Shown: positions 1 to 64,000 of the stretch, piece after piece
How the letters are laid out: each line of letters begins with the position of its first letter
How positions within the stretch are numbered: the stretch's first letter is position 1
Origin: Mumia sp. zg.B17
GTDB taxonomy: Bacteria; Actinomycetota; Actinomycetes; Propionibacteriales; Nocardioidaceae
DNA length: 64,000 nt
Assembly (NCBI RefSeq): GCF_019550915.1
Contig: NZ_JAHWCI010000009.1
Span: 62,001 to 126,000, forward strand
Direction: 5' to 3'
Notes under the pieces: model-generated
Told to the model about the DNA's origin: nothing
What the model saw: the letters and a program-made list of their open reading frames with translations, nothing else
Databases searched by the model: none
Program-made: the position numbers and the translations under genes

Positions 1-2
1 TG

Positions 3-308
3 TACGGCCTGATCGTGGAGCGAGGGCTGCGGATCGCGCTGCTGTGCCGGGACGCGTTCGGCAAGCTTCTCGCGACAGGTCTCGCCGTGTCCTTCGCGCT
101 CCAGGTGTTCGTCGTCGTCGGCGGCGTCACCCGCATCATCCCGCTCACCGGCCTCACCACCCCGTTCATGTCGTACGGCGGGTCCTCGATCCTCGCCAAC
201 TGGGCGATCGTCGCGCTGCTGCTGCGGATCAGCGACCAGAGCCGGCGTCCGCCCCCGGAGGCGGCGCCGCTGGAGATGGACGACTCGACCCAGGTGGTGA
301 AGCTGTGA
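3..308 (+). CDS. FtsW/RodA-family SEDS peptidoglycan polymerase, C-terminal part
   Basis: This is the C-terminal end of a multi-pass membrane protein; its start lies left of the window. The visible 101 codons contain two hydrophobic segments and the SEDS hallmark near the C-terminus, PFMSYGGSS, followed by a short hydrophilic tail. SEDS proteins polymerise lipid II glycan strands together with a class B penicillin-binding protein. Here the partner follows directly: the GTG start of the transpeptidase overlaps this TGA stop (GTGA), so the two are translationally coupled. The order SEDS-pbpA-pknB matches the actinobacterial rodA-pbpA-pknB cluster, so RodA is more likely than divisional FtsW, but the fragment alone cannot decide. 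Confidence 0.9.
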
Positions 309-1780
309 ACCGGCCGATCCGCGTGATGTCGATCGTGTGCCTGATGCTCTTCGTCGCGCTGCTCCTCGGGGTCAACTACATCCAGTTCGTCGACGCCGAC
401 ACGCTCAACGCCAAGAACGGCAACCGACGTGTCATCGACGAGCAGTTCGCCCGTGAGCGCGGCCCGATCCTCGTCGGCGACCGACCGATCGCCGAGAGCG
501 TCCCGGTCGACGACGTCTGGAAGTTCCAGCGCCGCTACCCCGAGGGCAAGCTCTACAGCGACATCACCGGCTACTTCAGCTACACCTACGGGCGCAGCGG
601 CCTCGAGCAGTCCCAGAACTCGATCCTCTCCGGCAGCGACAACCGGCTCTTCGTCAACCGTGTCGTCGACCTGATCGGATCCAACCAGCCTCGTGGTGGC
701 AGCGTGTCGGTGACGATCAACCGCAAGGCCCAGCGAGCCGCCGCCGAGGGCCTCGACGGTCTCCCCGGTGACGCCAAGGGCGCTGCGGTCGCGATCGACC
801 CGAGCACCGGCGCCGTCCTGGCGATGACCGGCACCCCGACCTACAACCCCAACGTGCTCGCGAGCCACGACCTCGACGCCGTCACCAAGGCATGGGACCG
901 GCTCAACGCCGACGAGGACCAGCCGATGCTCAACCGCTCGACCCAGCAGACGCTGCCGCCGGGGTCGACGTTCAAGATCGTCACCGCTGCCGCCGCCATG
1001 GAGAACCTCGACCTCACCCCCTCCAGCAAGGTCAAGGGCGGGAGCGCCCTGTCCGCACCCGGCTTCGGGTCATACCAGCTGGTCAACCAGGGCGGGGGCA
1101 ACTGCGGCGGCAAGAACATCACCCTGACCCAGGCGCTCGAGGTCTCCTGCAACGTCACCTTCGGCGACCTCTCGATGAAGGTCGGTCAGGCCGCCATGCA
1201 GGCGCAGGCCGATGCCTTCGGGTTCGGGACCCGGCCGATCGAGCAGGTCGCCAGCAACCCCAGCCAGTTCACCGGCGACCCCGACGCCGAGCTCGACCCG
1301 CCCCAGCTCGCGCAGAGCGGCATCGGGCAGTTCGAGGTGTCGGCGACCCCGCTGCAGATGGCGATGGCGACCGGCGCGATCGCCAACGGCGGAGCGCTCA
1401 TGAAGCCTTACCTCGTGTCGACGGTGCGCTCGCCCGACCTCAAGACGATCGAGACCGCCAAGCCGGAGAAGATCCGCGACGCGATCTCGGGCGGCACCGC
1501 GGCCGGGCTGAGCCAGATGATGGTCGACGTCGTCGACAACGGCACCGGCTCGTCGGCCGCGATCTCGGGGGTCGAGGTCGGCGGCAAGACCGGCACCGCG
1601 CAGTCCACGTCGGACCGTCCGCCCTACGCCTGGTTCGTCTCGTTCGCCCCCGCCGACGACCCCAAGGTCGCGGTCGCGGTGGTGGTCGAGTCCTCCAGCA
1701 CCGGACGCGACGACATCTCGGGCGGCCGGCTGGCAGGACCCATCGCCAGATCGGTCATGGAGGCGGTGATCGGTCGATGA
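305..1780 (+). CDS. pbpA: Class B penicillin-binding protein (PbpA-like transpeptidase)
   Basis: A 491-residue D,D-transpeptidase that cross-links peptidoglycan. It has one N-terminal membrane anchor (about residues 7-27) and a periplasmic dimerisation and transpeptidase region. All three penicillin-binding motifs are present: SxxK as STFK (Ser221, Lys224), SxN as SCN (281-283) and KTG (428-430). I chose the GTG at 305 because it gives the anchor immediately and overlaps the upstream SEDS stop; longer readings in this frame run through the upstream gene. It forms an operon with the SEDS polymerase and pknB. In mycobacteria PbpA acts in elongation and septation and is phosphorylated by PknB; that link is inferred here from gene order. 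Confidence 0.95.
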
Positions 1781-1853
1781 CACGCCCTCTGCACGGGATT
1801 CTCACCGCCCGACCGGTATTTTTGAGCAGTTGCCTTGAAGGAAGCAGGAAACG

Positions 1854-3665
1854 ATGACCGAAACGCCCACCGGCCCGGGTCGGGGCTACGCAGGGCCTCC
1901 GGGTGCGTACGGCCGCCTCGGCGACCGCTACGAGATCGGCGGCGTGCTGGGCAGTGGAGGCATGGCCGAGGTCCGCATCGGACGCGACCTGCGGCTCGGC
2001 CGCACCGTGGCGATCAAACGCCTCCGCATCGACCTGGCCAGCGACCCCACGTTCCTCGCCCGCTTCCGGCGCGAGGCGCAGTCCGCAGCCGCTCTCAACC
2101 ACCCCTCGATCGTCGCGGTCTACGACACCGGCGAGGCGACCGGGCCTGACGGGCACACGGTGCCGTTCATCGTCATGGAGTACGTCGAGGGCAAGACGCT
2201 GCGCGACCTCCTGCGCGAGATGGAGCGCGAGGGTCGCAAGATCCTCCCCGAGCGCACGCTCGAGATCACCGCCGACATCCTCGCCGCGCTCGACTACAGC
2301 CACCGTGCGGGCATCATCCACCGTGACATCAAGCCGGCCAACGTGATGCTCACGCCGTCCGGCCAGGTCAAGGTCATGGACTTCGGCATCGCCCGCGCGA
2401 TCGCCGACACCTCCTCGGCGATGACGCAGACGGCCGCCGTGGTGGGCACCGCCCAGTACCTCTCGCCGGAGCAGGCGCGCGGCGAGACCGTCGACGCCCG
2501 CAGCGACATCTACTCGACCGGCTGCCTCCTCTACGAGCTGCTCACCGGGCGGCCCCCGTTCCAGGGCGACAGCCCGCTCTCGGTCGCGCTCCAGCACGTG
2601 CGCGAGGAGGCTCCGCCGCCGTCGACGTTCAACCCCGAGGTCACGCCGGTGGTCGACCGCGTCGTCGCGAAGGCCCTGGCCAAGCGCACCGACGAGCGCT
2701 ACCAGAGTGCCGCCGAGATGCGCGCCGACATCGAGCGTGTCCTCGCGGGTCAGCCCACCGCTGCCTCTGCGGCCCCGACGGCCCAGTACGCAGCTGTCCC
2801 GGCCGCCCCAGCGACCGAGGCGCTGCCGCCGGCCAACCTCCCCCCGGCCGCCGGCGACGAGGAGGACGGCAAGAGCAGGCGATGGGTCTGGATCCTGTCC
2901 GCGATCGCCGCGCTGCTGGTCGTCGGGCTGGCAGCATGGGGCATTCCCGAGCTCATGGGCAAGGACGACACCACAGAGACCCCCAAGGTCGCGATGCCTG
3001 ACGTCGTCGGCATGGGCCAGGCCGCCGCCGAGCGCAAACTGACCGGACCCGAGTTCGGCTTCACGGTGGGCGAGATCAAAAAGACTGCGAGCGCCGACGT
3101 CGACGCCGGCAAGGTCATCTCGACCGACCCCGCCCCGGGAATCGACACGCCGAAGGGCGACAAGACGACCGTCACCATGGTCGTCTCGACCGGGCCGGAG
3201 CGGGTGGAGGTCCCCTACCTCGTCGGCCTCAAGCTCAAGGCCGCCAGAGAGCAGCTGAAGGCGGCGGGTCTGACGTACGAGGTGGTGGTCCAGGAGAGTG
3301 ACGCGCCCAAGAACGAGGTTCTCAAGACCGACCCGGTCCCCGGGGAACCGGTCGATCCCGGCACGTCGGTCACGTTGACCGTCTCCGCCGGCAAGTCGAA
3401 GGTCCCGGACGTGGTCGGCAAGATGCGTGACGAGGCCGAGGCGATCCTCGAGGACGCCGGCTTCAAGGTCCGGGTCTTCGAGCAGCCGTCGTCGGACCAG
3501 CCGGCAGGAACCGTCACCGAGCAGATCCCCGGCGCCGATGCCGAGGCCGACCCCGGCGCACAGATCATCCTGACGGTGTCGAGCGGTCCTGAGACGACCG
3601 ACCCGACCGACCCGGGTGTGTCACCCGTTCCCGAGGCTCCGACCATCCCTGACGGAGAGGGCTGA
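1854..3665 (+). CDS. pknB: PASTA-domain serine/threonine protein kinase PknB
   Basis: A 603-residue transmembrane Hanks-type kinase. The cytosolic kinase domain (about 24-290) has the ATP-binding Lys55 in VAIK, the catalytic loop HRDIKPANV (Asp158) and DFG at 176-178, so it should be active. A Pro/Ala-rich linker leads to one membrane helix (about 343-363). Three extracellular PASTA repeats follow, starting near residues 379, 452 and 515 with the signatures PDVVG, PYLVG and PDVVG; mycobacterial PknB has four. PASTA domains bind peptidoglycan fragments or lipid II, so the kinase probably senses wall synthesis and tunes growth and division. The start has a GGAAGCAGG-like ribosome site. It is the last gene of the SEDS-pbpA-pknB unit and is followed by a strong hairpin. 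Confidence 0.96.
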   Translation: MTETPTGPGRGYAGPPGAYGRLGDRYEIGGVLGSGGMAEVRIGRDLRLGRTVAIKRLRIDLASDPTFLARFRREAQSAAALNHPSIVAVYDTGEATGPDGHTVPFIVMEYVEGKTLRDLLREMEREGRKILPERTLEITADILAALDYSHRAGIIHRDIKPANVMLTPSGQVKVMDFGIARAIADTSSAMTQTAAVVGTAQYLSPEQARGETVDARSDIYSTGCLLYELLTGRPPFQGDSPLSVALQHVREEAPPPSTFNPEVTPVVDRVVAKALAKRTDERYQSAAEMRADIERVLAGQPTAASAAPTAQYAAVPAAPATEALPPANLPPAAGDEEDGKSRRWVWILSAIAALLVVGLAAWGIPELMGKDDTTETPKVAMPDVVGMGQAAAERKLTGPEFGFTVGEIKKTASADVDAGKVISTDPAPGIDTPKGDKTTVTMVVSTGPERVEVPYLVGLKLKAAREQLKAAGLTYEVVVQESDAPKNEVLKTDPVPGEPVDPGTSVTLTVSAGKSKVPDVVGKMRDEAEAILEDAGFKVRVFEQPSSDQPAGTVTEQIPGADAEADPGAQIILTVSSGPETTDPTDPGVSPVPEAPTIPDGEG

Positions 3666-3700
3666 CCGACCAGCGCGAACTGGCGTGGGACCAGTCTGAG

Positions 3701-3735
3701 CAGAGCCCCGGCATCGTCGTGATGCCGGGGCTCTG
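3701..3735 (+). terminator. Hairpin terminator after pknB
   Basis: A perfect 15-bp stem (CAGAGCCCCGGCATC with its complement) closes a GTCGT loop 35 bases after the pknB stop. No U-tract follows, as is usual for actinobacterial terminators. Its arm sequence recurs in the hairpin after parB at 37966-37996. Confidence 0.8.
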
Positions 3736-3749
3736 TGCTGTCCAAAAAC

Positions 3750-3930
3750 TGTGGACAACGTCTCATCCTGCTGTCCGCCGTACGCCCGATGACCGCCCGG
3801 CGCCCGGACAGCCCGTCCTTTTCCAGATAGTTTCGACCTGCTTTTCCCCCTCCCGAACGCGGCAAGGGCCCCGAACTCCTCAGAGTTCGGGGCCCTTGGC
3901 CGTCCACAGGGTTATCCCCAGTGTGGAGAA
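3750..3930. other. DnaA-box cluster between convergent pknB and crgA
   Basis: The 321-base gap between the convergent genes pknB and crgA holds no gene. It has two hairpins and DnaA-box-like 9-mers: a perfect TGTGGACAA (complement of TTGTCCACA) at 3750-3758, CCGTCCACA at 3900-3908, TTATCCCCA at 3912-3920 and TGTGGAGAA at 3922-3930. The last three are spaced by only 3 and 1 bases. Because both flanking genes end here, the boxes are not in a promoter. DnaA binding is inferred from the motifs only. Confidence 0.45.
3863..3898 (-). terminator. Hairpin terminator, probably for crgA
   Basis: A perfect 16-bp stem (CAAGGGCCCCGAACTC with its complement) with a CTCA loop lies 88 bases past the crgA stop. 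It is symmetrical, so it could stop transcription from either side; assignment to crgA is by position. Confidence 0.7.
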
Positions 3931-3986
3931 CTACACCGTTGTAAGTACGGGGTGGTCGTCATTCCCGCCGCGTCATTCCCGCGTTG

Positions 3987-4280
3987 TCATTCCCACTTCA
4001 TCGCGAACCCGAAGGCCGCGACGATGAAGCCCATCCCGATCACGAGGTTCCAGCTCTGCAGATCCTTCATGACGGGGATGTCGTTGCCGGCGGTGTAGAA
4101 CGCGACGATCCACACCAGCCCGATCACGGCGCACGCGATCATCAAGGGAGCGGCCCAGCGGTTGCCCAGCTTGACCGGCTTCACGGGCTTGCGGCGCACC
4201 TCCGAGGCCTCCGCCGCAGCCTCACGCTTCGCGGGGTTGCCCGAACGTGCTGGGGACTTGTTGGACTCGGCTTCAGACAC
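3987..4280 (-). CDS. crgA: Cell division protein CrgA
   Basis: A 97-residue protein with a charged N-terminus (Glu/Lys/Arg-rich, about 1-40) and two membrane helices (about 44-64 and 77-95), the usual CrgA architecture. CrgA sits at the septum, where in mycobacteria it contacts FtsZ, FtsQ and class B PBPs, and in Streptomyces it inhibits premature FtsZ ring formation. It starts with GTG at 4280 (MSEAES). The location next to the pbpA-pknB cluster and convergent to it is the standard actinobacterial arrangement. Two DnaA-box-like clusters and hairpins lie downstream, not upstream, so they are unlikely to control it. Confidence 0.93.
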   Translation of the reverse strand: MSEAESNKSPARSGNPAKREAAAEASEVRRKPVKPVKLGNRWAAPLMIACAVIGLVWIVAFYTAGNDIPVMKDLQSWNLVIGMGFIVAAFGFAMKWE

Positions 4281-4389
4281 TCAGCACACCTCGACAGGAC
4301 GGGCACGCCCCCGGCAGGGGACGGCATCGGCAATTGGTTGTGTCGGCTAGCGTAGTCGGCGCACCTCGGGGTCGAGAAGGAGAGCACCC

Positions 4390-5136
4390 GTGACGGTCCA
4401 GGACGACGACGCGCAGACGCCGCGACGACGGCGTGATCCATGGCGGATCGCGGTCCCTGTGACGACCGCGCTCGCCGGGGCGCTCTTCGTGACCAGCGCC
4501 ATCAGCTCCGAGGGTGGTGACCTCCGCAAGGAGGGCACGGATCTCCCGGCCCTCGTCGAGCAGCGCCGCGAGAGCGTCGCCGCGCAGCAGCAGGTCGTCG
4601 ACGACCTGAGCACGCAGATCGAGACCCTCGCCGAGGACGTCGAGAACCGCGAGGTGACGACCGCTCGGCAGGAGGTGAAGGCCCTGCGTGGCCCTGCCGG
4701 CTTCACGGAGGTGAGCGGCCCCGGCCTCCGGGTCTCCTTGGAGGACGCGCCGCGTGAGGTCGACGAGCCAGGGCTCGACCCGAACCTCCTCGTCGTGCAC
4801 CAGCAGGACATCCAGGCGTTCGTCAACGCCTTGTGGGAGGGCGGGGCGAGCGCCGTCACGCTGCAGGGCCAGCGCCTCATCTCCACCACGGGCATCAAGT
4901 GCGTCGGCAACACCGTCATCCTCAACGGCGTCCCCTACTCACCGCCATACGTCATCGAGGCCGTCGGCGACGTCGGCGACCTGTACTCAGGGCTCGACCT
5001 CTCGGGCGCGGTGGAGGTCTACCGCGACTACGCCGACCGCTACCAGCTCGGTCTGTCGATCACCACCAAGGCCGAGATCGTCGCGCCCGCCTACGCCGGC
5101 ACCGTCGACCTCCAGCACGCCACGCCCGTCGGTTAG
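4390..5136 (+). CDS. DUF881 family protein
   Basis: A 248-residue protein beginning at GTG 4390 after a good AAGGAGAG ribosome site. It has an N-terminal membrane anchor (about 19-38), then a coiled-coil-like stretch (about 50-95, VVDDLSTQIETLAEDV), then the conserved DUF881 domain with the NDIQAF-like motif QQDIQAFVNALWEGGA and RLISTTGIKCVGNTV. DUF881 is a YlxW/YlxX-type extracytoplasmic domain of unknown function, found next to crgA across actinobacteria, which suggests a role in division or wall growth. It ends by overlapping the stop of the convergent rhomboid gene by 4 bases. A TAGCGT hexamer upstream may be its -10 element. Confidence 0.9.
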   Translation: MTVQDDDAQTPRRRRDPWRIAVPVTTALAGALFVTSAISSEGGDLRKEGTDLPALVEQRRESVAAQQQVVDDLSTQIETLAEDVENREVTTARQEVKALRGPAGFTEVSGPGLRVSLEDAPREVDEPGLDPNLLVVHQQDIQAFVNALWEGGASAVTLQGQRLISTTGIKCVGNTVILNGVPYSPPYVIEAVGDVGDLYSGLDLSGAVEVYRDYADRYQLGLSITTKAEIVAPAYAGTVDLQHATPVG

Positions 5137-6038
5137 CCCAGCTGCAGGGTGCGCCACGCCGTGACGACGACGATCGCCGCCCAGACCGCGCCGAAGGCGG
5201 CGTACTGGACGAGCGTCCGTCGAGCGCGGGGGGCGTATGCGAACGCCGCACCGAGGAGCAGACCGGTCACGAAACCGCCGAGGTGACCCTGCCAGCTGAT
5301 GTTGGGCACCGCGAACGTGATCACCACGTTGATCCCGACGAGCACGAGCAGTCCACGGACGTCCTGGCCCTGCTTGTACATGATCACCAGCGCCATCCCG
5401 AACAGCGCGAAGATCGCTCCGGACGCGCCCAGTGTCGGCTGGTTGGGCGGGCTCAGCACGTAGACGAACACCGAGGCTGCCACGGCTGACGTGAGGTACG
5501 CGATGAGATAGCGCACCGTGCCGAGATAGCGCTCCAGGACGGGTCCGAACAGATACAACGCGTACATGTTGAACGCGATGTGCAGGATTCCTGCGTGCAG
5601 GAACGCCGAGGTCAGGAGCCGCCAGTAGGCACCGTCGTCGACTCCGCGCAGCGTCTCGATCGAGCCGTCGGAGAGCTGGTAGACGGCCGAGTCGCCGAGC
5701 ATGACGCCCCAGGACCACAACGGGCTGTCACCCAGGCCACCGGTCGCCACCATCGCGACGTAGGCGAGGACGTTGATCCCGATCAGGGTCAGAGAGACCG
5801 TGCCCGGCTTGCCGGGGACCAGGCCACCGCCGGCCGTGCGCGCCTGACGCACCTGTGCCTGCCCCTCCCGCACGCAGCTGGGGCACTGGTAGCCGACCGA
5901 GGCGGGGCGCATGCAGTCCGGACAGATCGGCCGCCCGCAGCGCTGGCAGGCGATGTAGGTCTCGCGGTCGGGGTGCAGGTAGCACCGGGGCGGCACCTCG
6001 TGAGGTGCCGCCCCCGCGTCGTACGGGGATTCAGACAT
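5133..6038 (-). CDS. Rhomboid-family intramembrane serine protease
   Basis: A 301-residue membrane protease. The N-terminus (about 17-58) carries a Cys/His-rich zinc-binding-type module (CYLHPDRETYIACQRCG ... CPDC ... CPSC), common in actinobacterial rhomboids. Six hydrophobic segments follow. The catalytic dyad is visible as Ser206 in GASG and His252 in QGHLGG; the HxxxN loop residues HIAFNMY are also present. Rhomboids cleave membrane-spanning substrates within the bilayer; the substrate here is unknown. The gene lies 25 bases downstream of the cyclophilin gene on the same strand and is probably cotranscribed with it. Confidence 0.93.
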   Translation of the reverse strand: MSESPYDAGAAPHEVPPRCYLHPDRETYIACQRCGRPICPDCMRPASVGYQCPSCVREGQAQVRQARTAGGGLVPGKPGTVSLTLIGINVLAYVAMVATGGLGDSPLWSWGVMLGDSAVYQLSDGSIETLRGVDDGAYWRLLTSAFLHAGILHIAFNMYALYLFGPVLERYLGTVRYLIAYLTSAVAASVFVYVLSPPNQPTLGASGAIFALFGMALVIMYKQGQDVRGLLVLVGINVVITFAVPNISWQGHLGGFVTGLLLGAAFAYAPRARRTLVQYAAFGAVWAAIVVVTAWRTLQLG

Positions 6039-6063
6039 CGCGGTCTCGCCCCGGTGGAGGCGC

Positions 6064-6588
6064 TCAGCCCTCGCTGACGACGACCGACTCGATCACGACC
6101 GGCTCGACGGGACGGTCCATGCGACCGGTCTTCGTCGTGCCGATGGCGTCGACGACCGCCTTGCTCTCCTCGTCGGCGACCTCGCCGAAGATGGTGTGGC
6201 GACGGTTGAGGTGCGGGGTCGGCCCCGTGGTGATGAAGAACTGCGAGCCGTTGGTGCCCGGCCCGGCGTTGGCCATCGCCAACAGATAGGGACGGTCGAA
6301 CTGGAGCTCGGGGTGGAACTCGTCCTCGAACTGGTAGCCCGGTCCGCCCGTGCCGGTGCCGAGGGGGTCACCGCCCTGGATCATGAAGCCGTCGATCACA
6401 CGGTGGAAGGTCGTCCCGTCGTAGAACGGGTCGTTGCGCTCAGCGCCCGTCTCGGGGTCCCGCCACGTCTTCGTGCCGGTCGCGAGACCGACGAAGTTGT
6501 CCACGGTCTTGGGAGCGTGGTGGGGGAAGAGCCGGATGGTGATGTCACCACGGTTGGTCTTCAGCGTCACGGTCGACTGGTCAGCCAC
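6064..6588 (-). CDS. Cyclophilin-type peptidyl-prolyl cis-trans isomerase
   Basis: A 174-residue cytosolic cyclophilin that speeds proline isomerisation during folding. The active-site signatures are intact: [15 protein letters not shown] and GSQFFI, with the [10 protein letters not shown] segment. I chose GTG 6588 (VADQSTVTL) because GAGAGG lies upstream at normal distance and the sequence starts directly at the domain; an upstream in-frame ATG would add 18 unrelated residues. It has no signal peptide. The neighbourhood (cyclophilin near crgA, DUF881 and gyrA) matches ppiA of mycobacteria. It probably leads the small operon with the rhomboid gene. Confidence 0.93.
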
Positions 6589-6719
6589 GATTGCCTCTCG
6601 TTCGGTGTTCGTGCACTGCCCATCCTCCCATGCGCCTCCCAACGCTCAGCCATCAGCGAGGTCACCGCGACCTCGGTACCGTGGTGCGCAAACAGACCGC
6701 TTTCCATGGAAGGCAGACA

Positions 6720-7334
6720 ATGTTGCTGCGCAAGAAGAAGTCCAAGGGCGAGGTGCTCACCGAGAAGGTCGGCGATCTCTGGGAGAGTGCCTCCCAAACG
6801 GTCTCCGGCAAGGCGGACTCCCTCGCCAGCACCGTCGGGCCGAAGTTCGACGACGCTCGCCAGGCGGCGGCGCCCGTGGTCGCGAAGAAGGTCGCCGACA
6901 CGCAGGATCGTGCTCGGGATGCCGCGGAGCTGTCCAAGCGCCAGGCCAGGAAGGCGAGGAAGCGCGCTGCGGAGCTCGCTGCGCTCGGAGCGGCGGCCGC
7001 TGCGGCCAAGGCCAAGTCTCAGGCCGACGCTGATGCCGACGCCGAGGCCGAGGCGGCGAAGCCCAAGAAGAAGCACCGCATCCGCAGGTTCGTCTTCGTC
7101 GCCGCCGTCGGCGGGGCGATCGCGTTCGCGGTCAAGAAGCTGACCTCGGCGCCGTCGGGTGGCAGCTACACACCGCCGCCCCCGCCGCCGGAGCCGATCC
7201 GTCCGAACCACCAGACGGCGACTCCGCCCAGCCCGTCGGCGGCCCAGCCGCCCGAGGGACTGGACGACGACGCCCTCGGCTACCCGGGCGCCGGTCCGGG
7301 TGCCGGTCAGGGACCGACGTCCGACAAGATCTGA
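6720..7334 (+). CDS. Hypothetical small membrane protein with Ala/Lys-rich helix
   Basis: A 204-residue protein, function unknown. The ATG at 6720 follows GGAAGG. The first part (about 1-105) is a long amphipathic, Ala/Lys/Arg-rich helix resembling phasin-like or apolipoprotein-like repeats (VGDLWESASQTV, ARDAAELSKRQARK). A basic patch KPKKKHRIRR precedes one membrane helix (about 122-140), and a Pro-rich tail (PPPPPPEP) follows. The layout resembles DUF5324-type proteins found beside the cyclophilin gene in Streptomyces, but I recognise this by context more than by sequence. The next gene starts 2 bases after the stop, so translation is likely coupled. Confidence 0.75.
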   Translation: MLLRKKKSKGEVLTEKVGDLWESASQTVSGKADSLASTVGPKFDDARQAAAPVVAKKVADTQDRARDAAELSKRQARKARKRAAELAALGAAAAAAKAKSQADADADAEAEAAKPKKKHRIRRFVFVAAVGGAIAFAVKKLTSAPSGGSYTPPPPPPEPIRPNHQTATPPSPSAAQPPEGLDDDALGYPGAGPGAGQGPTSDKI

Positions 7335-7336
7335 GA

Positions 7337-8113
7337 GTGCCTCTCACTCTCACGCGTGAACCGAGCGGCGCCGCGATCCTCACGATCGCGGCGCCGCCGC
7401 TCAATCTGTACTCGCTCGACCTCCACCGGGAGTTCGAGGAAGCCCTCGACGACCTGGCGGTCCGTCCTCCCCGTGCCCTCCTGATCCGCGCCGAGGGCAC
7501 GGTCGTCTCGGGCGGTGTCGACGTCTCGCTCTTCGACTCGCAGACCTCCGCCGCCGACGGCAAGATCCTCTTCGACCGGATGCTCGAGCTGCCGCTGCGT
7601 GTCGCCGCGCTCGACTACCCGGTCGTCTTCGCCGCGCACGCGCTGTGCCTGACCTGGGCCTTCGAGCTCGCCCTCGCGTGCGACCTCATCGTCGCCTCCG
7701 AACGCGCGAGGTTCGGTCTCGTCGAGAAGGTCGTCGGCCTCACCCCGACGATGGGTGGGACACAGCGCCTTGCGGCGCGTGCCGGCATCGGCCGCGCCAA
7801 GGAGCTGGTGATGACCGGCGACCTGTACGACGCCGCGACCCTGGAACGCTGGGGTGTGGTGAACCGTGTCCACCCCGCCGACGAGCTCGACGATGCGGTG
7901 ACGGATCTCGTCACGACGCTCGCTGCGGGGCCGACCCGCGCCCATGCGGCCACGAAGGCCGTGCTCCGCGCCGTCGAGCGCGGCGGTGTCGCTGCTGCGG
8001 ACGACGAGATCACGGCGATCGCCGCAGCGCTCTACGACACCGAGGACATGCGTGCGGCGATCCGGTCGTTCCTGGAGGACGGGCCGGGCAAGGCGACGTA
8101 CGTCGGGCGCTGA
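7337..8113 (+). CDS. Enoyl-CoA hydratase/isomerase-like protein with altered oxyanion loop
   Basis: A 258-residue crotonase-fold protein. Both usual catalytic glutamates align (Glu110 in AFELA, Glu130 in FGLVEKVVG) and the GGTQRL motif is present. However, the glycine-rich loop normally read as ALGGGCEL is replaced by CLTWAFEL (104-111), so the oxyanion-hole glycines are Thr106-Trp107-Ala108. The substrate pocket may therefore be changed or catalysis lost; crotonase relatives include hydratases, isomerases and decarboxylases, and I cannot name the reaction. It starts at GTG 7337, two bases after the preceding gene, implying cotranscription. It converges on the DUF3817 gene. Confidence 0.82.
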   Translation: MPLTLTREPSGAAILTIAAPPLNLYSLDLHREFEEALDDLAVRPPRALLIRAEGTVVSGGVDVSLFDSQTSAADGKILFDRMLELPLRVAALDYPVVFAAHALCLTWAFELALACDLIVASERARFGLVEKVVGLTPTMGGTQRLAARAGIGRAKELVMTGDLYDAATLERWGVVNRVHPADELDDAVTDLVTTLAAGPTRAHAATKAVLRAVERGGVAAADDEITAIAAALYDTEDMRAAIRSFLEDGPGKATYVGR

Positions 8114-8134
8114 CCCTGCGCGGACGAGGCCTCG

Positions 8135-8491
8135 CTACTGCGCTGCGGCCGCCTCGGCCTCGGCCTCGTACGACGCCCACAGCTCCTTGGTGTGCCGCGT
8201 CGCCCGGTGCTCGGCCCAGAAGGACACGAACGGGATCGTGGCCAGCACCATCGTCGTCACGGTGAACCCGACGCTCCATCCCGCCTGCCGGGAGAGCACG
8301 GCCGTGATCACGAGCAGCACCATGTAGAAGACGCCGTGGATCGGCGAGATCGACGCGGTGAACTCACCGATGTCGTGCCACGTGCTGCCCTCCGCGGAGA
8401 CCATCTTGATGATCCAACCGCCGACGACGGCGATCACGAAGAAGCTGACGACGAGCGCGAGGACGCGGTAGGCGGCGAGTGTCTTGGGCAC
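8135..8491 (-). CDS. DUF3817 membrane protein
   Basis: A 118-residue integral membrane protein with three hydrophobic segments and the DUF3817 pattern, including SPIHGVFYM in the second helix and FVSFWAEHR at the end of the third. DUF3817 proteins are small actinobacterial membrane proteins of unknown function. GTG 8491 (VPKTLAAYRV) is chosen since it starts the first helix at once; the open frame runs further up into SURF1 sequence without conserved features. It lies 23 bases downstream of the SURF1 gene and probably shares its transcript, an arrangement frequently seen near SURF1 in this phylum. Confidence 0.85.
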   Translation of the reverse strand: MPKTLAAYRVLALVVSFFVIAVVGGWIIKMVSAEGSTWHDIGEFTASISPIHGVFYMVLLVITAVLSRQAGWSVGFTVTTMVLATIPFVSFWAEHRATRHTKELWASYEAEAEAAAAQ

Positions 8492-8514
8492 GCTCTCGAG
8501 CCTACCTGCGGCGC

Positions 8515-9384
8515 TCAACGCAGCGCCGACGACCTCTCGTCGTCGCGGGCGCGGGCCCGCGCCCGTGCGGCCTCCTGCGCGGCCCGCTTCGCCGCCGGGA
8601 CCCGAGCCTGGACCACACCGCCCTCGCGCCGCAGGTCCAGACACATCCGCCACCACATGAAGAGGGCGAAGGCGCCGAAGATCCACCACTCGATCGCGTA
8701 CAGCAGGTTGCGCAGACCGGCCGTTCCGTCCTGGGTCTGCTCGGGGACCTCCGCAGGTGCGAGCCCTGCGCCGTCGGCCGGCGTCTGCGCCGTGACGATG
8801 CCGTAACCGCCGTAGAGGTCGTACGGCACGACGTTGACCAGCCGGGGGATGCGGACGCCGTCGATGACGCGGGTCTCCTCGTCGAAGCCGGTGCCACGCG
8901 CGTCACCCGGCTGGAGCACCACCTCGAGCGCGACGTCGCCCTCCGGCACGGGCGGCAGAGCACCGGCATCGGGCGACCATCCACGGGCCACGAGCAGCGC
9001 CGCCGGACGGTCCGACGCCCCGGCGACCTCGTCGACCAGGACGGGCGCCAGCAGCCAGTAGCCGTCTCGACCGCTCTGCTCCCGACCCGACACCCACACC
9101 TGCCGCTCGGCCGGGGCGAACGTGCCGGTCAGCGCGACCGTGCGGGAAGCCGCCGTGGTCGTGAACGGCTCGTCCGGGCCGAGCACGTCCTGGAGCGGCA
9201 CCACGGACGCGGTCGTCTGGTCCGTCTCGGCCTCCGCGCGCCGGTCGTCGTACACGCCCATCTGCCACAACCCCATGAAGACCGTGAAGGTGACGGCCAC
9301 CACGACGAGGGCGTGCAGCCCCCACAGCCGCGGCGACAGCCAGCCCACGCGGGCGCGGGTGGTCGGGGCAGACGGGGTGCTCAC
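8515..9384 (-). CDS. SURF1 family cytochrome oxidase assembly protein
   Basis: A 289-residue protein with the SURF1 plan: an N-terminal membrane helix (about 20-42, followed by [13 protein letters not shown]), an extracytoplasmic domain, and a C-terminal helix (about 232-252, [17 protein letters not shown]). The motif VTGTF-like [16 protein letters not shown] and the GWSP segment are family features. SURF1 helps insert haem into cytochrome c oxidase. The start ATG overlaps the glyA stop by 4 bases, so it is translationally coupled to glyA. The C-terminal tail is Arg/Ala-rich (AARARARAR), which is not conserved and could simply be a basic cytosolic tail. Confidence 0.9.
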
Positions 9385-10673
9385 GACAGTCGTGACAGCG
9401 ACGGGTAGAGCGGGAAGCGGTCGGTCAGCACGGCGACCCGCTTGCGCAGCGCCTCGGCATCGGTCAGCTCGGGCTGCAGCGCGTCGGCGATGATGTCGGC
9501 CACCTCGCGGAACTCCTCGGCCCCGAAGCCGCGGGTGGCCAGCGCCGGCGTGCCGATCCGCAGCCCCGAGGTCACCATCGGCGGACGCGGGTCGTTGGGA
9601 ACGGCGTTGCGGTTGACGGTGATGCCCGCCTCGTGGAGCCGGTCTTCGGCCTGCTGGCCGTCGAGGGTCGAGTCGCGCAGGTCGACGAGGACCAGGTGGA
9701 CGTCGGTGCCGCCGGTCAGGACACTGACCCCGGCGCTCTTCATGTCGTCGGCGGTGAGCCGCGCGGCCAGGATGCGAGCACCCTCGATGGTGCGCTCCTG
9801 GCGCTCCTTGAACTCCGGCTGCGCGGCCATCTTGAACGCGACCGCCTTCGCGGCGATCACGTGCTCGAGGGGGCCGCCCTGCTGACCGGGGAAGACGGCC
9901 GACCGGATCTTTTTGCCGATCTCGGGGTCGTTGCTGAGGATCACGCCACCGCGAGGTCCGCCCAGGGTCTTGTGCGTCGTGGACGTGACGACGTGGGCGT
10001 GCGGCAGAGGGCTGGGGTGGAGACCGGCGGCGACGAGACCGGCGAAGTGCGCCATGTCGACCATGAGCATCGCGTCGACCTCGTCGGCGATCGCACGGAA
10101 CTCGGCGAAGTCGAGCTGCCGCGGGTAGGCCGACCAGCCGGCGATGATGAGCCGCGGGCGGTGCTCGTGGGCCAGCCGGCGGACCTCCTCCATGTCGACA
10201 CGGTGGTCCTCGTCGCGGACGTGGTAGGCGACGACGTCGTAGAGCCGGCCGGAGAAGTTGATCTTCATGCCGTGCGTCAGGTGGCCGCCGTGCGCGAGGT
10301 CGAGGCCGAGGATCGTGTCGCCGGGCTTGATGAGCGCGTGCATCGCTGCAGCGTTGGCCTGCGCGCCCGAGTGCGGCTGGACGTTGGCGTACGAGGCGTC
10401 GAACAGCGCCTTGAGCCGGTCGATCGCGAGGTTCTCGGTGATGTCGACGAACTCGCAGCCGCCGTAGTAGCGCTTGCCGGGATATCCCTCGGCGTACTTG
10501 TTGGTCATCACGCTGCCCTGCGCCTGCAGCACGCCGAGCGGGGCGAAGTTCTCGGAGGCGATCATCTCGAGGGTTCCCTGCTGGCGCCCGAGCTCCGCGT
10601 CGATCGCGGCGGCGACCTCAGGATCGAACTCGGCGAGGGTCTGGTTCAGCGCGGACGGCTGGTTGATGGTCAT
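9381..10673 (-). CDS. glyA: Serine hydroxymethyltransferase
   Basis: A 430-residue pyridoxal-phosphate enzyme that interconverts serine and glycine and makes 5,10-methylenetetrahydrofolate. The cofactor lysine is in the classical [15 protein letters not shown] motif; [23 protein letters not shown] and AHGGHLTHG are also present. I start it at ATG 10673 (MTINQPS), preceded by AGGAG; the open frame continues upstream without conserved sequence. It is the promoter-proximal gene of glyA-SURF1-DUF3817 and is divergent from the peptide ABC operon, sharing a 277-base intergenic region with it. Confidence 0.97.
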
Positions 10674-10860
10674 CGAGCAGACTCCTGGAGCGCGGCGGCG
10701 GGCGGCGGGCGGACGAATCGCCCCTCCCAGCGTAGCCGGACCCACGCCACCCTGGCCCTCCGCGTCGAGACGCCTTCGCGGGCCCACGCCGTATAACAGT
10801 CGCGTGAAGGTTGCGGCCGCCTCCTAGGTCGAGGCCGCGGGCAGGAGTAGCGTGCCGACC

Positions 10861-10932
10861 GGCTGTCCGCCATGCGGACAGCCTTACCCGACGAGGTGCG
10901 GCCGACCGCAAGATTCTTCGGCCGTGCGCCTC
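10861..10932 (+). promoter_or_regulatory. Structured leader ahead of the peptide ABC operon
   Basis: Two stem-loops lie in the 277-base gap before the substrate-binding protein gene. The first (10861-10883) is a perfect 10-bp stem, GGCTGTCCGC with its complement, around a CAT loop. The second pairs 10893-10905 with 10918-10932 (GAGGTGCGGCCGA with TCGGCCGTGCGCCTC, two-base bulge) and ends six bases before the GAGGAG ribosome site. This could be an attenuator or a translational control element. I do not recognise a known riboswitch. Confidence 0.45.
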
Positions 10933-10950
10933 CGACACGAGGAGAACTAC

Positions 10951-12543
10951 GTGAAAAAGCTGAGAGCAGCAGTCGCCGTCGCCGGCGCGACCGCCTTGGC
11001 CCTGGGCGCTTCGGCGTGCGGCGCCGGCAACAACGAGGACGAGTCGGGCTCCGGTGGCGACAGCATGGTCGTCGGCACCACCGACAAGGTTGTCTCGATC
11101 GACCCCGCCGCCGCGTACGACAACGGCTCGCTCATGGTCCAGACGCAGGTCTACCAGTACCTGCTGAACTTCCCCGAGGGTGAGACCGAGCCTCAGCCCG
11201 ACGCCGCCGAGAAGTGCGACTTCGACACGCCGACGACGTACACCTGCACGATCAAGGACGGCTTGAAGTTCGCCAACGGCAACCCGTTGACGGCGAAGTC
11301 GGTGGCCCACTCCTTCCAGCGCATCGTCACCATCAACGACCCGAACGGCCCTGCGTCGCTCCTGGTCAACATGGCCAAGGTGGAGGCCAAGGACGACAAG
11401 ACCGTCGTCTTCACGCTCAAGTCGCCCAACGACCAGACCTTCCCGCAGGTCCTCGTGACCTCGGCCGGCCCGATCGTCGACGAGCAGACCTACCCGGCCG
11501 ACAAGGCGCTGAGCGACGAGGAAGCCGTCAAGGTGGAGGGCTTCTCCGGTCCGTTCACGATCGGCCAGTACCAGAAGGGCCAGCTGGCGCAGTTCAAGAA
11601 GAACGCCGACTACGACGGCGCGTACAACGACGCCAAGACCGACACGATCACGCTGAAGACCTACACCGACAGCAACAACCTCAAGCTCGACATCGAGAAG
11701 AAGAACATCGACGTCGCCTGGCGGTCGCTGACGCCGACCGACATCGAGAGCCTCGAGGGCACCGACGGTGTCACCGTCCACAAGGGTGCGGGCGGCGAGC
11801 TCCGCTACATCGTCTTCAACCTGAAGACGATGCCCGGTGCCGACGACGCCCAGAAGCTCGCGATCCGCAAGGCCGTCGCCTCCTCGGTCGACCGTGACGC
11901 GATCTCCGAGCAGGTCTACAAGGGCACGTACACCCCGGCGTACTCGCCGATCCCCGAGGGTCTGCCGGGTGCGACCGAGGCGTTCAAGGAGGCGTACGGC
12001 GAGAAGCCGGACGCCGCCGCGGCCAAGAAGTTCCTCGACGACGCCGGGGTCAAGACGCCGGTGACGATCAACCTCCAGTACAACCCCGACCACTACGGCG
12101 GCAGCTCCGACCAGGAGTACAACGAGGTCAAGCGTCAGCTCGAGGACACCGGTCTCTTCACGGTCGACCTGCAGTCGGCCGAGTGGACCACGTACAACGA
12201 GGAGCGCGTCAAGGACACCTACCCCGTCTACCAGCTCGGGTGGTTCCCGGACTTCCCGGACGCCGACAACTACGTGACGCCGTTCTTCGACAAGGACAAC
12301 TTCATCGGGAACCACTACGAGAACCCGAAGATGACTGCCCTGCTCGCCGCGGAGCGCACCGAGCCCGACAAGGCGAAGCGCGAAGACCTCCTCGGCCAGG
12401 TCCAGCAGCTCGCGGCGGAGGACATCTCCACGCTGCCGCTGCTGACCGGCGCCCAGGTCGCCGTGGCGACCGACGACGTGAAGGGTGTGGAGAACACGCT
12501 CGACGCGGCGTTCAAGTTCCGCCTGACCTCGCTGTCCAAGTGA
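10951..12543 (+). CDS. Peptide ABC transporter substrate-binding lipoprotein (family 5)
   Basis: A 530-residue extracellular solute-binding protein of the DppA/OppA class. GTG 10951 follows GAGGAG. The N-terminus is a lipoprotein signal (KKLRAAVAVAGATALALGASAC; probable lipidated Cys23) followed by a Gly/Ser/Glu-rich linker. The mature domain has the family-5 elements MVVGTTDKVVSIDPAAAYD and the PEGLPGA / LQLGWFPDFPDADNY-type segments. It captures oligopeptides (or a similar ligand such as nickel chelates, which cannot be excluded) and hands them to the permeases encoded next. A strong hairpin separates it from the permease genes, consistent with higher expression of the binding protein. Confidence 0.92.
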   Translation: MKKLRAAVAVAGATALALGASACGAGNNEDESGSGGDSMVVGTTDKVVSIDPAAAYDNGSLMVQTQVYQYLLNFPEGETEPQPDAAEKCDFDTPTTYTCTIKDGLKFANGNPLTAKSVAHSFQRIVTINDPNGPASLLVNMAKVEAKDDKTVVFTLKSPNDQTFPQVLVTSAGPIVDEQTYPADKALSDEEAVKVEGFSGPFTIGQYQKGQLAQFKKNADYDGAYNDAKTDTITLKTYTDSNNLKLDIEKKNIDVAWRSLTPTDIESLEGTDGVTVHKGAGGELRYIVFNLKTMPGADDAQKLAIRKAVASSVDRDAISEQVYKGTYTPAYSPIPEGLPGATEAFKEAYGEKPDAAAAKKFLDDAGVKTPVTINLQYNPDHYGGSSDQEYNEVKRQLEDTGLFTVDLQSAEWTTYNEERVKDTYPVYQLGWFPDFPDADNYVTPFFDKDNFIGNHYENPKMTALLAAERTEPDKAKREDLLGQVQQLAAEDISTLPLLTGAQVAVATDDVKGVENTLDAAFKFRLTSLSK

Positions 12544-12572
12544 CGGCAACCGAGGTTTGAGCACCACCTGAG

Positions 12573-12608
12573 AGGGGCGGGCCCCGGCTCCGGCCGGGGC
12601 TCGCCCCT
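12573..12608 (+). terminator. Intercistronic hairpin between binding protein and permease
   Basis: A 16-bp stem with one G-U pair (AGGGGCGGGCCCCGGC with GCCGGGGCTCGCCCCT) and a TCCG loop lies 30 bases after the stop and 31 before the permease start. Such hairpins often act as partial terminators or RNA-stabilising processing sites that raise the ratio of binding protein to permease. Confidence 0.65.
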
Positions 12609-12638
12609 GCTTCGTCCCCCCTGAAAGCAGGTTGTCCC

Positions 12639-13724
12639 ATGGCGACGACAGAGCTCCTGACCGGGCCCGAGCCCGAGGTTCCCAGCGGCCCTCGGCGCTC
12701 CGGTGGCCTGAGCCCGTTGACCCGCTACCTTCTCGTCCGCGTGGCTCTGGTGATCCCGATGATGTGGGTCCTGGTCACGTTCGTGTTCTTCTTGATGCGG
12801 GTGATCGGCGACCCGATCAGCGCCGCTCAGGGGGGCCGCCTCACCCCGGAGCAGATCGCCGAGCGCAAGGCCGCGGCCGGGCTCGACGCCCCGATCCTCC
12901 AGCAGTACTGGGACTACATGACGGGCATCCTCCGCGGTGACTTCGGCACGGCGCTCACCGACGGCCGCGCCATCTCCGACGTGCTGGTCGTGAACGGCGC
13001 CGCGACCCTGGAGCTGGCCTTCTGGGCGCTGCTGGTGGCCTTCGGCCTCGGCGTCCCGCTCGGGCGCCTGGCGGCCCGCCACCGCGACACCTGGCCCGAC
13101 GCGGTCCTCCGGGTCTTCTCGATCCTCGTGTACGCGGCGCCGGTGTTCTTCGTCGGCCTGCTCCTCAAGCTCGCGTTCGTGCCGCTCGGACTCCCGGTCG
13201 CCGGCCGTGCGAGCACCGAGGTGGAGCTGACGCTGCAGGGGGTCGAGCCGCAGACGCACGTGATGATCATCGACGCGATCCTCTGGGGTGACCCCGCCTA
13301 CGTGTGGGACGTCCTCAAGCACGCGATCCTTCCGGCGATCGCCCTCGGCCTGCTGACCGGAGGCGTCTTCCTGCGGCTGGTCCGGGTCAACCTGATCCAG
13401 ACACTGCGGACCGACTACGTCACCGCGACCCGGGCACGTGGCATCCCCGAGCGCCGCGTCGTGCGCAAGCACGCCTACCGCAACGCGCTCGTCCCGGTCG
13501 TCACCGTGATGGGGCTCCAGGTGGCGCTGCTGCTCGCCGGCGCGGTCCTCACCGAGACCACCTTCGAGTGGCAGGGGATCGGCTACACGCTGGCCGACTA
13601 CCTCGTGAAGCGCGACTTCGTCGCCGTCCAAGGCATCGTGACCGTGATCGCCCTCGTCGTCGCGGTCTCGAGCCTGCTGATCGACGTCATCGTCGCGTTC
13701 GTCGACCCCCGCGTGCGGTTCTGA
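12639..13724 (+). CDS. Peptide ABC transporter permease (DppB/OppB type)
   Basis: A 361-residue inner-membrane permease with six predicted helices. After a hydrophilic N-terminus (about 1-28) comes the first helix LVRVALVIPMMWVLVTFVFFLMR. The C-terminal cytoplasmic EAA-type coupling loop is visible as ARGIPERRVVRKHAYRNALVPV. It forms the translocation pore with the permease half of the next gene. ATG 12639 follows a GAAAGCAGG region. The downstream start lies 10 bases after its stop. Confidence 0.94.
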   Translation: MATTELLTGPEPEVPSGPRRSGGLSPLTRYLLVRVALVIPMMWVLVTFVFFLMRVIGDPISAAQGGRLTPEQIAERKAAAGLDAPILQQYWDYMTGILRGDFGTALTDGRAISDVLVVNGAATLELAFWALLVAFGLGVPLGRLAARHRDTWPDAVLRVFSILVYAAPVFFVGLLLKLAFVPLGLPVAGRASTEVELTLQGVEPQTHVMIIDAILWGDPAYVWDVLKHAILPAIALGLLTGGVFLRLVRVNLIQTLRTDYVTATRARGIPERRVVRKHAYRNALVPVVTVMGLQVALLLAGAVLTETTFEWQGIGYTLADYLVKRDFVAVQGIVTVIALVVAVSSLLIDVIVAFVDPRVRF

Positions 13725-13734
13725 GGAGACACCG

Positions 13735-16395
13735 ATGATCTCTCTGCTCAAGTCCACCCACGGCCTCCAGCGCGGCATGCTCGTCGCCGGCCTCGCCCTC
13801 GTGACGGTCTTCCTCCTTCTCGCCGTCTTCGCGCCCTGGCTGGCGCCTTACGGCTTCAACGAGACCCGCGTCGACGGCGTGCCGTTCGGCACGCAGCAGC
13901 CGCCCTCGGCCGAGCACTGGTGGGGCACCAACGTCGGCGGCCAGGACGTCCTCTCGCGGGTGATCTACGGGGCCCGCACCGCGGTCGTCGTGATCGTCCT
14001 CGCGGTCGTGTTCTCGCTCGTCATCGGTGTCCCGCTGGGCCTCCTGTCGGGCTTCCTCTCCGGGCCGGTCGACCGAGTGCTGGTGCTCGTGATGGACGCG
14101 CTGTATGCGTTCCCGTCGCTGCTGCTGGCCATCGTCGTCGCGATCGTGGTCGGCGGTGGCTCCTCCGGGGTCGTCGGCGGCGTGCTCGCCGCGGCGATCG
14201 CACTCACCGTCGTCTTCATCCCGCAGTACTTCCGGGTGGTGCGCAACGCGACGCTCGCGGTCAAGGTCGAGCCGTACGTCGACGCCGCCCGCGTCGTCGG
14301 CACCAGCACCCCCCGCATCCTGTTCCGCCACATCCTGGCCAACGTCCGCCAGTCGGTGCCGGTGATCGCGACCCTCAACGCGTCGGAGGCCATCCTCACG
14401 CTCGCCGCCCTCGGATTCCTCGGCTTCGGCATCGAGCCGTCGTCGGCCGCCGAGTGGGGCTACGACCTCAACAAGGCGATGTCGGACGCGACGAACGGCA
14501 TCTGGTGGACCGGCATCTTCCCGGGCATGGCGATCGTCTTGATGGTGCTCGGCGTGACTCTCGTGGGGGAGAGCCTCAACGACGTCCTCAACCCGCTCCT
14601 CAAGGCCCGCGGTGGTGACACCACCACCTCCGACGAGGAGGAGATCAGCGCCGAGTACGAGGAAGCGGTCGCGGAGTCCGGCCTCGACGAGGAGGTCGCC
14701 CAGGAAGCCGCCGCGCTCGACGCCGACGTGCGCCGGGTCTCGACGCTGAGCCTGACCGACCTGGCCGTCACCTTCCACACCGGTGCCGCTCCGGTGAACG
14801 CGGTCAAGGGCGTCAGCTTCGACGTCGCACCGGGGGAGGTCGTCGCGGTCGTCGGCGAGTCCGGCTCCGGCAAGTCCGTCACGTCCCGCGCCGTCCTGGG
14901 CCTGCTGCCGGCCACCGCGGAGGTGTCCGGCTCGGCGCTCCTGCGGACCGGCGACAGCGACTCGCGCGAGCTCAACGGGATGTCGGAACGTCGGCTCCGG
15001 GCCGTCCGGGGCAACCAGGTGTCGATGATCTTCCAGGAGCCGGGTACGGCCCTGGACCCCGTCTACACGGTGGGCTGGCAGATCGTCGAGATGATCCGCG
15101 CCCACCGCGACATCTCCAAGAAGGCGGCGCGGGCGCGCGCCGTCGAGCTGCTGGAGATGGTCGGGCTCCCCGACCCCGAGCACCGCGTCGACTACTACCC
15201 GCACCAGCTGTCCGGCGGGCAGAAGCAGCGCGTCATGATCGCGATGGCGATCGCGCTCGAGCCGGACGTCATCATCGCCGACGAGCCCACGACGGCCCTC
15301 GACGTGACGGTCCAGGCCGCGATCATCCAGCTGCTGCTGGACCTCCGTGACCGGCTCGGCACGGCGATCGTCCTCATCACGCACAACATGGGCGTCGTCG
15401 CGGACGTGGCCGACCGTGCCGTGGTGATGTATCGCGGCGAGATCGTCGAGCAGGCCCCGGTGGACCGGCTGTTCACGGCACCGCGTCACCCGTACACCCG
15501 TCGGTTGCTGGACGCCGTCCCTCACCTCGGGCAGGGCGCGGGTGCCCCCGTGGTGCCCGACACAGCGCCGCCGGTGCTGTCGCTGCAGGGCGTGACCGTC
15601 GAGTTCGCGGGGCGTCTGGGCCAGCCGGCGTTCCGTGCGGTCGACGGCGTCGATCTCGTGGTGCGTCGTGGGGAGGTGCTCGGTCTGGTCGGCGAGTCGG
15701 GCAGCGGCAAGTCCACCCTCGGCCGGGTGGCCGTGGGACTCCAGAAGGTGACCGAGGGTGCCGTGCTCATCGGCGAGGAGGACATCACCACGCTGTCCGA
15801 CCGTCGGCTGCGCCCGCACCGAGCGCGCTTCGGGTTCGTCTTCCAGGACCCTGCCGCCTCGCTCAACCCTCAGATGACGATCAGCGAGTGCGTCGCCGAG
15901 CCTCTCAAGGTGCAGGGCGACCTCTCCGCCGCCGATCAGCGGGCCAAGGTCGCGGCGCTCCTCGACCGGGTCCAGCTCTCGGCGTCGTACGCCGGTCGCT
16001 ACCCGCACGAGCTCTCGGGCGGGCAGCGTCAGCGCGTCAGCCTCGCGCGCGCCCTGGCCCTCGACCCGGACCTGCTGATCGCCGACGAGCCGACGTCGGC
16101 GCTCGACGTGTCGGTGCAGGCCAAGGTGCTCGACCTGTTCTCCGAGCTCCAGCGCGAGCTGCAGTTCGCCTGCCTCTTCATCAGCCACGACCTGGCGGTC
16201 GTCGACGCACTGTCGAACCGGGTCGCGGTGATGCGGCAGGGACGCATCGTCGAGGAAGGGCTGCGGCAGGACGTCCTCCAGTCGCCGAAGGAGGACTACA
16301 CGAGGAAGCTCATCGCCGCCGTGCCGGTGCCGGACCCGGCCGAGCAGCGTCGTCGTCGTGAGGCGCGGGGAAGTCTGCTCAGCGACGTGGAGTGA
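13735..16395 (+). CDS. Fused DppC-type permease and two peptide ABC ATPases
   Basis: An 886-residue single polypeptide joining three subunits that are usually separate. Residues 1-~300 are a DppC/OppC permease (AEHWWGTNVGGQDVLSRV, EAA-like loop ARVVGTSTPRILFRHIL). An acidic linker (about 302-340, TTTSDEEEISAEYEEAV) follows. The first ATPase has Walker A GESGSGKS at 374, signature LSGGQ at 492 and DEPTTALD; the second has Walker A GESGSGKS at 653, LSGGQ at 760 and DEPTSALD. Both ATPases carry the C-terminal HPYTRRLL or DYTRKLI oligopeptide-ABC motif. All catalytic motifs are intact, so one protein supplies half the pore and the whole motor. The frame is open throughout with no sign of an assembly artefact. 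Confidence 0.93.
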   Translation: MISLLKSTHGLQRGMLVAGLALVTVFLLLAVFAPWLAPYGFNETRVDGVPFGTQQPPSAEHWWGTNVGGQDVLSRVIYGARTAVVVIVLAVVFSLVIGVPLGLLSGFLSGPVDRVLVLVMDALYAFPSLLLAIVVAIVVGGGSSGVVGGVLAAAIALTVVFIPQYFRVVRNATLAVKVEPYVDAARVVGTSTPRILFRHILANVRQSVPVIATLNASEAILTLAALGFLGFGIEPSSAAEWGYDLNKAMSDATNGIWWTGIFPGMAIVLMVLGVTLVGESLNDVLNPLLKARGGDTTTSDEEEISAEYEEAVAESGLDEEVAQEAAALDADVRRVSTLSLTDLAVTFHTGAAPVNAVKGVSFDVAPGEVVAVVGESGSGKSVTSRAVLGLLPATAEVSGSALLRTGDSDSRELNGMSERRLRAVRGNQVSMIFQEPGTALDPVYTVGWQIVEMIRAHRDISKKAARARAVELLEMVGLPDPEHRVDYYPHQLSGGQKQRVMIAMAIALEPDVIIADEPTTALDVTVQAAIIQLLLDLRDRLGTAIVLITHNMGVVADVADRAVVMYRGEIVEQAPVDRLFTAPRHPYTRRLLDAVPHLGQGAGAPVVPDTAPPVLSLQGVTVEFAGRLGQPAFRAVDGVDLVVRRGEVLGLVGESGSGKSTLGRVAVGLQKVTEGAVLIGEEDITTLSDRRLRPHRARFGFVFQDPAASLNPQMTISECVAEPLKVQGDLSAADQRAKVAALLDRVQLSASYAGRYPHELSGGQRQRVSLARALALDPDLLIADEPTSALDVSVQAKVLDLFSELQRELQFACLFISHDLAVVDALSNRVAVMRQGRIVEEGLRQDVLQSPKEDYTRKLIAAVPVPDPAEQRRRREARGSLLSDVE

Positions 16396-16448
16396 CGCCG
16401 GGGGTCGGCGTGGTTGCTGAGAGGGAGGGACGCTGCGATCCTCGCTCC

Positions 16449-17249
16449 ATGACTGCGCCGACCACCACCTCGTACGAAGGACACCTCGCGCCGCTGGTCG
16501 TCCATCGCTGGGCCCCGGAGGCACCTCGGTGGATCGCCGTCCTCGTCCACGGGTACGCCGAGCACCTCGGCCGCTATCAGCACGTGGCGCAGCGCCTGGT
16601 CGACGACGGCGCGCTGGTCGTCGGCCCGGACCACCTCGGGCACGGCGCGTCGGACGGGGAGAGGGTCCTGATCCCGGACTTCGGTCCGGTGATCGCCGAT
16701 CTCCACGGAGTCGTGGAGCAGGCACGCGCGGAACACCCGGGACTGCCCGTCGTGATGATCGGACACTCGATGGGCGGCATGATCGCCGCACGCTACGGCC
16801 AGCGGTTCGGTGACGAGCTGGCTGCGCTGATCCTGTCGGGCCCCGTCCTCGGCTCGTGGAGAGTGTTGAAGCTGGCCGAGCGTGCCGAGATCCCCGACCT
16901 CCCGATCGATCCGTCGACGCTCTCGCGTGATCCTGGCGTCGGGGAGGCGTACGCCGCCGACCCGCTGGTCTGGCACGGACGGTTCCGACGCGAGACGCTC
17001 ATCGCTGTGCGTCTCGAGCTGGCGCGTATCGGCGAGGGTCCTCGGCTGGGGTCTCTCCCGACGCTGTGGATGCACGGCGAGGACGACGCGATCGTCCCGA
17101 TCGGCCCCACGCGTGAGGGCATCGAGCGCATCAAGGGCGACGACTTCACCGACGTGACCTATCCCGGCGCGCGGCACGAGATCTTCAACGAGACGAACCA
17201 GGACGAGGTGCTCGCCACGACGACGGCGTTCGCCCTCGCTCATGTCTAG
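16449..17249 (+). CDS. Alpha/beta hydrolase, monoacylglycerol-lipase-like
   Basis: A 266-residue cytosolic alpha/beta hydrolase. The nucleophile elbow is GHSMGG (Ser107), the oxyanion HGYAEH motif is at 34-39, and the acid and base are likely the Asp in HGEDDAIVP and the His in GARHEIFNE. HGYAEHLGRY and GHSMGG are characteristic of monoacylglycerol lipases and lysophospholipases (Serine aminopeptidase S33-like domain). I prefer ATG 16449; an upstream in-frame start would overlap the ABC gene stop. It probably hydrolyses monoacylglycerols or related lipid esters. It precedes the SGNH hydrolase by 25 bases. Confidence 0.9.
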   Translation: MTAPTTTSYEGHLAPLVVHRWAPEAPRWIAVLVHGYAEHLGRYQHVAQRLVDDGALVVGPDHLGHGASDGERVLIPDFGPVIADLHGVVEQARAEHPGLPVVMIGHSMGGMIAARYGQRFGDELAALILSGPVLGSWRVLKLAERAEIPDLPIDPSTLSRDPGVGEAYAADPLVWHGRFRRETLIAVRLELARIGEGPRLGSLPTLWMHGEDDAIVPIGPTREGIERIKGDDFTDVTYPGARHEIFNETNQDEVLATTTAFALAHV

Positions 17250-17274
17250 AAGCGGCGTTGCCTAGGCTTGACGC

Positions 17275-18054
17275 ATGACGACCTATCGGCGCTTCGTCGC
17301 GCTCGGCGACAGCACTACCGAAGGCATCGGCGACGAGCCGTACGCCGACGGCACCCCGCGCGGCTGGGCCGACCGCTTCGCCGCGCTCCTCGCCGACGCC
17401 GAGCCGGGCGTGTCCTACGCCAACCTCGCCGTCCGCGGTAAGGGCGCGCGCGAGGTCCACCACGAGCAGCTTGCGCCCGCGCTGACGCTGGCGCCGGATC
17501 TGGCGAGCGTCCTGGTCGGCATGAACGACCTGATCCGCCCGCGGTTCTCGGCCGAGGTGGTGGTCGGGCACGTCGACGCGATGACCGCCGCGCTGCGTCG
17601 TGGCGGTGCCACCGTGCTCCTCATGACCTTCCCCGACCTCGCGGCCGTATCCCCGGTGGGACGAGCGGTCCGGGGCCGCGTCGTGGCGCTCAACCGTGGC
17701 CTACGGACGGTCGCGGCGCGGCGCGGCGCCACGCTGCTCGACATCACCACCGTGCCGGCCGCCGGCGATCCACGGATCTGGGCCGAGGACAGGCTCCACC
17801 TCAATCCTGACGGCCATGTGCTGCTGGCGCGTGCGATGGCCGCCGCTGCCGACCTGCCCGACGCCGACCCGTCGTGGCGCGAACCCCTGCCGCCGCCGGA
17901 GCCCCGGACCCCACGGCAACGGCTCGGCACGGAGGTGGCCTGGTACGGGACCCACGTACGCCCGTGGCTCGGCCGGCGGCTGACGGGCCGCTCGTCCGGC
18001 GACGGGCGCACGGCCAAGCGCCCCGACCTGGCGCCGGTACCCTCGACCACGTGA
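17275..18054 (+). CDS. SGNH/GDSL hydrolase
   Basis: A 259-residue esterase-like protein. Block I is VALGDSTTEG (nucleophile Ser13), block III is VGMNDL and block V is DRLHLNPDGH with the catalytic Asp-His pair. No signal peptide is visible, so it is likely cytosolic; the C-terminal 50 residues are Pro/Arg-rich. Substrates of this family range from lipids to acetylated sugars, and nothing here decides. A TAGGCT hexamer ends 6 bases before the ATG, consistent with a leaderless transcript. Its stop overlaps the start of the amidotransferase gene (GTGA). Confidence 0.9.
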   Translation: MTTYRRFVALGDSTTEGIGDEPYADGTPRGWADRFAALLADAEPGVSYANLAVRGKGAREVHHEQLAPALTLAPDLASVLVGMNDLIRPRFSAEVVVGHVDAMTAALRRGGATVLLMTFPDLAAVSPVGRAVRGRVVALNRGLRTVAARRGATLLDITTVPAAGDPRIWAEDRLHLNPDGHVLLARAMAAAADLPDADPSWREPLPPPEPRTPRQRLGTEVAWYGTHVRPWLGRRLTGRSSGDGRTAKRPDLAPVPSTT

Positions 18055-18821
18055 GACCGTTCCTGCTCCTCAGCATCCGCGCCGACGACGATGCCGCCGA
18101 CGAGGAGTACGCCGCGTTCCTCCGGTTCGGAGGGCTCACCGAGGAGACCCTGCACCGCGTCCGGATGGAGACGACGTCGCTCGACGGCGTGGCGATCGAC
18201 GACTACGCCGGCTTCATCCTCGGCGGCGGCCCGTTCAACGCCAGCGACCCTCCGGAGACCAAGTCGAGCGTCCAGCGCAGGGTCGAGGCGGAGCTGGCTG
18301 AGCTCCTCGACGACGTCGTCGACAAGGACGTGCCGTTCCTCGGCGCGTGCTACGGGATCGGGGTCCTCGGCACCCACCAGGGCGCGACCGTCGACCGACG
18401 GTTCGGGGAGCCGATCAGCAGCGTCCCGGTGACCCTGACCGAGGCGGGTCGCGACGATCCGGTCTTCGGTGCGCTGCCCGAGACCTTCACGGCGTTCGTC
18501 GGTCACAAGGAGGCCATCAGCACCCTGCCTCCGACGGCCGTCGTGCTGGCGTCGTCACCGCAGTGCCCGGTCCAGGCGTTCCGGGTGGGTCGGCACGTCT
18601 ACGCCACGCAGTTCCACCCCGAGCTCGACGTCGAAGGACTGTGCACCCGCATCACGACGTACCAGCACCACGGCTACTACGACCCTCCGGAGCACGACGC
18701 CCTCCAGGACATGGCACGAGCGAGCGTCGTGGTCGACCCGCCGACCGTCGTACGCCGCTTCGTGGCCGTGGCCCAGGAGCGCGAGCAGAGCCGGACCCCG
18801 GCCGGGGCACGGCGGCACTGA
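18051..18821 (+). CDS. Class I glutamine amidotransferase domain protein
   Basis: A 256-residue stand-alone class I glutamine amidotransferase. The nucleophile is Cys100 in FLGACYGIG and the catalytic His-Glu are in YATQFHPELD. GuaA/GATase1-like proteins release ammonia from glutamine for a partner synthetase, but no partner is encoded nearby; some actinobacterial members are annotated as GMP-synthase-like paralogues acting on gamma-glutamyl compounds. I start it at GTG 18051, which overlaps the SGNH hydrolase stop and places the domain at the N-terminus. The gene ends in front of a strong bidirectional hairpin. Confidence 0.88.
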   Translation: MRPFLLLSIRADDDAADEEYAAFLRFGGLTEETLHRVRMETTSLDGVAIDDYAGFILGGGPFNASDPPETKSSVQRRVEAELAELLDDVVDKDVPFLGACYGIGVLGTHQGATVDRRFGEPISSVPVTLTEAGRDDPVFGALPETFTAFVGHKEAISTLPPTAVVLASSPQCPVQAFRVGRHVYATQFHPELDVEGLCTRITTYQHHGYYDPPEHDALQDMARASVVVDPPTVVRRFVAVAQEREQSRTPAGARRH

Positions 18822-18827
18822 CAGACG

Positions 18828-18863
18828 CGTACGGCCCGACCGAAGCCTCGGTCGGGCCGTACG
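18828..18863. terminator. Bidirectional hairpin terminator
   Basis: A perfect 16-bp stem (CGTACGGCCCGACCGA with its complement) with an AGCC loop lies 6 bases after the amidotransferase stop and 12 bases past the 3' end of tRNA-Ala on the other strand. It can serve both converging transcripts. Confidence 0.8.
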
Positions 18864-18875
18864 TGTGTTCATGCG

Positions 18876-18948
18876 TGGAGCTGAGGGGACTCGAACCCCT
18901 AACCCCCTGCTTGCAAAGCAGGTGCGCTACCAATTGCGCCACAGCCCC
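18876..18948 (-). tRNA. tRNA-Ala (anticodon TGC)
   Basis: A 73-base cloverleaf on the minus strand: acceptor GGGGCTG pairing with CAGCTCC plus discriminator A, D arm GCGCAATTGGTAGCGC, anticodon arm with loop TTTGCAA (anticodon TGC, Ala) and T arm containing GGTTCGAGTCC. No encoded CCA end. It lies downstream of tRNA-Ile and the DLW-39 gene, as in other actinobacteria. Confidence 0.97.
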
Positions 18949-18980
18949 GGTGGCGCGGACGCCTCGCGTCCGGCAGCCGG

Positions 18981-19100
18981 TCAGACCTTGTCGGTGGCCT
19001 CGGCCCAGAGCTGCTGCTCGTTGCGGCCGGCCTTCTTCTTCCGGTTCACCACTGCGAAGAGACCTGCAGCGGCGACGGCGGCGATCACGAGCTTCTTCAT
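18981..19100 (-). CDS. DLW-39 family small protein
   Basis: A 39-codon gene between tRNA-Ile and tRNA-Ala. The product begins MKKLVIAAVAAAGLFAVV, a single hydrophobic helix, followed by the basic stretch NRKKKAGRNE and the conserved QLWAEATDKV end, where the aspartate/leucine/tryptophan-type motif that names the family is partly kept (LWAEATD). Length is exactly the 39 residues typical of the DLW-39 family, which occurs at this position between the ileT and alaT genes in actinobacteria. Function unknown. An AGAGGAGTG ribosome-site-like sequence precedes the ATG. It is probably a membrane-associated microprotein. Confidence 0.85.
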   Translation of the reverse strand: MKKLVIAAVAAAGLFAVVNRKKKAGRNEQQLWAEATDKV

Positions 19101-19127
19101 CAGACACTCCTCTGGGTGGGGGTCGAG

Positions 19128-19202
19128 TGGGCCTAACAGGACTTGAACCTGTGACCTCTTCCTTATCAGGGAAGCGCTCTAACCAAGCTGAGCTATAGGC
19201 CC
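19128..19202 (-). tRNA. tRNA-Ile (anticodon GAT)
   Basis: A 75-base cloverleaf on the minus strand: acceptor GGGCCTA pairing with TAGGCCC plus A, D arm AGCTCAGCTTGGTTAGAGCG, anticodon loop CTGATAA (GAT, Ile) and T arm with GGTTCAAGTCC. It is the first RNA gene of the ileT-DLW39-alaT group downstream of gyrA and DUF3566. Confidence 0.97.
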
Positions 19203-19289
19203 TCGGTCTCCGAAGCGGTGAACCGTCGGAGACTTTACCTGGTGGTCGGTCGCCGGCCAAAACCGGGGTCCGTCCGACCAGGCGTGCGA

Positions 19290-20372
19290 TCAGTCGTCCT
19301 CGGCGAGCGTCACCTCGAACCCCCCGAGCAGCTGCGCGGCGAGGTTGTAGAGGAACGCGCCGACGGTCGCGAGCGCGGTGATGAGAACGACGTCGATGGC
19401 CGCGATGAGGATCGTCAGACCGATGATGCGGCCGAACCCGACGTACTCACCGATGTCGAACGCGTCGGCGTTGTCGTTGAGCACGGTCGCGACGCTCGAG
19501 TTGATGGCGTCCCAGACACCTGCGGCGCCGAGCACGGCCCAGACAAGGGTGACGGCGACGACCGTGACGATGCCCAGCGCGATGGCCAGCGCGAAGGACA
19601 TCTTCATCACCGACCACGGGTCCACCCGGTGCACCCGCAGGCGTGCCTTGCGGGTCGGTCCGGTCGGCGCCTTCTTCGGCTCGCGCGGAGACTCCTCGTA
19701 CGGCTTGGGACGACGCTGCTTGCCCGCGGCGTCCGTGCTCGCGGGGACCCCGGAGACGGCGGTCTGCCGCGCGGTCGGTGCCTCGACGGTCGTGGTCTCG
19801 GACTCGGCGATCGATCCGGCAGTCGGCACGGGCGCCTTGGTCGCTGCCTGATTCGCTGACGGGGACGGCGTCGTCGGCCTCGTGACGCCGTCGGGCGTCG
19901 GCTTCGGCGCAGACGGCTGGGTGGTCGGGCCGGTCACGGTGGGTCCGCCCTGGGGGGCGGACTGCTGCGGACGCGGCTCAGGGCGTGACGTAGCTGTCGG
20001 TGCCTGCTGGGTCGGTGAAGGCTGAGCCGGTGCCTGCTGGGCCGGCGCGGGCTGCGGACGTCGTCCTGCCAGTGGCGGGCGCTGCGGCTGCATGCCCTGC
20101 CCCTGCCCCTGCCCGTTGCGGCTGGGCGCACCGGCCCCGTCGGGTGTGGTGGATGCCGGAGCAGCGGGCTTCGACGGAGAGGGAGGGGCGGGGGGAGGTG
20201 GACTGGACGCCGCCGGCGGCGTGCTGGCGGGCCGTGGCGCCTGGCTTCCCCCGTTCAGGCTTCCCGGCGTGGGCTGAGCGGGGCGCCGCGGACCGCCGTT
20301 GGCGGTGCCGCTCTCGGGCGCGCTCGGCCGCGGCCGCTGGGGAGCCGAAGGGTTCGGCTCGCGGTCCGTCAT
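19290..20372 (-). CDS. DUF3566 membrane protein with Pro-rich N-terminus
   Basis: A 360-residue protein immediately downstream of gyrA; its ATG overlaps the gyrA TGA (4 bases). The N-terminal two thirds (about 1-230) are low-complexity Pro/Ala/Gln/Ser. The C-terminal DUF3566 domain (about 240-360) holds two membrane helices (around 257-285 and 318-345), with the motif [17 protein letters not shown] just before the first. The gyrB-gyrA-DUF3566-tRNA-Ile order is conserved in actinobacteria; function is unknown, though in mycobacteria the homologue is reported to interact with division or elongation factors. The disordered region here is unusually long, so its length may vary between strains. 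Confidence 0.9.
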
Positions 20373-22939
20373 GCTTCCTCCTGGGCGTCGGGGGTGCTGG
20401 TCACAGGCTCCGTTGCCTCGACCGGCTCCTCGGCGTCGGACTCCTCGACAGTATCCAACAGTGCGGTGTTCTCCTCGTTGCGAGTGAGGGCCACCACCTC
20501 GTCGTCGCCCCTCACCCCGACGAACTTCACGCCCATCGTGTCACGTCCTGTCCTCGTGACGTCAGCCACACGGGACCGGGTGACCTGTCCGCTGGCCTTG
20601 ATGGCGATGATCTCGTCGTCGTCATCGACCACCAGAGCGCCCACGAGGGAGCCGCGCTCGTCCTGGAGCTTCATGGCCTTGATGCCGAGCCCGCCCCGAC
20701 CCTGGAGGCGGTACTGCTCGACCGGGGTCTTCTTGGCGTAGCCCCCGTTGGTCGCCGTGAACACGAACTGCGCGCCCTCGTCGGTGCCCGAGCGGATGAC
20801 CGACATCGACAACAGCTCGTCGCTGTCGCGGAACTTCATGCCGGTGACACCCGACGTCGCGCGGCCCATCGGCCGCAGGGCTTCGTCGTCGGCGGTGAAC
20901 CGGATGGACTGCGCCCGCCGCGAGAAGAGCACCAGGTCGTCGTCGGGGCTCACCAGCTCGGCGCCGACGAGCTCGTCGTCGGGGTCACGGAAGTTGATGG
21001 CGATGACGCCGGCCTGCCGCGGGCTGTTGTAGTCGGCGAGCCGCGTCTTCTTGACCAGGCCGTGCTTGGTCGCGAGGACGAGGTACGGGGACTGGTCGTA
21101 GTCGCGGATCGCCAGCACCTGCGCGATCTGCTCGTCGGGCTGGAACTGGAGGAGCCCGGCGACGTGCCCGCCCTTGGCGTCCCGTCCGGCCTCCGGGAGC
21201 TGGTAGGCCTTGGCCCGGTAGACGCGACCCGCGGTGGTGAAGAACAGGATCCACTGGTGGGTCGTGGTCGAGAAGAGGTGGTCGACGACATCGTCGCCGC
21301 GGAGCGTCGCGCCGCGGACGCCCTTGCCGCCGCGCTTCTGGACGCGGTAGAGGTCGGTCTTGGTCCGCTTCACGTAGCCGCCGCGCGTGATCGTGACGAC
21401 GACGTCCTCGTCAGGGATCAGGTCTTCGACCGACAGGTCGCCGTCGGCGGGGATGATGCGGCTACGGCGCTCGTCGCCGTACTTGTCGACGATGGCCGTG
21501 AGCTCCTCGGCCACGATGGAACGCTGACGAAGGACGTTGGCGAGGATGTCCTTGTAGTCGGCGATCTCGGCCTCGATCTCGGCGAGCTCGTCGATGATCT
21601 TCTGGCGCTCGAGGGCCGCCAGCCGGCGCAGCTGCATGTCGAGGATGGCGCGAGCCTGGATGTCGTCGATGTCGAGCAGGCCGATCAGGCCGGCGCTGGC
21701 GTCCTCGGTGGTCTGGCTGGCACGGATCAGCGCGATGACCTCGTCGAGCATGTCGAGCGCCTTGCCCAGGCCACGAAGGACGTGGGCACGCTCCTCGGCC
21801 TTGCGGAGGAGGTACTCGGTGCGCCGCCGGATGACCTCGACCTGGTGGTCGATCCAGTTGCTGATGAACTGGTCGAGGGTCAGCGTGCGCGGCACCTCGT
21901 CGACCAGCGCGAGCATGTTGGCGGAGAAGTTGCTCTGCAGCTCCGTGTGCTTGTAGAGGTTGTTGAGCACCACCCGGGCGACCGCGTCACGACGGAGCTC
22001 GATGACCAGTCGGCGCCCGACCCGCGAGCTCGACTCGTCACGGACGTCGGAGATGCCTTGCACACGGCCCGAGTTCACGAGCTCGGCGATCTTGGTGAGC
22101 AGGTTGTCGGGGTTGACCTGGTAGGGGAGCTCCTTGACGACCAGGGAGATCTTGCCCTTGGAGTCCTCTTCGATGTCGACCACAGCCCGCATCGGGACCG
22201 ACCCGCGACCGGTGCGATAGACGTCCTCGATGCCCTTGGTGCCGACGATCATCGCGTGCGTGGGAAAGTCGGGGCCCTTGATGCGCTCCATCAGCGCCTC
22301 GAGGAGCTCCTCGCGCGTCGCGTCCGGGTGCTCGAGAGCCCAGATCGCACCCGCCGCCACCTCGCGCAGGTTGTGCGGTGGGATGTTGGTCGCCATGCCG
22401 ACCGCGATCCCGGCCGACCCGTTGACGAGCAGGTTGGGGATCCGCGCCGGAAGGACCGTCGGCTCGAGCGAGCGCCCGTCGTAGTTGGGCGTGAAGTCGA
22501 CGGTCTCCTTCTCGATGTCGCGCACCATCTCCATCGCGATCGGCGCCAGCCGGCACTCGGTGTAGCGCATCGCCGCGGCGTCGTCGTTGCCCGGCGACCC
22601 GAAGTTGCCCTGGCCGGCGACCATCGGATAGCGCAGCACCCACGGCTGGGCCAGGCGTACGAGGGTGTCGTAGATCGCGGTGTCACCGTGCGGGTGGTAC
22701 TGACCCATGACGTCGCCGACGATGCGCGAGCACTTGCTGAAGCCCCGGTCGGGACGGTATCCGCCGTCGTACATCGCGTAGAGCACGCGCCGGTGCACCG
22801 GCTTGAGGCCGTCCCGGACGTCGGGCAGCGCACGAGCGACGATGACGCTCATGGCGTAGTCGATGTAGGACCGCTGCATCTCGGTCTGCAGCTCGACGCG
22901 CTCGATCCGCTCCGGCGGCGGCGTGGGTGTCTCTGTCAC
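20369..22939 (-). CDS. gyrA: DNA gyrase subunit A
   Basis: An 856-residue type II topoisomerase subunit that breaks and rejoins DNA. The catalytic tyrosine is Tyr126 in AAAMRYTE. The quinolone-contact region reads [10 protein letters not shown] (84-91), with Thr87 at the position of E. coli Ser83 and Asp91 at Asp87. The C-terminal domain carries six beta-pinwheel blades, including the GyrA-box-like stretch [10 protein letters not shown] at about 550. It starts with GTG 22939 (MTETPTPPP), 63 bases downstream of gyrB, with a parS-like site in the gap. It ends in an acidic tail ([12 protein letters not shown]). Confidence 0.98.
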
Positions 22940-22969
22940 GAAAGCGTTCCTTCGTACGGGTCAGTCTGT

Positions 22970-22985
22970 GGATTCACGTGAAACG
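22970..22985. other. parS-like site between gyrB and gyrA
   Basis: The sequence GGATTCACGTGAAACG matches the parS 14-base core GTTTCACGTGAAAC at 13 of 14 positions and keeps the TTCACGTGAA centre. It lies in the 62-base gap between gyrB and gyrA, 12 kb from the three sites near parAB. ParB binding is inferred. Confidence 0.6.
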
Positions 22986-23001
22986 GTGGCGGCGGCGCCG
23001 C

Positions 23002-25389
<2,388 letters not shown>

Positions 25390-26241
25390 ATGGCATCGCC
25401 GACGATCTCGCGTGCCCCTTCTGCAGGGCGCGCACCAGGGCGCGCGAAGACGGTCGCCGCCGCTCTCTGCCTGCTCACGCTCTCGTTCGGCGCCCTCGTC
25501 GTCACCGTGTCCTATCTCCTCGACGCCCGCGAGGGCCAGCGCGTTGACCAGGCGGCGATGGACGCCGTCTACGCCCGTCGCGACGCCCTCGACCAGCTCC
25601 TCTCCGTGCTGGGATACCTGTCGATCGGCACGATGGCGACGGCCATCGTGGTGCTCGTCTCGATGGCCGCGCTGAGGCAGCGGTTCGCCGCGGCCGTGGG
25701 GGCCGTCGCCGTCGTGGCAGCTGCCAACATCACGACCCAGGTGCTCAAGCGGGTCGTTCTCGACCGCCCGGACCACGGCTACGGATGGCACGTGAACAGC
25801 CTGCCGAGCGGCCACACCACAGCCGCGGTCTCGCTGGTGGTAGCCGCTTTGCTCGTCGCACCGCTGGCCCTCCGTGGGCTCGTCGTGCTCGTCGGCACCG
25901 GAGCGATCGTCCTCACCGGGGTCTCCACCGTGGTCGCCGGCTGGCACCGGCCCTCCGACGTGCTCGCGGCGCTGGCTGTCGGTCTGTTCTGGGGGGCGGC
26001 GGTCGTTCTCGTGCTGGCGCTGCGCAGGGCCGGGCCGTCGTCGGGGACGACCGTCGGCTCGCTGTTCTTCGCGCTGGTCGGGGCGGCCGTGGCGGGCGCC
26101 GTCCTCCTCGGCCTCGGCGTGCGCCCGTACGGCGGCTGGTCGGGCGTCGCTCCGGCCGCGCTCGTGATGGCGCTGATCGGCGTCGCGACGGCCTTGTCGA
26201 TCGCCGTCTTCGCCAGGATCTCGTCGGTCTTCGCCCGCTGA
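25390..26241 (+). CDS. PAP2-family membrane phosphatase
   Basis: A 283-residue membrane protein with about six helices and the full PAP2 phosphatase signature: KRVVLDRP (KxxxxxxRP-type), PSGHTTAAV and GWHRPSDVL, the last two supplying the catalytic histidines. Members dephosphorylate lipid phosphates such as phosphatidic acid or undecaprenyl pyrophosphate; which one applies here is unknown. It lies on the plus strand between gyrB and dciA, against the direction of the surrounding replication genes, and converges on dciA with a 4-base gap. This looks like an insertion into an otherwise conserved leftward block. Confidence 0.92.
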   Translation: MASPTISRAPSAGRAPGRAKTVAAALCLLTLSFGALVVTVSYLLDAREGQRVDQAAMDAVYARRDALDQLLSVLGYLSIGTMATAIVVLVSMAALRQRFAAAVGAVAVVAAANITTQVLKRVVLDRPDHGYGWHVNSLPSGHTTAAVSLVVAALLVAPLALRGLVVLVGTGAIVLTGVSTVVAGWHRPSDVLAALAVGLFWGAAVVLVLALRRAGPSSGTTVGSLFFALVGAAVAGAVLLGLGVRPYGGWSGVAPAALVMALIGVATALSIAVFARISSVFAR

Positions 26242-26245
26242 GGCC

Positions 26246-26812
26246 TCACCCGTACGTGTCGCGCGGGCCGCGCCCGCGGACCCGCAGCGCGCCCTTGCCC
26301 CAGCTCGGTCCCTGCGGACCGCGGACGTTGATGCGGACGACGGTGCCGTGCCCGAGGCGCTCGTTGAGCCTGCCCACGACGTTCGGGGCGAGCAGCCGCA
26401 GCTGTGTCGCCCACGCCGTCGAGTCGGCCTGGACCCAGAGCTGGCCGTCCTCGTACCGGTCGGGGCGACAGTGCTCGGCGATCTCCGCACCGACGATCTC
26501 CGCCCACCGTCCGAACAGCCCGTGGACGGCGACCTCGGTGTCCCACCCGTGCTCGCTGACCAACCGGTCGAGGGTCGACTCGAGCAGCTGAGGGTCCCGG
26601 TCGTCGGGGTGCGCACCCGACGCGCTCGGCGGGCGACGCGGCCGGCGGCGTGGACCTCCGCGGCCGCCTCGCGGTGCTGCGGGGCCGACGGAACGGTAGG
26701 CGCGCGCGATGCTCCGGGCCAGCTCGATGCCGTCGGCCTGGTGCTCCTCGCCGCCCGGCGTCTCGGCACCGCCACCCGTGGCGGTGCGCTCCGCCTCGTC
26801 GTCGTCAGCCAT
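26246..26812 (-). CDS. dciA: DciA-like replication protein (DUF721)
   Basis: A 188-residue protein with a disordered, charged N-terminus (about 1-75, acidic then Arg/Pro-rich) and a C-terminal DUF721 KH-like domain (about 85-170: [36 protein letters not shown], then [19 protein letters not shown]). DciA is the ancestral loader or recruiter of the DnaB replicative helicase in bacteria lacking DnaC. ATG 26812 overlaps the recF stop by 8 bases, so the two are coupled. The position after recF is the standard actinobacterial location. Confidence 0.9.
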
Positions 26813-27947
26813 CCGTCGTCCCCTCCACCGGAACCACCTTGCCCGACGCCACCTCGTAGCGATGCCCACGCAGGCCCACCGGCACGTCGTCGGCGACGGC
26901 CGCCGTCACCAGCACCTGCTCGGCACCGGTGACCCGTGCCGCGAGATGAGAGCGCCGGTCGCGGTCGAGCTCGGCGAACACGTCGTCGAGGATCAGGATC
27001 GGATCGTCGCCGTCGGCGCGCAACAGGTCGTACGACGCGAGGCGCAGCGCGAGGGCGTACGACCACGACTCCCCGTGGCTGGCGTATCCCTTCGCCGGCA
27101 GGTCGCCCAGCGACAGCACGACGTCGTCGCGGTGGGGTCCGACCAGGCTCACACCGCGCTCGATCTCGTCGCGTCGCCGCTCGCGCATCTGCTCCGACAT
27201 GGCGACCCGCAGCACCTCACGGTCGCGGGTGTCCGGCAGCTCGAAGGACGGCTTGTACGCGGCGGCCGCGGTCGTACGCTCGGCCGCGGCCGACGCGGCG
27301 ACGTCGCGGTAGGCCTCTCCCAGGTATGGAGCCAGCTCGTCGAGCAGGGCGAGGCGAGCGGCGAGGAGCTCACCGCCGTACGTCGCGAGCTGGTCGTCCC
27401 AGACGTCGAGCGTCTCGAGACCGCGGCCGTGTCCGGAACGGCGCGCGCTCTTGAGCAGGGAGTTGCGCTGGCGCAGCGCGCGGTCGTAGTCGGCCCGCAC
27501 CCCGGCGAAGCGCGGCGATCGGAGCACGAGGAGCGCGTCGAGGAACTGCCGCCGGTCGCTCGGGTCTCCTTTGACCAGGCGGAGGTCCTCAGGGGAGAAG
27601 ACCACCGAGCGGAGCCAGCCGAGGAGGTCGCGTGGGCGAGGGAGGGGACCGCGGTTGACGCGAGCCCGGTTGGAGCGGCCCGGGGTGATCTCGATCTCGA
27701 GGAGAGCCGACCGGTCGTCCCGGACGACCGACGCTCGCACGACCGCGCGCTCGGCGCCGACACGGACCAACGGAGCGTCGGCGGCGACGCGGTGAGAGCC
27801 GAGCGTCGCCAGATAGTCGATGGCCTCGACCAGGTTGGTCTTGCCCTGTCCGTTGGCGCCGATGAACGCGCTGGCACCGGGTTCGAGAGGGAGCTCGAGC
27901 TCGGGGTAGGAGCGGAAGTCGTGGAGCGAGAGGTGGGTGACGTGCAC
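26805..27947 (-). CDS. recF: DNA replication and repair protein RecF
   Basis: A 380-residue SMC/ABC-like ATPase that promotes RecA loading at gaps with RecO and RecR. Walker A is GANGQGKTN (30-38); the ABC signature region and Walker B are visible as [20 protein letters not shown] and [14 protein letters not shown] start at GTG 27947 ([14 protein letters not shown]) because it lies 11 bases past the gnd stop and the conserved LxLxxFRSY opening follows at once. It is cotranscribed downstream of dnaN and gnd and overlaps dciA. Confidence 0.95.
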
Positions 27948-27958
27948 AGTGTGGCCGG

Positions 27959-28834
27959 CTACTCCGACTTCACCGCGTGTCCGCCGAACTGGTTGCGCAT
28001 CGCGGCGACCGCCTTCATCGAAGGGGAGTCGTCCTGTCGCGAGACGAACCGTGCGAACAACGAGGCGGCGATCGCCGGCGTCGGCACCGCGTTGTCGATG
28101 GCGGCCTCGACGGTCCAGCGTCCCTCGCCGGAGTCCTCGGCGTAGCCACGGATGTTGGTGAGACCGGGGTCGTCCTCCAACGCCTTGACGAGCAGGTCGA
28201 GCAGCCACGAGCGGACCACCGTCCCCTCGCGCCACGACGCGAACACCTCGGTGACGTCCTCGACGAGGTCGACCTTGTCGAGCAGCTCGTAGCCCTCGGC
28301 GTAGGCCTGCATCATCGCGTACTCGATGCCGTTGTGGACCATCTTGGCGAAGTGGCCGGCGCCCACACCGCCGGCGCGGACGTAGCCCGTGGTGGGGCTC
28401 GGCCGCAGCGCCTCGAAGGCCGGTGCCACCTTGGCGATGTCGTCGGGAGAGCCGCCGACCATGAGGGCGTACCCCTCCTCGAGACCCCACACCCCGCCGC
28501 TCACGCCACAGTCGACGAAGCCGATCCCCTTCTCGGCCAGCTCCGCAGCGTGGCGGAGGTCGTCGGTCCAGCGGGAGTTGCCACCGTCGACGACCACGTC
28601 GCCCTCGCCGAGCAGGTCGCGGAGCTGAGCGACCGTCTCGTGCGTCGGGTCGCCCGCGGGGACCATGACCCAGACCACCCGCGGCGACGCCAGGGCGTCG
28701 ACGAGCGCGCCCAGCGAGGCGACGTCACCGAGCTGCGGGTTGCGGTCGTACCCGACGACCTCGATCCCAGACCGGCGCATGCGCTCACGCATGTTGCCAC
28801 CCATCTTGCCGAGACCGACCAGTCCGATGTCCAT
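27959..28834 (-). CDS. gnd: 6-phosphogluconate dehydrogenase, decarboxylating (short form)
   Basis: A 291-residue NAD(P)-binding enzyme that oxidises and decarboxylates 6-phosphogluconate to ribulose 5-phosphate. The nucleotide-binding motif is [24 protein letters not shown], the substrate loop [10 protein letters not shown] and the catalytic [13 protein letters not shown] are present. At about 290 residues it is the short class (YqeC-like), shorter than the 470-residue classical enzyme. A gnd gene between dnaN and recF is a known feature of actinobacterial origin regions, though metabolically unrelated to its neighbours. Confidence 0.93.
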
Positions 28835-28892
28835 GGCACTCCTTGGAGTCGTGTCGAGCGGGATCCTGCGGAGAAGGGGTCCGTGGAGGCGA

Positions 28893-30035
28893 TCAGCCAG
28901 GCAGGCGCATCGGCATGATGAGGTACCTGAAGGACATGTTGGGCTCCCCGCCCAGCTCCTGCACGCCGGCGAGCGTCGCGGGGCGGCTGGCCTGGGTGAA
29001 GGCCAGGTGGACGGCGGGCTCGGTCATCACCAGGAGTCCCTCGAGCAGGAACGTCGGGTTGAAGCCGACCACGATGTCGTCGCCCTCCACCCGCGCCTCG
29101 AGCGTCTCCTGTGCCTGAGCGTCGTCGCCGCTGCCCGACTCGAGCAGGACCTGGTTGTCGGAGAACGTCAACCGGACCGGCGTGTTGCGCTCGGCGACCA
29201 GCGACACGCGGCGGACGGCGTCGATGAGCTCCTGGCGGTCGACGAAGGCGACCGTCTGAGCATTGGCAGCGAACAGCTGGCGGACCTTGGGGAACTCGCC
29301 CTCGAGCATCCGGGTGGTGGTGCGTCGTGTGCCGGAGATCGTCGAGCCCTCGAACCCGATGAGGCCGGGGCCCTGCTCTCCGGTCGCGACCGCCATCGTC
29401 AGCTCGCCGCCGGAGGTGAACGACTTCGCGATGTCGGAGAGCGAGCGGGCCGGCACCACCGCGGTCGCGGAGGTGTCGGGGTTCTCCGGGAACCATGAGA
29501 GCTCGCGGAGGCTGGCTCGGAAGCGGTCGGTCGCGAGCAGCGAGATCGACGAGCCCTCGAGCTCGATCCGGACGCCGGTGAGGAGCTGGAGGACGTCGTC
29601 GCGGCCGGCCGCGGCGACGGCCTGTGCGACGGCGGTCGCGAAGTCGTCCGAGCTGACCGTGCCCGACGACGTCGGCATCGCAGGAAGCTGCGGGTAGTCC
29701 TCCACCGGCATCGTCTGGAGGCTGAAACGGCTGCTGCCGCACACGACCGAGACCTTCGTGCCATCGACCGCCACGTCGACGGGACGCGACGGCAGGGACT
29801 TGCAGATGTCGGCGAGGAGCCGACCGGAGACCAGGGCGCGTCCGTCGTCGGCGACGTCCGCGTCGACGGTCGAGCGGGCCGAGGTCTCGTAGTCGAATCC
29901 CGACAGCGCGATGCCGCCGTCGGTGCTCTCGACCATGATCCCGGCGAGCACCGGGACGGTCGGACGAGTCGGCAGGCTCCGTGCCGTCCAGGCCACTGCG
30001 TCGGCCAAGGCGTCGCGGTCGATGCGGAACTTCAC
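28893..30035 (-). CDS. dnaN: DNA polymerase III beta sliding clamp
   Basis: A 380-residue ring-forming processivity clamp with three similar folds. The N-terminal start VKFRIDRDALADAVAWTAR and the C-terminal end SFRYLIMPMRLPG are typical. GTG 30035 is preceded by GGAGG at nine bases; the open frame extends upstream into the origin without conserved residues. The clamp tethers polymerase III and also recruits repair proteins. It is leftward, first of dnaN-gnd-recF-dciA, and its upstream region is the dnaA-dnaN part of oriC. Confidence 0.97.
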   Translation of the reverse strand: MKFRIDRDALADAVAWTARSLPTRPTVPVLAGIMVESTDGGIALSGFDYETSARSTVDADVADDGRALVSGRLLADICKSLPSRPVDVAVDGTKVSVVCGSSRFSLQTMPVEDYPQLPAMPTSSGTVSSDDFATAVAQAVAAAGRDDVLQLLTGVRIELEGSSISLLATDRFRASLRELSWFPENPDTSATAVVPARSLSDIAKSFTSGGELTMAVATGEQGPGLIGFEGSTISGTRRTTTRMLEGEFPKVRQLFAANAQTVAFVDRQELIDAVRRVSLVAERNTPVRLTFSDNQVLLESGSGDDAQAQETLEARVEGDDIVVGFNPTFLLEGLLVMTEPAVHLAFTQASRPATLAGVQELGGEPNMSFRYLIMPMRLPG

Positions 30036-30433
30036 AGCGATGTGCCTCCGGACGGGTGGGTCGGCCGCGACTGCGGCCGGGGAATGACATGTTTCCTGGA
30101 ATCCTGCCACGGCTCCGGCTCGGGCGACTACTCAGGGATCTTGTGATTCGTCATCCCCAGGTCTGGGCTGTGGATGACTTCGAACGAACGAGGGGAGATT
30201 GTTCTTCTCGTGTTAGTCGTAGGGGGTGTGCACAACGTGGACAACTGTCATCCCTGCAGGTCAGCAGCGAGGTTGGCCTGCGCGGACGTTGTGGACGACG
30301 GCCGCGCGAGCTGTGCGGGCCCGTGGACGATGGTTGAGGGATCCCCAGGTCGCACACCGCTCACGTGCCGCCTGTGGACAGAACAACGGGTTTATCCCCA
30401 GGGGTATCCCCAGATGTGGGTACTGGAAATAAC
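30036..30433. other. Chromosome origin oriC, dnaA-dnaN intergenic part
   Basis: The gap contains no gene and a cluster of DnaA-box-like 9-mers (actinobacterial consensus TTGTCCACA or TTATCCACA, either strand). They are TGTGGATGA at 30169-30177, TGTGCACAA at 30227-30235, CGTGGACAA at 30236-30244, TGTGGACGA at 30290-30298, CGTGGACGA at 30322-30330, TGTGGACAG at 30373-30381, TTATCCCCA at 30392-30400 and GTATCCCCA at 30404-30412. None is perfect; most differ at one position. Locally AT-richer stretches occur near 30181-30215 and 30421-30440. The position between dnaA and dnaN matches the functional origin of Streptomyces and Mycobacterium. Confidence 0.85.
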
Positions 30434-30471
30434 CCAAAAAAGGGCCGGTACGAGGTGTCGTACCGGCCCTT
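30434..30471 (-). terminator. Rho-independent terminator of dnaA
   Basis: On the minus strand a perfect 14-bp stem (AAGGGCCGGTACGA and its complement) with a four-base loop is followed by a run of six T, then GGG. It is 31 bases after the dnaA stop. This is one of few hairpins in the window with a clear U-tract and separates dnaA transcription from oriC and dnaN. Confidence 0.88.
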
Positions 30472-30501
30472 GTCCGCAGGATGCAAGCGTCCTCGAGGCA
30501 C

Positions 30502-32181
30502 TCAGCCAGCCTGGCGAGCCTGCTGCTTGATGCGGTTGGTGAGCTCCGTGACGTGGTTGAAGACGGTGCGGCGCTCCGCCATCAGCGTGCGGATCTTGCG
30601 GTCGGCGTGCATGACGGTCGTGTGGTCGCGCCCACCGAAGTGCTGGCCGATCTTGGGGAGCGAGAGCTCGGTCAGCTCTCGGCAGAGGTACATCGCGATC
30701 TGTCGCGCCTGGACGAGGCCGCGGGACCGACTGGCCCCGCAGAGCTCCTCGATCGAGTACTCGAGGTAGGCCGAGGTCTGAGCGATGATCAGGCCCGCCG
30801 TGATCTCCGGCTCACCCCCGTCGGGGATCAGGTCCTTGAGCACGATCTCCGCGAGCGTCAGGTCGACGGCCTGGTGGTTGAGGCTGGCGAACGCCGTGGC
30901 GCGGATCAGGGCACCCTCGAGCTCACGGATGTTGGTCTGGATCCGGCTCGCGATGAACTCCAGGACCTCGGGCGGGACGGTGAGCTTCTCGATCTCTGCC
31001 TTCTTGCTCAGGATCGCGATGCGCGTCTCGAGGTCCGGAGGCTGGACGTCCGTCGTCAGACCCCACTCGAACCGGCTGCGGAGGCGGTCCTCGAGGGACT
31101 CGAGACCACGCGGAGGACGGTCGGAGGTGATGACGATCTGCTTGTTGGACCCGTGGAGCGTGTTGAAGGTGTGGAAGAACTCTTCCTGGGTCTGGATCTT
31201 GCCCTCGAGGAACTGGATGTCGTCGATGAGAAGGACGTCGGTGTCTCGGTAGCGACGCTGCAACGCGGGCATCCGGTCGTCACGGATGGCGTTGATGAAG
31301 TCGTTGGTGAACTCCTCGGTGCTGACGTAGCGCACCCGGGCGTTGGCATAGAGGCTGCGCACGTAGTGGCCGATGGCGTGCAGGAGGTGAGTCTTGCCCA
31401 GGCCGGACTCGCCATAGATCATCAGCGGGTTGTAGGCGCGTCCCGGCGCCTCGGCGACAGCGACGGCGGCCGCGTGCGCGAACCGGTTGGAGGAGCCGAT
31501 CACGAAGTTCTCGAAGTGGTAGCGCGGGTTGAGGCGGGTCTCTGCTGCGCGGACGTGCTGCGGCGGGCGGGCACGGCTCGTCGTCGGGACGAAGGCCGGC
31601 GTCGCGCCGCGGGTCGGGTCGTCGTCGGCCGGGGCAGGCTCTCGGTGGGGAGGTTCACGTCGTTGCGGCTCGTCACGAGCCAGGTCTCGGTCGCGAGCCA
31701 GGTCTCGGTCATAGGACTGGTCGCGGTACGGGGGCGCTGAGGAGCGTGGACCGCCGTGAGTGCTGTGGCCGCCGAACTGGCCGTCCCCGCTGACCCTTTC
31801 GGCCGACCCCACCCTGTCGGACTCCGGATCACCTTCTCGACTTGTCGACAAATCGATGTCAGGCTCCGAGTCGTTCTCGTCGAACCGGTTGCCTGCAGGG
31901 AGGACGTTCGGGTCGACCGTCACGGCGATCCGGATCGGCCGGCCGAACGAGTCGGACAGCGCCTGCTCGAGCTGGGGGCGCAGACGGGCCTCCATCTGCG
32001 TGCGGGTGAAGTCGTTGGGTACGCCGACGAGCAGGGTGTTCTCGTGGAGCGTGATGGGCACCGAGCTGGTCACCCACGCCCGCGTCGTGACCGGGAGCAC
32101 CTCGGTGATCGCGTTCCACCTTTGGTGCAGAGTGGCGCCGTCGAGCCGATCAGTGCTGCCGGGCTGTTGCTCATCGTCCAT
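30502..32181 (-). CDS. dnaA: Chromosomal replication initiator DnaA
   Basis: A 559-residue AAA+ initiator. Domain I (about 10-90, [15 protein letters not shown]) is followed by a long disordered domain II (about 95-230) rich in Arg/Asp/Pro with an [12 protein letters not shown] repeat. Domain III has Walker [10 protein letters not shown], Walker [14 protein letters not shown] and the sensor region; domain IV ends with the DnaA-box-reading helix [12 protein letters not shown] start at ATG 32181 (MDDEQQPG); the open frame reaches further but into the promoter with DnaA boxes. Boxes at 32228, 32317 and 32374 upstream suggest autoregulation. It points leftward toward oriC and dnaN. Confidence 0.98.
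31676..31711. repeat. 18-bp tandem duplication in dnaA domain II
   Basis: Two adjacent copies of CGAGCCAGGTCTCGGTCR (31676-31693 and 31694-31711) differ only at the last base. They encode the duplicated RDLARD segment in the flexible linker of DnaA. Domain II is poorly conserved, so copy number is likely to vary without loss of function. Confidence 0.85.
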
Positions 32182-32646
32182 GTTGGCCCCAATCTCCGGC
32201 TCCGTGACGGAACAGGCGTCCACATAGTTATCCACAATGTGTGGACTTACTGGTCCCAGCGCTGAGATCCCCGTCATCTCAGCGCTTTCTGGGTATCCGT
32301 GGGTCGCGACGTACCCTGTGGATACCGGTGGTCCCCGGGACGCTAACAGCCCGAGAGAGTCACCGACACCCGATTGTCCACAGGGTCCAGGACATCCCGC
32401 AACCCGGGGTTCCGGCGTGGCCCCTGGACGTGGGGGTGGTCACGGGTGTAGGCCGGTTTGACCCGCTGTGGAGGGACCGCGTACCGTGGTGAGGTCGACC
32501 GTATCGACACCTGCCGCATGCCTACGTACGGACAGTCACTGTCCACCTACGTGGGCGGGCGGTGGCCGTCGAACCGGCACATCTCTGACGCCCAGTACCC
32601 GATGACCGCGAGCGTTGCGGTCCGAGACACGATGGGGAGCACTCCC
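32182..32646. promoter_or_regulatory. Divergent dnaA / rpmH intergenic region with DnaA boxes
   Basis: This 465-base gap carries no supported gene. It has two perfect DnaA boxes, TTATCCACA at 32228-32236 and TTGTCCACA at 32374-32382, a one-mismatch TGTGGATAC at 32317-32325, and a weaker TGTGGACTT at 32240-32248 forming an inverted pair with the first. They lie just upstream of the dnaA start and probably mediate DnaA autoregulation; they could also form the second lobe of the origin. Toward rpmH a good promoter is visible at 32458-32487. Confidence 0.75.
32458..32487 (+). promoter_or_regulatory. Probable rpmH promoter
   Basis: TTGACC at 32458-32463 and TACCGT at 32482-32487 are separated by 18 bases, a good match to the actinobacterial housekeeping sigma consensus (TTGACN-N18-TANNNT). 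It lies 160 bases before rpmH and is the natural promoter for the rpmH-rnpA-yidD-yidC-jag transcript. Confidence 0.55.
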
Positions 32647-32784
32647 GTGACCAAGCGCACCTTCCAGCCGAACAACCGCCGCCGCGCGCGCAAGCATGGC
32701 TTCCGCCTGCGTATGCGCACCCGCGCCGGCCGCGCGATCCTGGCGGACCGTCGCCGCAAGGGCCGCGAGCGTCTGTCGGCCTGA
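32647..32784 (+). CDS. rpmH: 50S ribosomal protein L34
   Basis: A 45-residue, strongly basic ribosomal protein: it starts [19 protein letters not shown] and contains the conserved [11 protein letters not shown] segment and the RRRKGRERL end. GTG 32647 follows GGGGAG. L34 sits near the polypeptide exit region of the large subunit. The rpmH-rnpA pair divergent from dnaA is conserved throughout bacteria and helps define the origin side. Confidence 0.98.
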
Positions 32785-32801
32785 GCCGTGCTGGTAGTCC
32801 G

Positions 32802-33176
32802 GTGCTGAGCTCGCGGCACCGACTCCGTACGAGCGACGACATCCGAACAACGATGAGGCGAGGACGTCGTGCGGGATCCCGCACGGTCCTCGCCCATGTT
32901 CGTTTCGGGGCTCGTTCTCCTCAGGAGCCGGTGCGCGTGGCATTCGTGGTCGGCAAGCAGGTCGGCGACGCAGTGACCCGCAACACGGTCAAGCGGCGCC
33001 TGCGGGGAGTCGTCGCTGCTCGTCTCGCCGACATCCCCGGAGGCACCGACCTCGTCCTCCGGGCACTGCCGGCCTCTGCCCGGAAGTCGAGCGCCGAGCT
33101 CGGTTCGGACGTCGACAAGGCTTTCGGCAGGCTGTCGGGCGCTTCCGCCTCCTCGACGCCGGTGGCCCCGTCATGA
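32802..33176 (+). CDS. rnpA: Ribonuclease P protein component
   Basis: A 124-residue basic protein that binds the RNase P RNA and assists 5' maturation of tRNA precursors. The family starts LxxxxRLRxxxD here read [13 protein letters not shown], and the RNA-binding signature [12 protein letters not shown] (about 65-76) is intact. GTG 32802 lies 17 bases after rpmH. The last about 15 residues are Ser/Ala-rich and probably unstructured. Its TGA overlaps the ATG of yidD, so translation is coupled. Confidence 0.95.
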
Positions 33177-33430
33177 AGCCCGTACTCGTTGCCCTCCTGA
33201 AGGCCTACCGCTTCGCGATCAGTCCGATGTACGGGCAGGTCTGTCGGTACTATCCTTCCTGCTCGGCCTACGCACTCACCGCGGTCGAGGAGCACGGCGC
33301 ACTTCGAGGCAGCTGGATGGCTGCCCGACGTGTCGCCCGTTGCCATCCTTGGGCGGCCGGTGGCTACGATCCCGTTCCCCCACGATCCGCATCCGCCGGA
33401 TCATCCGCGACTCCATCCCGAGGGGTTTGA
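33173..33430 (+). CDS. yidD: Membrane protein insertion efficiency factor YidD
   Basis: An 85-residue amphipathic protein with the YidD signature: [37 protein letters not shown] and [17 protein letters not shown]. The three conserved cysteines are present. YidD aids YidC-dependent insertion of inner-membrane proteins. It overlaps rnpA at its start (ATGA) and yidC at its end (TGATG), so rnpA-yidD-yidC are translated as a coupled string. The last 15 residues (Ser/Ala-rich) extend beyond the conserved core. Confidence 0.94.
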
Positions 33431-34449
33431 TGTTCTCCGCCATCGGCGACTTCTTCGACGCCATCATGCAGGTGCTCTACTACCCGGTCTCCGCGATCAT
33501 GGTGGGTTGGCACTGGTTGTTCACCAAGATCGGCATGGACACGGACTCGGGGTGGACCTGGGCGCTGTCCATCATCGGGCTCACCGTGACGATCCGGATG
33601 CTCTTGATCCCGCTGTTCGTCAAGCAGATCAAGGCCAGCCGCAACATGCAGATCTTGCAGCCCAAGATCCGCGAGCTCCAGAAGAAGTACGGGCACGACC
33701 GGGAGCGCATGGCCCAGGAGCAGATGAAGCTGTTCCGCGAGGCCAAGACGAACCCGTTCGCGTCGTGCCTGCCGCTGATCCTGCAGATGCCGATCTTCTT
33801 CGCGTTGTTCCGGGTGATCAACGGCGCGGCCGGCGGCAAGACGTACGGCGTTCTGAGTCAGGATCAGGCCGACTCCATCCGCGAGGCGACCTTCCTGGGC
33901 GTCCAGATCGCGAGCCGTTTCACCGACGACAGCGTGCACGTCAAGATCGTCTGCGCGGTGCTCGTCGTGCTGATGACCGCATCGACGTTCCTCACTCAGC
34001 GTCAGCTGATGTCCAAGAACATGCCTGCGGATGCGCTCACCGGCCCGTACGCCCAGCAGCAGAAGCTCCTCCTCTACGTCCTTCCCTTTGTCTTCGCGAT
34101 CAGCGGTGTCGCGTTCCCCGTCGGCGTTCTCATCTACTGGACGACCTCGAACGCGTGGACGATGGGCCAGCAGTTCTATGTGATCCGCAACAACCCGGCT
34201 CCGGGCACCCCGGCCTTCGAGGCCAAGCAGCAGCGCGACACCAAGCGCGGCAAGGTGGTCGAGGTCGAGCCCGAGGCTCCCGTCGCCGAGGAGAAGCCGG
34301 GTCCGCGGCGCCAGCAGCCGAAGAAGCAGTCGCGCGAGCAGCGCAAGAAGGGAAGCGGTCCCCGCGGCGAGAGCCGTCCGGGCGACGCTTCGCGGGGTGA
34401 CGAGAGTGCGCCGGGCGAAGAGTCCGGGCAGGGAGGTGTGACGTCGTGA
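33430..34449 (+). CDS. yidC: Membrane protein insertase YidC
   Basis: A 339-residue Oxa1/YidC insertase of the short, Gram-positive type (no large periplasmic P1 domain). Five helices are visible; the first core helix carries TWALSIIGLTVTIRMLLIPLFVKQIKASR with the conserved hydrophilic-groove arginine, and the loop FREAKTNPFASCLPLILQMPIFFALFRVI follows. The cytosolic C-terminal tail (about 255-339) is long and highly charged (basic then Gly/Glu-rich), which may contact the ribosome. ATG 33430 overlaps yidD; the end overlaps jag by 4 bases. It inserts membrane proteins alone or with SecYEG. Confidence 0.96.
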   Translation: MFSAIGDFFDAIMQVLYYPVSAIMVGWHWLFTKIGMDTDSGWTWALSIIGLTVTIRMLLIPLFVKQIKASRNMQILQPKIRELQKKYGHDRERMAQEQMKLFREAKTNPFASCLPLILQMPIFFALFRVINGAAGGKTYGVLSQDQADSIREATFLGVQIASRFTDDSVHVKIVCAVLVVLMTASTFLTQRQLMSKNMPADALTGPYAQQQKLLLYVLPFVFAISGVAFPVGVLIYWTTSNAWTMGQQFYVIRNNPAPGTPAFEAKQQRDTKRGKVVEVEPEAPVAEEKPGPRRQQPKKQSREQRKKGSGPRGESRPGDASRGDESAPGEESGQGGVTS

Positions 34450-34982
34450 CAGACACGTCGCGAGAGACCGAAGCAGTGGACATGGCGACCGACCCGACGG
34501 GTGACGAGCCGTCGCGAAGCAAGCGGCTCGAGCGTCTCGAGAACGAGGGCGACATCGCAGCCGACTTCCTTGAGGAGCTCCTCGACATCGCCGATCTCGA
34601 CGGCGACCTGGACATGGACGTTGAAGGCAATCGGGCTTCCGTCTCCATCGTCGGGGGAGACCTGGGGATGCTCGTCGGACGGGATGGAGAGGTCCTCGAG
34701 GCCCTCCAGGAGCTGGTTCGGCTGGCCGTGCTGCGTGAGACTGGCGAGCGCAGCCGTCTGATGCTCGACGTCGAGGGATTCCGCGCGAAGCGCCGCGAGG
34801 AGCTGCAGCAGATTGCCGAGTCGGCGATCGCTTCGGTGCGGGAGTCTGGCGAGCCGGCACGGCTCGCGCCGATGTCGCCGTTCGAGCGCAAGGTCGTGCA
34901 CGACGCCGTGGCGGCTGCAGGGCTCGTGAGCGAGTCCGAGGGCGAGGAGCCCGAGCGACGCGTCGTCATCCTGGCTGACTGA
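34446..34982 (+). CDS. jag: Jag/KhpB-like RNA-binding protein (KH and R3H domains)
   Basis: A 178-residue protein with a KH-type domain (about 62-110, SIVGGDLGMLVGRDGEVLEALQELVRLAV, containing the GxxG-like GRDG) and an R3H domain (about 112-165, RAKRREELQQIAESA ... PFERKVVHDAVA). The N-terminal Jag_N domain of Firmicutes is missing and replaced by a short acidic segment. The family binds RNA and influences cell division and elongation. GTG 34446 overlaps yidC. The gene ends two bases before rsmG. It lies in the universal yidC-jag-rsmG order. Confidence 0.93.
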   Translation: MTDTSRETEAVDMATDPTGDEPSRSKRLERLENEGDIAADFLEELLDIADLDGDLDMDVEGNRASVSIVGGDLGMLVGRDGEVLEALQELVRLAVLRETGERSRLMLDVEGFRAKRREELQQIAESAIASVRESGEPARLAPMSPFERKVVHDAVAAAGLVSESEGEEPERRVVILAD

Positions 34983-34984
34983 CG

Positions 34985-35623
34985 GTGCAGATGGATGTTT
35001 CACGTGGAACATCGCCCCCCGACGCGGCCCGGATCATCTTCGGTGACCGCGTCGAGGTGGTGTCTGCCTATGTCGACATGCTCTCTGACGCCGGTGTCGT
35101 CCGCGGTCTGATCGGCCCACGGGAGGTTCCGCGTCTTTGGGAGCGCCACATCCTCAACTGCGGTGTGGTCGCGCCCGCTCTCCCCGCCGGCGCCAGCGTG
35201 GCCGACATCGGGAGCGGGGCGGGGCTGCCGGGCATGGTCTGGGCGATCGCCCGGCCCGACGTCGCGATGACGCTCATCGAGCCGCTCCTTCGCCGGACGA
35301 GCTTCCTCGAGGAGGTCGCCTCCGACCTCGGTGTGGACAACGTGACAGTTCTTCGTTCTCGCGCTGAGGACGTCCGTACGCAGTACGACATCGTGACGTC
35401 TCGCGCGGTGGCGGCTCTCGACAAGCTGGCCAGGTGGTCGCTGCCACTGGTCCGACCGGGCGGCCAGATGTGGGCGATCAAGGGATCGTCGGCTGCTGAG
35501 GAGATCCGTGAGGCACAGTCCACAGTCCGCGCGGCGAAGGGGACAAATGCGCGAGTCACCACGTACGGTGAGGGAGTCGTCGACACTCCCACGACGATGG
35601 TGATGATCGACAAGGTGGGCTGA
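34985..35623 (+). CDS. rsmG: 16S rRNA (guanine527-N7)-methyltransferase RsmG
   Basis: A 212-residue SAM-dependent methyltransferase that makes m7G527 in 16S rRNA; loss gives low-level streptomycin resistance in many bacteria. The SAM-binding motif is VADIGSGAGLPGMVWAI; LWERHILNC and VTSRAVAALDKLARW are also typical. GTG 34985 starts the product MQMDVSRGTSPPD, and the codons for VSRG overlap a parS site at 34996-35011. The start follows two bases after jag. Its stop is followed directly by the ATG of a small ORF leading into parA. Confidence 0.95.
   Translation: MQMDVSRGTSPPDAARIIFGDRVEVVSAYVDMLSDAGVVRGLIGPREVPRLWERHILNCGVVAPALPAGASVADIGSGAGLPGMVWAIARPDVAMTLIEPLLRRTSFLEEVASDLGVDNVTVLRSRAEDVRTQYDIVTSRAVAALDKLARWSLPLVRPGGQMWAIKGSSAAEEIREAQSTVRAAKGTNARVTTYGEGVVDTPTTMVMIDKVG
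34996..35011. other. parS site inside the start of rsmG
   Basis: TGTTTCACGTGGAACA matches the parS palindrome TGTTTCACGTGAAACA at 15 of 16 positions. It overlaps codons 5-9 of rsmG. ParB bound here would nucleate the partition complex about 3 kb from oriC. Confidence 0.85.
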
Positions 35624-35776
35624 ATGCAGGACAAGATTGCGTCCGGGTTGGGCTATCCGTGGATCAGCTCCAAGGTCAACCCGCTCCCGGCAGACCTCAC
35701 GCGCGGCCCGGTTGGCTGGCAGCAACCCCCGGTTTCACGTGAAACCAAGACGAACCACGAGGAGTGGCCCGCGTGA
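35624..35776 (+). CDS. Putative 50-residue protein coupled between rsmG and parA
   Basis: An ATG directly after the rsmG stop (TGAATG) opens a 50-codon frame, MQDKIASGLGYPWISSKVN..., whose TGA overlaps the parA start (GTGA). I recognise no family. Hand count of G+C by codon position gives about 60%, 52% and 82%, the profile of a real gene in this genome; most A/T third positions fall in the parS site at 35731-35746, which is constrained by ParB binding. The product has no membrane helix or known motif; it is Pro/Trp-containing and mildly charged. Alternatively the frame is a chance stretch between rsmG and parA. No ribosome site is needed if translation is coupled. Confidence 0.5.
   Translation: MQDKIASGLGYPWISSKVNPLPADLTRGPVGWQQPPVSRETKTNHEEWPA
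35731..35746. other. parS site upstream of parA
   Basis: GGTTTCACGTGAAACC is a perfect 16-bp palindrome containing the full parS core GTTTCACGTGAAAC. It lies 26 bases upstream of the parA start, inside the last third of the putative 50-codon ORF. Confidence 0.92.
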
Positions 35777-36747
35777 ACGACACTGACCGTCCCCCGGCGT
35801 TCCCACGCGCGTCCGACCTCGCGCACGGCGGTGACATCGCCGCCGACACGCCGCTCGCTCAGGAAGTCGCCGCATCACTGATGCGCCAGCAGCTGGCGGA
35901 GAAGCACGACCCGATGCCGCGTCCTACGGCGACGCGCGTGATCGTCGTCGCGAACCAGAAGGGCGGCGTCGGCAAGACCACCACCACGGTCAATGTGGCG
36001 GCTGCGATGGCGACACACGGTCAACGCGTCCTCGTGATCGACCTGGACCCCCAGGGCAACGCTTCCACGGCGCTTCGGGTCGAGCACGACGCGGAGACCG
36101 CTGGTGTCTATGAGGTCCTCGTCGACGGACAAAGCATCGAGTCCCTGATCCAGCCGTGTCCCGACGTCAACAATCTTGACGTCCTCCCCGCCTCGATCGC
36201 GCTGGCGGGCGCGGAGATCGAGCTCGTCCCGATGGTGGCACGCGAGAACCGACTGCGACGAGCACTCGAGGCGTTCTTGGCTTCCGATGCGGAGAAGAGC
36301 CGGCCGTACGACTACGTCTATGTGGACTGCCCGCCGTCGCTGGGTCTCCTGACCGTGAACGCGTTGGTCGCAGCCCGCGAGGTCATGATCCCGATCCAGT
36401 GCGAGTACTACGCACTGGAGGGCCTCAGTCAGCTGGTGAAGACGGTGGACATGGTCCAGGAGCAGCTCAACCCGGCGCTCAACCTGAGCACGATCCTCCT
36501 CACAATGTATGACGCCCGTACGCGACTGAGCGCGGGTGTCGCCGACGAAGTCCGTGCCTACTTCAGCGATCGGGTGCTCAAGACGGCCATTCCGCGCTCG
36601 GTCAGGATCTCGGAAGCACCCAGCTATCAGCAGACTGTCATCACGTACGACCCGAGCTCGCCGGGTTCCCTGGCCTACCTGGAGGCGGCCCGAGAGATCG
36701 CCGACGCAGGAGCGCGTGCAGGCGCCGACCAAGGAGCACACGAATGA
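35773..36747 (+). CDS. parA: Chromosome partitioning ATPase ParA
   Basis: A 324-residue ParA/Soj ATPase. Walker A deviant is [13 protein letters not shown], Walker A' region [10 protein letters not shown] and Walker [13 protein letters not shown]; the nucleoid-binding and ParB-responding features of chromosomal ParA are conserved. An N-terminal extension of about 55 residues precedes the ATPase fold. I prefer GTG 35773, 10 bases after GAGGAG, to GTG 35764, which overlaps that ribosome site. ParA forms a nucleoid gradient that pulls ParB-parS complexes apart after replication. Its stop overlaps the parB start (ATGA). Confidence 0.96.
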
Positions 36748-37856
36748 GCCAGCAACGCCGCGGACTCGGGCGAGGCCTCGGTGCCTTGATCCCCACGGCG
36801 CCCTCTGTTTCACGTGAAACGGCGGCTTCCCCGACAGCAACGTCCACACTGACCGCCGATCCGACCACGGAGCCCGACGCGGATACCCGGGCAGCCTCAA
36901 GCTCTGACGCCGGTGGACGGCACCAGGACGCGCACGTCACCGACGGGCTCGACGCGGGTAAGGACGCCAGACAGGATGCCGGTGCGGATACCGGTGCCGA
37001 GCAGGGCCTCACAGCCGTCGCTGGCGCCTACTTCGCTGAGATCCCGGTCGACAAGGTCGCCCCGAACCCGCGTCAGCCCCGCGAGGTCTTCGACGAAGAC
37101 GCGATGGCCGAGCTCGTCCACTCGATCCAAGAGGTCGGGCTTCTTCAGCCGGTCGTCGTCCGGTCGGTCGGCGACGAGACGTTCGAGCTCGTCATGGGCG
37201 AGCGCCGCTGGCGAGCGACGAAGGCCGCCGGGCTCGAGGTCATCCCCGCCATCGTGCGGGACACCTCCGACCAGGACCTCCTGCGCGACGCGTTGCTGGA
37301 GAACCTGCACCGGTCGGAGCTGAACCCCCTCGAAGAGGCCGCGGCCTACCGGCAGCTCCTGGATGACTTCGGATGCACGCACGACGAGCTGGCGACACGC
37401 ATCGGCCGATCCCGACCGCAGATCAGCAACACCCTGCGGCTCCTGCGGTTGAGCCCGGCGGTCCAGCGTCGAGTTGCCGCCAGCGTGATCAGCGCGGGCC
37501 ACGCGCGTGCCCTCGTCGCCGTCACCGATCCCGCCCGCCAGGACCGGCTCGCGCAGAGGGTGGTGGCCGAAGGTCTCTCGGTCCGCGCGTTGGAGGAGCT
37601 CGTCGCGCTCGGTGAAGGAGATGAGCCCGACGCTGAACCCCGCCAGCGGCCTCGCCGGCCGGTCGCTCCGAAGCTGGTCGATCTGGCCGACCGCCTCGCG
37701 GACCGCTTCGACACGCGGGTGAAGGTCGATCTGGGCAAGACCAAGGGCAAGATCACGGTCGAGTTCGCCTCGATCGACGACCTCGAGCGCATCGTCACCC
37801 TGATGGACCCCGCAGACATCGCAGCGGGCTCGCCGGACGCACCCTCCGGCGACTGA
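36744..37856 (+). CDS. parB: Chromosome partitioning protein ParB
   Basis: A 370-residue CTPase and parS-binding protein. An unusually long, poorly conserved Ala/Asp/Thr-rich N-terminal region (about 12-92) precedes the ParB N-terminal domain (about 95-185: [25 protein letters not shown]; the CTP-binding [12 protein letters not shown] and [14 protein letters not shown]), the helix-turn-helix domain ([15 protein letters not shown]) and the C-terminal dimerisation domain. A third parS lies in its own 5' coding region at 36806-36821. It ends before a strong hairpin convergent to trxA. Confidence 0.96.
36806..36821. other. parS site inside the start of parB
   Basis: TGTTTCACGTGAAACG carries the perfect 14-base parS core. 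It encodes VSRET-like residues in the disordered N-terminal part of ParB, so protein constraint is weak there. A parS in the parB 5' region is common in other bacteria. Confidence 0.92.
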
Positions 37857-37895
37857 GCCTGAGGACGCCGGGTCGCGCACCCACATCGACTTAGA

Positions 37896-37911
37896 GATTT
37901 GTCGACAAATC
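37896..37911. other. 16-bp palindrome downstream of parB, shared core with dnaA
   Basis: GATTTGTCGACAAATC is a perfect inverted repeat in the parB-trxA gap. Its 13-base part TTGTCGACAAATC recurs exactly inside dnaA at 31842-31854. Two direct copies of ATCAACGTCG follow here (about 37910-37935). I do not recognise the binding protein. Confidence 0.6.
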
Positions 37912-37965
37912 AACGTCGACACATCAACGTCGCCGGTTACCGTGAGCGCACGGGCGGAGCACAGA

Positions 37966-37996
37966 AGGGCCCCGGCATCAATGATGCCGGGGCCCT
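37966..37996. terminator. Bidirectional hairpin after parB and trxA
   Basis: A 13-bp stem AGGGCCCCGGCAT with its complement around a CAATG loop lies between the convergent parB and trxA genes. The CCCCGGCATC arm is the same as in the hairpin after pknB at 3701-3735. Confidence 0.8.
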
Positions 37997-38038
37997 CTCA
38001 GTTGCGCTGCGGTCGGCGGGCGGTCACGCCCGAGGACG

Positions 38039-38365
38039 TCAGCCGACGAACGCGTCGAGCTCCTTGAGCAGCAGGCTCTTGGGCTTGGCGCCGATGATCG
38101 ACTGCACGATCTCGCCGTTCTGGTAGACGTTGAGCGTCGGGATCGAGGTCACGCGGTACGACGCGGGCGTCCGAGGGTTCTCGTCGACGTTCATCTTGAC
38201 GATGGTGATCTTGTCACCGTGCTCTGCGGCGATCTCCTCGAGGATCGGGGAGACCTGGCGGCACGGCCCGCACCACTCAGCCCAGAAGTCGACGAGCACG
38301 GGCTTGTCGGAGCCCAGGACGGTGGTCTGGAACTCGGCGTCGGTGACGGCCTGGATGTTGCCCAC
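38039..38365 (-). CDS. trxA: Thioredoxin
   Basis: A 108-residue thioredoxin with the active site FWAEWCGPCRQ, the cis-proline segment SIPTLNVYQNG and typical length. I start at GTG 38365 (VGNIQAVTD), with GAAGGGG 8 bases upstream; the frame opens about 13 codons earlier (MMDAVPPTEG) without homology. It reduces protein disulfides and is itself reduced by the thioredoxin reductase encoded upstream. The trxB-trxA pair near parAB is conserved in actinobacteria. Confidence 0.95.
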   Translation of the reverse strand: MGNIQAVTDAEFQTTVLGSDKPVLVDFWAEWCGPCRQVSPILEEIAAEHGDKITIVKMNVDENPRTPASYRVTSIPTLNVYQNGEIVQSIIGAKPKSLLLKELDAFVG

Positions 38366-38460
38366 AGTGGCTACCCCTTCGGTTGGCGGTACGGCGTCCA
38401 TCAATGTGTCTTCTGCAACACCCGGGGGTGTCGCGGGATTCCGAGCACCTGATCGGGCGA

Positions 38461-39414
38461 TCAGCTGGTCACGAGATCGGCGTGCTCGAGGTCTGCGATG
38501 TAGCGCTCGGCGTCGAGGGCGGCCGAGCAGCCGGTGCCGGCAGCGGTGATCGCCTGCCGGTAGGTGTGGTCGACGAGGTCACCCGAGGCGAAGACTCCGG
38601 GGACGTTGGTGCGGGTCGACCCGGGCTGCACGAGGACGTACCCCTCGGCGTCGAGGTCGACCTGACCCTTGAGGAGCTCCGACCGCGGGTCGTGACCGAC
38701 CGCGATGAACAGGCCCGTCGCCGGAAGGAAGCGCTCCTCGCCCGTCACGGTGTCCTCGAGGACGACGCCCTCGAGCGACAGCTCCCCTCGGATCTCCTTG
38801 ACCCGCGAGTTCCAGGCGAACTCGATCTTGTCGTTCTTGAACGCCCGCTCCTGCATGATCTTGCTTGCGCGCAGCTCCTCGCGGCGGTGGACGAGGGTGA
38901 CCTTGTCGGCGAAGCGGGTCAGGAAGGTGGCCTCCTCGACAGCGGAGTCACCGCCGCCCACGACCACGATCTCCTGCTTGCGGAAGAAGAAGCCGTCACA
39001 GGTCGCACACCAGCTGACGCCGCGGCCGGACAGCCGGTCCTCCCCGTCGACGCCCAGCTTGCGGTAGCCGGAGCCCATGGCGAGGATGACCGCCCGGGCA
39101 TGGTGCTCGCTGGTCGCGGTACGGACGATCTTGACCGCGCCCGTCAGGTCGACCTCGACGACGTCGTCGGCCACCAGCTCGGCGCCGAAACGCTCAGACT
39201 GCTGGCGGAGGTTGTCCATCAACGCCGGACCCTCGATGCCCTCGGGGAAGCCCGGGAAGTTCTCGACGTCGGTCGTGTTCATGAGGGCACCACCGGCCGT
39301 GACGGACCCTTCGAAGACCAACGGCGCGAGGTTCGCGCGTGCGGTGTAGATCGCTGCCGTGTAACCGGCAGGACCCGAGCCGATGATGATCACGTTGCGT
39401 ACATCAGTGGACAT
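38461..39414 (-). CDS. trxB: Thioredoxin reductase
   Basis: A 317-residue FAD enzyme that passes electrons from NADPH to thioredoxin. The FAD-binding motif is [18 protein letters not shown], the redox-active cysteines are in [10 protein letters not shown], the NADPH motif is [13 protein letters not shown] and the C-terminal FAD contact is [14 protein letters not shown]. The start is ATG 39414. It lies 95 bases upstream of trxA on the same strand and probably shares its transcript. Confidence 0.96.
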
Positions 39415-39522
39415 GCTCCGCCTTCGGTGTCAAGAACAGTACGGTTTGGGGCCGTACCCTCACAACGCATCCTAGGTCCGGACCATTCCTGGACGACGAC
39501 GCGGCCGTCCGGGGGGCCGCGG

Positions 39523-41103
39523 CTACTCCAGCCCTTGGACGGTGAGCTCCGAGACGGCACCCTCGTAGATGTCCGACTTGCGTTCGGGGAGCCGTGTGAG
39601 CCAGATCAGGAGGTAGCGGGTCGAGACCGCCTGCGAGAGGGACACGGATGCGCCGCTGGGCGCGTCGGAGTAGCCACCGATGCGCTCCATCTGCCCGGTC
39701 CCGGTGGGAGGACGCTTGCGGCCAGGTGCGGCATAGACACGGAACGAGGTGGGCGACGCGCCGAAGTCGACCTGGATCGCCGTGACGTCACGGAAGCGGC
39801 CGAGGTCGACGAGCAGCCCGACACCGTCCTTGAGCCCACCGAGGTCGTTGCGCCGGTAGTACTCACGGGTGGTCCACGCGGTCGAGGAATCGCCGTCGAC
39901 CGCGAGCTCCGCCTGGCCGGGGTTCTCGTCGCCGTCGCCGTCGGGCGGCGGATCGAACGAGACCACGTCCTTCACGCCGAAGTCCACGATCGAGCGACTG
40001 ACCTCGGGGACCTCCCCGCTGCCGCTCGGAGACTGCGCGGACGGCGCCGAGACACGACCCAGGATGAACGTCACCGCAGCGGCCAGGACCACCATGACGA
40101 CCAGCGCGAGCCAGATGAGCTTGCGCTCGCCCTTCGCCGAGCGTCGAACCTTCGAGAACCCGCGTTCCATCGGCGTCGGCGGGGTGGGTGCGAAAGCAGC
40201 CGGACGAGGCTTCGGCGGGTTGACCGCCGGCGGGGGCTCGGAGAGCGCGGAGCGTACGGGGTCGTGACGGTACAGATCCGGCGAGGAGGCGCCGGTCGCC
40301 TCGGGATCGGCCGGATCGTCGTCGCCGGTCATGGCCAGCTCGAGCGCGACGTCACGAGCGGTCCGCAGCGGTGGTCGGTGGTGGCGAGGAGGCCGACCGA
40401 GGATCCTGTCGCACACGGTGTCGACGTCGTGCGACACGCCAGCACGGACCTGCCGCGGCCGCAGGAGCCGACCGTGCTCGCGTGGTGCGGGAGCGAGCAG
40501 CTCGTCCTCACCCGGGTAGCGACCGGTGAGGCAGGCGTAGAGGATCTTGCCCAGCGCCTCGACGTCGAGCTGCTCGGCGTAGCCGACGTCGGCGTCGTCG
40601 ACGTCGTGGTGAGCCGACCGGAGTGCGTGGTCGGTCGAGAGACCGATGATGCGGATGCCGCCGTTGTCCTTCAGCAGCACCGTCGCTGGGCGGAGGTGAC
40701 GGTGGTAGACGCCGGCCTCGTGGGCGTCGGCGAAGGCGTCGGCGAGCTCAAGAACCACGTGGGTCGAACGCGCGTTGGTGAGCGTGGAGGGCCCGAGGAC
40801 GTGGTCGAGAGAGACGGCGCGCGCCCACTCGCGGATCAGGTAGGTATGGCCGTGGTCACCCTCGACGATGTCCAGCACCCGCAGGAAGCGCGGGTCCGAG
40901 ACTGCGGTCGAGCGCCCTGCGGCGATGACGAAGGCCGTGGCGCGCCGGTCGTCGGCCCGGACCGCCTGGATGCCGACGGCGCGGTCGAGGACAGTGTCGT
41001 AGGCCTTCCACGTCACCGCACCCCCCGACTCCTTGATGAGGTCGTCGAGGCGGTAGCGCCCAGACAGCAGGAGGCCCGAGCTGAGTGCCGCGGTCTGGTC
41101 CAC
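39523..41103 (-). CDS. Pseudokinase with membrane anchor and discoidin-like domain, MurJ partner
   Basis: A 526-residue protein. The N-terminal region (about 1-270) has the protein-kinase fold but lost its catalytic residues: the VAIK lysine reads VGIQ (Gln46), HRD reads HRH (134-136) and DFG is replaced by GLS (154-156), so it should not phosphorylate. A Pro-rich linker with a Thr-rich segment (about 305-325) leads to one membrane helix (about 336-356) and an extracellular F5/8 type C/discoidin-like domain (about 380-526). In mycobacteria this module is fused to MurJ (MviN), where phosphorylation of the pseudokinase recruits FhaA. Here it is a separate gene 34 bases downstream of murJ. Confidence 0.88.
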   Translation of the reverse strand: MDQTAALSSGLLLSGRYRLDDLIKESGGAVTWKAYDTVLDRAVGIQAVRADDRRATAFVIAAGRSTAVSDPRFLRVLDIVEGDHGHTYLIREWARAVSLDHVLGPSTLTNARSTHVVLELADAFADAHEAGVYHRHLRPATVLLKDNGGIRIIGLSTDHALRSAHHDVDDADVGYAEQLDVEALGKILYACLTGRYPGEDELLAPAPREHGRLLRPRQVRAGVSHDVDTVCDRILGRPPRHHRPPLRTARDVALELAMTGDDDPADPEATGASSPDLYRHDPVRSALSEPPPAVNPPKPRPAAFAPTPPTPMERGFSKVRRSAKGERKLIWLALVVMVVLAAAVTFILGRVSAPSAQSPSGSGEVPEVSRSIVDFGVKDVVSFDPPPDGDGDENPGQAELAVDGDSSTAWTTREYYRRNDLGGLKDGVGLLVDLGRFRDVTAIQVDFGASPTSFRVYAAPGRKRPPTGTGQMERIGGYSDAPSGASVSLSQAVSTRYLLIWLTRLPERKSDIYEGAVSELTVQGLE

Positions 41104-41137
41104 ACCTCATGTTATCCGGGGAGCAGCCGGTCGTCCG

Positions 41138-42925
41138 TCAGCGGCGCAGAACCGTTCGGACGACCGCCGTGACCTCACGGATTCGCAGCAGCCACGCCAG
41201 CGCGAGATAGACGCCGGCCCCGATCCCGCCGACGCCGACCAGCGCCAGGAGCGCGTCGATCTTGCCCACGCTGTCCAGGCCGAGCGGCTCCAGGAGGAAG
41301 GCGGACAGCATCAGCATGACCGCCATCGTCACGACGCAGGCGGCCACGAGCCGCAGGAGGTAGACGAGCGAGGGTACGTCGAGGACGGGCCCGATGCGCG
41401 TCGACAAGACGGTGATGGACAGCAGTGAACCCACCAGGTACGCCCCCCCGTACGCCACCGCGAGCGTGGGCGCGATCGCGCTGGGCTCCACCTGGGACGC
41501 GAGCGTGACCGCGAGCCCGATGTTGACCGTCGCCAGCACGATCTGGATGAAGAACGGCGTGCGGGTGTCCTCGAGCGCGTAGAAGCCGCGAAGGCTCATG
41601 TAGTGCAGCGAGAAGAAGATGATCGCCGGGGCGAACGCGGCGATCGTGGTGCTGATCGTCTCGGTGTTGCCCTCCATCGAGCCCCAGGAGCCGACGACGG
41701 TGCCGAGCGGTCCGGAGAGCGCGAAGACGGCGACGGCGATCGGCGCGAGGAGTGCCAGCACCGATCGGATGTTGTTCTGGACCTCGTTCCTCACCTGGCG
41801 CAGGTCGCCCTCGGCGGCGAGCCGTGAGATGAGCGGCATGGTCGCGGTGACGAGCGAGACGGTGATCACCCCGTGCGGGACCTGGGTGATGAGGAAGGCG
41901 CTCGCGTAGACCGTCGTCCCCGCGGGATCAGGGTTGCCGTCGGTGATCGCGAGGAGGCCGGCGCTGGTGCCGATGCGGGTGATGACCACGAACATCACCT
42001 GGTTGACCAGGATGAAGCCGAGCGTCCACGCGCCGAGCTTGAGCGTGTGGCCCAGCCCGACCCCACGGAAGTCGAACCGCGGACGGTAGTGGAAGCCGGC
42101 GGCTCGCAGGTAGGGGAGCAGCACGAGGGCCTGGGCCGCGATCCCGATCGTCGAGCCGACGCCGAGCAGCAGCTCCTGCGGTCCGGTGAAACCGCCCGAG
42201 CCGTTGCTCTCGCCGTACAGCACGATGTAGGTGACGAGGATGGCGCAGGAGATCAGGTTGTTGACGATCGGCGCCCACATCATCGGCCCGAAGCGGCCCC
42301 GGGAGTTGAGGATCTGGCCGACGAGGACGAAGGCGCCGTAGAAGAAGATCTGCGGGAGGCAGTAGCGCATCAACGCGTACGCCGACGACAGCGCGTCCTC
42401 GTTGCCGGGGTCGAACAGGCGGCTGTCGAAGACGACCCTCACGAGCAGAGGCGCCGCGATGACGAGCACGACGGTCGAGATGCCGAGGACGAGCAGGCCG
42501 AGCGTGATGATCCGCTGGGCGTACGCCTCGCCGCCATCGCTGTCGTTCTTCATCGCCCGCACCAGCTGCGGGACCAGGACGACGTTGAACACGCCCCCCG
42601 CGAGCAGGACGTAGAGCGCGTTGGGGATCGTGTTGGCGCCGGTGAAGATGTCGGCGTTCAGGCTCGCGCCGATCGCGGCGAAGATCAGCGCAGACCGGAC
42701 GAATCCCGACAGCCGGGAGACGAGTGTGCCCGCGGCCATCAGGACGCTGGCCGACAGCAGACCGGTCGACGTACGGCGTACGGCCTCCGCGACGGCGTCG
42801 CTCGTCTCGTCGACCTCCTCGGTCGCCTCGACCGCCTCGGCGGCGAGGGGGGCCTCGCGAGCGGTGACAAGGGCGACGGGGGTGACGCGGCGCTTCTCGC
42901 GACGGGCGCGGCGGTGCTTGCTCAT
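41138..42925 (-). CDS. murJ: Lipid II flippase MurJ (MviN)
   Basis: A 595-residue multi-pass transporter with about 14 helices that moves lipid II across the membrane. The family opening is visible as LMAAGTLVSRLSGFVRSALIFAAIG, with NTIPNALYVLLAGGVFNVVLVPQLVRA next and RGFYALEDTRTPFFIQI later. A hydrophilic N-terminus (about 1-50: a basic patch, then an acidic EEVDETSDAV patch) precedes the first helix. The pseudokinase usually fused at its C-terminus in mycobacteria is the next gene. Its start overlaps the DUF6049 gene stop by 4 bases. Confidence 0.95.
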   Translation of the reverse strand: MSKHRRARREKRRVTPVALVTAREAPLAAEAVEATEEVDETSDAVAEAVRRTSTGLLSASVLMAAGTLVSRLSGFVRSALIFAAIGASLNADIFTGANTIPNALYVLLAGGVFNVVLVPQLVRAMKNDSDGGEAYAQRIITLGLLVLGISTVVLVIAAPLLVRVVFDSRLFDPGNEDALSSAYALMRYCLPQIFFYGAFVLVGQILNSRGRFGPMMWAPIVNNLISCAILVTYIVLYGESNGSGGFTGPQELLLGVGSTIGIAAQALVLLPYLRAAGFHYRPRFDFRGVGLGHTLKLGAWTLGFILVNQVMFVVITRIGTSAGLLAITDGNPDPAGTTVYASAFLITQVPHGVITVSLVTATMPLISRLAAEGDLRQVRNEVQNNIRSVLALLAPIAVAVFALSGPLGTVVGSWGSMEGNTETISTTIAAFAPAIIFFSLHYMSLRGFYALEDTRTPFFIQIVLATVNIGLAVTLASQVEPSAIAPTLAVAYGGAYLVGSLLSITVLSTRIGPVLDVPSLVYLLRLVAACVVTMAVMLMLSAFLLEPLGLDSVGKIDALLALVGVGGIGAGVYLALAWLLRIREVTAVVRTVLRR

Positions 42926-45132
42926 GCGTCCGGCTCCCGCGCCGGGCGTGTCGGGACGGTGGCGGTCTCGGACGGAGTCTCAGGAGTCCCGTCACCTGGC
43001 TCGTCGTCGAGCGTCTCGACCTTGCGGCCCGTCACCACGCGACGAACGACCGCGAGGACGACCAGGAGCGTCGCAAGGCCGAGGAAGACCCAGATGACAC
43101 GACCCACCACGCTCGAACGGACGGTGAAACGCACCTCGTCCCCGACGGTCGATCCGTCGGTGGTCACGAGCGACACGCCGAAGGTCGTGGTGGTCGCCTG
43201 GCCGACGTCGGCGGTGACCGTCATCGTGACGCTCTGCCCTGCCCCGACCTCCTGCGGGAGGATGTCGTCGATGCGCGCGGCACTGTCGTCGGAGGTGAAT
43301 CTCGCTCCGACCGTCACCGGCGATCCCAACTGGTTGGTGATGGTGATCGGGAACCGCCCCGACGATCCCGAGAGCGTGACGAACGACGACGCGGAGACGC
43401 TCACGCGTTCGAGGATCCTCTCGACCGCCTCGGCCTGCGACTCGGCGTGCTGCAGGCCTCGTGTGCGTGCCGACCGCCAGTCCTGGGAGGCGGCGAGCGC
43501 CGCGCTCTGGTCGTAGAAGATGTTGCGCCGCTCGTCGTCGCCGAGAAGCTGGCTCACGACGCGCCCGTTGGTGACGATCCGCGCGGCGGCCTGGACCTGA
43601 TCCTGCGAGATGGCACGTTGGTTGGCCTTGGGGGGAAGGCGTACGCGCCCTCTCCATGCCTGCGAGTCCGCCCCGACCTGGGCGTCGGCGCCGACGGGCC
43701 GGACCCATCGGGGCTCGAAGAGGTCGTGGAACTGCGCCCGAGACCACTCGCTCCCGGGGTCGAAGGAGACGCCGGGTACGACGACCACGTGCCGCGACCC
43801 GAATCCGAGGGACCCCAGGGCTGCCCGCGCGGCCACGCGCTGGCGCAGGCCCAGGGTGGAGCTGGTCGAGCCCTCGTCCTGCGCCAGCGTCGGGTCGAGC
43901 ACGACGAGGCTCATCTGTTCGCCGCCGATGGTCGCGCTCAGTGCGGTGCTGTCGGCGGGCGACCACCCGGAGAGCACCTCGGGCGAGACCAGCGACGCGG
44001 TGGAACCGAGCCGGCGTGACCCGTTGATCCGGTTGCCGTTGGTGATCCCGCTGGGCGGCCACGTGACGATGCGCGCGGTCAGGCCGAACTGGGCGAGCGT
44101 CGCCTCGGTCGCGCGCCGAGCGGCCTGCACGACCGTCGTACCGGGGTCGCCGGCGGCACGACGGGTGATCGCGAACACGTCCGGACGACCGTAGGGCACC
44201 GCCCAGACGGAGTGCCGCCCGGCGTACGCGACGAGCTCGTCGAGGAAGAGGCGCGCCCGCTGCGCCGCGCTGGTGGCTTCGGCGGGGACGTCACCGGCGG
44301 CGTACGGCGCGGCGCCGCCGGGCCCGTTGGGCCGGACCGGTCCATAGGAGTCGTTGGCGATGTCGCGCAGGGCGTCGAGGAGCGCGGGATCGATCAGGAC
44401 CGTGCTCGGGGAGGAGTCTTCGGACCGCGCAAGGTCCAGGAGCCGCCGGAGGCGACCACCGGGGGAGACGGCGTCCACGAGCGCGGACGTGTCGACGTAG
44501 CGGCTGCGTTCGTCACGCTGCACGGGCGCGACGAACGGCCACACGACCGAGACCTGTGTGGGAGCCGTGCGCTCCTCACCGACGTACGGCACGACGGTGT
44601 AGGCACGTCCCACAGCGTCGCCCGAACGCTCGGCGTCCTCACCGGTCGCCAGCACGTGCACGCCGACGGGAAAGACGCCTGCGGTGGTGAGCGGGAGCTC
44701 GGAGGCAGGGACCTGGAGCCGGAAGGTCGTCGTGTCGCCGGGGGCCAGGTCGCCGGCCGACACGACGGCCGACGGGGACGTCAACCGCGTGCCCGTGACC
44801 AGCGGTGTGGGCGAGGCGAGCGCGTTGTCAACGGCGGTCTGGTCGGTGAGCGGGACGGGCGGCATCACGAGGTGCACGCGCAGACGGTTCCACGATCCCG
44901 AGGACGGGTTGGTGATGCGACCGCTGAGCGTCAGCGTCCCGCCGGGACCCAGCGCGGTCGGCGAGAGTGCGTCGATGGTGACCGAGAGCCGGTCGGAGTC
45001 CGCCGCCTGGGCCGGCGCGGCAGCGACGGCGGGGAGGAGGCCCACGAGCAGGGCAGCAAGCACGGTCGCGACCGCCGCCCACGCGGTACGTCGGCGCGCG
45101 GGTCGGGAGGAGCAGTCATCGACGCGTGTCAT
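42922..45132 (-). CDS. DUF6049 family secreted/membrane-anchored protein
   Basis: A 736-residue protein with an N-terminal signal peptide (about 14-45, WAAVATVLAALLVGLLPAVAAAPAQA) and a C-terminal membrane helix (about 680-702, GRVIWVFLGLATLLVVLAVV) with a cytosolic tail of about 35 residues. The extracellular part has beta-rich domains and resembles the mycobacterial protein encoded between pcnA and murJ (Rv3909-like). The biochemical role is unknown; its coupling to murJ suggests a cell-envelope role. I chose ATG 45132 rather than TTG 45141. It is divergent from pcnA by 61 bases. Confidence 0.85.
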   Translation of the reverse strand: MTRVDDCSSRPARRRTAWAAVATVLAALLVGLLPAVAAAPAQAADSDRLSVTIDALSPTALGPGGTLTLSGRITNPSSGSWNRLRVHLVMPPVPLTDQTAVDNALASPTPLVTGTRLTSPSAVVSAGDLAPGDTTTFRLQVPASELPLTTAGVFPVGVHVLATGEDAERSGDAVGRAYTVVPYVGEERTAPTQVSVVWPFVAPVQRDERSRYVDTSALVDAVSPGGRLRRLLDLARSEDSSPSTVLIDPALLDALRDIANDSYGPVRPNGPGGAAPYAAGDVPAEATSAAQRARLFLDELVAYAGRHSVWAVPYGRPDVFAITRRAAGDPGTTVVQAARRATEATLAQFGLTARIVTWPPSGITNGNRINGSRRLGSTASLVSPEVLSGWSPADSTALSATIGGEQMSLVVLDPTLAQDEGSTSSTLGLRQRVAARAALGSLGFGSRHVVVVPGVSFDPGSEWSRAQFHDLFEPRWVRPVGADAQVGADSQAWRGRVRLPPKANQRAISQDQVQAAARIVTNGRVVSQLLGDDERRNIFYDQSAALAASQDWRSARTRGLQHAESQAEAVERILERVSVSASSFVTLSGSSGRFPITITNQLGSPVTVGARFTSDDSAARIDDILPQEVGAGQSVTMTVTADVGQATTTTFGVSLVTTDGSTVGDEVRFTVRSSVVGRVIWVFLGLATLLVVLAVVRRVVTGRKVETLDDEPGDGTPETPSETATVPTRPAREPDA

Positions 45133-45179
45133 CGGGGCCAATGCTAGAGCGAGCGGTCACGGCGCCTGCGTCGCCCACG

Positions 45180-45185
45180 TAGAGT
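45180..45185 (+). promoter_or_regulatory. Probable -10 element for pcnA
   Basis: TAGAGT ends 8 bases before the pcnA ATG at 45194, the spacing seen for leaderless actinobacterial transcripts. No convincing -35 was found. Confidence 0.4.
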
Positions 45186-45193
45186 GGTGGGTC

Positions 45194-46645
45194 ATGGCCA
45201 CCGCCTCTTCTTCCCCTGCGCTGCGCGATCCCGCCGCCGCCGTGACCGATCTCCTCGAGACCACTCCGGCCGTCGGAGAGCTCGCCCGACGCTTCGCCGA
45301 CGCGGGTCACACCCTCGCTCTCGTGGGCGGTCCCGTGCGCGACGCGGTCCTGGGGCGGCCCTCGCAGGACTGGGACCTGACGACCTCGGCGCGACCCGAC
45401 GACGTCGAGGCCCTGCTTGAGGGATGGGCGGACACCACGTGGGACGTCGGCCGCGAGTACGGCACCCTCGCGGCGCGCAAGGGCGACGTTCACGTGGAGA
45501 TCACCACCTACCGCAGCGAGAAGTACGACCCTGCCTCACGCAAGCCGCAGGTCGACTACGGCGACTCGCTCGAGGGCGACCTCTCCCGGCGCGACTTCAC
45601 CGTCAACGCGATGGCGTACCTGCTCGGCACCCGCACCTTCGTCGACCCGTTCGGAGGGCTCGCCGATCTCGAGGCGCAGCTGCTCCGGACGCCCGTCGCG
45701 GCGACCCAGTCCTTCGACGACGACCCGTTGCGGATGATGCGGGCCGCACGGTTCGTCTCGCAGCTCGGGTTCACGCCCGTCGACGAGGTCGTCGAGGCGA
45801 TGACGGTGATGGCCGAGCGCATCACGATCGTCTCCGCGGAGCGCGTCCGCGACGAGCTCAGCAAGCTGCTGCTCGGTGAGCACCCCCGTCCCGGTCTGAC
45901 GCTGCTGGTCGACACCGGCATCGCCGCCTACGTGCTCCCGGAGCTGCCCGCGCTGAGGCTGGAGCGCGACGAGCACCACCGTCACAAGGACGTGTACGAC
46001 CACTCGCTGACCGTCCTGGAGCAGGCGATCGCGCTGGAGGTGCGGCTCCCCGGCGGTGGACCGGACCTCGTGACCCGGCTTGCGGCGCTGCTGCACGACG
46101 TCGGCAAGCCCCGTACGCGCCGCTTCCTCGAGGACGGCACCGTGACGTTCCACCACCACGACGTCGTCGGTGCCAAGCTCGCGCGCAAGCGGCTGCGCGC
46201 ACTGCGCTTCTCGAACGAGATCGTGGACGACGTCGCCCTGCTCGTCGAGCTGCACCTGCGCTTCCACGGCTACGGCACCGGCGAGTGGACCGACTCGGCC
46301 GTCCGTCGCTACGTCCGCGACGCCGGCGACCAGCTCGCGCGGCTCCACATCCTGACCCGTGCCGACTCGACGACCCGCAACCGCCGCAAGGCCGAGCGGC
46401 TCCAGCGGACCTATGGCGACCTCGAGGACCGGATCGACCAGCTCGCCCAGGCCGAGGAGCTGGACAAGATCCGCCCGGACCTCGACGGAAACCAGATCAT
46501 GGAGATCCTCGGCGTGGGACCGGGCCGTGTGGTGGGCGACGCGTACCGCTTCCTGCTCGACCTGCGCCTCGACCGCGGGCCGCTGAGCGAGGACGACGCC
46601 CGCGAGGCGCTGCTCGCCTGGTGGGCGGGGCGCGACGGCGCCTAA
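45194..46645 (+). CDS. pcnA: CCA tRNA nucleotidyltransferase / poly(A) polymerase family
   Basis: A 483-residue class II nucleotidyltransferase with an HD domain. The polymerase signature is LALVGGPVRDAVLGRPSQDWDLTTSARPDD, with RRDFTVNAMA and DDPLRMMRAARFVSQLGF typical of CCA-adding enzymes. The C-terminal HD phosphohydrolase motif is LAALLHDVGKP, with the metal HH in TVTFHHHDVVGA. It adds or repairs the 3' CCA end of tRNAs, needed here as neither tRNA gene encodes CCA. It ends overlapping the convergent glycolipid-binding gene by 4 bases. Confidence 0.94.
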   Translation: MATASSSPALRDPAAAVTDLLETTPAVGELARRFADAGHTLALVGGPVRDAVLGRPSQDWDLTTSARPDDVEALLEGWADTTWDVGREYGTLAARKGDVHVEITTYRSEKYDPASRKPQVDYGDSLEGDLSRRDFTVNAMAYLLGTRTFVDPFGGLADLEAQLLRTPVAATQSFDDDPLRMMRAARFVSQLGFTPVDEVVEAMTVMAERITIVSAERVRDELSKLLLGEHPRPGLTLLVDTGIAAYVLPELPALRLERDEHHRHKDVYDHSLTVLEQAIALEVRLPGGGPDLVTRLAALLHDVGKPRTRRFLEDGTVTFHHHDVVGAKLARKRLRALRFSNEIVDDVALLVELHLRFHGYGTGEWTDSAVRRYVRDAGDQLARLHILTRADSTTRNRRKAERLQRTYGDLEDRIDQLAQAEELDKIRPDLDGNQIMEILGVGPGRVVGDAYRFLLDLRLDRGPLSEDDAREALLAWWAGRDGA

Positions 46646-47283
46646 CGGACGGCCGACGTCACGCTTGCCCGGTACGCCAGCTCCGGGTAGTCGACCACGA
46701 TGCCGTCGACGTCCACAGTGAGGTCGCCGACGAAGTCGCGGCTCGCGCTGGCGTAGCGCACGACGGCGTGCCCGTCGGCGTCGTACGGCGTGAGTGCGCG
46801 ATAGATCTGATCGCTCCTGATCACGGTCAGCGACGGCACGTCCACCCATGCCATGACGTGGGGGATCTCCGGCCCCGGACCGTTCGAGACGAGCCCGTGG
46901 CGCAGGACCGGCATCGTGTTCGTCACGGGGCAGAGCGCGATGTCGCAGTCGAGCGCCTCGGCGACCGAGTCGGGGTCGGCCAGCCCAGGTGGGCTCTGCG
47001 GGCCTCCGGACCCGTGCGCCGCCCCCGTCCCGGTCCATCCGGCATCGTCGCGGACGAGGGCGAGCGTCCTCGACCACCCGTCACCGTGGACCGACAGGTC
47101 GAGGCGCCGCGTCACCCAGGCGTCGCCCGTGGTGAGCGACCAGGCCACGGCGTACGAGGAGGCCCGAGAGGTGCCCCGTGCCGTCAGCCGGCTGTCGGCG
47201 AGCGACAGGGTCGCCGACTCCAGGCGGGCGGGATCGTCCTCGGCGCCGGTCCAGGTCACGAAGCGGGTCGTCGGTCTCGTCAT
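46642..47283 (-). CDS. Putative glycolipid-binding protein (DUF1089-like)
   Basis: A 213-residue protein with the DUF1089/putative glycolipid-binding pattern: VTWTGAEDDPARLESATL at the N-terminus, the SYAVAWSL segment, LDCDIALCPVTNTMPVLRHGL in the middle and FVGDLTVDVDGIVVDYPELAYR at the C-terminus. It is predominantly beta-stranded and cytosolic. Structures of relatives show a lipocalin-like barrel, and ligand binding is inferred. I start at ATG 47283 (MTRPTTRFVTW); the frame opens further upstream without homology. Confidence 0.85.
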   Translation of the reverse strand: MTRPTTRFVTWTGAEDDPARLESATLSLADSRLTARGTSRASSYAVAWSLTTGDAWVTRRLDLSVHGDGWSRTLALVRDDAGWTGTGAAHGSGGPQSPPGLADPDSVAEALDCDIALCPVTNTMPVLRHGLVSNGPGPEIPHVMAWVDVPSLTVIRSDQIYRALTPYDADGHAVVRYASASRDFVGDLTVDVDGIVVDYPELAYRASVTSAVR

Positions 47284-47300
47284 CCGACCGACCCTCTCGC

Positions 47301-47359
47301 TGCCTCGCCGTCTGGGCAAGCACCTCGCGCGGCGAGGCAGAAAGCGGCAAGGCAGAAAG
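47301..47359. repeat. Hairpin and direct repeat before the M15 peptidase
   Basis: A 10-bp stem TGCCTCGCCG (47301-47310) with its complement (47330-47339) and two copies of GGCAGAAAG (47336-47344, 47351-47359) lie in the 149-base divergent gap. Possible operator elements; low confidence. Confidence 0.35.
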
Positions 47360-47432
47360 GTGTCAATCCGTGGCCTTCGGGGATGTCGCGTCGCTAGGGT
47401 GACGTGCGCGGGGAGGGACGAGGGGATCACCG

Positions 47433-48302
47433 GTGGGCGGACGGCACTCTGCTCCGCCCACGGCGGCGGAGCCGTCACCCGTGTCGCCGACTGCGGCATC
47501 GAGCACCGCCCCGAGCGATCGCCGTACCGATTCGCGCCGTACCGAGCGACCTCGCACCGATCGACGCCGCACCACGACGCCTGCCGGCGGCCGCCGTGCC
47601 GATCGACCCAGGCGGTCTCGACGACCGCCGTACCGGACGGTTGCGGTGATCCTCGTCCTGGTCGCGGCCGTCGCCGCCGCGATCCCCGTGGTCGACCACG
47701 TGCAGCAGCAGCGTGCAGACGCCGCAGCGGCCGCGGCCCACCTGAGCGCCGTCCGGGCCGAGGACGCGCGCCGGTCGTCGCACGAGGAGGACCGGTTGCG
47801 TGCCACCGGTGACCTGAGCGCCGCGGGGCGCGCCGTGGCCGAGCGGTTGACGATCATCGCCGACTGCGCCTCCGGCGGTGCCCAGCCGTCCGGACCGAAC
47901 GGCCGCCTCCCGGCGTCCGCGCTGTGCGCGGTGCCCGGCTCGGGCGTCCAGCTTCGGGCAGACGCCGCGGAGGCGTGGGCGAGGCTCCAGGAGGACTTCA
48001 CGAAGGCGTTCGGCCGCTATCCCTGCGTCAACAACGGCTACCGCAGCTATGCGCAGCAGGCCACGATGCACGCGGGCAATCCCGGCATGGTCGCGCCTCC
48101 TGGCACCAGCAACCACGGCCTGGGGCTGGCCCTCGACCTCTGCACGGCCGGAGACGGTGCGGCGGGCACGAGCGCGTGGAGCTGGATGAACGCGAACGCG
48201 CCGTCGTACGGCTGGGCCCTGCCGTCGTGGGCCCGGCCAGGGGGATCACGGCCGGAGCCGTGGCACTGGGAGTACGTGGCCTCGGGTGACCGGGTCTCCT
48301 GA
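47433..48302 (+). CDS. M15-family D,D-carboxypeptidase-like protein (VanY domain)
   Basis: A 289-residue membrane-anchored peptidase. The N-terminus (about 1-65) is a disordered, Arg/Thr/Ser/Pro-rich cytosolic segment, followed by one membrane helix (about 70-88, TVAVILVLVAAVAAAIPVVDHV) and an alanine-rich coiled-coil-like stretch. The C-terminal VanY/M15 domain has the zinc ligands in SNHGLGLALDL (His, Asp) and EPWHWEY (His), with YRSYAQQ before. M15 enzymes trim D-Ala from peptidoglycan stem peptides; zinc residues are intact. The GTG start at 47433 follows GGGAGGGACGAGGGG. A hairpin follows the stop. Confidence 0.85.
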   Translation: MGGRHSAPPTAAEPSPVSPTAASSTAPSDRRTDSRRTERPRTDRRRTTTPAGGRRADRPRRSRRPPYRTVAVILVLVAAVAAAIPVVDHVQQQRADAAAAAAHLSAVRAEDARRSSHEEDRLRATGDLSAAGRAVAERLTIIADCASGGAQPSGPNGRLPASALCAVPGSGVQLRADAAEAWARLQEDFTKAFGRYPCVNNGYRSYAQQATMHAGNPGMVAPPGTSNHGLGLALDLCTAGDGAAGTSAWSWMNANAPSYGWALPSWARPGGSRPEPWHWEYVASGDRVS

Positions 48303-48336
48303 CCTGCCGGTGAGCGCCGACATCGGGGGGAGACGC

Positions 48337-48375
48337 CGAACGGCGCGGCCCCGACCAGGGGGACCGCGCCGTTCG
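48337..48375. terminator. Bidirectional hairpin terminator
   Basis: A 12-bp stem CGAACGGCGCGG with its complement, extended by an inner CCCC/GGGG pairing, lies between the convergent M15 peptidase and ino1. Confidence 0.8.
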
Positions 48376-48430
48376 TGGGAGGTGGTGTCCTGCGCGGGCG
48401 GCCTCGTACCTCGGCCGACCGCTGCGCTCG

Positions 48431-49522
48431 CTAGCGCTCTTCGTCTCCGGCGATGAAGGCTTCGAGCATCTTGCGTCCCAGGTCATCGGGGCGCTGGACC
48501 GGCGGCGACTTCATCAGGTAGGACGACGCCGAGATCAGCGCGCCACCGATGCCACGGTCCTTGGCGATCTTGGCGGCACGGATCGCGTCGATGATGATGC
48601 CGGCGGAGTTGGGCGAGTCCCAGACCTCGAGCTTGTACTCGAGGCTGAGGGGCACGTCGCCGAACGCACGACCCTCGAGGCGGACGTAGGCCCACTTGCG
48701 GTCGTCGAGCCACTGGACGTAGTCCGACGGGCCGATGTGGACGTTCTTGTCGTCGACCTTGCCGGCCAGCGGGCCGGTGAGGTTCGAGGTGACGGCCTGG
48801 GTCTTGGAGACCTTCTTGGACTCCAGGCGATCGCGCTCGAGCATGTTCTTGAAGTCCATGTTGCCGCCGACGTTCAGCTGGTACGTCCGGTCCAGCGTGA
48901 CCCCGCGGTCCTCGAACAGCTTGGCCATCACGCGGTGGGTGATGGTGGCGCCGACCTGGCTCTTGATGTCGTCGCCGATGATCGGGACGCCGGCGTCCTC
49001 GAACTTCTTGGCCCACTCGGGGTCGGAGGCGATGAACACGGGCAGCGCGTTGACGAACGCCACGCCCGCGTCGATCGCGCACTGCGCGTAGAACTTGTCC
49101 GCCTGCTCCGAGCCCACCGGCAGGTAGGACACCAGGACGTCGGCGCCGGTGTCCTTGAGGACCTGCACGACGTCGACGGGATCGGCGTCGGACTGGTCGA
49201 TGGTCTCGAGGTAGTACTTGCCGAGGCCGTCGAGCGTCGGGCCACGCTGCACGGTCACGCCCAGGGGCGGCACGTCGCAGATCTTGATCGTGTTGTTCTC
49301 GCTGGCCTGCGTGGCCTCGGCGAGATCGAACCCGACCTTCTTGGCATCGACGTCGAAGGCGGCGACGAACTCGACGTCCTTGACGTGGTAGTCACCGAAC
49401 TGGACGTGCATGAGACCGGGGACGGCCCCCTCGGGGTCCGCGTCCTTGTAGTACTCCACGCCCTGGATGAGCGACGTGGCGCAGTTGCCGACGCCCACGA
49501 TCGCTACGCGTACCGAACCCAT
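48431..49522 (-). CDS. ino1: Inositol-3-phosphate synthase
   Basis: A 363-residue NAD-dependent enzyme converting glucose 6-phosphate to 1L-myo-inositol 1-phosphate, the first step to inositol, phosphatidylinositol and mycothiol in actinobacteria. The NAD-binding start is [21 protein letters not shown]; other family segments include [33 protein letters not shown] and the active-site [13 protein letters not shown]. It lies downstream of the padR gene on the same strand with a 42-base gap. This padR-ino1 arrangement matches mycobacteria (Rv0047c-Rv0046c), so PadR may control ino1. Confidence 0.96.
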
Positions 49523-49564
49523 GGGGTTCCTCCTCCTCGGGGTCTCGCGACCCCGTCTCTCGTC

Positions 49565-50173
49565 CTATCCGCCGTGGTGGGGCGGGATGGTGGTGTTGGT
49601 CGGGCCCTCCGGCTCGTCGCCCGGCGGCCTGCCGGACCGCTCCGCGTCGATCAGTCCCGTCAGCCAGCGCACCTCGCGCTCGACCGACTCCAGCCCGTGA
49701 CGCTGCAGCTCGAGCGTGTAGGCGTCGAGGCGCTCGCGGCGCTTCTGTGCCGCGGTCCGGACGCGTTCGAGCCGCTCCTCGAGACGACTCCGTCGTCCCT
49801 CGAGGATGCGCACACGGGTCCGGGAGTCCGTGCGCGCGAAGAAAGCGAAGTGGATGCCGAAGGTCTCGTCCTCCCATGACGAGGGGCCCGGCGCCGCCAG
49901 CAGGTCGGCGAAGTGCTCCTTGCCCTCAGCGGTGAGGCGATAGACGATCTTGCCCCGTCGTCCCCGGTTCGCTGCCGTGTCGGCAGGCTCGTCGGCGACG
50001 ATGTAGCCCTTCTTGCCGAGTGCCTTGAGGCAGGGGTAGAGCGTGCCGTACGACAGCACCCTCGACCACCCCAGAAGGGCATTGAGCTCCTTGCGGAGCT
50101 CGTAACCGTGCATCGGCGTGTCGTGGAGCAGCCCCAGAACGGCGAACTCGAGTGCAGCTCCGCGCCTGGCCAC
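49565..50173 (-). CDS. PadR-family transcriptional regulator
   Basis: A 202-residue regulator. The N-terminal winged helix (about 6-85, LEFAVLGLLHDTPMHGYELRKEL and LSYGTLYPCLKALGKKGYI) is the PadR fold; the C-terminal half is helical (VRILEGRRSRLEERLERVR), a dimerisation element of the PadR subfamily 1 or 2 type. It probably binds the dyad at 50221-50239, just upstream, and so controls itself and ino1, and perhaps the divergent ponA. The inducer is unknown. It starts at GTG 50173, with GGAGAG nearby. Confidence 0.92.
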   Translation of the reverse strand: MARRGAALEFAVLGLLHDTPMHGYELRKELNALLGWSRVLSYGTLYPCLKALGKKGYIVADEPADTAANRGRRGKIVYRLTAEGKEHFADLLAAPGPSSWEDETFGIHFAFFARTDSRTRVRILEGRRSRLEERLERVRTAAQKRRERLDAYTLELQRHGLESVEREVRWLTGLIDAERSGRPPGDEPEGPTNTTIPPHHGG

Positions 50174-50220
50174 GACAACTCCTCTCCACGCTCACGTCGA
50201 GGCAGTGAGGCGACGACGAG

Positions 50221-50239
50221 ATATATCGTGCCGATACAT
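50221..50239. promoter_or_regulatory. Candidate PadR operator
   Basis: ATATATCG TGC CGATACAT is a 19-base dyad with one mismatched pair, centred in the padR-ponA divergent gap 48 bases from the padR start. The sequence of the arms (ATRTATCG / CGATACAT) fits PadR operators, which are often built from ATGT/ACAT. Confidence 0.5.
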
Positions 50240-50284
50240 CGAACTGATGTCAACCTGCGCTGGGACGGCGGTGGGGTTTTGGAT

Positions 50285-50320
50285 CGACCCACCCATTGGG
50301 CACACTTGGCCGGTGGGTCG
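50285..50320 (+). promoter_or_regulatory. Stem-loop in the ponA leader
   Basis: A perfect 9-bp stem CGACCCACC with its complement surrounds an 18-base loop between padR and ponA. A weaker CCTGC...GCAGG hairpin lies nearer the ponA start. Regulation is unproven. Confidence 0.3.
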
Positions 50321-50402
50321 CGTCTCGTACGTGGTCCTGACGGCCTTGCCTGCACTCAGGGCAGGTCCCTCCCCCGGAAGCAACACTTGAGGAGTACGAC
50401 GC

Positions 50403-52682
50403 GTGGCGGACCAGTCGCACGGCCGACCCGTGACCCCACGCTCGCGGAGGGCCGAGCCCTCTTCGAGTGGTTCCCGCGCCCGTCGCGCCGACCCGGCTGG
50501 TGAGGGCGACAAGCCGACGAAGCCGCTGTGGCGCCGCATCGTGAAGTGGGCGCTGATCACCGGCGTGATCTTGTTCGTCCTGGCGATCGCGGGTCTCTAC
50601 TTCGCCTATCGGTCGGTGGCGATCCCGAGCGCCAACGCGGAGTTCCTCACGCAGACCACGAAGGTCTACTACTCCGACGGCAAGCACAAGATCGGCGACT
50701 TCCAGACCCAGAACCGGACCTCGATCGACTTCGAGGACATGCCGGAGACGATCAAGTCGGCCGTCATCGCCGCCGAGGACCGCAGCTTCTACTCCAACCA
50801 GGGTCTCGACTTCAAGGGCATCGCGCGCGCACTGCGTAACAACGCGACGTCGGAGACGACCTCCGGCGGATCGACGATCACCCAGCAGTACGTCAAGGTC
50901 CTCTACCTGACGCAGGAACGCACCATGGCCCGCAAGGTCAAGGAGGCGTTCCTCTCGATCAAGGTGCACAACCAGATGTCGAAGGAGGAGATCCTCGAGG
51001 GCTACCTCAACACGATCTACTTCGGCAACGGCGCGTACGGCGTCGAGGCGGCGTCGCAGACCTACTTCGGCCACAAGGCAGCAAAGCTGACCGCACCCCA
51101 GGCCGCCCTCCTCTCCTCGGTCATCAACAACCCGAGCGCCTTCGACCCCTACGACGAGGACGACCGCGATCGTCTGATGTCGCGCTACACCTACGTGCTC
51201 GGCGGGATGGAGAAGACCGGGGCGATCACCTCCGACGAGTTCGCGTCGTACTCCGCCAAGCTCCCCAAGGTGAAGAAGAAGGCGGAGTCGAACCGCTTCG
51301 GCGGCACCAAGGGCTTCCTCCTGCGGCTCACCGAGCAGCAGCTCAAGCAGGAGGGCCTCAGCGACGCCCAGATCACCGGCGGTGGTCTCAAGGTCGTCAC
51401 GACGTTCGACTACAAGGCGCAGAAGGCGGCCGTCGAGACGGTCAAGGAGATGAAGCCGGACGGCCTCAAGCAGCTCAACGTCGCGCTGTCCTCCGTCGAT
51501 CCCGCGACCGGTGCGCTGCGCGCGATGTACGGCGGCTCCAACTACCTCAAGAGCCAGCTCAACTGGGCGATGCTCGGGTCGCAGCCGGGATCGTCGTTCA
51601 AGCCGTTCGCGGTGGCGGCAGCGCTCAGCGACGGCTACAGCCTCAAGACGCAGCTCAACGGCTCGTCGCCGCTGCGCCTCGAGAACGGCGCCGAGATCGA
51701 GAACCAGGGTGACTCGGGCGGCAAGTCCTTCGGGCCTGTCTCCCTCGAGGCCGCGACCAAGGACTCGGTCAACACCGCCTTCGTCGACCTCACCTACGAC
51801 GTGATGGACGACGGAGGCCAGAAGACGATCGACGCGGCGCGCAAGGCCGGCATCTCCGACACCGCCGCGAAGCGGTACGACCCCAGCGTGGCGGTCGTCT
51901 CGCTCGGATACGCGCCCGTTCCCAACGTCGAGATGGCCGCCGCCTACGCCACCTTCGCCAACAACGGCAAGCAGAACGACTGGTACGTCATCGAGCGCGT
52001 GACCGACCGCAGCGGCGAGGACGTCGTCCGACACCAGGTCGCCCCGAAGCGGGCCTTCTCCGCGGCGGTCTCCGCCGACGTGACGAAGGCGCTCCAGGAG
52101 GTCGTGGGCGAGGGCAGCGGCACGAACGGCCGCACCATGTGCCCGACCGCCGGCAAGACCGGCACAGCGACGTTCCAGAAGACCGAGAAGGGCAAAGAGG
52201 TCGGCGACGCCCACGTCTCCAGCTCGTGGTTCGTCGGCTACACACCCAAGCTCGCCACCGCGGTGATGTACGTCCGCGGCAAGAACGGCAACGAGGCCCT
52301 CAACGGCTACATGCCGACGTTCTACGGCGGCCAGTACCCCGCCAAGACCTTCGCCAGCTTCATGGACAAGGTGCTCGACGGCGACGAGTGCGGCGAGTTC
52401 CCCGAGCCGGCCAACATCAAGTCGACCAAGGGCAAGACGTACGTCCCGCAGCCCACGGCGACGCCGGAGACGGAGAAGCCGCGCCCCGAGCGGCCGACCC
52501 GCCCGCCGCGTCCGAACCGCCCGCCGCGCCCGACGGAGCCCGAGCCGACGCTCCCCACCGAGCCCACCATGCCCACCGAGCCCACCATGCCGACCATGCC
52601 GACCATGCCGACGGAGCCCCCTGAGGAGACCGGCGGTCCCGGTGGCGGTGGCGGTCCCGGTGGCGGCGGATTCGGCGACTGA
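50403..52682 (+). CDS. ponA: Bifunctional class A penicillin-binding protein (PonA1-like)
   Basis: A 759-residue transglycosylase/transpeptidase that polymerises and cross-links peptidoglycan. After a basic cytosolic tail (about 1-48) comes a membrane helix (about 49-70), then the GT51 domain with its catalytic glutamate motif AAEDRSFYSNQG, GGSTITQQ and the YLNTIYFGNGAYGVEAAS stretch. The transpeptidase has GSSFKP (SxxK), SVN (SxN) and KTGTA. The C-terminus (about 690-759) is Pro/Thr/Glu-rich with short tandem repeats and a Gly-rich end, probably a wall-spanning region. The ponA and following GT87-like gene correspond to Rv0050-Rv0051. Confidence 0.96.
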   Translation: MADQSHGRPVTPRSRRAEPSSSGSRARRADPAGEGDKPTKPLWRRIVKWALITGVILFVLAIAGLYFAYRSVAIPSANAEFLTQTTKVYYSDGKHKIGDFQTQNRTSIDFEDMPETIKSAVIAAEDRSFYSNQGLDFKGIARALRNNATSETTSGGSTITQQYVKVLYLTQERTMARKVKEAFLSIKVHNQMSKEEILEGYLNTIYFGNGAYGVEAASQTYFGHKAAKLTAPQAALLSSVINNPSAFDPYDEDDRDRLMSRYTYVLGGMEKTGAITSDEFASYSAKLPKVKKKAESNRFGGTKGFLLRLTEQQLKQEGLSDAQITGGGLKVVTTFDYKAQKAAVETVKEMKPDGLKQLNVALSSVDPATGALRAMYGGSNYLKSQLNWAMLGSQPGSSFKPFAVAAALSDGYSLKTQLNGSSPLRLENGAEIENQGDSGGKSFGPVSLEAATKDSVNTAFVDLTYDVMDDGGQKTIDAARKAGISDTAAKRYDPSVAVVSLGYAPVPNVEMAAAYATFANNGKQNDWYVIERVTDRSGEDVVRHQVAPKRAFSAAVSADVTKALQEVVGEGSGTNGRTMCPTAGKTGTATFQKTEKGKEVGDAHVSSSWFVGYTPKLATAVMYVRGKNGNEALNGYMPTFYGGQYPAKTFASFMDKVLDGDECGEFPEPANIKSTKGKTYVPQPTATPETEKPRPERPTRPPRPNRPPRPTEPEPTLPTEPTMPTEPTMPTMPTMPTEPPEETGGPGGGGGPGGGGFGD
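52554..52607 (+). repeat. Tandem repeats in the ponA tail
   Basis: Two copies of the 18-mer CCCACCGAGCCCACCATG are followed by two copies of the 9-mer CCGACCATG. They encode PTEPTM and PTM repeats in the extracellular C-terminal tail of the class A PBP, so unit number may vary between strains. Confidence 0.85.
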
Positions 52683-52684
52683 CC

Positions 52685-54073
52685 ATGGCGGAGCCGGCGG
52701 GGGGGCGGGTCCGACCGAACCGCTGGTGGACCCCGCTCCGGATCCTGCTGGCGACCGCCGTCCTCGTCGGGACGCTCGGCCTCGTCACCAAGACGCCCTG
52801 CGCGGTCGCGGACGGTGAGCGCTGGTTCTCCACGAGCCCGGTCCCGGCGGGGGCGTCGTACTCGCGGCTGTGCGCGAGCGAGCTTCCCGGAGAGTACGTG
52901 ACCACGGGCCTCGCCGAGGGCGTCCTCCCGTGGTCCGACGACGGCGGGCGGTGGCCGGTCAACGCGGTGACGGTGCCCGTCGGCATCCTGCAGTACGGCG
53001 CAGCCTCGCTGGTCCAGGCCGTGACCGGTGCCGACCGTGCCGACCGCGGCGGCCGGGACCCGGACACGGTCCGGCAGGAGCCCGAGGTCCGCCGGGAGGC
53101 CGTCGCGTATACCGGCGTGGTCGCGCTCGGTTCGCTGCTCGCGCTGCTCCTCGCGCTCGTGGCGCTCGCCCGAGCCGCGCGTCGATCGCGCGTGCACGAC
53201 GCCCTGCGCCCCTGGCCGACGTGGTCCGACCCCACGCTCTCGCTGATGCCGTTGGCGGCCTCGCCGGTGGTCGCGCTCTTGCTGGGGGTGGGCTGGGACC
53301 TCGTCGGGGTCGCCCTCGTCGCCTTCGGGCTCGCGGTCTGGACGTCGGGGCGGGCGCGTACGGCGGGTGTCATCCTCGCGGTCGCGACGCTCACCGCGTG
53401 GTGGCCGATCGTGGTTCTGGTCGCCCTGGCGGCCACGGCGCTCGTCCGGCACGCGCCTGCGGCCGGCCGGCTTATCGGGGTCGCGGCCGTGACCCTCGCG
53501 GTCGGCGGGCTGGCGTCGTACGTCGCCTCGTCGGGCGACGCCCTGACCGAGGTGGTCCGGCGGTGGCTCTATCGCGACGACGGAGTGGGATCGATCTGGG
53601 CGGTGCTGCGTGAGCTGGGTGCCGAACCCTCGACCGTCGCCGTCGCGGCGGTGGTGATCGGCGTCTCCGCCTTCGCGACCTCGCTCATGTTCCTCTACGC
53701 AGCCCGATCCGGTGACGTCGACCAGACCGCCCGCTACGCCTTCGGTCTCCTGGCGGCGCTGCTGCTGGTCGGCACGACGTACGCTCCGGGCTACGCCCTG
53801 TGGCTGCTCCCGCTCGCCGTGCTGGCGCACCCCGTGTGGCGCGACCTCCTGTGGTGGCAGGCGGCGGAGGTCTTCCTGGTCGTGGCGACCTGGTGGCACC
53901 TGGGCGACTCGACGAAGGCCGTCGACGGCTCACCCGACCTGGTGTACGTCGCGGCGATCGTGCTGCACGTCGTCGCGACGGTCTGGCTCGTCGCCCGGAT
54001 GCAGATCACCGCTGCCGGCGGCGGCGTAGCGGCGGCCCAGGAGCCTGACGTGCTCGACCAGCTCGGGCGGTGA
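52685..54073 (+). CDS. Integral membrane protein, GT87/mannosyltransferase-like
   Basis: A 462-residue multi-pass protein with about nine to ten hydrophobic segments and an extracellular loop after the first helix (about 36-140). The overall pattern matches the conserved membrane protein next to ponA1 in mycobacteria (Rv0051), related to the DUF2029/GT87 polyprenol-phosphate-mannose glycosyltransferases. I do not see a clear catalytic Asp motif, so enzyme function is inferred. ATG 52685 lies 2 bases after the ponA stop, implying cotranscription. Its end overlaps the convergent WYL regulator by 144 bases. Confidence 0.75.
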   Translation: MAEPAGGRVRPNRWWTPLRILLATAVLVGTLGLVTKTPCAVADGERWFSTSPVPAGASYSRLCASELPGEYVTTGLAEGVLPWSDDGGRWPVNAVTVPVGILQYGAASLVQAVTGADRADRGGRDPDTVRQEPEVRREAVAYTGVVALGSLLALLLALVALARAARRSRVHDALRPWPTWSDPTLSLMPLAASPVVALLLGVGWDLVGVALVAFGLAVWTSGRARTAGVILAVATLTAWWPIVVLVALAATALVRHAPAAGRLIGVAAVTLAVGGLASYVASSGDALTEVVRRWLYRDDGVGSIWAVLRELGAEPSTVAVAAVVIGVSAFATSLMFLYAARSGDVDQTARYAFGLLAALLLVGTTYAPGYALWLLPLAVLAHPVWRDLLWWQAAEVFLVVATWWHLGDSTKAVDGSPDLVYVAAIVLHVVATVWLVARMQITAAGGGVAAAQEPDVLDQLGR

Positions 54074-54958
54074 GTCGACCGAGAAGTCGAGCCCGAGCAT
54101 CCCGACGTACACGGCGAGGATCTCGATGCTGTCGGCGCCGGTGACGAGGACGCACGTCTGCTCGTCGACGGCCTCCACGACCCCGACCGCGTCGTTGATG
54201 CGGGCACGGACCTCCTCGGCCGCTGCGGCGACGGTGACGCGGGCGTGCACCGACCAGCCTGCGGCAGCGACCTCCCTCACCACGAACGCGGTGTAGTCCC
54301 GTTCGTCCATCGGACGCGGGCCGAACCGTGGTTGCGGCATCGTGCTGATCTCCGCCCAGTCGATCCGCAGCGCCCGCCACGCACCGCCAGGGACCTCTCG
54401 GGCGACGAGGTACCACCGCCGCTGCCAGGTGACGACACGGTACGGCTCCACGTCGAGCCGTTCGCCCTCGTACACGAGGCGGAGCTGCTCCTGGTCCCTG
54501 ATCGCATCGGTGAGGCGTGAGAGGACCGCGGGGTCGATCTCGGGGTCCTCCACGTTGCTGTCGGTGTTGACGGGTCCGGCGCTGAGCGCGCTGGTCACCG
54601 TCGCGACCCGGCGGCGGAGACGGTCGGGCAGGACCTGCTCGAGCTTCGCGAGGGCACTCGCGCTGCTCTCCTCGATGCCGGCCACGCCGCTGGCGGTCCG
54701 TAGGCCGATCGCGACGGCGACCGCCTCGGCGTCATCAAGGAGCAGCGGGGGGAGCTTCGCTCCAGGGCCGAGCCGGTAGCCGCCCGCCGGACCGCGGGCA
54801 CCCTCGACGGGATATCCCAGCTCCCGCAGGCGGTCCATGTCGTGGCGGATCGTGCGAGGGGTGACCTGGAGGCGCTCCGCGAGCTCGGGGCCGGACCACG
54901 CGGGTCGCGACTGGAGGAGGCCGAGAAGGGCGAGCAGCCGGGCTGACGTCTCCAACAT
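53930..54958 (-). CDS. WYL-domain transcriptional regulator
   Basis: A 342-residue regulator. The N-terminal HTH (about 2-60) reads LLALLGLLQSRPAWSGPELAERLQVTPRTIRHDMDRLRELGYPVEG; the WYL part (about 130-315) carries QRRWYLVAREVPGGAWRALRIDW, the WYL signature. WYL regulators respond to nucleic-acid or other ligands. I prefer ATG 54958 with GGGAGG nine bases upstream. It is divergent from an epoxide hydrolase gene and probably controls it through the dyad at 54973-54988. The C-terminal about 35 residues (HPGDEPDRRDDVQHDRRD) run antisense through the end of the GT87-like gene and lie past the WYL fold. Confidence 0.9.
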   Translation of the reverse strand: MLETSARLLALLGLLQSRPAWSGPELAERLQVTPRTIRHDMDRLRELGYPVEGARGPAGGYRLGPGAKLPPLLLDDAEAVAVAIGLRTASGVAGIEESSASALAKLEQVLPDRLRRRVATVTSALSAGPVNTDSNVEDPEIDPAVLSRLTDAIRDQEQLRLVYEGERLDVEPYRVVTWQRRWYLVAREVPGGAWRALRIDWAEISTMPQPRFGPRPMDERDYTAFVVREVAAAGWSVHARVTVAAAAEEVRARINDAVGVVEAVDEQTCVLVTGADSIEILAVYVGMLGLDFSVDSPPELVEHVRLLGRRYAAAGSGDLHPGDEPDRRDDVQHDRRDVHQVG

Positions 54959-54972
54959 TCTCCGCATCCTCC

Positions 54973-54988
54973 CAGATTGAGGAATCTG
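54973..54988. promoter_or_regulatory. Candidate operator between WYL regulator and epoxide hydrolase
   Basis: CAGATT GAGG AATCTG is a perfect 6-bp inverted repeat in the 60-base divergent gap. Three copies of CGTCCT (54991, 55002, 55010) follow before the hydrolase start. Operator function is inferred. Confidence 0.5.
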
Positions 54989-55018
54989 ACCGTCCTGAAT
55001 GCGTCCTACCGTCCTTTC

Positions 55019-56161
55019 ATGAGCACCGACGTGAGCGCGAGCGACGCCATCCGAACCTTCCGCATCGACGTCCCGCAGGCGGACCTCGACGACCTCGCCG
55101 CGCGCCTCGAGCGCACGCGGCTCCCGCAGCCAGCCCCTGGCGACGACTGGCACTACGGCGTCCCCAACGCCTATCTCCGCGAGGTCGTCGAGCAGTGGCG
55201 CCACGCCTTCGACTGGCGCGAGGTGGAGAGCCGGATCAACACCTACGACCAGTTCCTGACCGAGATCGACGGTCAGACGATCCATTTCCTGCACGTCCGG
55301 TCGGCCGAGAAGGACGCGACGCCGCTCCTGCTCGCGCACACCTACCCGGGCTCCGTGATCGACTTCCTCGACATGATCGACCCGCTGGTCGACCCCGTCT
55401 CGCACGGCGGTCGGGCGGAGGACGCCTTCGACGTCGTCGTGCCCTCGATGCCCGGCTTCGGCTACAGCCTGCCGGTCGTCGACCGGGGGTGGACGATGGC
55501 GCGGGTCGCGGCGGCGTACGACGTGCTCATGCGCCGACTCGGGTACGAGGCGTACGGCGTGCACGGGAGCGACGGTGGCGCGATGGTGTCGCGCGAGCTC
55601 GGCCTGATGCAGCCCGCCGGCTTCCTCGGGCTCCACGTCCTCCAGCTCTTCTCGTTCCCGTCGGGTGACCCGGCCGAGATGGAGGGCTTCGGGCCGAAGG
55701 AGTTCGCGGCGCTGGAGCACATGCAGTGGTTCCAGTCGATGGGCGGCTACAACGCCATGAACGGCTCCCGGCCGCAGACGGTGGCGGTGGGGGTCTCCGA
55801 CTCACCGGTCGGGCAGCTCGCCTGGAACGAGCTGTTCATGTCGTTCGGCAACGGGACCAGCCTCGTGACGACCGAGCAGATCCTCGCCGAGGTCACCTTC
55901 GAGTGGTTGACCAACACGTCGGCGTCGGTCGGGCGCTACCACTTCGAGGAGGCGCGCCGCGACGCCGAGCCGCAGGTGAACCATGCCCGGACGGGAGTGT
56001 CGGTGTTCGCCGACGACTTCCAGACGCTCCGCGCCTTCGCCGACCGCGACAACAGCAACATCGAGCAGTTCACCGAGCACCCCGAAGGCGGGCACTACGC
56101 GATGCTCGAGCGGCCCCAGGTGGTGGTCGACGACCTGCGGACCTTCTTCGCGACGGCCTGA
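55019..56161 (+). CDS. Epoxide hydrolase (EHN-domain alpha/beta hydrolase)
   Basis: A 380-residue epoxide hydrolase. The N-terminal EHN domain (about 8-115) opens with IRTFRIDVPQADLDDLAARLERTRLP, DWHYGVP and LREVVEQWRHAFDWREVE, typical of juvenile-hormone or microsomal-type hydrolases. The alpha/beta core has the nucleophile in GVHGSDGGAM (Asp) and the end GGHYAMLERP with the catalytic His. ATG 55019 is chosen; the frame opens 14 codons earlier with sequence in the divergent promoter. It hydrolyses epoxides to diols; the substrate is unknown. Regulation probably by the WYL protein. Confidence 0.92.
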   Translation: MSTDVSASDAIRTFRIDVPQADLDDLAARLERTRLPQPAPGDDWHYGVPNAYLREVVEQWRHAFDWREVESRINTYDQFLTEIDGQTIHFLHVRSAEKDATPLLLAHTYPGSVIDFLDMIDPLVDPVSHGGRAEDAFDVVVPSMPGFGYSLPVVDRGWTMARVAAAYDVLMRRLGYEAYGVHGSDGGAMVSRELGLMQPAGFLGLHVLQLFSFPSGDPAEMEGFGPKEFAALEHMQWFQSMGGYNAMNGSRPQTVAVGVSDSPVGQLAWNELFMSFGNGTSLVTTEQILAEVTFEWLTNTSASVGRYHFEEARRDAEPQVNHARTGVSVFADDFQTLRAFADRDNSNIEQFTEHPEGGHYAMLERPQVVVDDLRTFFATA

Positions 56162-56170
56162 GCCGTACGA

Positions 56171-56198
56171 CCGGGCCGATCCTCACGGGTCGGCCCGG
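56171..56198. terminator. Bidirectional hairpin terminator
   Basis: A 12-bp stem with one G-T pair (CCGGGCCGATCC / GGGTCGGCCCGG) and a TCAC loop between the convergent epoxide hydrolase and racemase-like genes. Confidence 0.8.
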
Positions 56199-56204
56199 TG
56201 CCGG

Positions 56205-57269
56205 CTAGGGGGCGTCGACGGCGTCGAACGTCGTGGTCGTCATGCGGACGTCGACCTCGACCTCCTCGCCGACCGCCGGCACCGCGACGCCGGCAGGGAC
56301 GAGGATCATGCTCGCCTGCATGTGCGGCGGCTCGACGAACCAGCGCTGCTTGCCGGCGACGGTGAACGGCGACAGCGCGAGACCGGCGGCTCCGAGCCCA
56401 CCCTTCGCCACCGAGGTCGCCCGCTGCTTCATCGTGCTGGCCGAGGTGGGCGCCTCGAGCCCGATGCCGTGCGAGGTCCCGCCGGAAACGATCAGGACGG
56501 TGCCACCGACCGGCATCGGACGTTGGCGGTAGCCGATCCGCTCGCCGCGCTCGACGACGTGGGAGTCGATCACGAGGCCGGTGACGCGGAAGGCGCCACG
56601 GTCTCCGAGCCAGAGCGCGGTGCCGACGCGGGGGCGCACGACGAGTCCCGGGCGACGCTCGGCGAGGGTACGGACCTCACGGTCGGTCAGGTGGGAGACG
56701 GTGAAGACAGGCGTGCCAGAGACGGCGGGTGCGAGCTTCGACGCCTCGAAGGCAGCAGCCCAGCTGTCGGCCTCGGACAGGTTGTCCTCCGAGAGCGGCA
56801 GGTGGATCGAGAACCCGATCAGCCGCAGCCGGCCCAGGTTGTCGGCGACCGACGTCAGCGCGTGCCGGTCGACGCCGTGGCGCGCCATCGAGGTCTCGCC
56901 CTCGACGACGATCCGGGTGCCTTCCGGCGCCTCGGTGCGCAGCAGCTCCAGGTCCTCGACCCGACTGACGGTGTGCACCACGCGCGGGTCGTACATCCGC
57001 TCCGTGCGCACCGTGTCGGCCCAGAACGGGCGCCAGGGGGTCATCACGTGGATGTCGCCGCCGAAGCGGGGGAGGACGTCGACGAGCTCGGCGTACGTCC
57101 CCACCGCGACCGTGTCCGTGCCGAGCCAGTCGGCCCGCCGTGCCAGCGCGCGGTTGCCGAACCCGTACCCGTTGCCCTTGATGACCGGGATGATGCCGTC
57201 GTACAGCTCCGCGGTGCCGCGCAGGTGCGCGCGCCAGCGTTCGCCGTCGACGTGGAGAGTGAGCGTCAT
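56205..57269 (-). CDS. Alanine racemase N-domain-like PLP protein
   Basis: A 354-residue fold-type III PLP enzyme of the alanine racemase family. The PLP lysine is in PVIKGNGYGFGNRALARRA (Lys31) and VEGETSMARHGVD follows the canonical metal-independent fold. The C-terminal part contains VSGGTSHGIGLEAP and is less like classic alanine racemase, so exact substrate is unclear. It lies 12 bases downstream of the FemX-like gene on the same strand; such pairs occur in actinobacteria and suggest a role in peptidoglycan cross-bridge or D-amino-acid supply. Start ATG 57269. Confidence 0.82.
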   Translation of the reverse strand: MTLTLHVDGERWRAHLRGTAELYDGIIPVIKGNGYGFGNRALARRADWLGTDTVAVGTYAELVDVLPRFGGDIHVMTPWRPFWADTVRTERMYDPRVVHTVSRVEDLELLRTEAPEGTRIVVEGETSMARHGVDRHALTSVADNLGRLRLIGFSIHLPLSEDNLSEADSWAAAFEASKLAPAVSGTPVFTVSHLTDREVRTLAERRPGLVVRPRVGTALWLGDRGAFRVTGLVIDSHVVERGERIGYRQRPMPVGGTVLIVSGGTSHGIGLEAPTSASTMKQRATSVAKGGLGAAGLALSPFTVAGKQRWFVEPPHMQASMILVPAGVAVPAVGEEVEVDVRMTTTTFDAVDAP

Positions 57270-57281
57270 GGTCAGCCTTCC

Positions 57282-58424
57282 TCAGCGGCGCTTCATGTAC
57301 TGCTGGAATGCGAGGTACAGCAGCCGGTTGATCGGCAGGTCCCACTCGCCGGCGTACTCGACGGCCTCTCCGCCGGTGCCGACCTTGAACTGGATCAGAC
57401 CGACGTGGCTGTCCTCCGGGTCGAGCGTGTCGGTGATGCCGCGCATGTCGTAGACGGTGCAGCCGGCAGCGAGCGCATCGCGGATCATCCGCCACTGGAT
57501 CGCGTTGGAGCCGCGGACCTCGCGCTTGGCGGTCGTGGAGGCTCCGTAGGAGTACCACGCGTGCTGGCCGACGCGCACCATCGTCGTCGCCGCGACGAGA
57601 TCACCCTCGTGCCGTGCGAGATAGAGCCGCATCCGGTCGGGGTCCTCGCCGTTGAGTGCGTCCCACATCGTCTGGAAGTACGCGAGGGGTCGCGGCGTGA
57701 AGTGGTCGCGCTCCGCGGTCTCGGCATAGATCGTGTGGAAGGCGGCGATGTCGTCCGCGCCGCCCAGCGTGACCTCGACGCCGGCCTTGTCGGCCTTCTT
57801 GATGTTGCGCCGCCACAGCTGGTTCATCCCGCGCAGCACGGCCTCCTCGGAGCGAGGGGCGCCGTCGGCGTCGACGAGCGGCAGCCAGAAGTTGTACTTC
57901 GGCTGGCCGGCCGTGAAGCCGCCCTCGCCGACCTGCTCCCGCCAGCCGAGGCGGTGCAGCTCCGACGTGACCGCGATCGCGCGGGGGTCGGTCGCCGCGG
58001 CCGGAGCGTCGCCGAGGGTGCGCAGCGCCGGATCGGCGACCGCCTTCTTGACCGTCGCCGCGTCCCACCGGCGCAGCACGACTGGGGGTCCCATCCGGAC
58101 GCCGAACGCGCCGCGGCCCGTGAGGTGCTTCACCATCGGGTCGAGCCACGCAGCCAGGCCGCCGGGGCCAGCGGCTGCGGAGGCGAAGTCGATGCTCGGC
58201 CCCTCGGGGAGGTACGCGAGGTACTTCGCGACCTTCGGGAGCTTGCGGTAGAGCACCAGACCGGCGCCCACGATGTCCCCGCCGTCGAACCACCCGATCG
58301 ACTCACCCCTCCACTCCGACTTCACCGCGGCCCACGCCGGGGTCTGGAGGAAGCTCGCCGAGGGGAGGGAGGTCAGGAACGCCAGGTGGTCGGCGGTGCT
58401 GATCGTACGGACGCTGAGAGACAC
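57282..58424 (-). CDS. FemX/FemAB-like peptidoglycan aminoacyltransferase
   Basis: A 380-residue Fem protein (two GNAT-like domains). Fem motifs include SFLQTPAWAAVKSEWRGESIGW in domain 1 and LWRRNIKKADKAGVEVTLGG with a coiled-coil-like region, and YSYGASTTAKREVRGSNAIQWRMIRDAL near the C-terminus, which marks the lipid II:amino acid transferase subfamily. These enzymes add the first amino acid of the cross-bridge to lipid II from an aminoacyl-tRNA. Which amino acid is unknown. It is cotranscribed with the racemase-like gene. Start ATG 58424. Confidence 0.88.
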   Translation of the reverse strand: MSLSVRTISTADHLAFLTSLPSASFLQTPAWAAVKSEWRGESIGWFDGGDIVGAGLVLYRKLPKVAKYLAYLPEGPSIDFASAAAGPGGLAAWLDPMVKHLTGRGAFGVRMGPPVVLRRWDAATVKKAVADPALRTLGDAPAAATDPRAIAVTSELHRLGWREQVGEGGFTAGQPKYNFWLPLVDADGAPRSEEAVLRGMNQLWRRNIKKADKAGVEVTLGGADDIAAFHTIYAETAERDHFTPRPLAYFQTMWDALNGEDPDRMRLYLARHEGDLVAATTMVRVGQHAWYSYGASTTAKREVRGSNAIQWRMIRDALAAGCTVYDMRGITDTLDPEDSHVGLIQFKVGTGGEAVEYAGEWDLPINRLLYLAFQQYMKRR

Positions 58425-58463
58425 GGCCCCGAGGCTACCGGAGGCCCGCTGACGTCCACCGGG

Positions 58464-58955
58464 CTACGTCAGCGGGGACCGGCGGGGCGCGGCCGGCGTG
58501 ACGATCAGCGTCATCCCCGCCTCCGCCGGAGTCCGGTCGCCCTTGCGGTGGTTGCACCGCAGGCACGCGGCGACCGCGTTCTCCCACGTCAGCAGCCCAC
58601 CGCGGGACCGGGGAAGGATGTGGTCCACGGTCTCCGCCGGCCCGCCGCAGTAGCCGCAGTGCCGGTCGCGCGCCTTGACCGCGCCCTTGGTGCACAGCGG
58701 CGTGCGGGCGTGCACCCAGCGCATCACGACGTAGCGGACCAGGCGCAGCACCTTGGGTACGGGGAACGGACCGAACCGGGCCTCGGGGTGGGCCTCCTCG
58801 ACGACCGCCACCTCCCGCACGAGCATCCGGATGGCGTGTCGCAGGGACACCCGCTGGAGCGGCTCGTAGCTGGCGTTCAGGACCAGCACGGTCCGTTGAC
58901 GGCGCGTGCCTGTGGCGCGGTGGCTCACCACCACGGGCTCGGCGACAGCTGTCAT
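58464..58955 (-). CDS. HNH endonuclease
   Basis: A 163-residue HNH nuclease with the canonical C-terminal motif: HCGYCGGPAETVDHILPRSRGG, then TWENAVAACLRCNHRKG. The N-terminal half (LNASYEPLQRVSLRHAIRMLVREVAVVEE) is the conserved extension of the widespread actinobacterial HNH family. Stand-alone HNH enzymes of this kind are common, and their biological targets are mostly unknown. I prefer ATG 58955 (MTAVAEP) over GTG 58961, since GAGAGG is nine bases upstream of the former. It is not associated with a mobile element here. Confidence 0.9.
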   Translation of the reverse strand: MTAVAEPVVVSHRATGTRRQRTVLVLNASYEPLQRVSLRHAIRMLVREVAVVEEAHPEARFGPFPVPKVLRLVRYVVMRWVHARTPLCTKGAVKARDRHCGYCGGPAETVDHILPRSRGGLLTWENAVAACLRCNHRKGDRTPAEAGMTLIVTPAAPRRSPLT

Positions 58956-59042
58956 GGTCACCCGCCTCTCTGGCCCACGTCCGTCCAGCCTGCGTGCGAT
59001 CAGCGTAGCCCGTCCTGCCGGGCGAGAGCGCGTGCTCAGGAC

Positions 59043-60029
59043 TCAGCGCGGCGGCTGTTTGCGGGGCGCGAGGCGGACGTGGGGCAGTGCGGGGGCGGGA
59101 AGCGCGGCTCCGTCCCACGCGGCGGGGAACGGTCCGTACGCGTCAGGGTCGCCGCTGCCGTCCACCTGAGCCGTCCACGCCTGCCGGAACCGCACGATCT
59201 CGTCGTGGTCACGGCCGACGAAGTTCCACCACATGACGATCTCCTCGTCGAGCGGCACGCCACCGATGAGGACGACCCGGCCGTCCGTCTCGCCGGTGCG
59301 CAGCACCAGCGTCGTACGCCCGACCGGCCGGTACGCGAGAGCGGCCGGTTCCACGTGCGTGCCGTCGACGTCGACCGGCCCGAGATCGACGAGAACGCCG
59401 TGCTCGTACGCCGGGTCGAGGTCGAAGCGGACCTCGGCACGCGCCGGCAGGGCGATCTCAGCCGCGACGAGGGGCGTGAACGTGGTGACCGGCGAGGAGG
59501 CGCCGGCGAAGTCACCGACGAACGTCCGCACGGTGGCAGCACCGAGGCGCACCGGCAGGGTGGCGAAGTGCTCGAACGCCCGGTCGCCGAAGCGGTCGGG
59601 GGCCGGGAGCGCCGTCCACAGCTGGACTCCCCGCAGCGTCGTGGTGTCGGCGGTCGAGTACTCCGAGTGCGCGATCCCCCGACCGGAGGTCATCAGGTTG
59701 ACCTCGCCGGGCCGGATGCGCGTGACCGACCCGACCGTGTCCCGGTGCTCGACCTCGCCGTCGAACAGCCAGGTCACCGTCTGGAGACCGGTGTGGGGGT
59801 GGCCGGGCACCGCCATCCCGCCGGACTCGCTGACGTCGTCCGGTCCGTAGTGGTCGGCGAAGCACCAGGCCCCGATCAGCGAGCGCAGGCGCTGGGGGAG
59901 CGTACGGCGCACCGTCATCGCCCGTGGTCCACCCAGGGGGACGAGCCGAGGCTCGAGCAGCTCCACCTCGGCCTCGTCCGACGAGGGCGGCACGGTGATC
60001 TCCTGAGGGTCGCGCTCGGTGTTGCTCAT
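59043..60029 (-). CDS. Pirin family protein
   Basis: A 328-residue bicupin pirin. The metal-binding motif is GHPHTGLQTVTWLFDGEVEHRD with VNLMTSGRGIAHSEYS; the C-terminal cupin is less conserved. Bacterial pirins can act as quercetin 2,3-dioxygenases or as redox or metabolic regulators, and the substrate here is unknown. It starts at ATG 60029 (MSNTERDP) and is divergent from the ABC transporter by about 120 bases. The gene before it on this strand is HNH, but a gap of 87 bases gives no sign of an operon. Confidence 0.92.
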   Translation of the reverse strand: MSNTERDPQEITVPPSSDEAEVELLEPRLVPLGGPRAMTVRRTLPQRLRSLIGAWCFADHYGPDDVSESGGMAVPGHPHTGLQTVTWLFDGEVEHRDTVGSVTRIRPGEVNLMTSGRGIAHSEYSTADTTTLRGVQLWTALPAPDRFGDRAFEHFATLPVRLGAATVRTFVGDFAGASSPVTTFTPLVAAEIALPARAEVRFDLDPAYEHGVLVDLGPVDVDGTHVEPAALAYRPVGRTTLVLRTGETDGRVVLIGGVPLDEEIVMWWNFVGRDHDEIVRFRQAWTAQVDGSGDPDAYGPFPAAWDGAALPAPALPHVRLAPRKQPPR

Positions 60030-60152
60030 GCGACCAGTGTCAGGGACGTCGGGCACGGGACGCACGTGTTCGCCAGCGGCAAAACCCGTGCCGTCGCGCC
60101 CCCACCTTCCCCTACCGTGGGATTTCAAACCCGCCTCGTCAGGAGTTGTGTC

Positions 60153-60944
60153 ATGTCCGACGGCCCCACCCCAGCTCGCACGATCGCCGCCCGGGCGGTG
60201 GACCTGCGCAAGACCTACGGCAAGCAGGAGGCGGAGGTCCGAGCCCTCGACGGGGTGAGCATCGACGTCTACGAGGGCGAGTTCACCGCCGTGATGGGCC
60301 CGTCCGGCTCCGGGAAGTCGACCCTGATGCACCTGCTCGCCGCGCTCGACAACGCGACCAGCGGCTCGGTCTTCATCGGCGACACGGAGCTCTCGGGGCT
60401 CAACGACAAGCAGCTGACGCGCCTGCGGCGCGACGACGTCGGATTCGTCTTCCAGGCCTTCAACCTCGTGCCGACGCTCACAGCCGAGGAGAACATCCTG
60501 CTTCCTCTGTCGATCGCCGGCCGCAAGCCCGACCCGGCCTGGTACGACGAGGTGATCGACACCGTCGGGCTGCGCGACCGCCTGCGGCACCGTCCCAACG
60601 AGATGTCGGGCGGCCAGCAGCAGCGCGTCGCCGCGGCGCGTGCTCTGGTCGGCCGACCCACGATCGTCTTCGCCGACGAGCCCACGGGCAACCTCGACTC
60701 GACCTCGGGTGCCGAGGTCCTGAGCTTCCTCCAGCACAGCGTCCGCGAGCTCGGGCAGACCGTCGTGATGGTGACCCATGACCCGGTCGCCGCGTCCTAC
60801 ACCGACCGGGTCGTCTTCCTCGCCGACGGCAAGGTCGTCGACGAGATGCGGGCGCCGACCCCGGAGACCGTGCTCGAGCGGATGGCCAAGATCCAGATGC
60901 GCGCGCTCGAGACGGCTGCTGCCGCCGAGGGCGGTGCCGCCTGA
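60153..60944 (+). CDS. MacB/LolD-type ABC transporter ATPase
   Basis: A 263-residue ATPase: Walker A GPSGSGKST, signature MSGGQQQRVAAARAL, Walker B FADEPTGNLDS and the MacB/LolD-like GFVFQAFNLVPTLTAEENI. ATG 60153 follows AGGAG. The stop overlaps the permease start (TGATG), so both are coupled. MacB-type complexes use ATP to drive extracytoplasmic or envelope processes such as export of antimicrobials, lipids or peptides; there is no adaptor gene nearby, so the substrate cannot be named. A TACCGT hexamer 35 bases upstream may be its -10. Confidence 0.94.
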   Translation: MSDGPTPARTIAARAVDLRKTYGKQEAEVRALDGVSIDVYEGEFTAVMGPSGSGKSTLMHLLAALDNATSGSVFIGDTELSGLNDKQLTRLRRDDVGFVFQAFNLVPTLTAEENILLPLSIAGRKPDPAWYDEVIDTVGLRDRLRHRPNEMSGGQQQRVAAARALVGRPTIVFADEPTGNLDSTSGAEVLSFLQHSVRELGQTVVMVTHDPVAASYTDRVVFLADGKVVDEMRAPTPETVLERMAKIQMRALETAAAAEGGAA

Positions 60945-63475
60945 TGCTGCGGGTGACGCTGCGCAACCTGCTGGCGCGCAAGGTGCGCCTGCTGATGAGC
61001 GCGTTCGCGATCGTCCTCGGCGTCGCGTTCGTCGCCGGCACCCTCATCTTCACCGACACGATGAGCAAGTCCTTCGACGGCATCATCGAGGGATCCACTG
61101 CCGACGTGACCGTCCGTGCCGAGGGCACCGGGAGCTGGGAGCAGGCGCCGAGCGCCGACACCCGCACCATCCCGGCGTCCGTCGTCGACGAGCTGCGTGA
61201 GCTCCCCGGCGTCGCCCGTGCCGACGGCACGGTGCAGAGCCAGTCGCTGACGCTCGTCGGGTCCGACGGCAAGCTGGTCGCGGGCTTCGGACCCCCGACG
61301 CTGTCGTTCAACTACGACGAGGCGCCCGCCATGACGGGCGAGCAGATGGTCGTCGTCTCCGAGGGCCGGCCACCGTCCGCCGACGGCGAGGTGGCGATCG
61401 ACGCCACGAGCGCCGAGAAGGGCGGGTACGAGGTCGGCGACACCGTGACGTTGGTGTCCGCCGGTGACCAGCCCACGCTCGAGGCCACGCTGGTCGGCCT
61501 CGCGCAGTTCGGCGGAGGATCGATGGCTGGTGCATCGCTGGTGCTCTTCGACGTCGGCTACGCCCAGGACCTCTTCCTCGACGGCAAGGACGTCTACAAC
61601 GCGGTCTCCCTCACCGCTGACGACGGTGCGACGCCGCAGGAGGTGGCGTACGAGGCGGAGAAGGTGCTGCCCGACGGGTTCGAGGCCGCCACCGGCGACG
61701 CCGTCGCTGCGGAGAGCGAGGACGCGATCGGTGAGATCCTCGGGTTCCTGACGACGATTCTGCTCGTGTTCGCGGGCATCGCGATCGTGGTCGGCACCTT
61801 CCTCATCATCAACACGTTCTCCATCCTGGTCGCACAGCGCAGCCGCGAGCTGGCGCTGCTGCGGGCCCTCGGTGCCTCGCGGCGGCAGGTGAGCCGGTCC
61901 GTGCTGATCGAGGCGCTCGTGGTGGGTCTCATCGGATCGACCGTCGGCGTGCTGCTCGGGATCGGGCTCGCCCACGGTCTGACGGCGCTCTTCAAGAGCT
62001 TCGGCCTCGACGTGAGTGACACGCCATTGGTGATCTCGCCCCGCACGTGGGTCGTCGGCTACGTGGTGGGTCTGCTGGTGACGCTTGTCGCCGCCTACCT
62101 GCCGGCCCGCCGGGCGTCGCGGGTCGCGCCGGTCGCGGCCATGCGTGACGACGTCGCGCTGCCGGAGTCGTCGATGCGTCTGCGGATGCTCGTCGGCGCG
62201 GTTCTCGTCGTCATCGGCGCGGGCCTGGTGTGGCTCGGGCTCTCCGGGGTCGACAACGGCGCGTGGTACGTCGGGGGCGGCGTCCTCGCGATCCTCATCG
62301 GCGTCTCGCTGATGAGCCCGCTGCTCAGCCATCCCGTCCTCGTTGCGCTCGGCGGCCTGTTCCGCCCGTTCGGTCTCGTGGGACGCATGGCGACCCAGAA
62401 CGCGCTGCGCAACCCGCGCCGTACGGCCGCGACGGCCTCGGCGCTCATGATCGGGCTGACTCTCGTGACGACGATGAGCATCCTGGGCTCGTCGGTCAAC
62501 AAGTCGGTCGACGTCGGTGTCACCAAGGAGTTCACGAGCGACTTCCTCCTCACCAACCCGGTCGGGGCTCCGTTCTCGACGTCGATCGCGGAGGAGATCC
62601 GCGGCATCGACGGTGTCGGAGACGTGGTGGAGGCGCAGTTCGTGCCTGCCTCCGTCGAGGGCTCCTTCGCCGGCCTGACCGCGACCGATCCGGCCGAGCT
62701 CTTCTCGATGTTCGAGCTCGACGCCACGGCGGACACGCTGGCCGCCGACGAGGTCGCGGTCCGGGAGGACACCGCAGAGGAGCGAGGCCTCGAGGTGGGG
62801 GACACGATCGAGGTCACCACGCAGTCCGGTGACTACCCGATGACGGTGGCCGGCACGTTCCCCGAGTCCAACGTCGTCTCCAACTACGTCACGTCGTTCG
62901 GCTTCGTGGACCGCGTCAAGCTCAGCCGCGAGGACTCCTTCGTGGCCGTCACCGCCGCGCCGGGGAGGTCGGGAGCCGACATCGAGGACCCCGTGCGTGA
63001 CGTCGTGGCCGACATCCCGACCGTGGTCGTCCAGACCCAGGACGAGTTCATCGAGTCCCAGCGCGACCAGATCAACACGATCCTCATGCTGATCAACGCG
63101 CTCCTCGGGCTGGCGATCGTGATCGCGGCCCTGGGCATCGTCAACACCCTCGCGCTGAGCGTGATCGAGCGGACGCGCGAGGTCGGGCTCCTCCGGGCGG
63201 TCGGGATGAGCCGACGGCAGCTGCGTCGGATGGTGCGGCTGGAGGCGGTGGCGATCGCGGTCCTGGGTGCGGTGCTCGGCATCGCGATGGGCCTGGTGTT
63301 CGGCGTGGTCCTGCAACGGGCGCTCGAGGACGAGGGGATCACCGAGCTCTCGATCCCGTACACGACCCTGGTCGTCTATGTCCTCATCGCGGCGGTGGTG
63401 GGCGTGCTCGCGGCGGTGTTCCCGGCACTGCGGGCCTCGCGCCTCAACGTGCTGCGGGCCATCGCGACCGAGTAG
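60944..63475 (+). CDS. MacB-type FtsX-fold ABC permease
   Basis: An 843-residue permease with two FtsX repeats and extracytoplasmic domains. Helix 1 is near 18-40 and the first FtsX helix cluster is around 263-400 (LVAQRSRELALLRALGASRRQVSRSV); a second group lies at about 700-830 (ERTREVGLLRAVGMSRRQLRRMVRLEAVAIAVL). The MacB-like periplasmic core (about 45-255) precedes the first set; a second domain lies at 500-690. It pairs with the preceding ATPase. The order of these domains matches ABC-type antimicrobial-peptide or lipoprotein release systems. ATG 60944 overlaps the upstream stop. Confidence 0.93.
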   Translation: MLRVTLRNLLARKVRLLMSAFAIVLGVAFVAGTLIFTDTMSKSFDGIIEGSTADVTVRAEGTGSWEQAPSADTRTIPASVVDELRELPGVARADGTVQSQSLTLVGSDGKLVAGFGPPTLSFNYDEAPAMTGEQMVVVSEGRPPSADGEVAIDATSAEKGGYEVGDTVTLVSAGDQPTLEATLVGLAQFGGGSMAGASLVLFDVGYAQDLFLDGKDVYNAVSLTADDGATPQEVAYEAEKVLPDGFEAATGDAVAAESEDAIGEILGFLTTILLVFAGIAIVVGTFLIINTFSILVAQRSRELALLRALGASRRQVSRSVLIEALVVGLIGSTVGVLLGIGLAHGLTALFKSFGLDVSDTPLVISPRTWVVGYVVGLLVTLVAAYLPARRASRVAPVAAMRDDVALPESSMRLRMLVGAVLVVIGAGLVWLGLSGVDNGAWYVGGGVLAILIGVSLMSPLLSHPVLVALGGLFRPFGLVGRMATQNALRNPRRTAATASALMIGLTLVTTMSILGSSVNKSVDVGVTKEFTSDFLLTNPVGAPFSTSIAEEIRGIDGVGDVVEAQFVPASVEGSFAGLTATDPAELFSMFELDATADTLAADEVAVREDTAEERGLEVGDTIEVTTQSGDYPMTVAGTFPESNVVSNYVTSFGFVDRVKLSREDSFVAVTAAPGRSGADIEDPVRDVVADIPTVVVQTQDEFIESQRDQINTILMLINALLGLAIVIAALGIVNTLALSVIERTREVGLLRAVGMSRRQLRRMVRLEAVAIAVLGAVLGIAMGLVFGVVLQRALEDEGITELSIPYTTLVVYVLIAAVVGVLAAVFPALRASRLNVLRAIATE

Positions 63476-63506
63476 GCCACGTGCGGCGGGGCTGGGCCGC
63501 GCGTGA

Positions 63507-63950
63507 TCACGTCACGGCGGAGAGCCCCGCCGCCAGGGCGAACCCGATCACCGCGGCCAGCCCGGCCCTGTCCTGCACCTTCGCCCGGGCCTCCGGCACC
63601 ATCGCCCCGACCAGCATCACCAGCAGGGCGCCGGCGGCGAACCCGTCCACCACCCCTTCGAACCGGTCCGCGGTGACGCGCGAGGCGGCATACCCCAGGC
63701 CGCTCGCCGGCGGCACGCATGTCCGTCGCCGAACCCATCGCCTCCGGAAGGTTGGACACGAAGACCGCGACGAGGAGCACCGTGCTGACCTCACCCCGCC
63801 GATCCGCTGGACCCAGCGGTCGGCCACGAAGTACGCGACGGCTCCGAGCGTCAGCCCTGCGGTCAGCGCGACCGCACCTCCGAACTCCAGTGCCTGCGGG
63901 AACAGCTCGTACGAGGTGCTGGCGAAGAGCTCCTGACCATGCTGCCGGTC
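63507..63950 (-). pseudogene. Decayed ZIP-family metal transporter
   Basis: Remnants of a ZIP-family permease occur on the minus strand in different frames. The part at 63822-63936 encodes SYELFPQALEFGGAVALTAG; that at about 63715-63784 encodes LLVAVFVSNLPEAMGSATDMR; and the last (63507-63712) encodes GFAAGALLVMLVGAMVPEAR. These correspond to successive pieces of one ZIP protein, but the reading frame shifts between them and the spacing is shorter than normal, so segments seem deleted. No N-terminus is visible to the left edge of the upstream region. Sequence error in the reads is an alternative, but two shifts plus deletions favour a real pseudogene. Confidence 0.65.
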
Positions 63951-63956
63951 GGCGAT

Positions 63957-63986
63957 TTGGGACCCGCGCGGGTGCCCGGATAGACT
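63957..63986 (+). promoter_or_regulatory. Probable promoter facing right at the window edge
   Basis: TTGGGA at 63957-63962 and TAGACT at 63981-63986 are 18 bases apart, a fair match to the actinobacterial consensus. It likely drives a gene starting just beyond the window. Confidence 0.4.
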
Positions 63987-64000
63987 GAGACGGTTGCCCG

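Follow-up and report, generated by a model that had tools for sequence, protein, structure and literature searches.

Few bacterial segregation systems have been studied as thoroughly as ParABS, which is regarded as consisting of three parts. At the par locus of Mumia sp. zg.B17 the interval between rsmG and parA is filled by an additional short open reading frame (Table 1), which raises the question of whether this ORF encodes a further protein of the partition operon, serves only for the passage of ribosomes, or is open by chance. The window analysed here is the whole stretch of 64,000 nucleotides from this strain, and all coordinates refer to it. Comparative analysis indicated that ORF 35624-35776 is almost certainly a real protein-coding gene, and we consider it probable that a small protein corresponding to a detached tail of ParA accounts for the locus as a whole.

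Table 1. Features of the rsmG-parA-parB region of the window
Feature	Position	Strand	Evidence
rsmG (gidB), upstream gene	34985..35623	+	Pfam GidB 7.4e-53; NCBIfam TIGR00138 above cut-off; TGA stop touches ORF start
Small ORF, predicted 50-aa protein	35624..35776	+	Sequence; conserved in G001-G005; predicted disordered
First motif LGYP, ORF codons 9-12	35648..35659	+	LG[Y] invariant in genus; LGWP in most other lineages
Second motif VGWQ, ORF codons 30-33	35711..35722	+	PVGWQ invariant in genus
parS centromere site within ORF, in-frame reading VSRET	35731..35746	.	Exact 14-mer GTTTCACGTGAAAC at 35732-35745
TGA in parA frame, within parS	35740..35742	+	Sequence; L001 parA frame opens only past TGA
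GAGGAG, likely parA ribosome-binding site (ORF codons Glu46-Glu47)	35759..35764	+	Sequence
GTGA overlap, ORF stop/parA start	35773..35776	+	6/6 species
parA, chromosome-partition ATPase	35773..36747	+	Pfam AAA_31 1.9e-60, CbiA 1.2e-28
parB, ATGA overlap with parA end	36744..37856	+	ORF listing; N-terminal residues read from sequence

The first-pass annotation of this DNA had described an ORF that begins directly past the rsmG stop codon, overlaps the start of parA and contains parS. All of this agrees with the sequence: the ATG immediately follows the rsmG TGA (35621-35623), the TGA found 50 codons later (35774-35776) overlaps the parA GTG as GTGA, and the exact parS 14-mer lies within the interval originally proposed (35731-35746). 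The G+C content by codon position, counted by hand as 60/52/82%, was reproduced upon recomputation (0.60/0.52/0.82; the corresponding values are 0.70/0.51/0.80 for rsmG, 0.71/0.46/0.81 for parA and 0.76/0.50/0.84 for parB). The accompanying statement that most A/T third positions of the ORF belong to parS was incorrect, since only four of the nine A/T-ending codons are located inside this site. As the ORF listing of the GC-rich window contains many chance ORFs of 30-60 codons, ORF length and GC3 alone constitute weak evidence of coding. A search against Pfam and NCBIfam profiles identified no family at an E-value of 1 or better, and AlphaFold2 gave no secondary structure for the product as a free peptide, i.e. 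it is predicted to be disordered.

The window genome (G000) was compared with those of five congeners (G001-G005), which together represent six species of the genus. The frame (49-55 codons) is stop-free in all six, the indels within it are exclusively multiples of three, and none of the other frames across the same interval is stop-free in all of these species. The GTGA overlap with parA is present in each genome, and at the opposite end the rsmG stop and the ORF start form TGATG in G001 and G003; in the other species the ATG comes immediately after a TGA or TAG. Frameshifts and stop codons in relatives, named in the first-pass annotation as findings unfavourable to a gene, were absent from the five congeners. 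Substitutions were counted for the closest species pairs, with the parS codons excluded. Synonymous changes outnumbered non-synonymous ones by 15 to 11 in one pair and by 14 to 10 in the other (on approximately 32 synonymous and 97 non-synonymous sites), which corresponds to pN/pS ratios of 0.22-0.24 and dN/dS ratios of 0.17 and 0.16 (Fisher p ~5e-5 each); a lack of protein constraint outside parS, the other unfavourable finding named at that time, was thus not observed. For more distant pairs the ratios ranged from 0.11 to 0.79, one pair being saturated, and the pN/pS of ParA was lower. The substitution pattern indicates that the peptide is constrained, yet evolves faster than ParA. This six-species conservation and purifying selection lend strong support to the earlier proposal that the ORF encodes a small protein of the partition operon.

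The constraint is concentrated in three blocks of the ORF, namely (i) LGY, (ii) PVGWQ and (iii) VSRET, of which LG[Y] and PVGWQ are invariant in the genus. Since VSRET is the translation of parS, and the Glu-Glu found further downstream corresponds to the likely ribosome-binding site of parA (GAGGAG, retained in five of the six species and replaced by a GGGAG-like sequence in G003), part of the constraint on the C-terminal third of the ORF acts on the DNA. The part of the constraint acting at the protein level, as judged from the sequences, is represented by the two aromatic motifs.

Small ORFs located between rsmG and parA in related actinobacteria, whose examination had been recommended by the first-pass annotation, were then surveyed in approximately 125 rsmG-parA intervals, representing 45 families of the class, and in eight additional loci from two families of the same order. 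A motif pair was defined as two [LIVM]G[WY] sequences, at least one of them followed by Pro, separated by 10-40 residues and placed between rsmG and the ParA core. The ORF of the window carries such a pair (LGYP at codons 9-12 and VGWQ at codons 30-33), the second motif being devoid of Pro, as is also the case in L007, L009, L013 and L015. The analysis revealed an equivalently placed [L/I/V]G[W/Y]P motif pair in 21 of the 45 sampled families. Most commonly it is in frame with ParA and forms a disordered N-terminal tail of this protein, as exemplified by MTSAPPRSGALGWPETVAGAVVGLGWPDVSRAT...ParA (L021), Microtetraspora glauca (L074) and MGTVAGLGWPEEAERRTSGSLGWPSTS...ParA (L027). Such fusions (L007, L009, L013, L016, L020-L030, L074, L156, L160, L167-L169 and others) were detected in the family and order of the window as well as in other families. 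In an alignment of 16 fused ParAs, residues G12, W13, G25 and W26 (L021 numbering) are invariant, with 'GLGWP' at the ParA N-terminus, and the linker that follows the motif pair is unalignable.

No fewer than a dozen lineages possess the pair as a free ORF, which in most cases overlaps parA as ATGA/GTGA. The 4-nt overlap with parA occurs in the genus of the window and in L077, L086, L166, L192, L195, L201, L203, L211 and L220; the free ORFs of L015 (from the window's own family), Auritidibacter L083 and L181 do not end at parA in this way. The ORF of the window genome is not in frame with ParA (its stop is at 35776, the TGA of the ParA frame at 35740-35742 and the ParA start at 35773), so it represents a 'detached tail' and not part of the ParA polypeptide. 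The free ORFs of L077, L195 and L211 are very short (approximately 35-45 codons); in these, parS itself is located between the two LGWP motifs, the second of which extends to the ATGA overlap or stops one residue ahead of it. Two members of a sister genus, L149 and L150 (G095 and G104), carry a degenerate free ORF (TGWPW...PVGWQ...PRET) that ends near the parA start. This weaker version is missed by the strict pattern, and the ORF has been lost from the other sampled species of that genus. The pair is absent from many of the related lineages sampled, including most of g7 and g20 (within the window's family), Streptomyces, Mycobacteriaceae and most Microbacteriaceae/Micrococcaceae, which suggests that its function is dispensable or replaceable. 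An LGWQ sequence at the RsmG C-terminus of L010 was dropped, because only one motif is present in this stretch, which also contains an ambiguous base. A phylum-wide HMM search for the pair was not used to determine its distribution, since it was too insensitive: scoring was limited to 26 candidates per genome, and established bearers such as G261 escaped detection.

The strict motif [LIV]G[WY]P was counted in every frame of 123 intervals, i.e. in approximately 15,000 codons per frame. It was found 66 times in the frame of parA, 23 times in that of the free ORFs (f1) and five times in f2; in the antisense frames the counts were 0, 1 and 2. Within the motif, Gly is encoded by GGC (51), GGT (16), GGA (14) or GGG (13), and Pro by CCG (45), CCC (21), CCA (17) or CCT (11). 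These data point to conservation of the motif at the level of protein and not of DNA: synonymous codons vary, W stays, and the other frames are near background. The distribution of the two forms was mapped onto a quickly built tree of RsmG and the ParA core, in which many forks are weakly supported, so that the change counts are approximate and no direction was inferred. Free versus fused forms require at least five changes (nine in the best of 100 label shuffles), and presence versus absence of the pair requires 23 (31 in the best shuffle). In 40 relatives, strong matches to the motif profile (below ~1e-3) were detected at the par locus only, where checked. We consider it very likely that the ORF is coding and under purifying selection, that it contains two aromatic short linear motifs 10-40 residues apart, and that the same pair is fused to ParA elsewhere, the switch having occurred several times. 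On the evidence of position and motif, the ORF is most probably homologous to the N-terminal ParA tail, a relationship that goes beyond the view of the first-pass annotation.

In the fused ParA of L021 the tail (residues 1-67) was modelled by AlphaFold2 with pLDDT values below 50 and the ATPase core with confidence; the tail was not docked on monomeric ParA (shallow alignment, no dimer). A second recurrent motif, FGPxPAPG, is located in the linker that connects the LGWP pair with the ParA core (L007, L009, L013, L014, L016, L022 and others); numerous members of the family and order to which the window belongs share it. Giant ParA reading frames of 1,698-1,905 codons were identified in f4/g31 genomes (L256 in G042, L257 in G048 and L263 in G045). 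They carry the LGWP pair near the N-terminus, followed by approximately 1,300-1,550 low-complexity residues rich in Ala, Ser, Gly, Pro and Glu, with two or three in-frame VSRET copies of parS, and then by a normal ParA ATPase. Retained at the tip of so long a linker, the motif would behave like a docking site.

The separation of the ORF from ParA in the genus of the window has a structural aspect. The parS frame that contains TGA (FT*N) is here the frame of parA; consequently, an upstream extension of parA across parS is blocked, and ParA must start downstream, with the ORF keeping the VSRET frame. One structural reason for the split between the ORF and ParA can thus apparently be read from the sequence.

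These observations bear on several other explanations of the ORF. That it is a chance open frame in the GC-rich DNA around parS can practically be dismissed: frames in such DNA are long by chance and many ORFs of 30-60 codons lie nearby, but this explanation is refuted by the six-species conservation, the dN/dS values and the motif counts by frame. A leader whose translation couples rsmG to parA was the alternative offered by the first-pass annotation. In its strict form, the ORF would be a leader or spacer that merely lets ribosomes cross parS on their way from rsmG to parA, and its amino acid sequence would be irrelevant. Stop/start overlaps at both ends of the ORF in all six species and the position of the likely parA ribosome-binding site within it are in favour of this view. 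A leader alone is nevertheless highly improbable, given the purifying selection outside parS, the retention of the LGWP pair across families despite free synonymous change, and the fusion of the same pair to ParA elsewhere; moreover, the RNA structure of the transcript is not unusual (fold z +0.8), and no terminator-like site, as in a leader/attenuator, was found on the coding strand. It is also very unlikely that programmed -1 frameshifting near the end of the ORF produces a tailed ParA as a minority product. Seen from the ORF, parA occupies the same -1 frame in most of the free lineages, and the two form one protein elsewhere, but the fixed -1 relation follows from the ATGA/GTGA overlap alone, and L015, L083 and L181 display a different frame relation to parA. 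No slippery heptamer (X XXY YYZ) was seen between parS and the stop on inspection of the sequences, there is no unusual downstream structure, and the parS TGA in the parA frame leaves only approximately 30 nt for a shift.

An alternative concerning the partner of the peptide, rather than its coding nature, is that the peptide or fused tail recruits ParA to the polar scaffold DivIVA/Wag31. The N-terminal extension of Mycobacterium smegmatis ParA is required for DivIVA binding, its third residue being critical (PMC9298525), and resembles the tail described here in that the extra residues precede the ATPase core of a protein encoded after rsmG/gidB in an operon; an extension of this type is absent from the ParA proteins of other phyla (PMC9298525). 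In contrast, the mycobacterial/corynebacterial extension comprises 20-25 residues, none of the sampled Mycobacteriaceae displayed the LGWP pair, and in the window the motifs reside in a separate ORF. DivIVA was detected in the window genome and in most bearers of the pair, but also in non-bearers; moreover, G348 (98% complete) carries a free LGWP ORF and no recognisable DivIVA (best E 4), the matches in G314 and G252 are sub-threshold only, and a free peptide would still have to contact ParA. We therefore regard recruitment to DivIVA as unlikely. As presence/absence correlates, MreB (lacking in several bearers) and DivIVA were both rejected, since neither tracks the motif. Their absence from some bearers means that neither is a general partner, unless the genomes are incomplete or the homologues too diverged. 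That the pair is kept in genomes with no recognisable DivIVA speaks against a general role of DivIVA as its partner and would be more in line with a target in the ParA/ParB apparatus.

For a detached ParA tail, the following mechanism may be proposed. Ribosomes finishing rsmG would translate the peptide and re-initiate at parA (termination-reinitiation), so that the peptide and ParA would be made in a fixed ratio. The architecture of the junctions in all six species (TGATG, or TGA/TAG then ATG, upstream; GTGA downstream) makes coupling plausible, and we consider the coupled co-production of both products somewhat more likely than not. The contacts resemble those of coupled overlapping gene pairs, in which ATGA or TGATG mediates termination-reinitiation (PMC6728339, PMC10666635); the difference is that the upstream partner here is a 50-residue peptide predicted to be disordered and not a globular subunit. 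Subunits of heteromeric complexes are over-represented among genes with short overlaps (PMC10666635), and gidB and parA are co-transcribed in mycobacteria (PMC2346475).

The two motifs could allow the peptide to bind two sites, in trans in this genus and in cis where it is fused. Given the interchange of free and fused forms and the retention of the motif on linkers of approximately 1,300 residues or longer, the likeliest target would be a constant component of the segregation apparatus (the ParA dimer, ParB or a protein associated with them) rather than the linker of ParA. Binding within the ParA/ParB complex is a tentative and rather doubtful suggestion. It is possible, though less likely than not, that in many actinobacteria the LGWP-pair peptide is a previously unrecognised, bivalent component of ParABS that binds a core segregation protein (the ParA dimer, ParB or a constant partner) and functions equally well in cis, as the tail of ParA, and in trans, as a free subunit present in stoichiometric amounts. 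When phylogeny was considered, tail presence was not linked with any residue of ParA or ParB; the raw signals disappeared or were underpowered in a comparison comprising only about five supported independent contrasts. The N-terminal Leu-Gly-rich linear peptide of ParB is expected to touch ParA. The ParB peptide of the window and the LGWP motifs are alike in being short, Leu-Gly-rich linear peptides of Par proteins, a likeness without demonstrated sequence homology; unlike the former, LGWP is aromatic, paired, and situated on or beside ParA.

The occurrence of the motif pair in about half of the sampled families, together with the switching between tail and free form, points to an unmapped binding site. 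A search of open-access PMC text with the single string 'GLGWP' returned one unrelated paper and no relevant match; the LGWP motif pair is apparently undescribed so far. It is worth mentioning that the annotation of these genomes may place the start of ParA incorrectly and, because the free ORF is far shorter than the usual length cut-offs, may miss this ORF altogether.

Further parS sequences are present in the window, i.e. an exact copy inside parB (36807-36820) and a copy with one mismatch at the start of rsmG (34997-35010). The three sites at 34997-35010, 35732-35745 and 36807-36820 share one codon register (VSRG/VSRET), which is the stop-free one. Another parS-like site with one mismatch (22971-22984) is located far upstream of the par operon.
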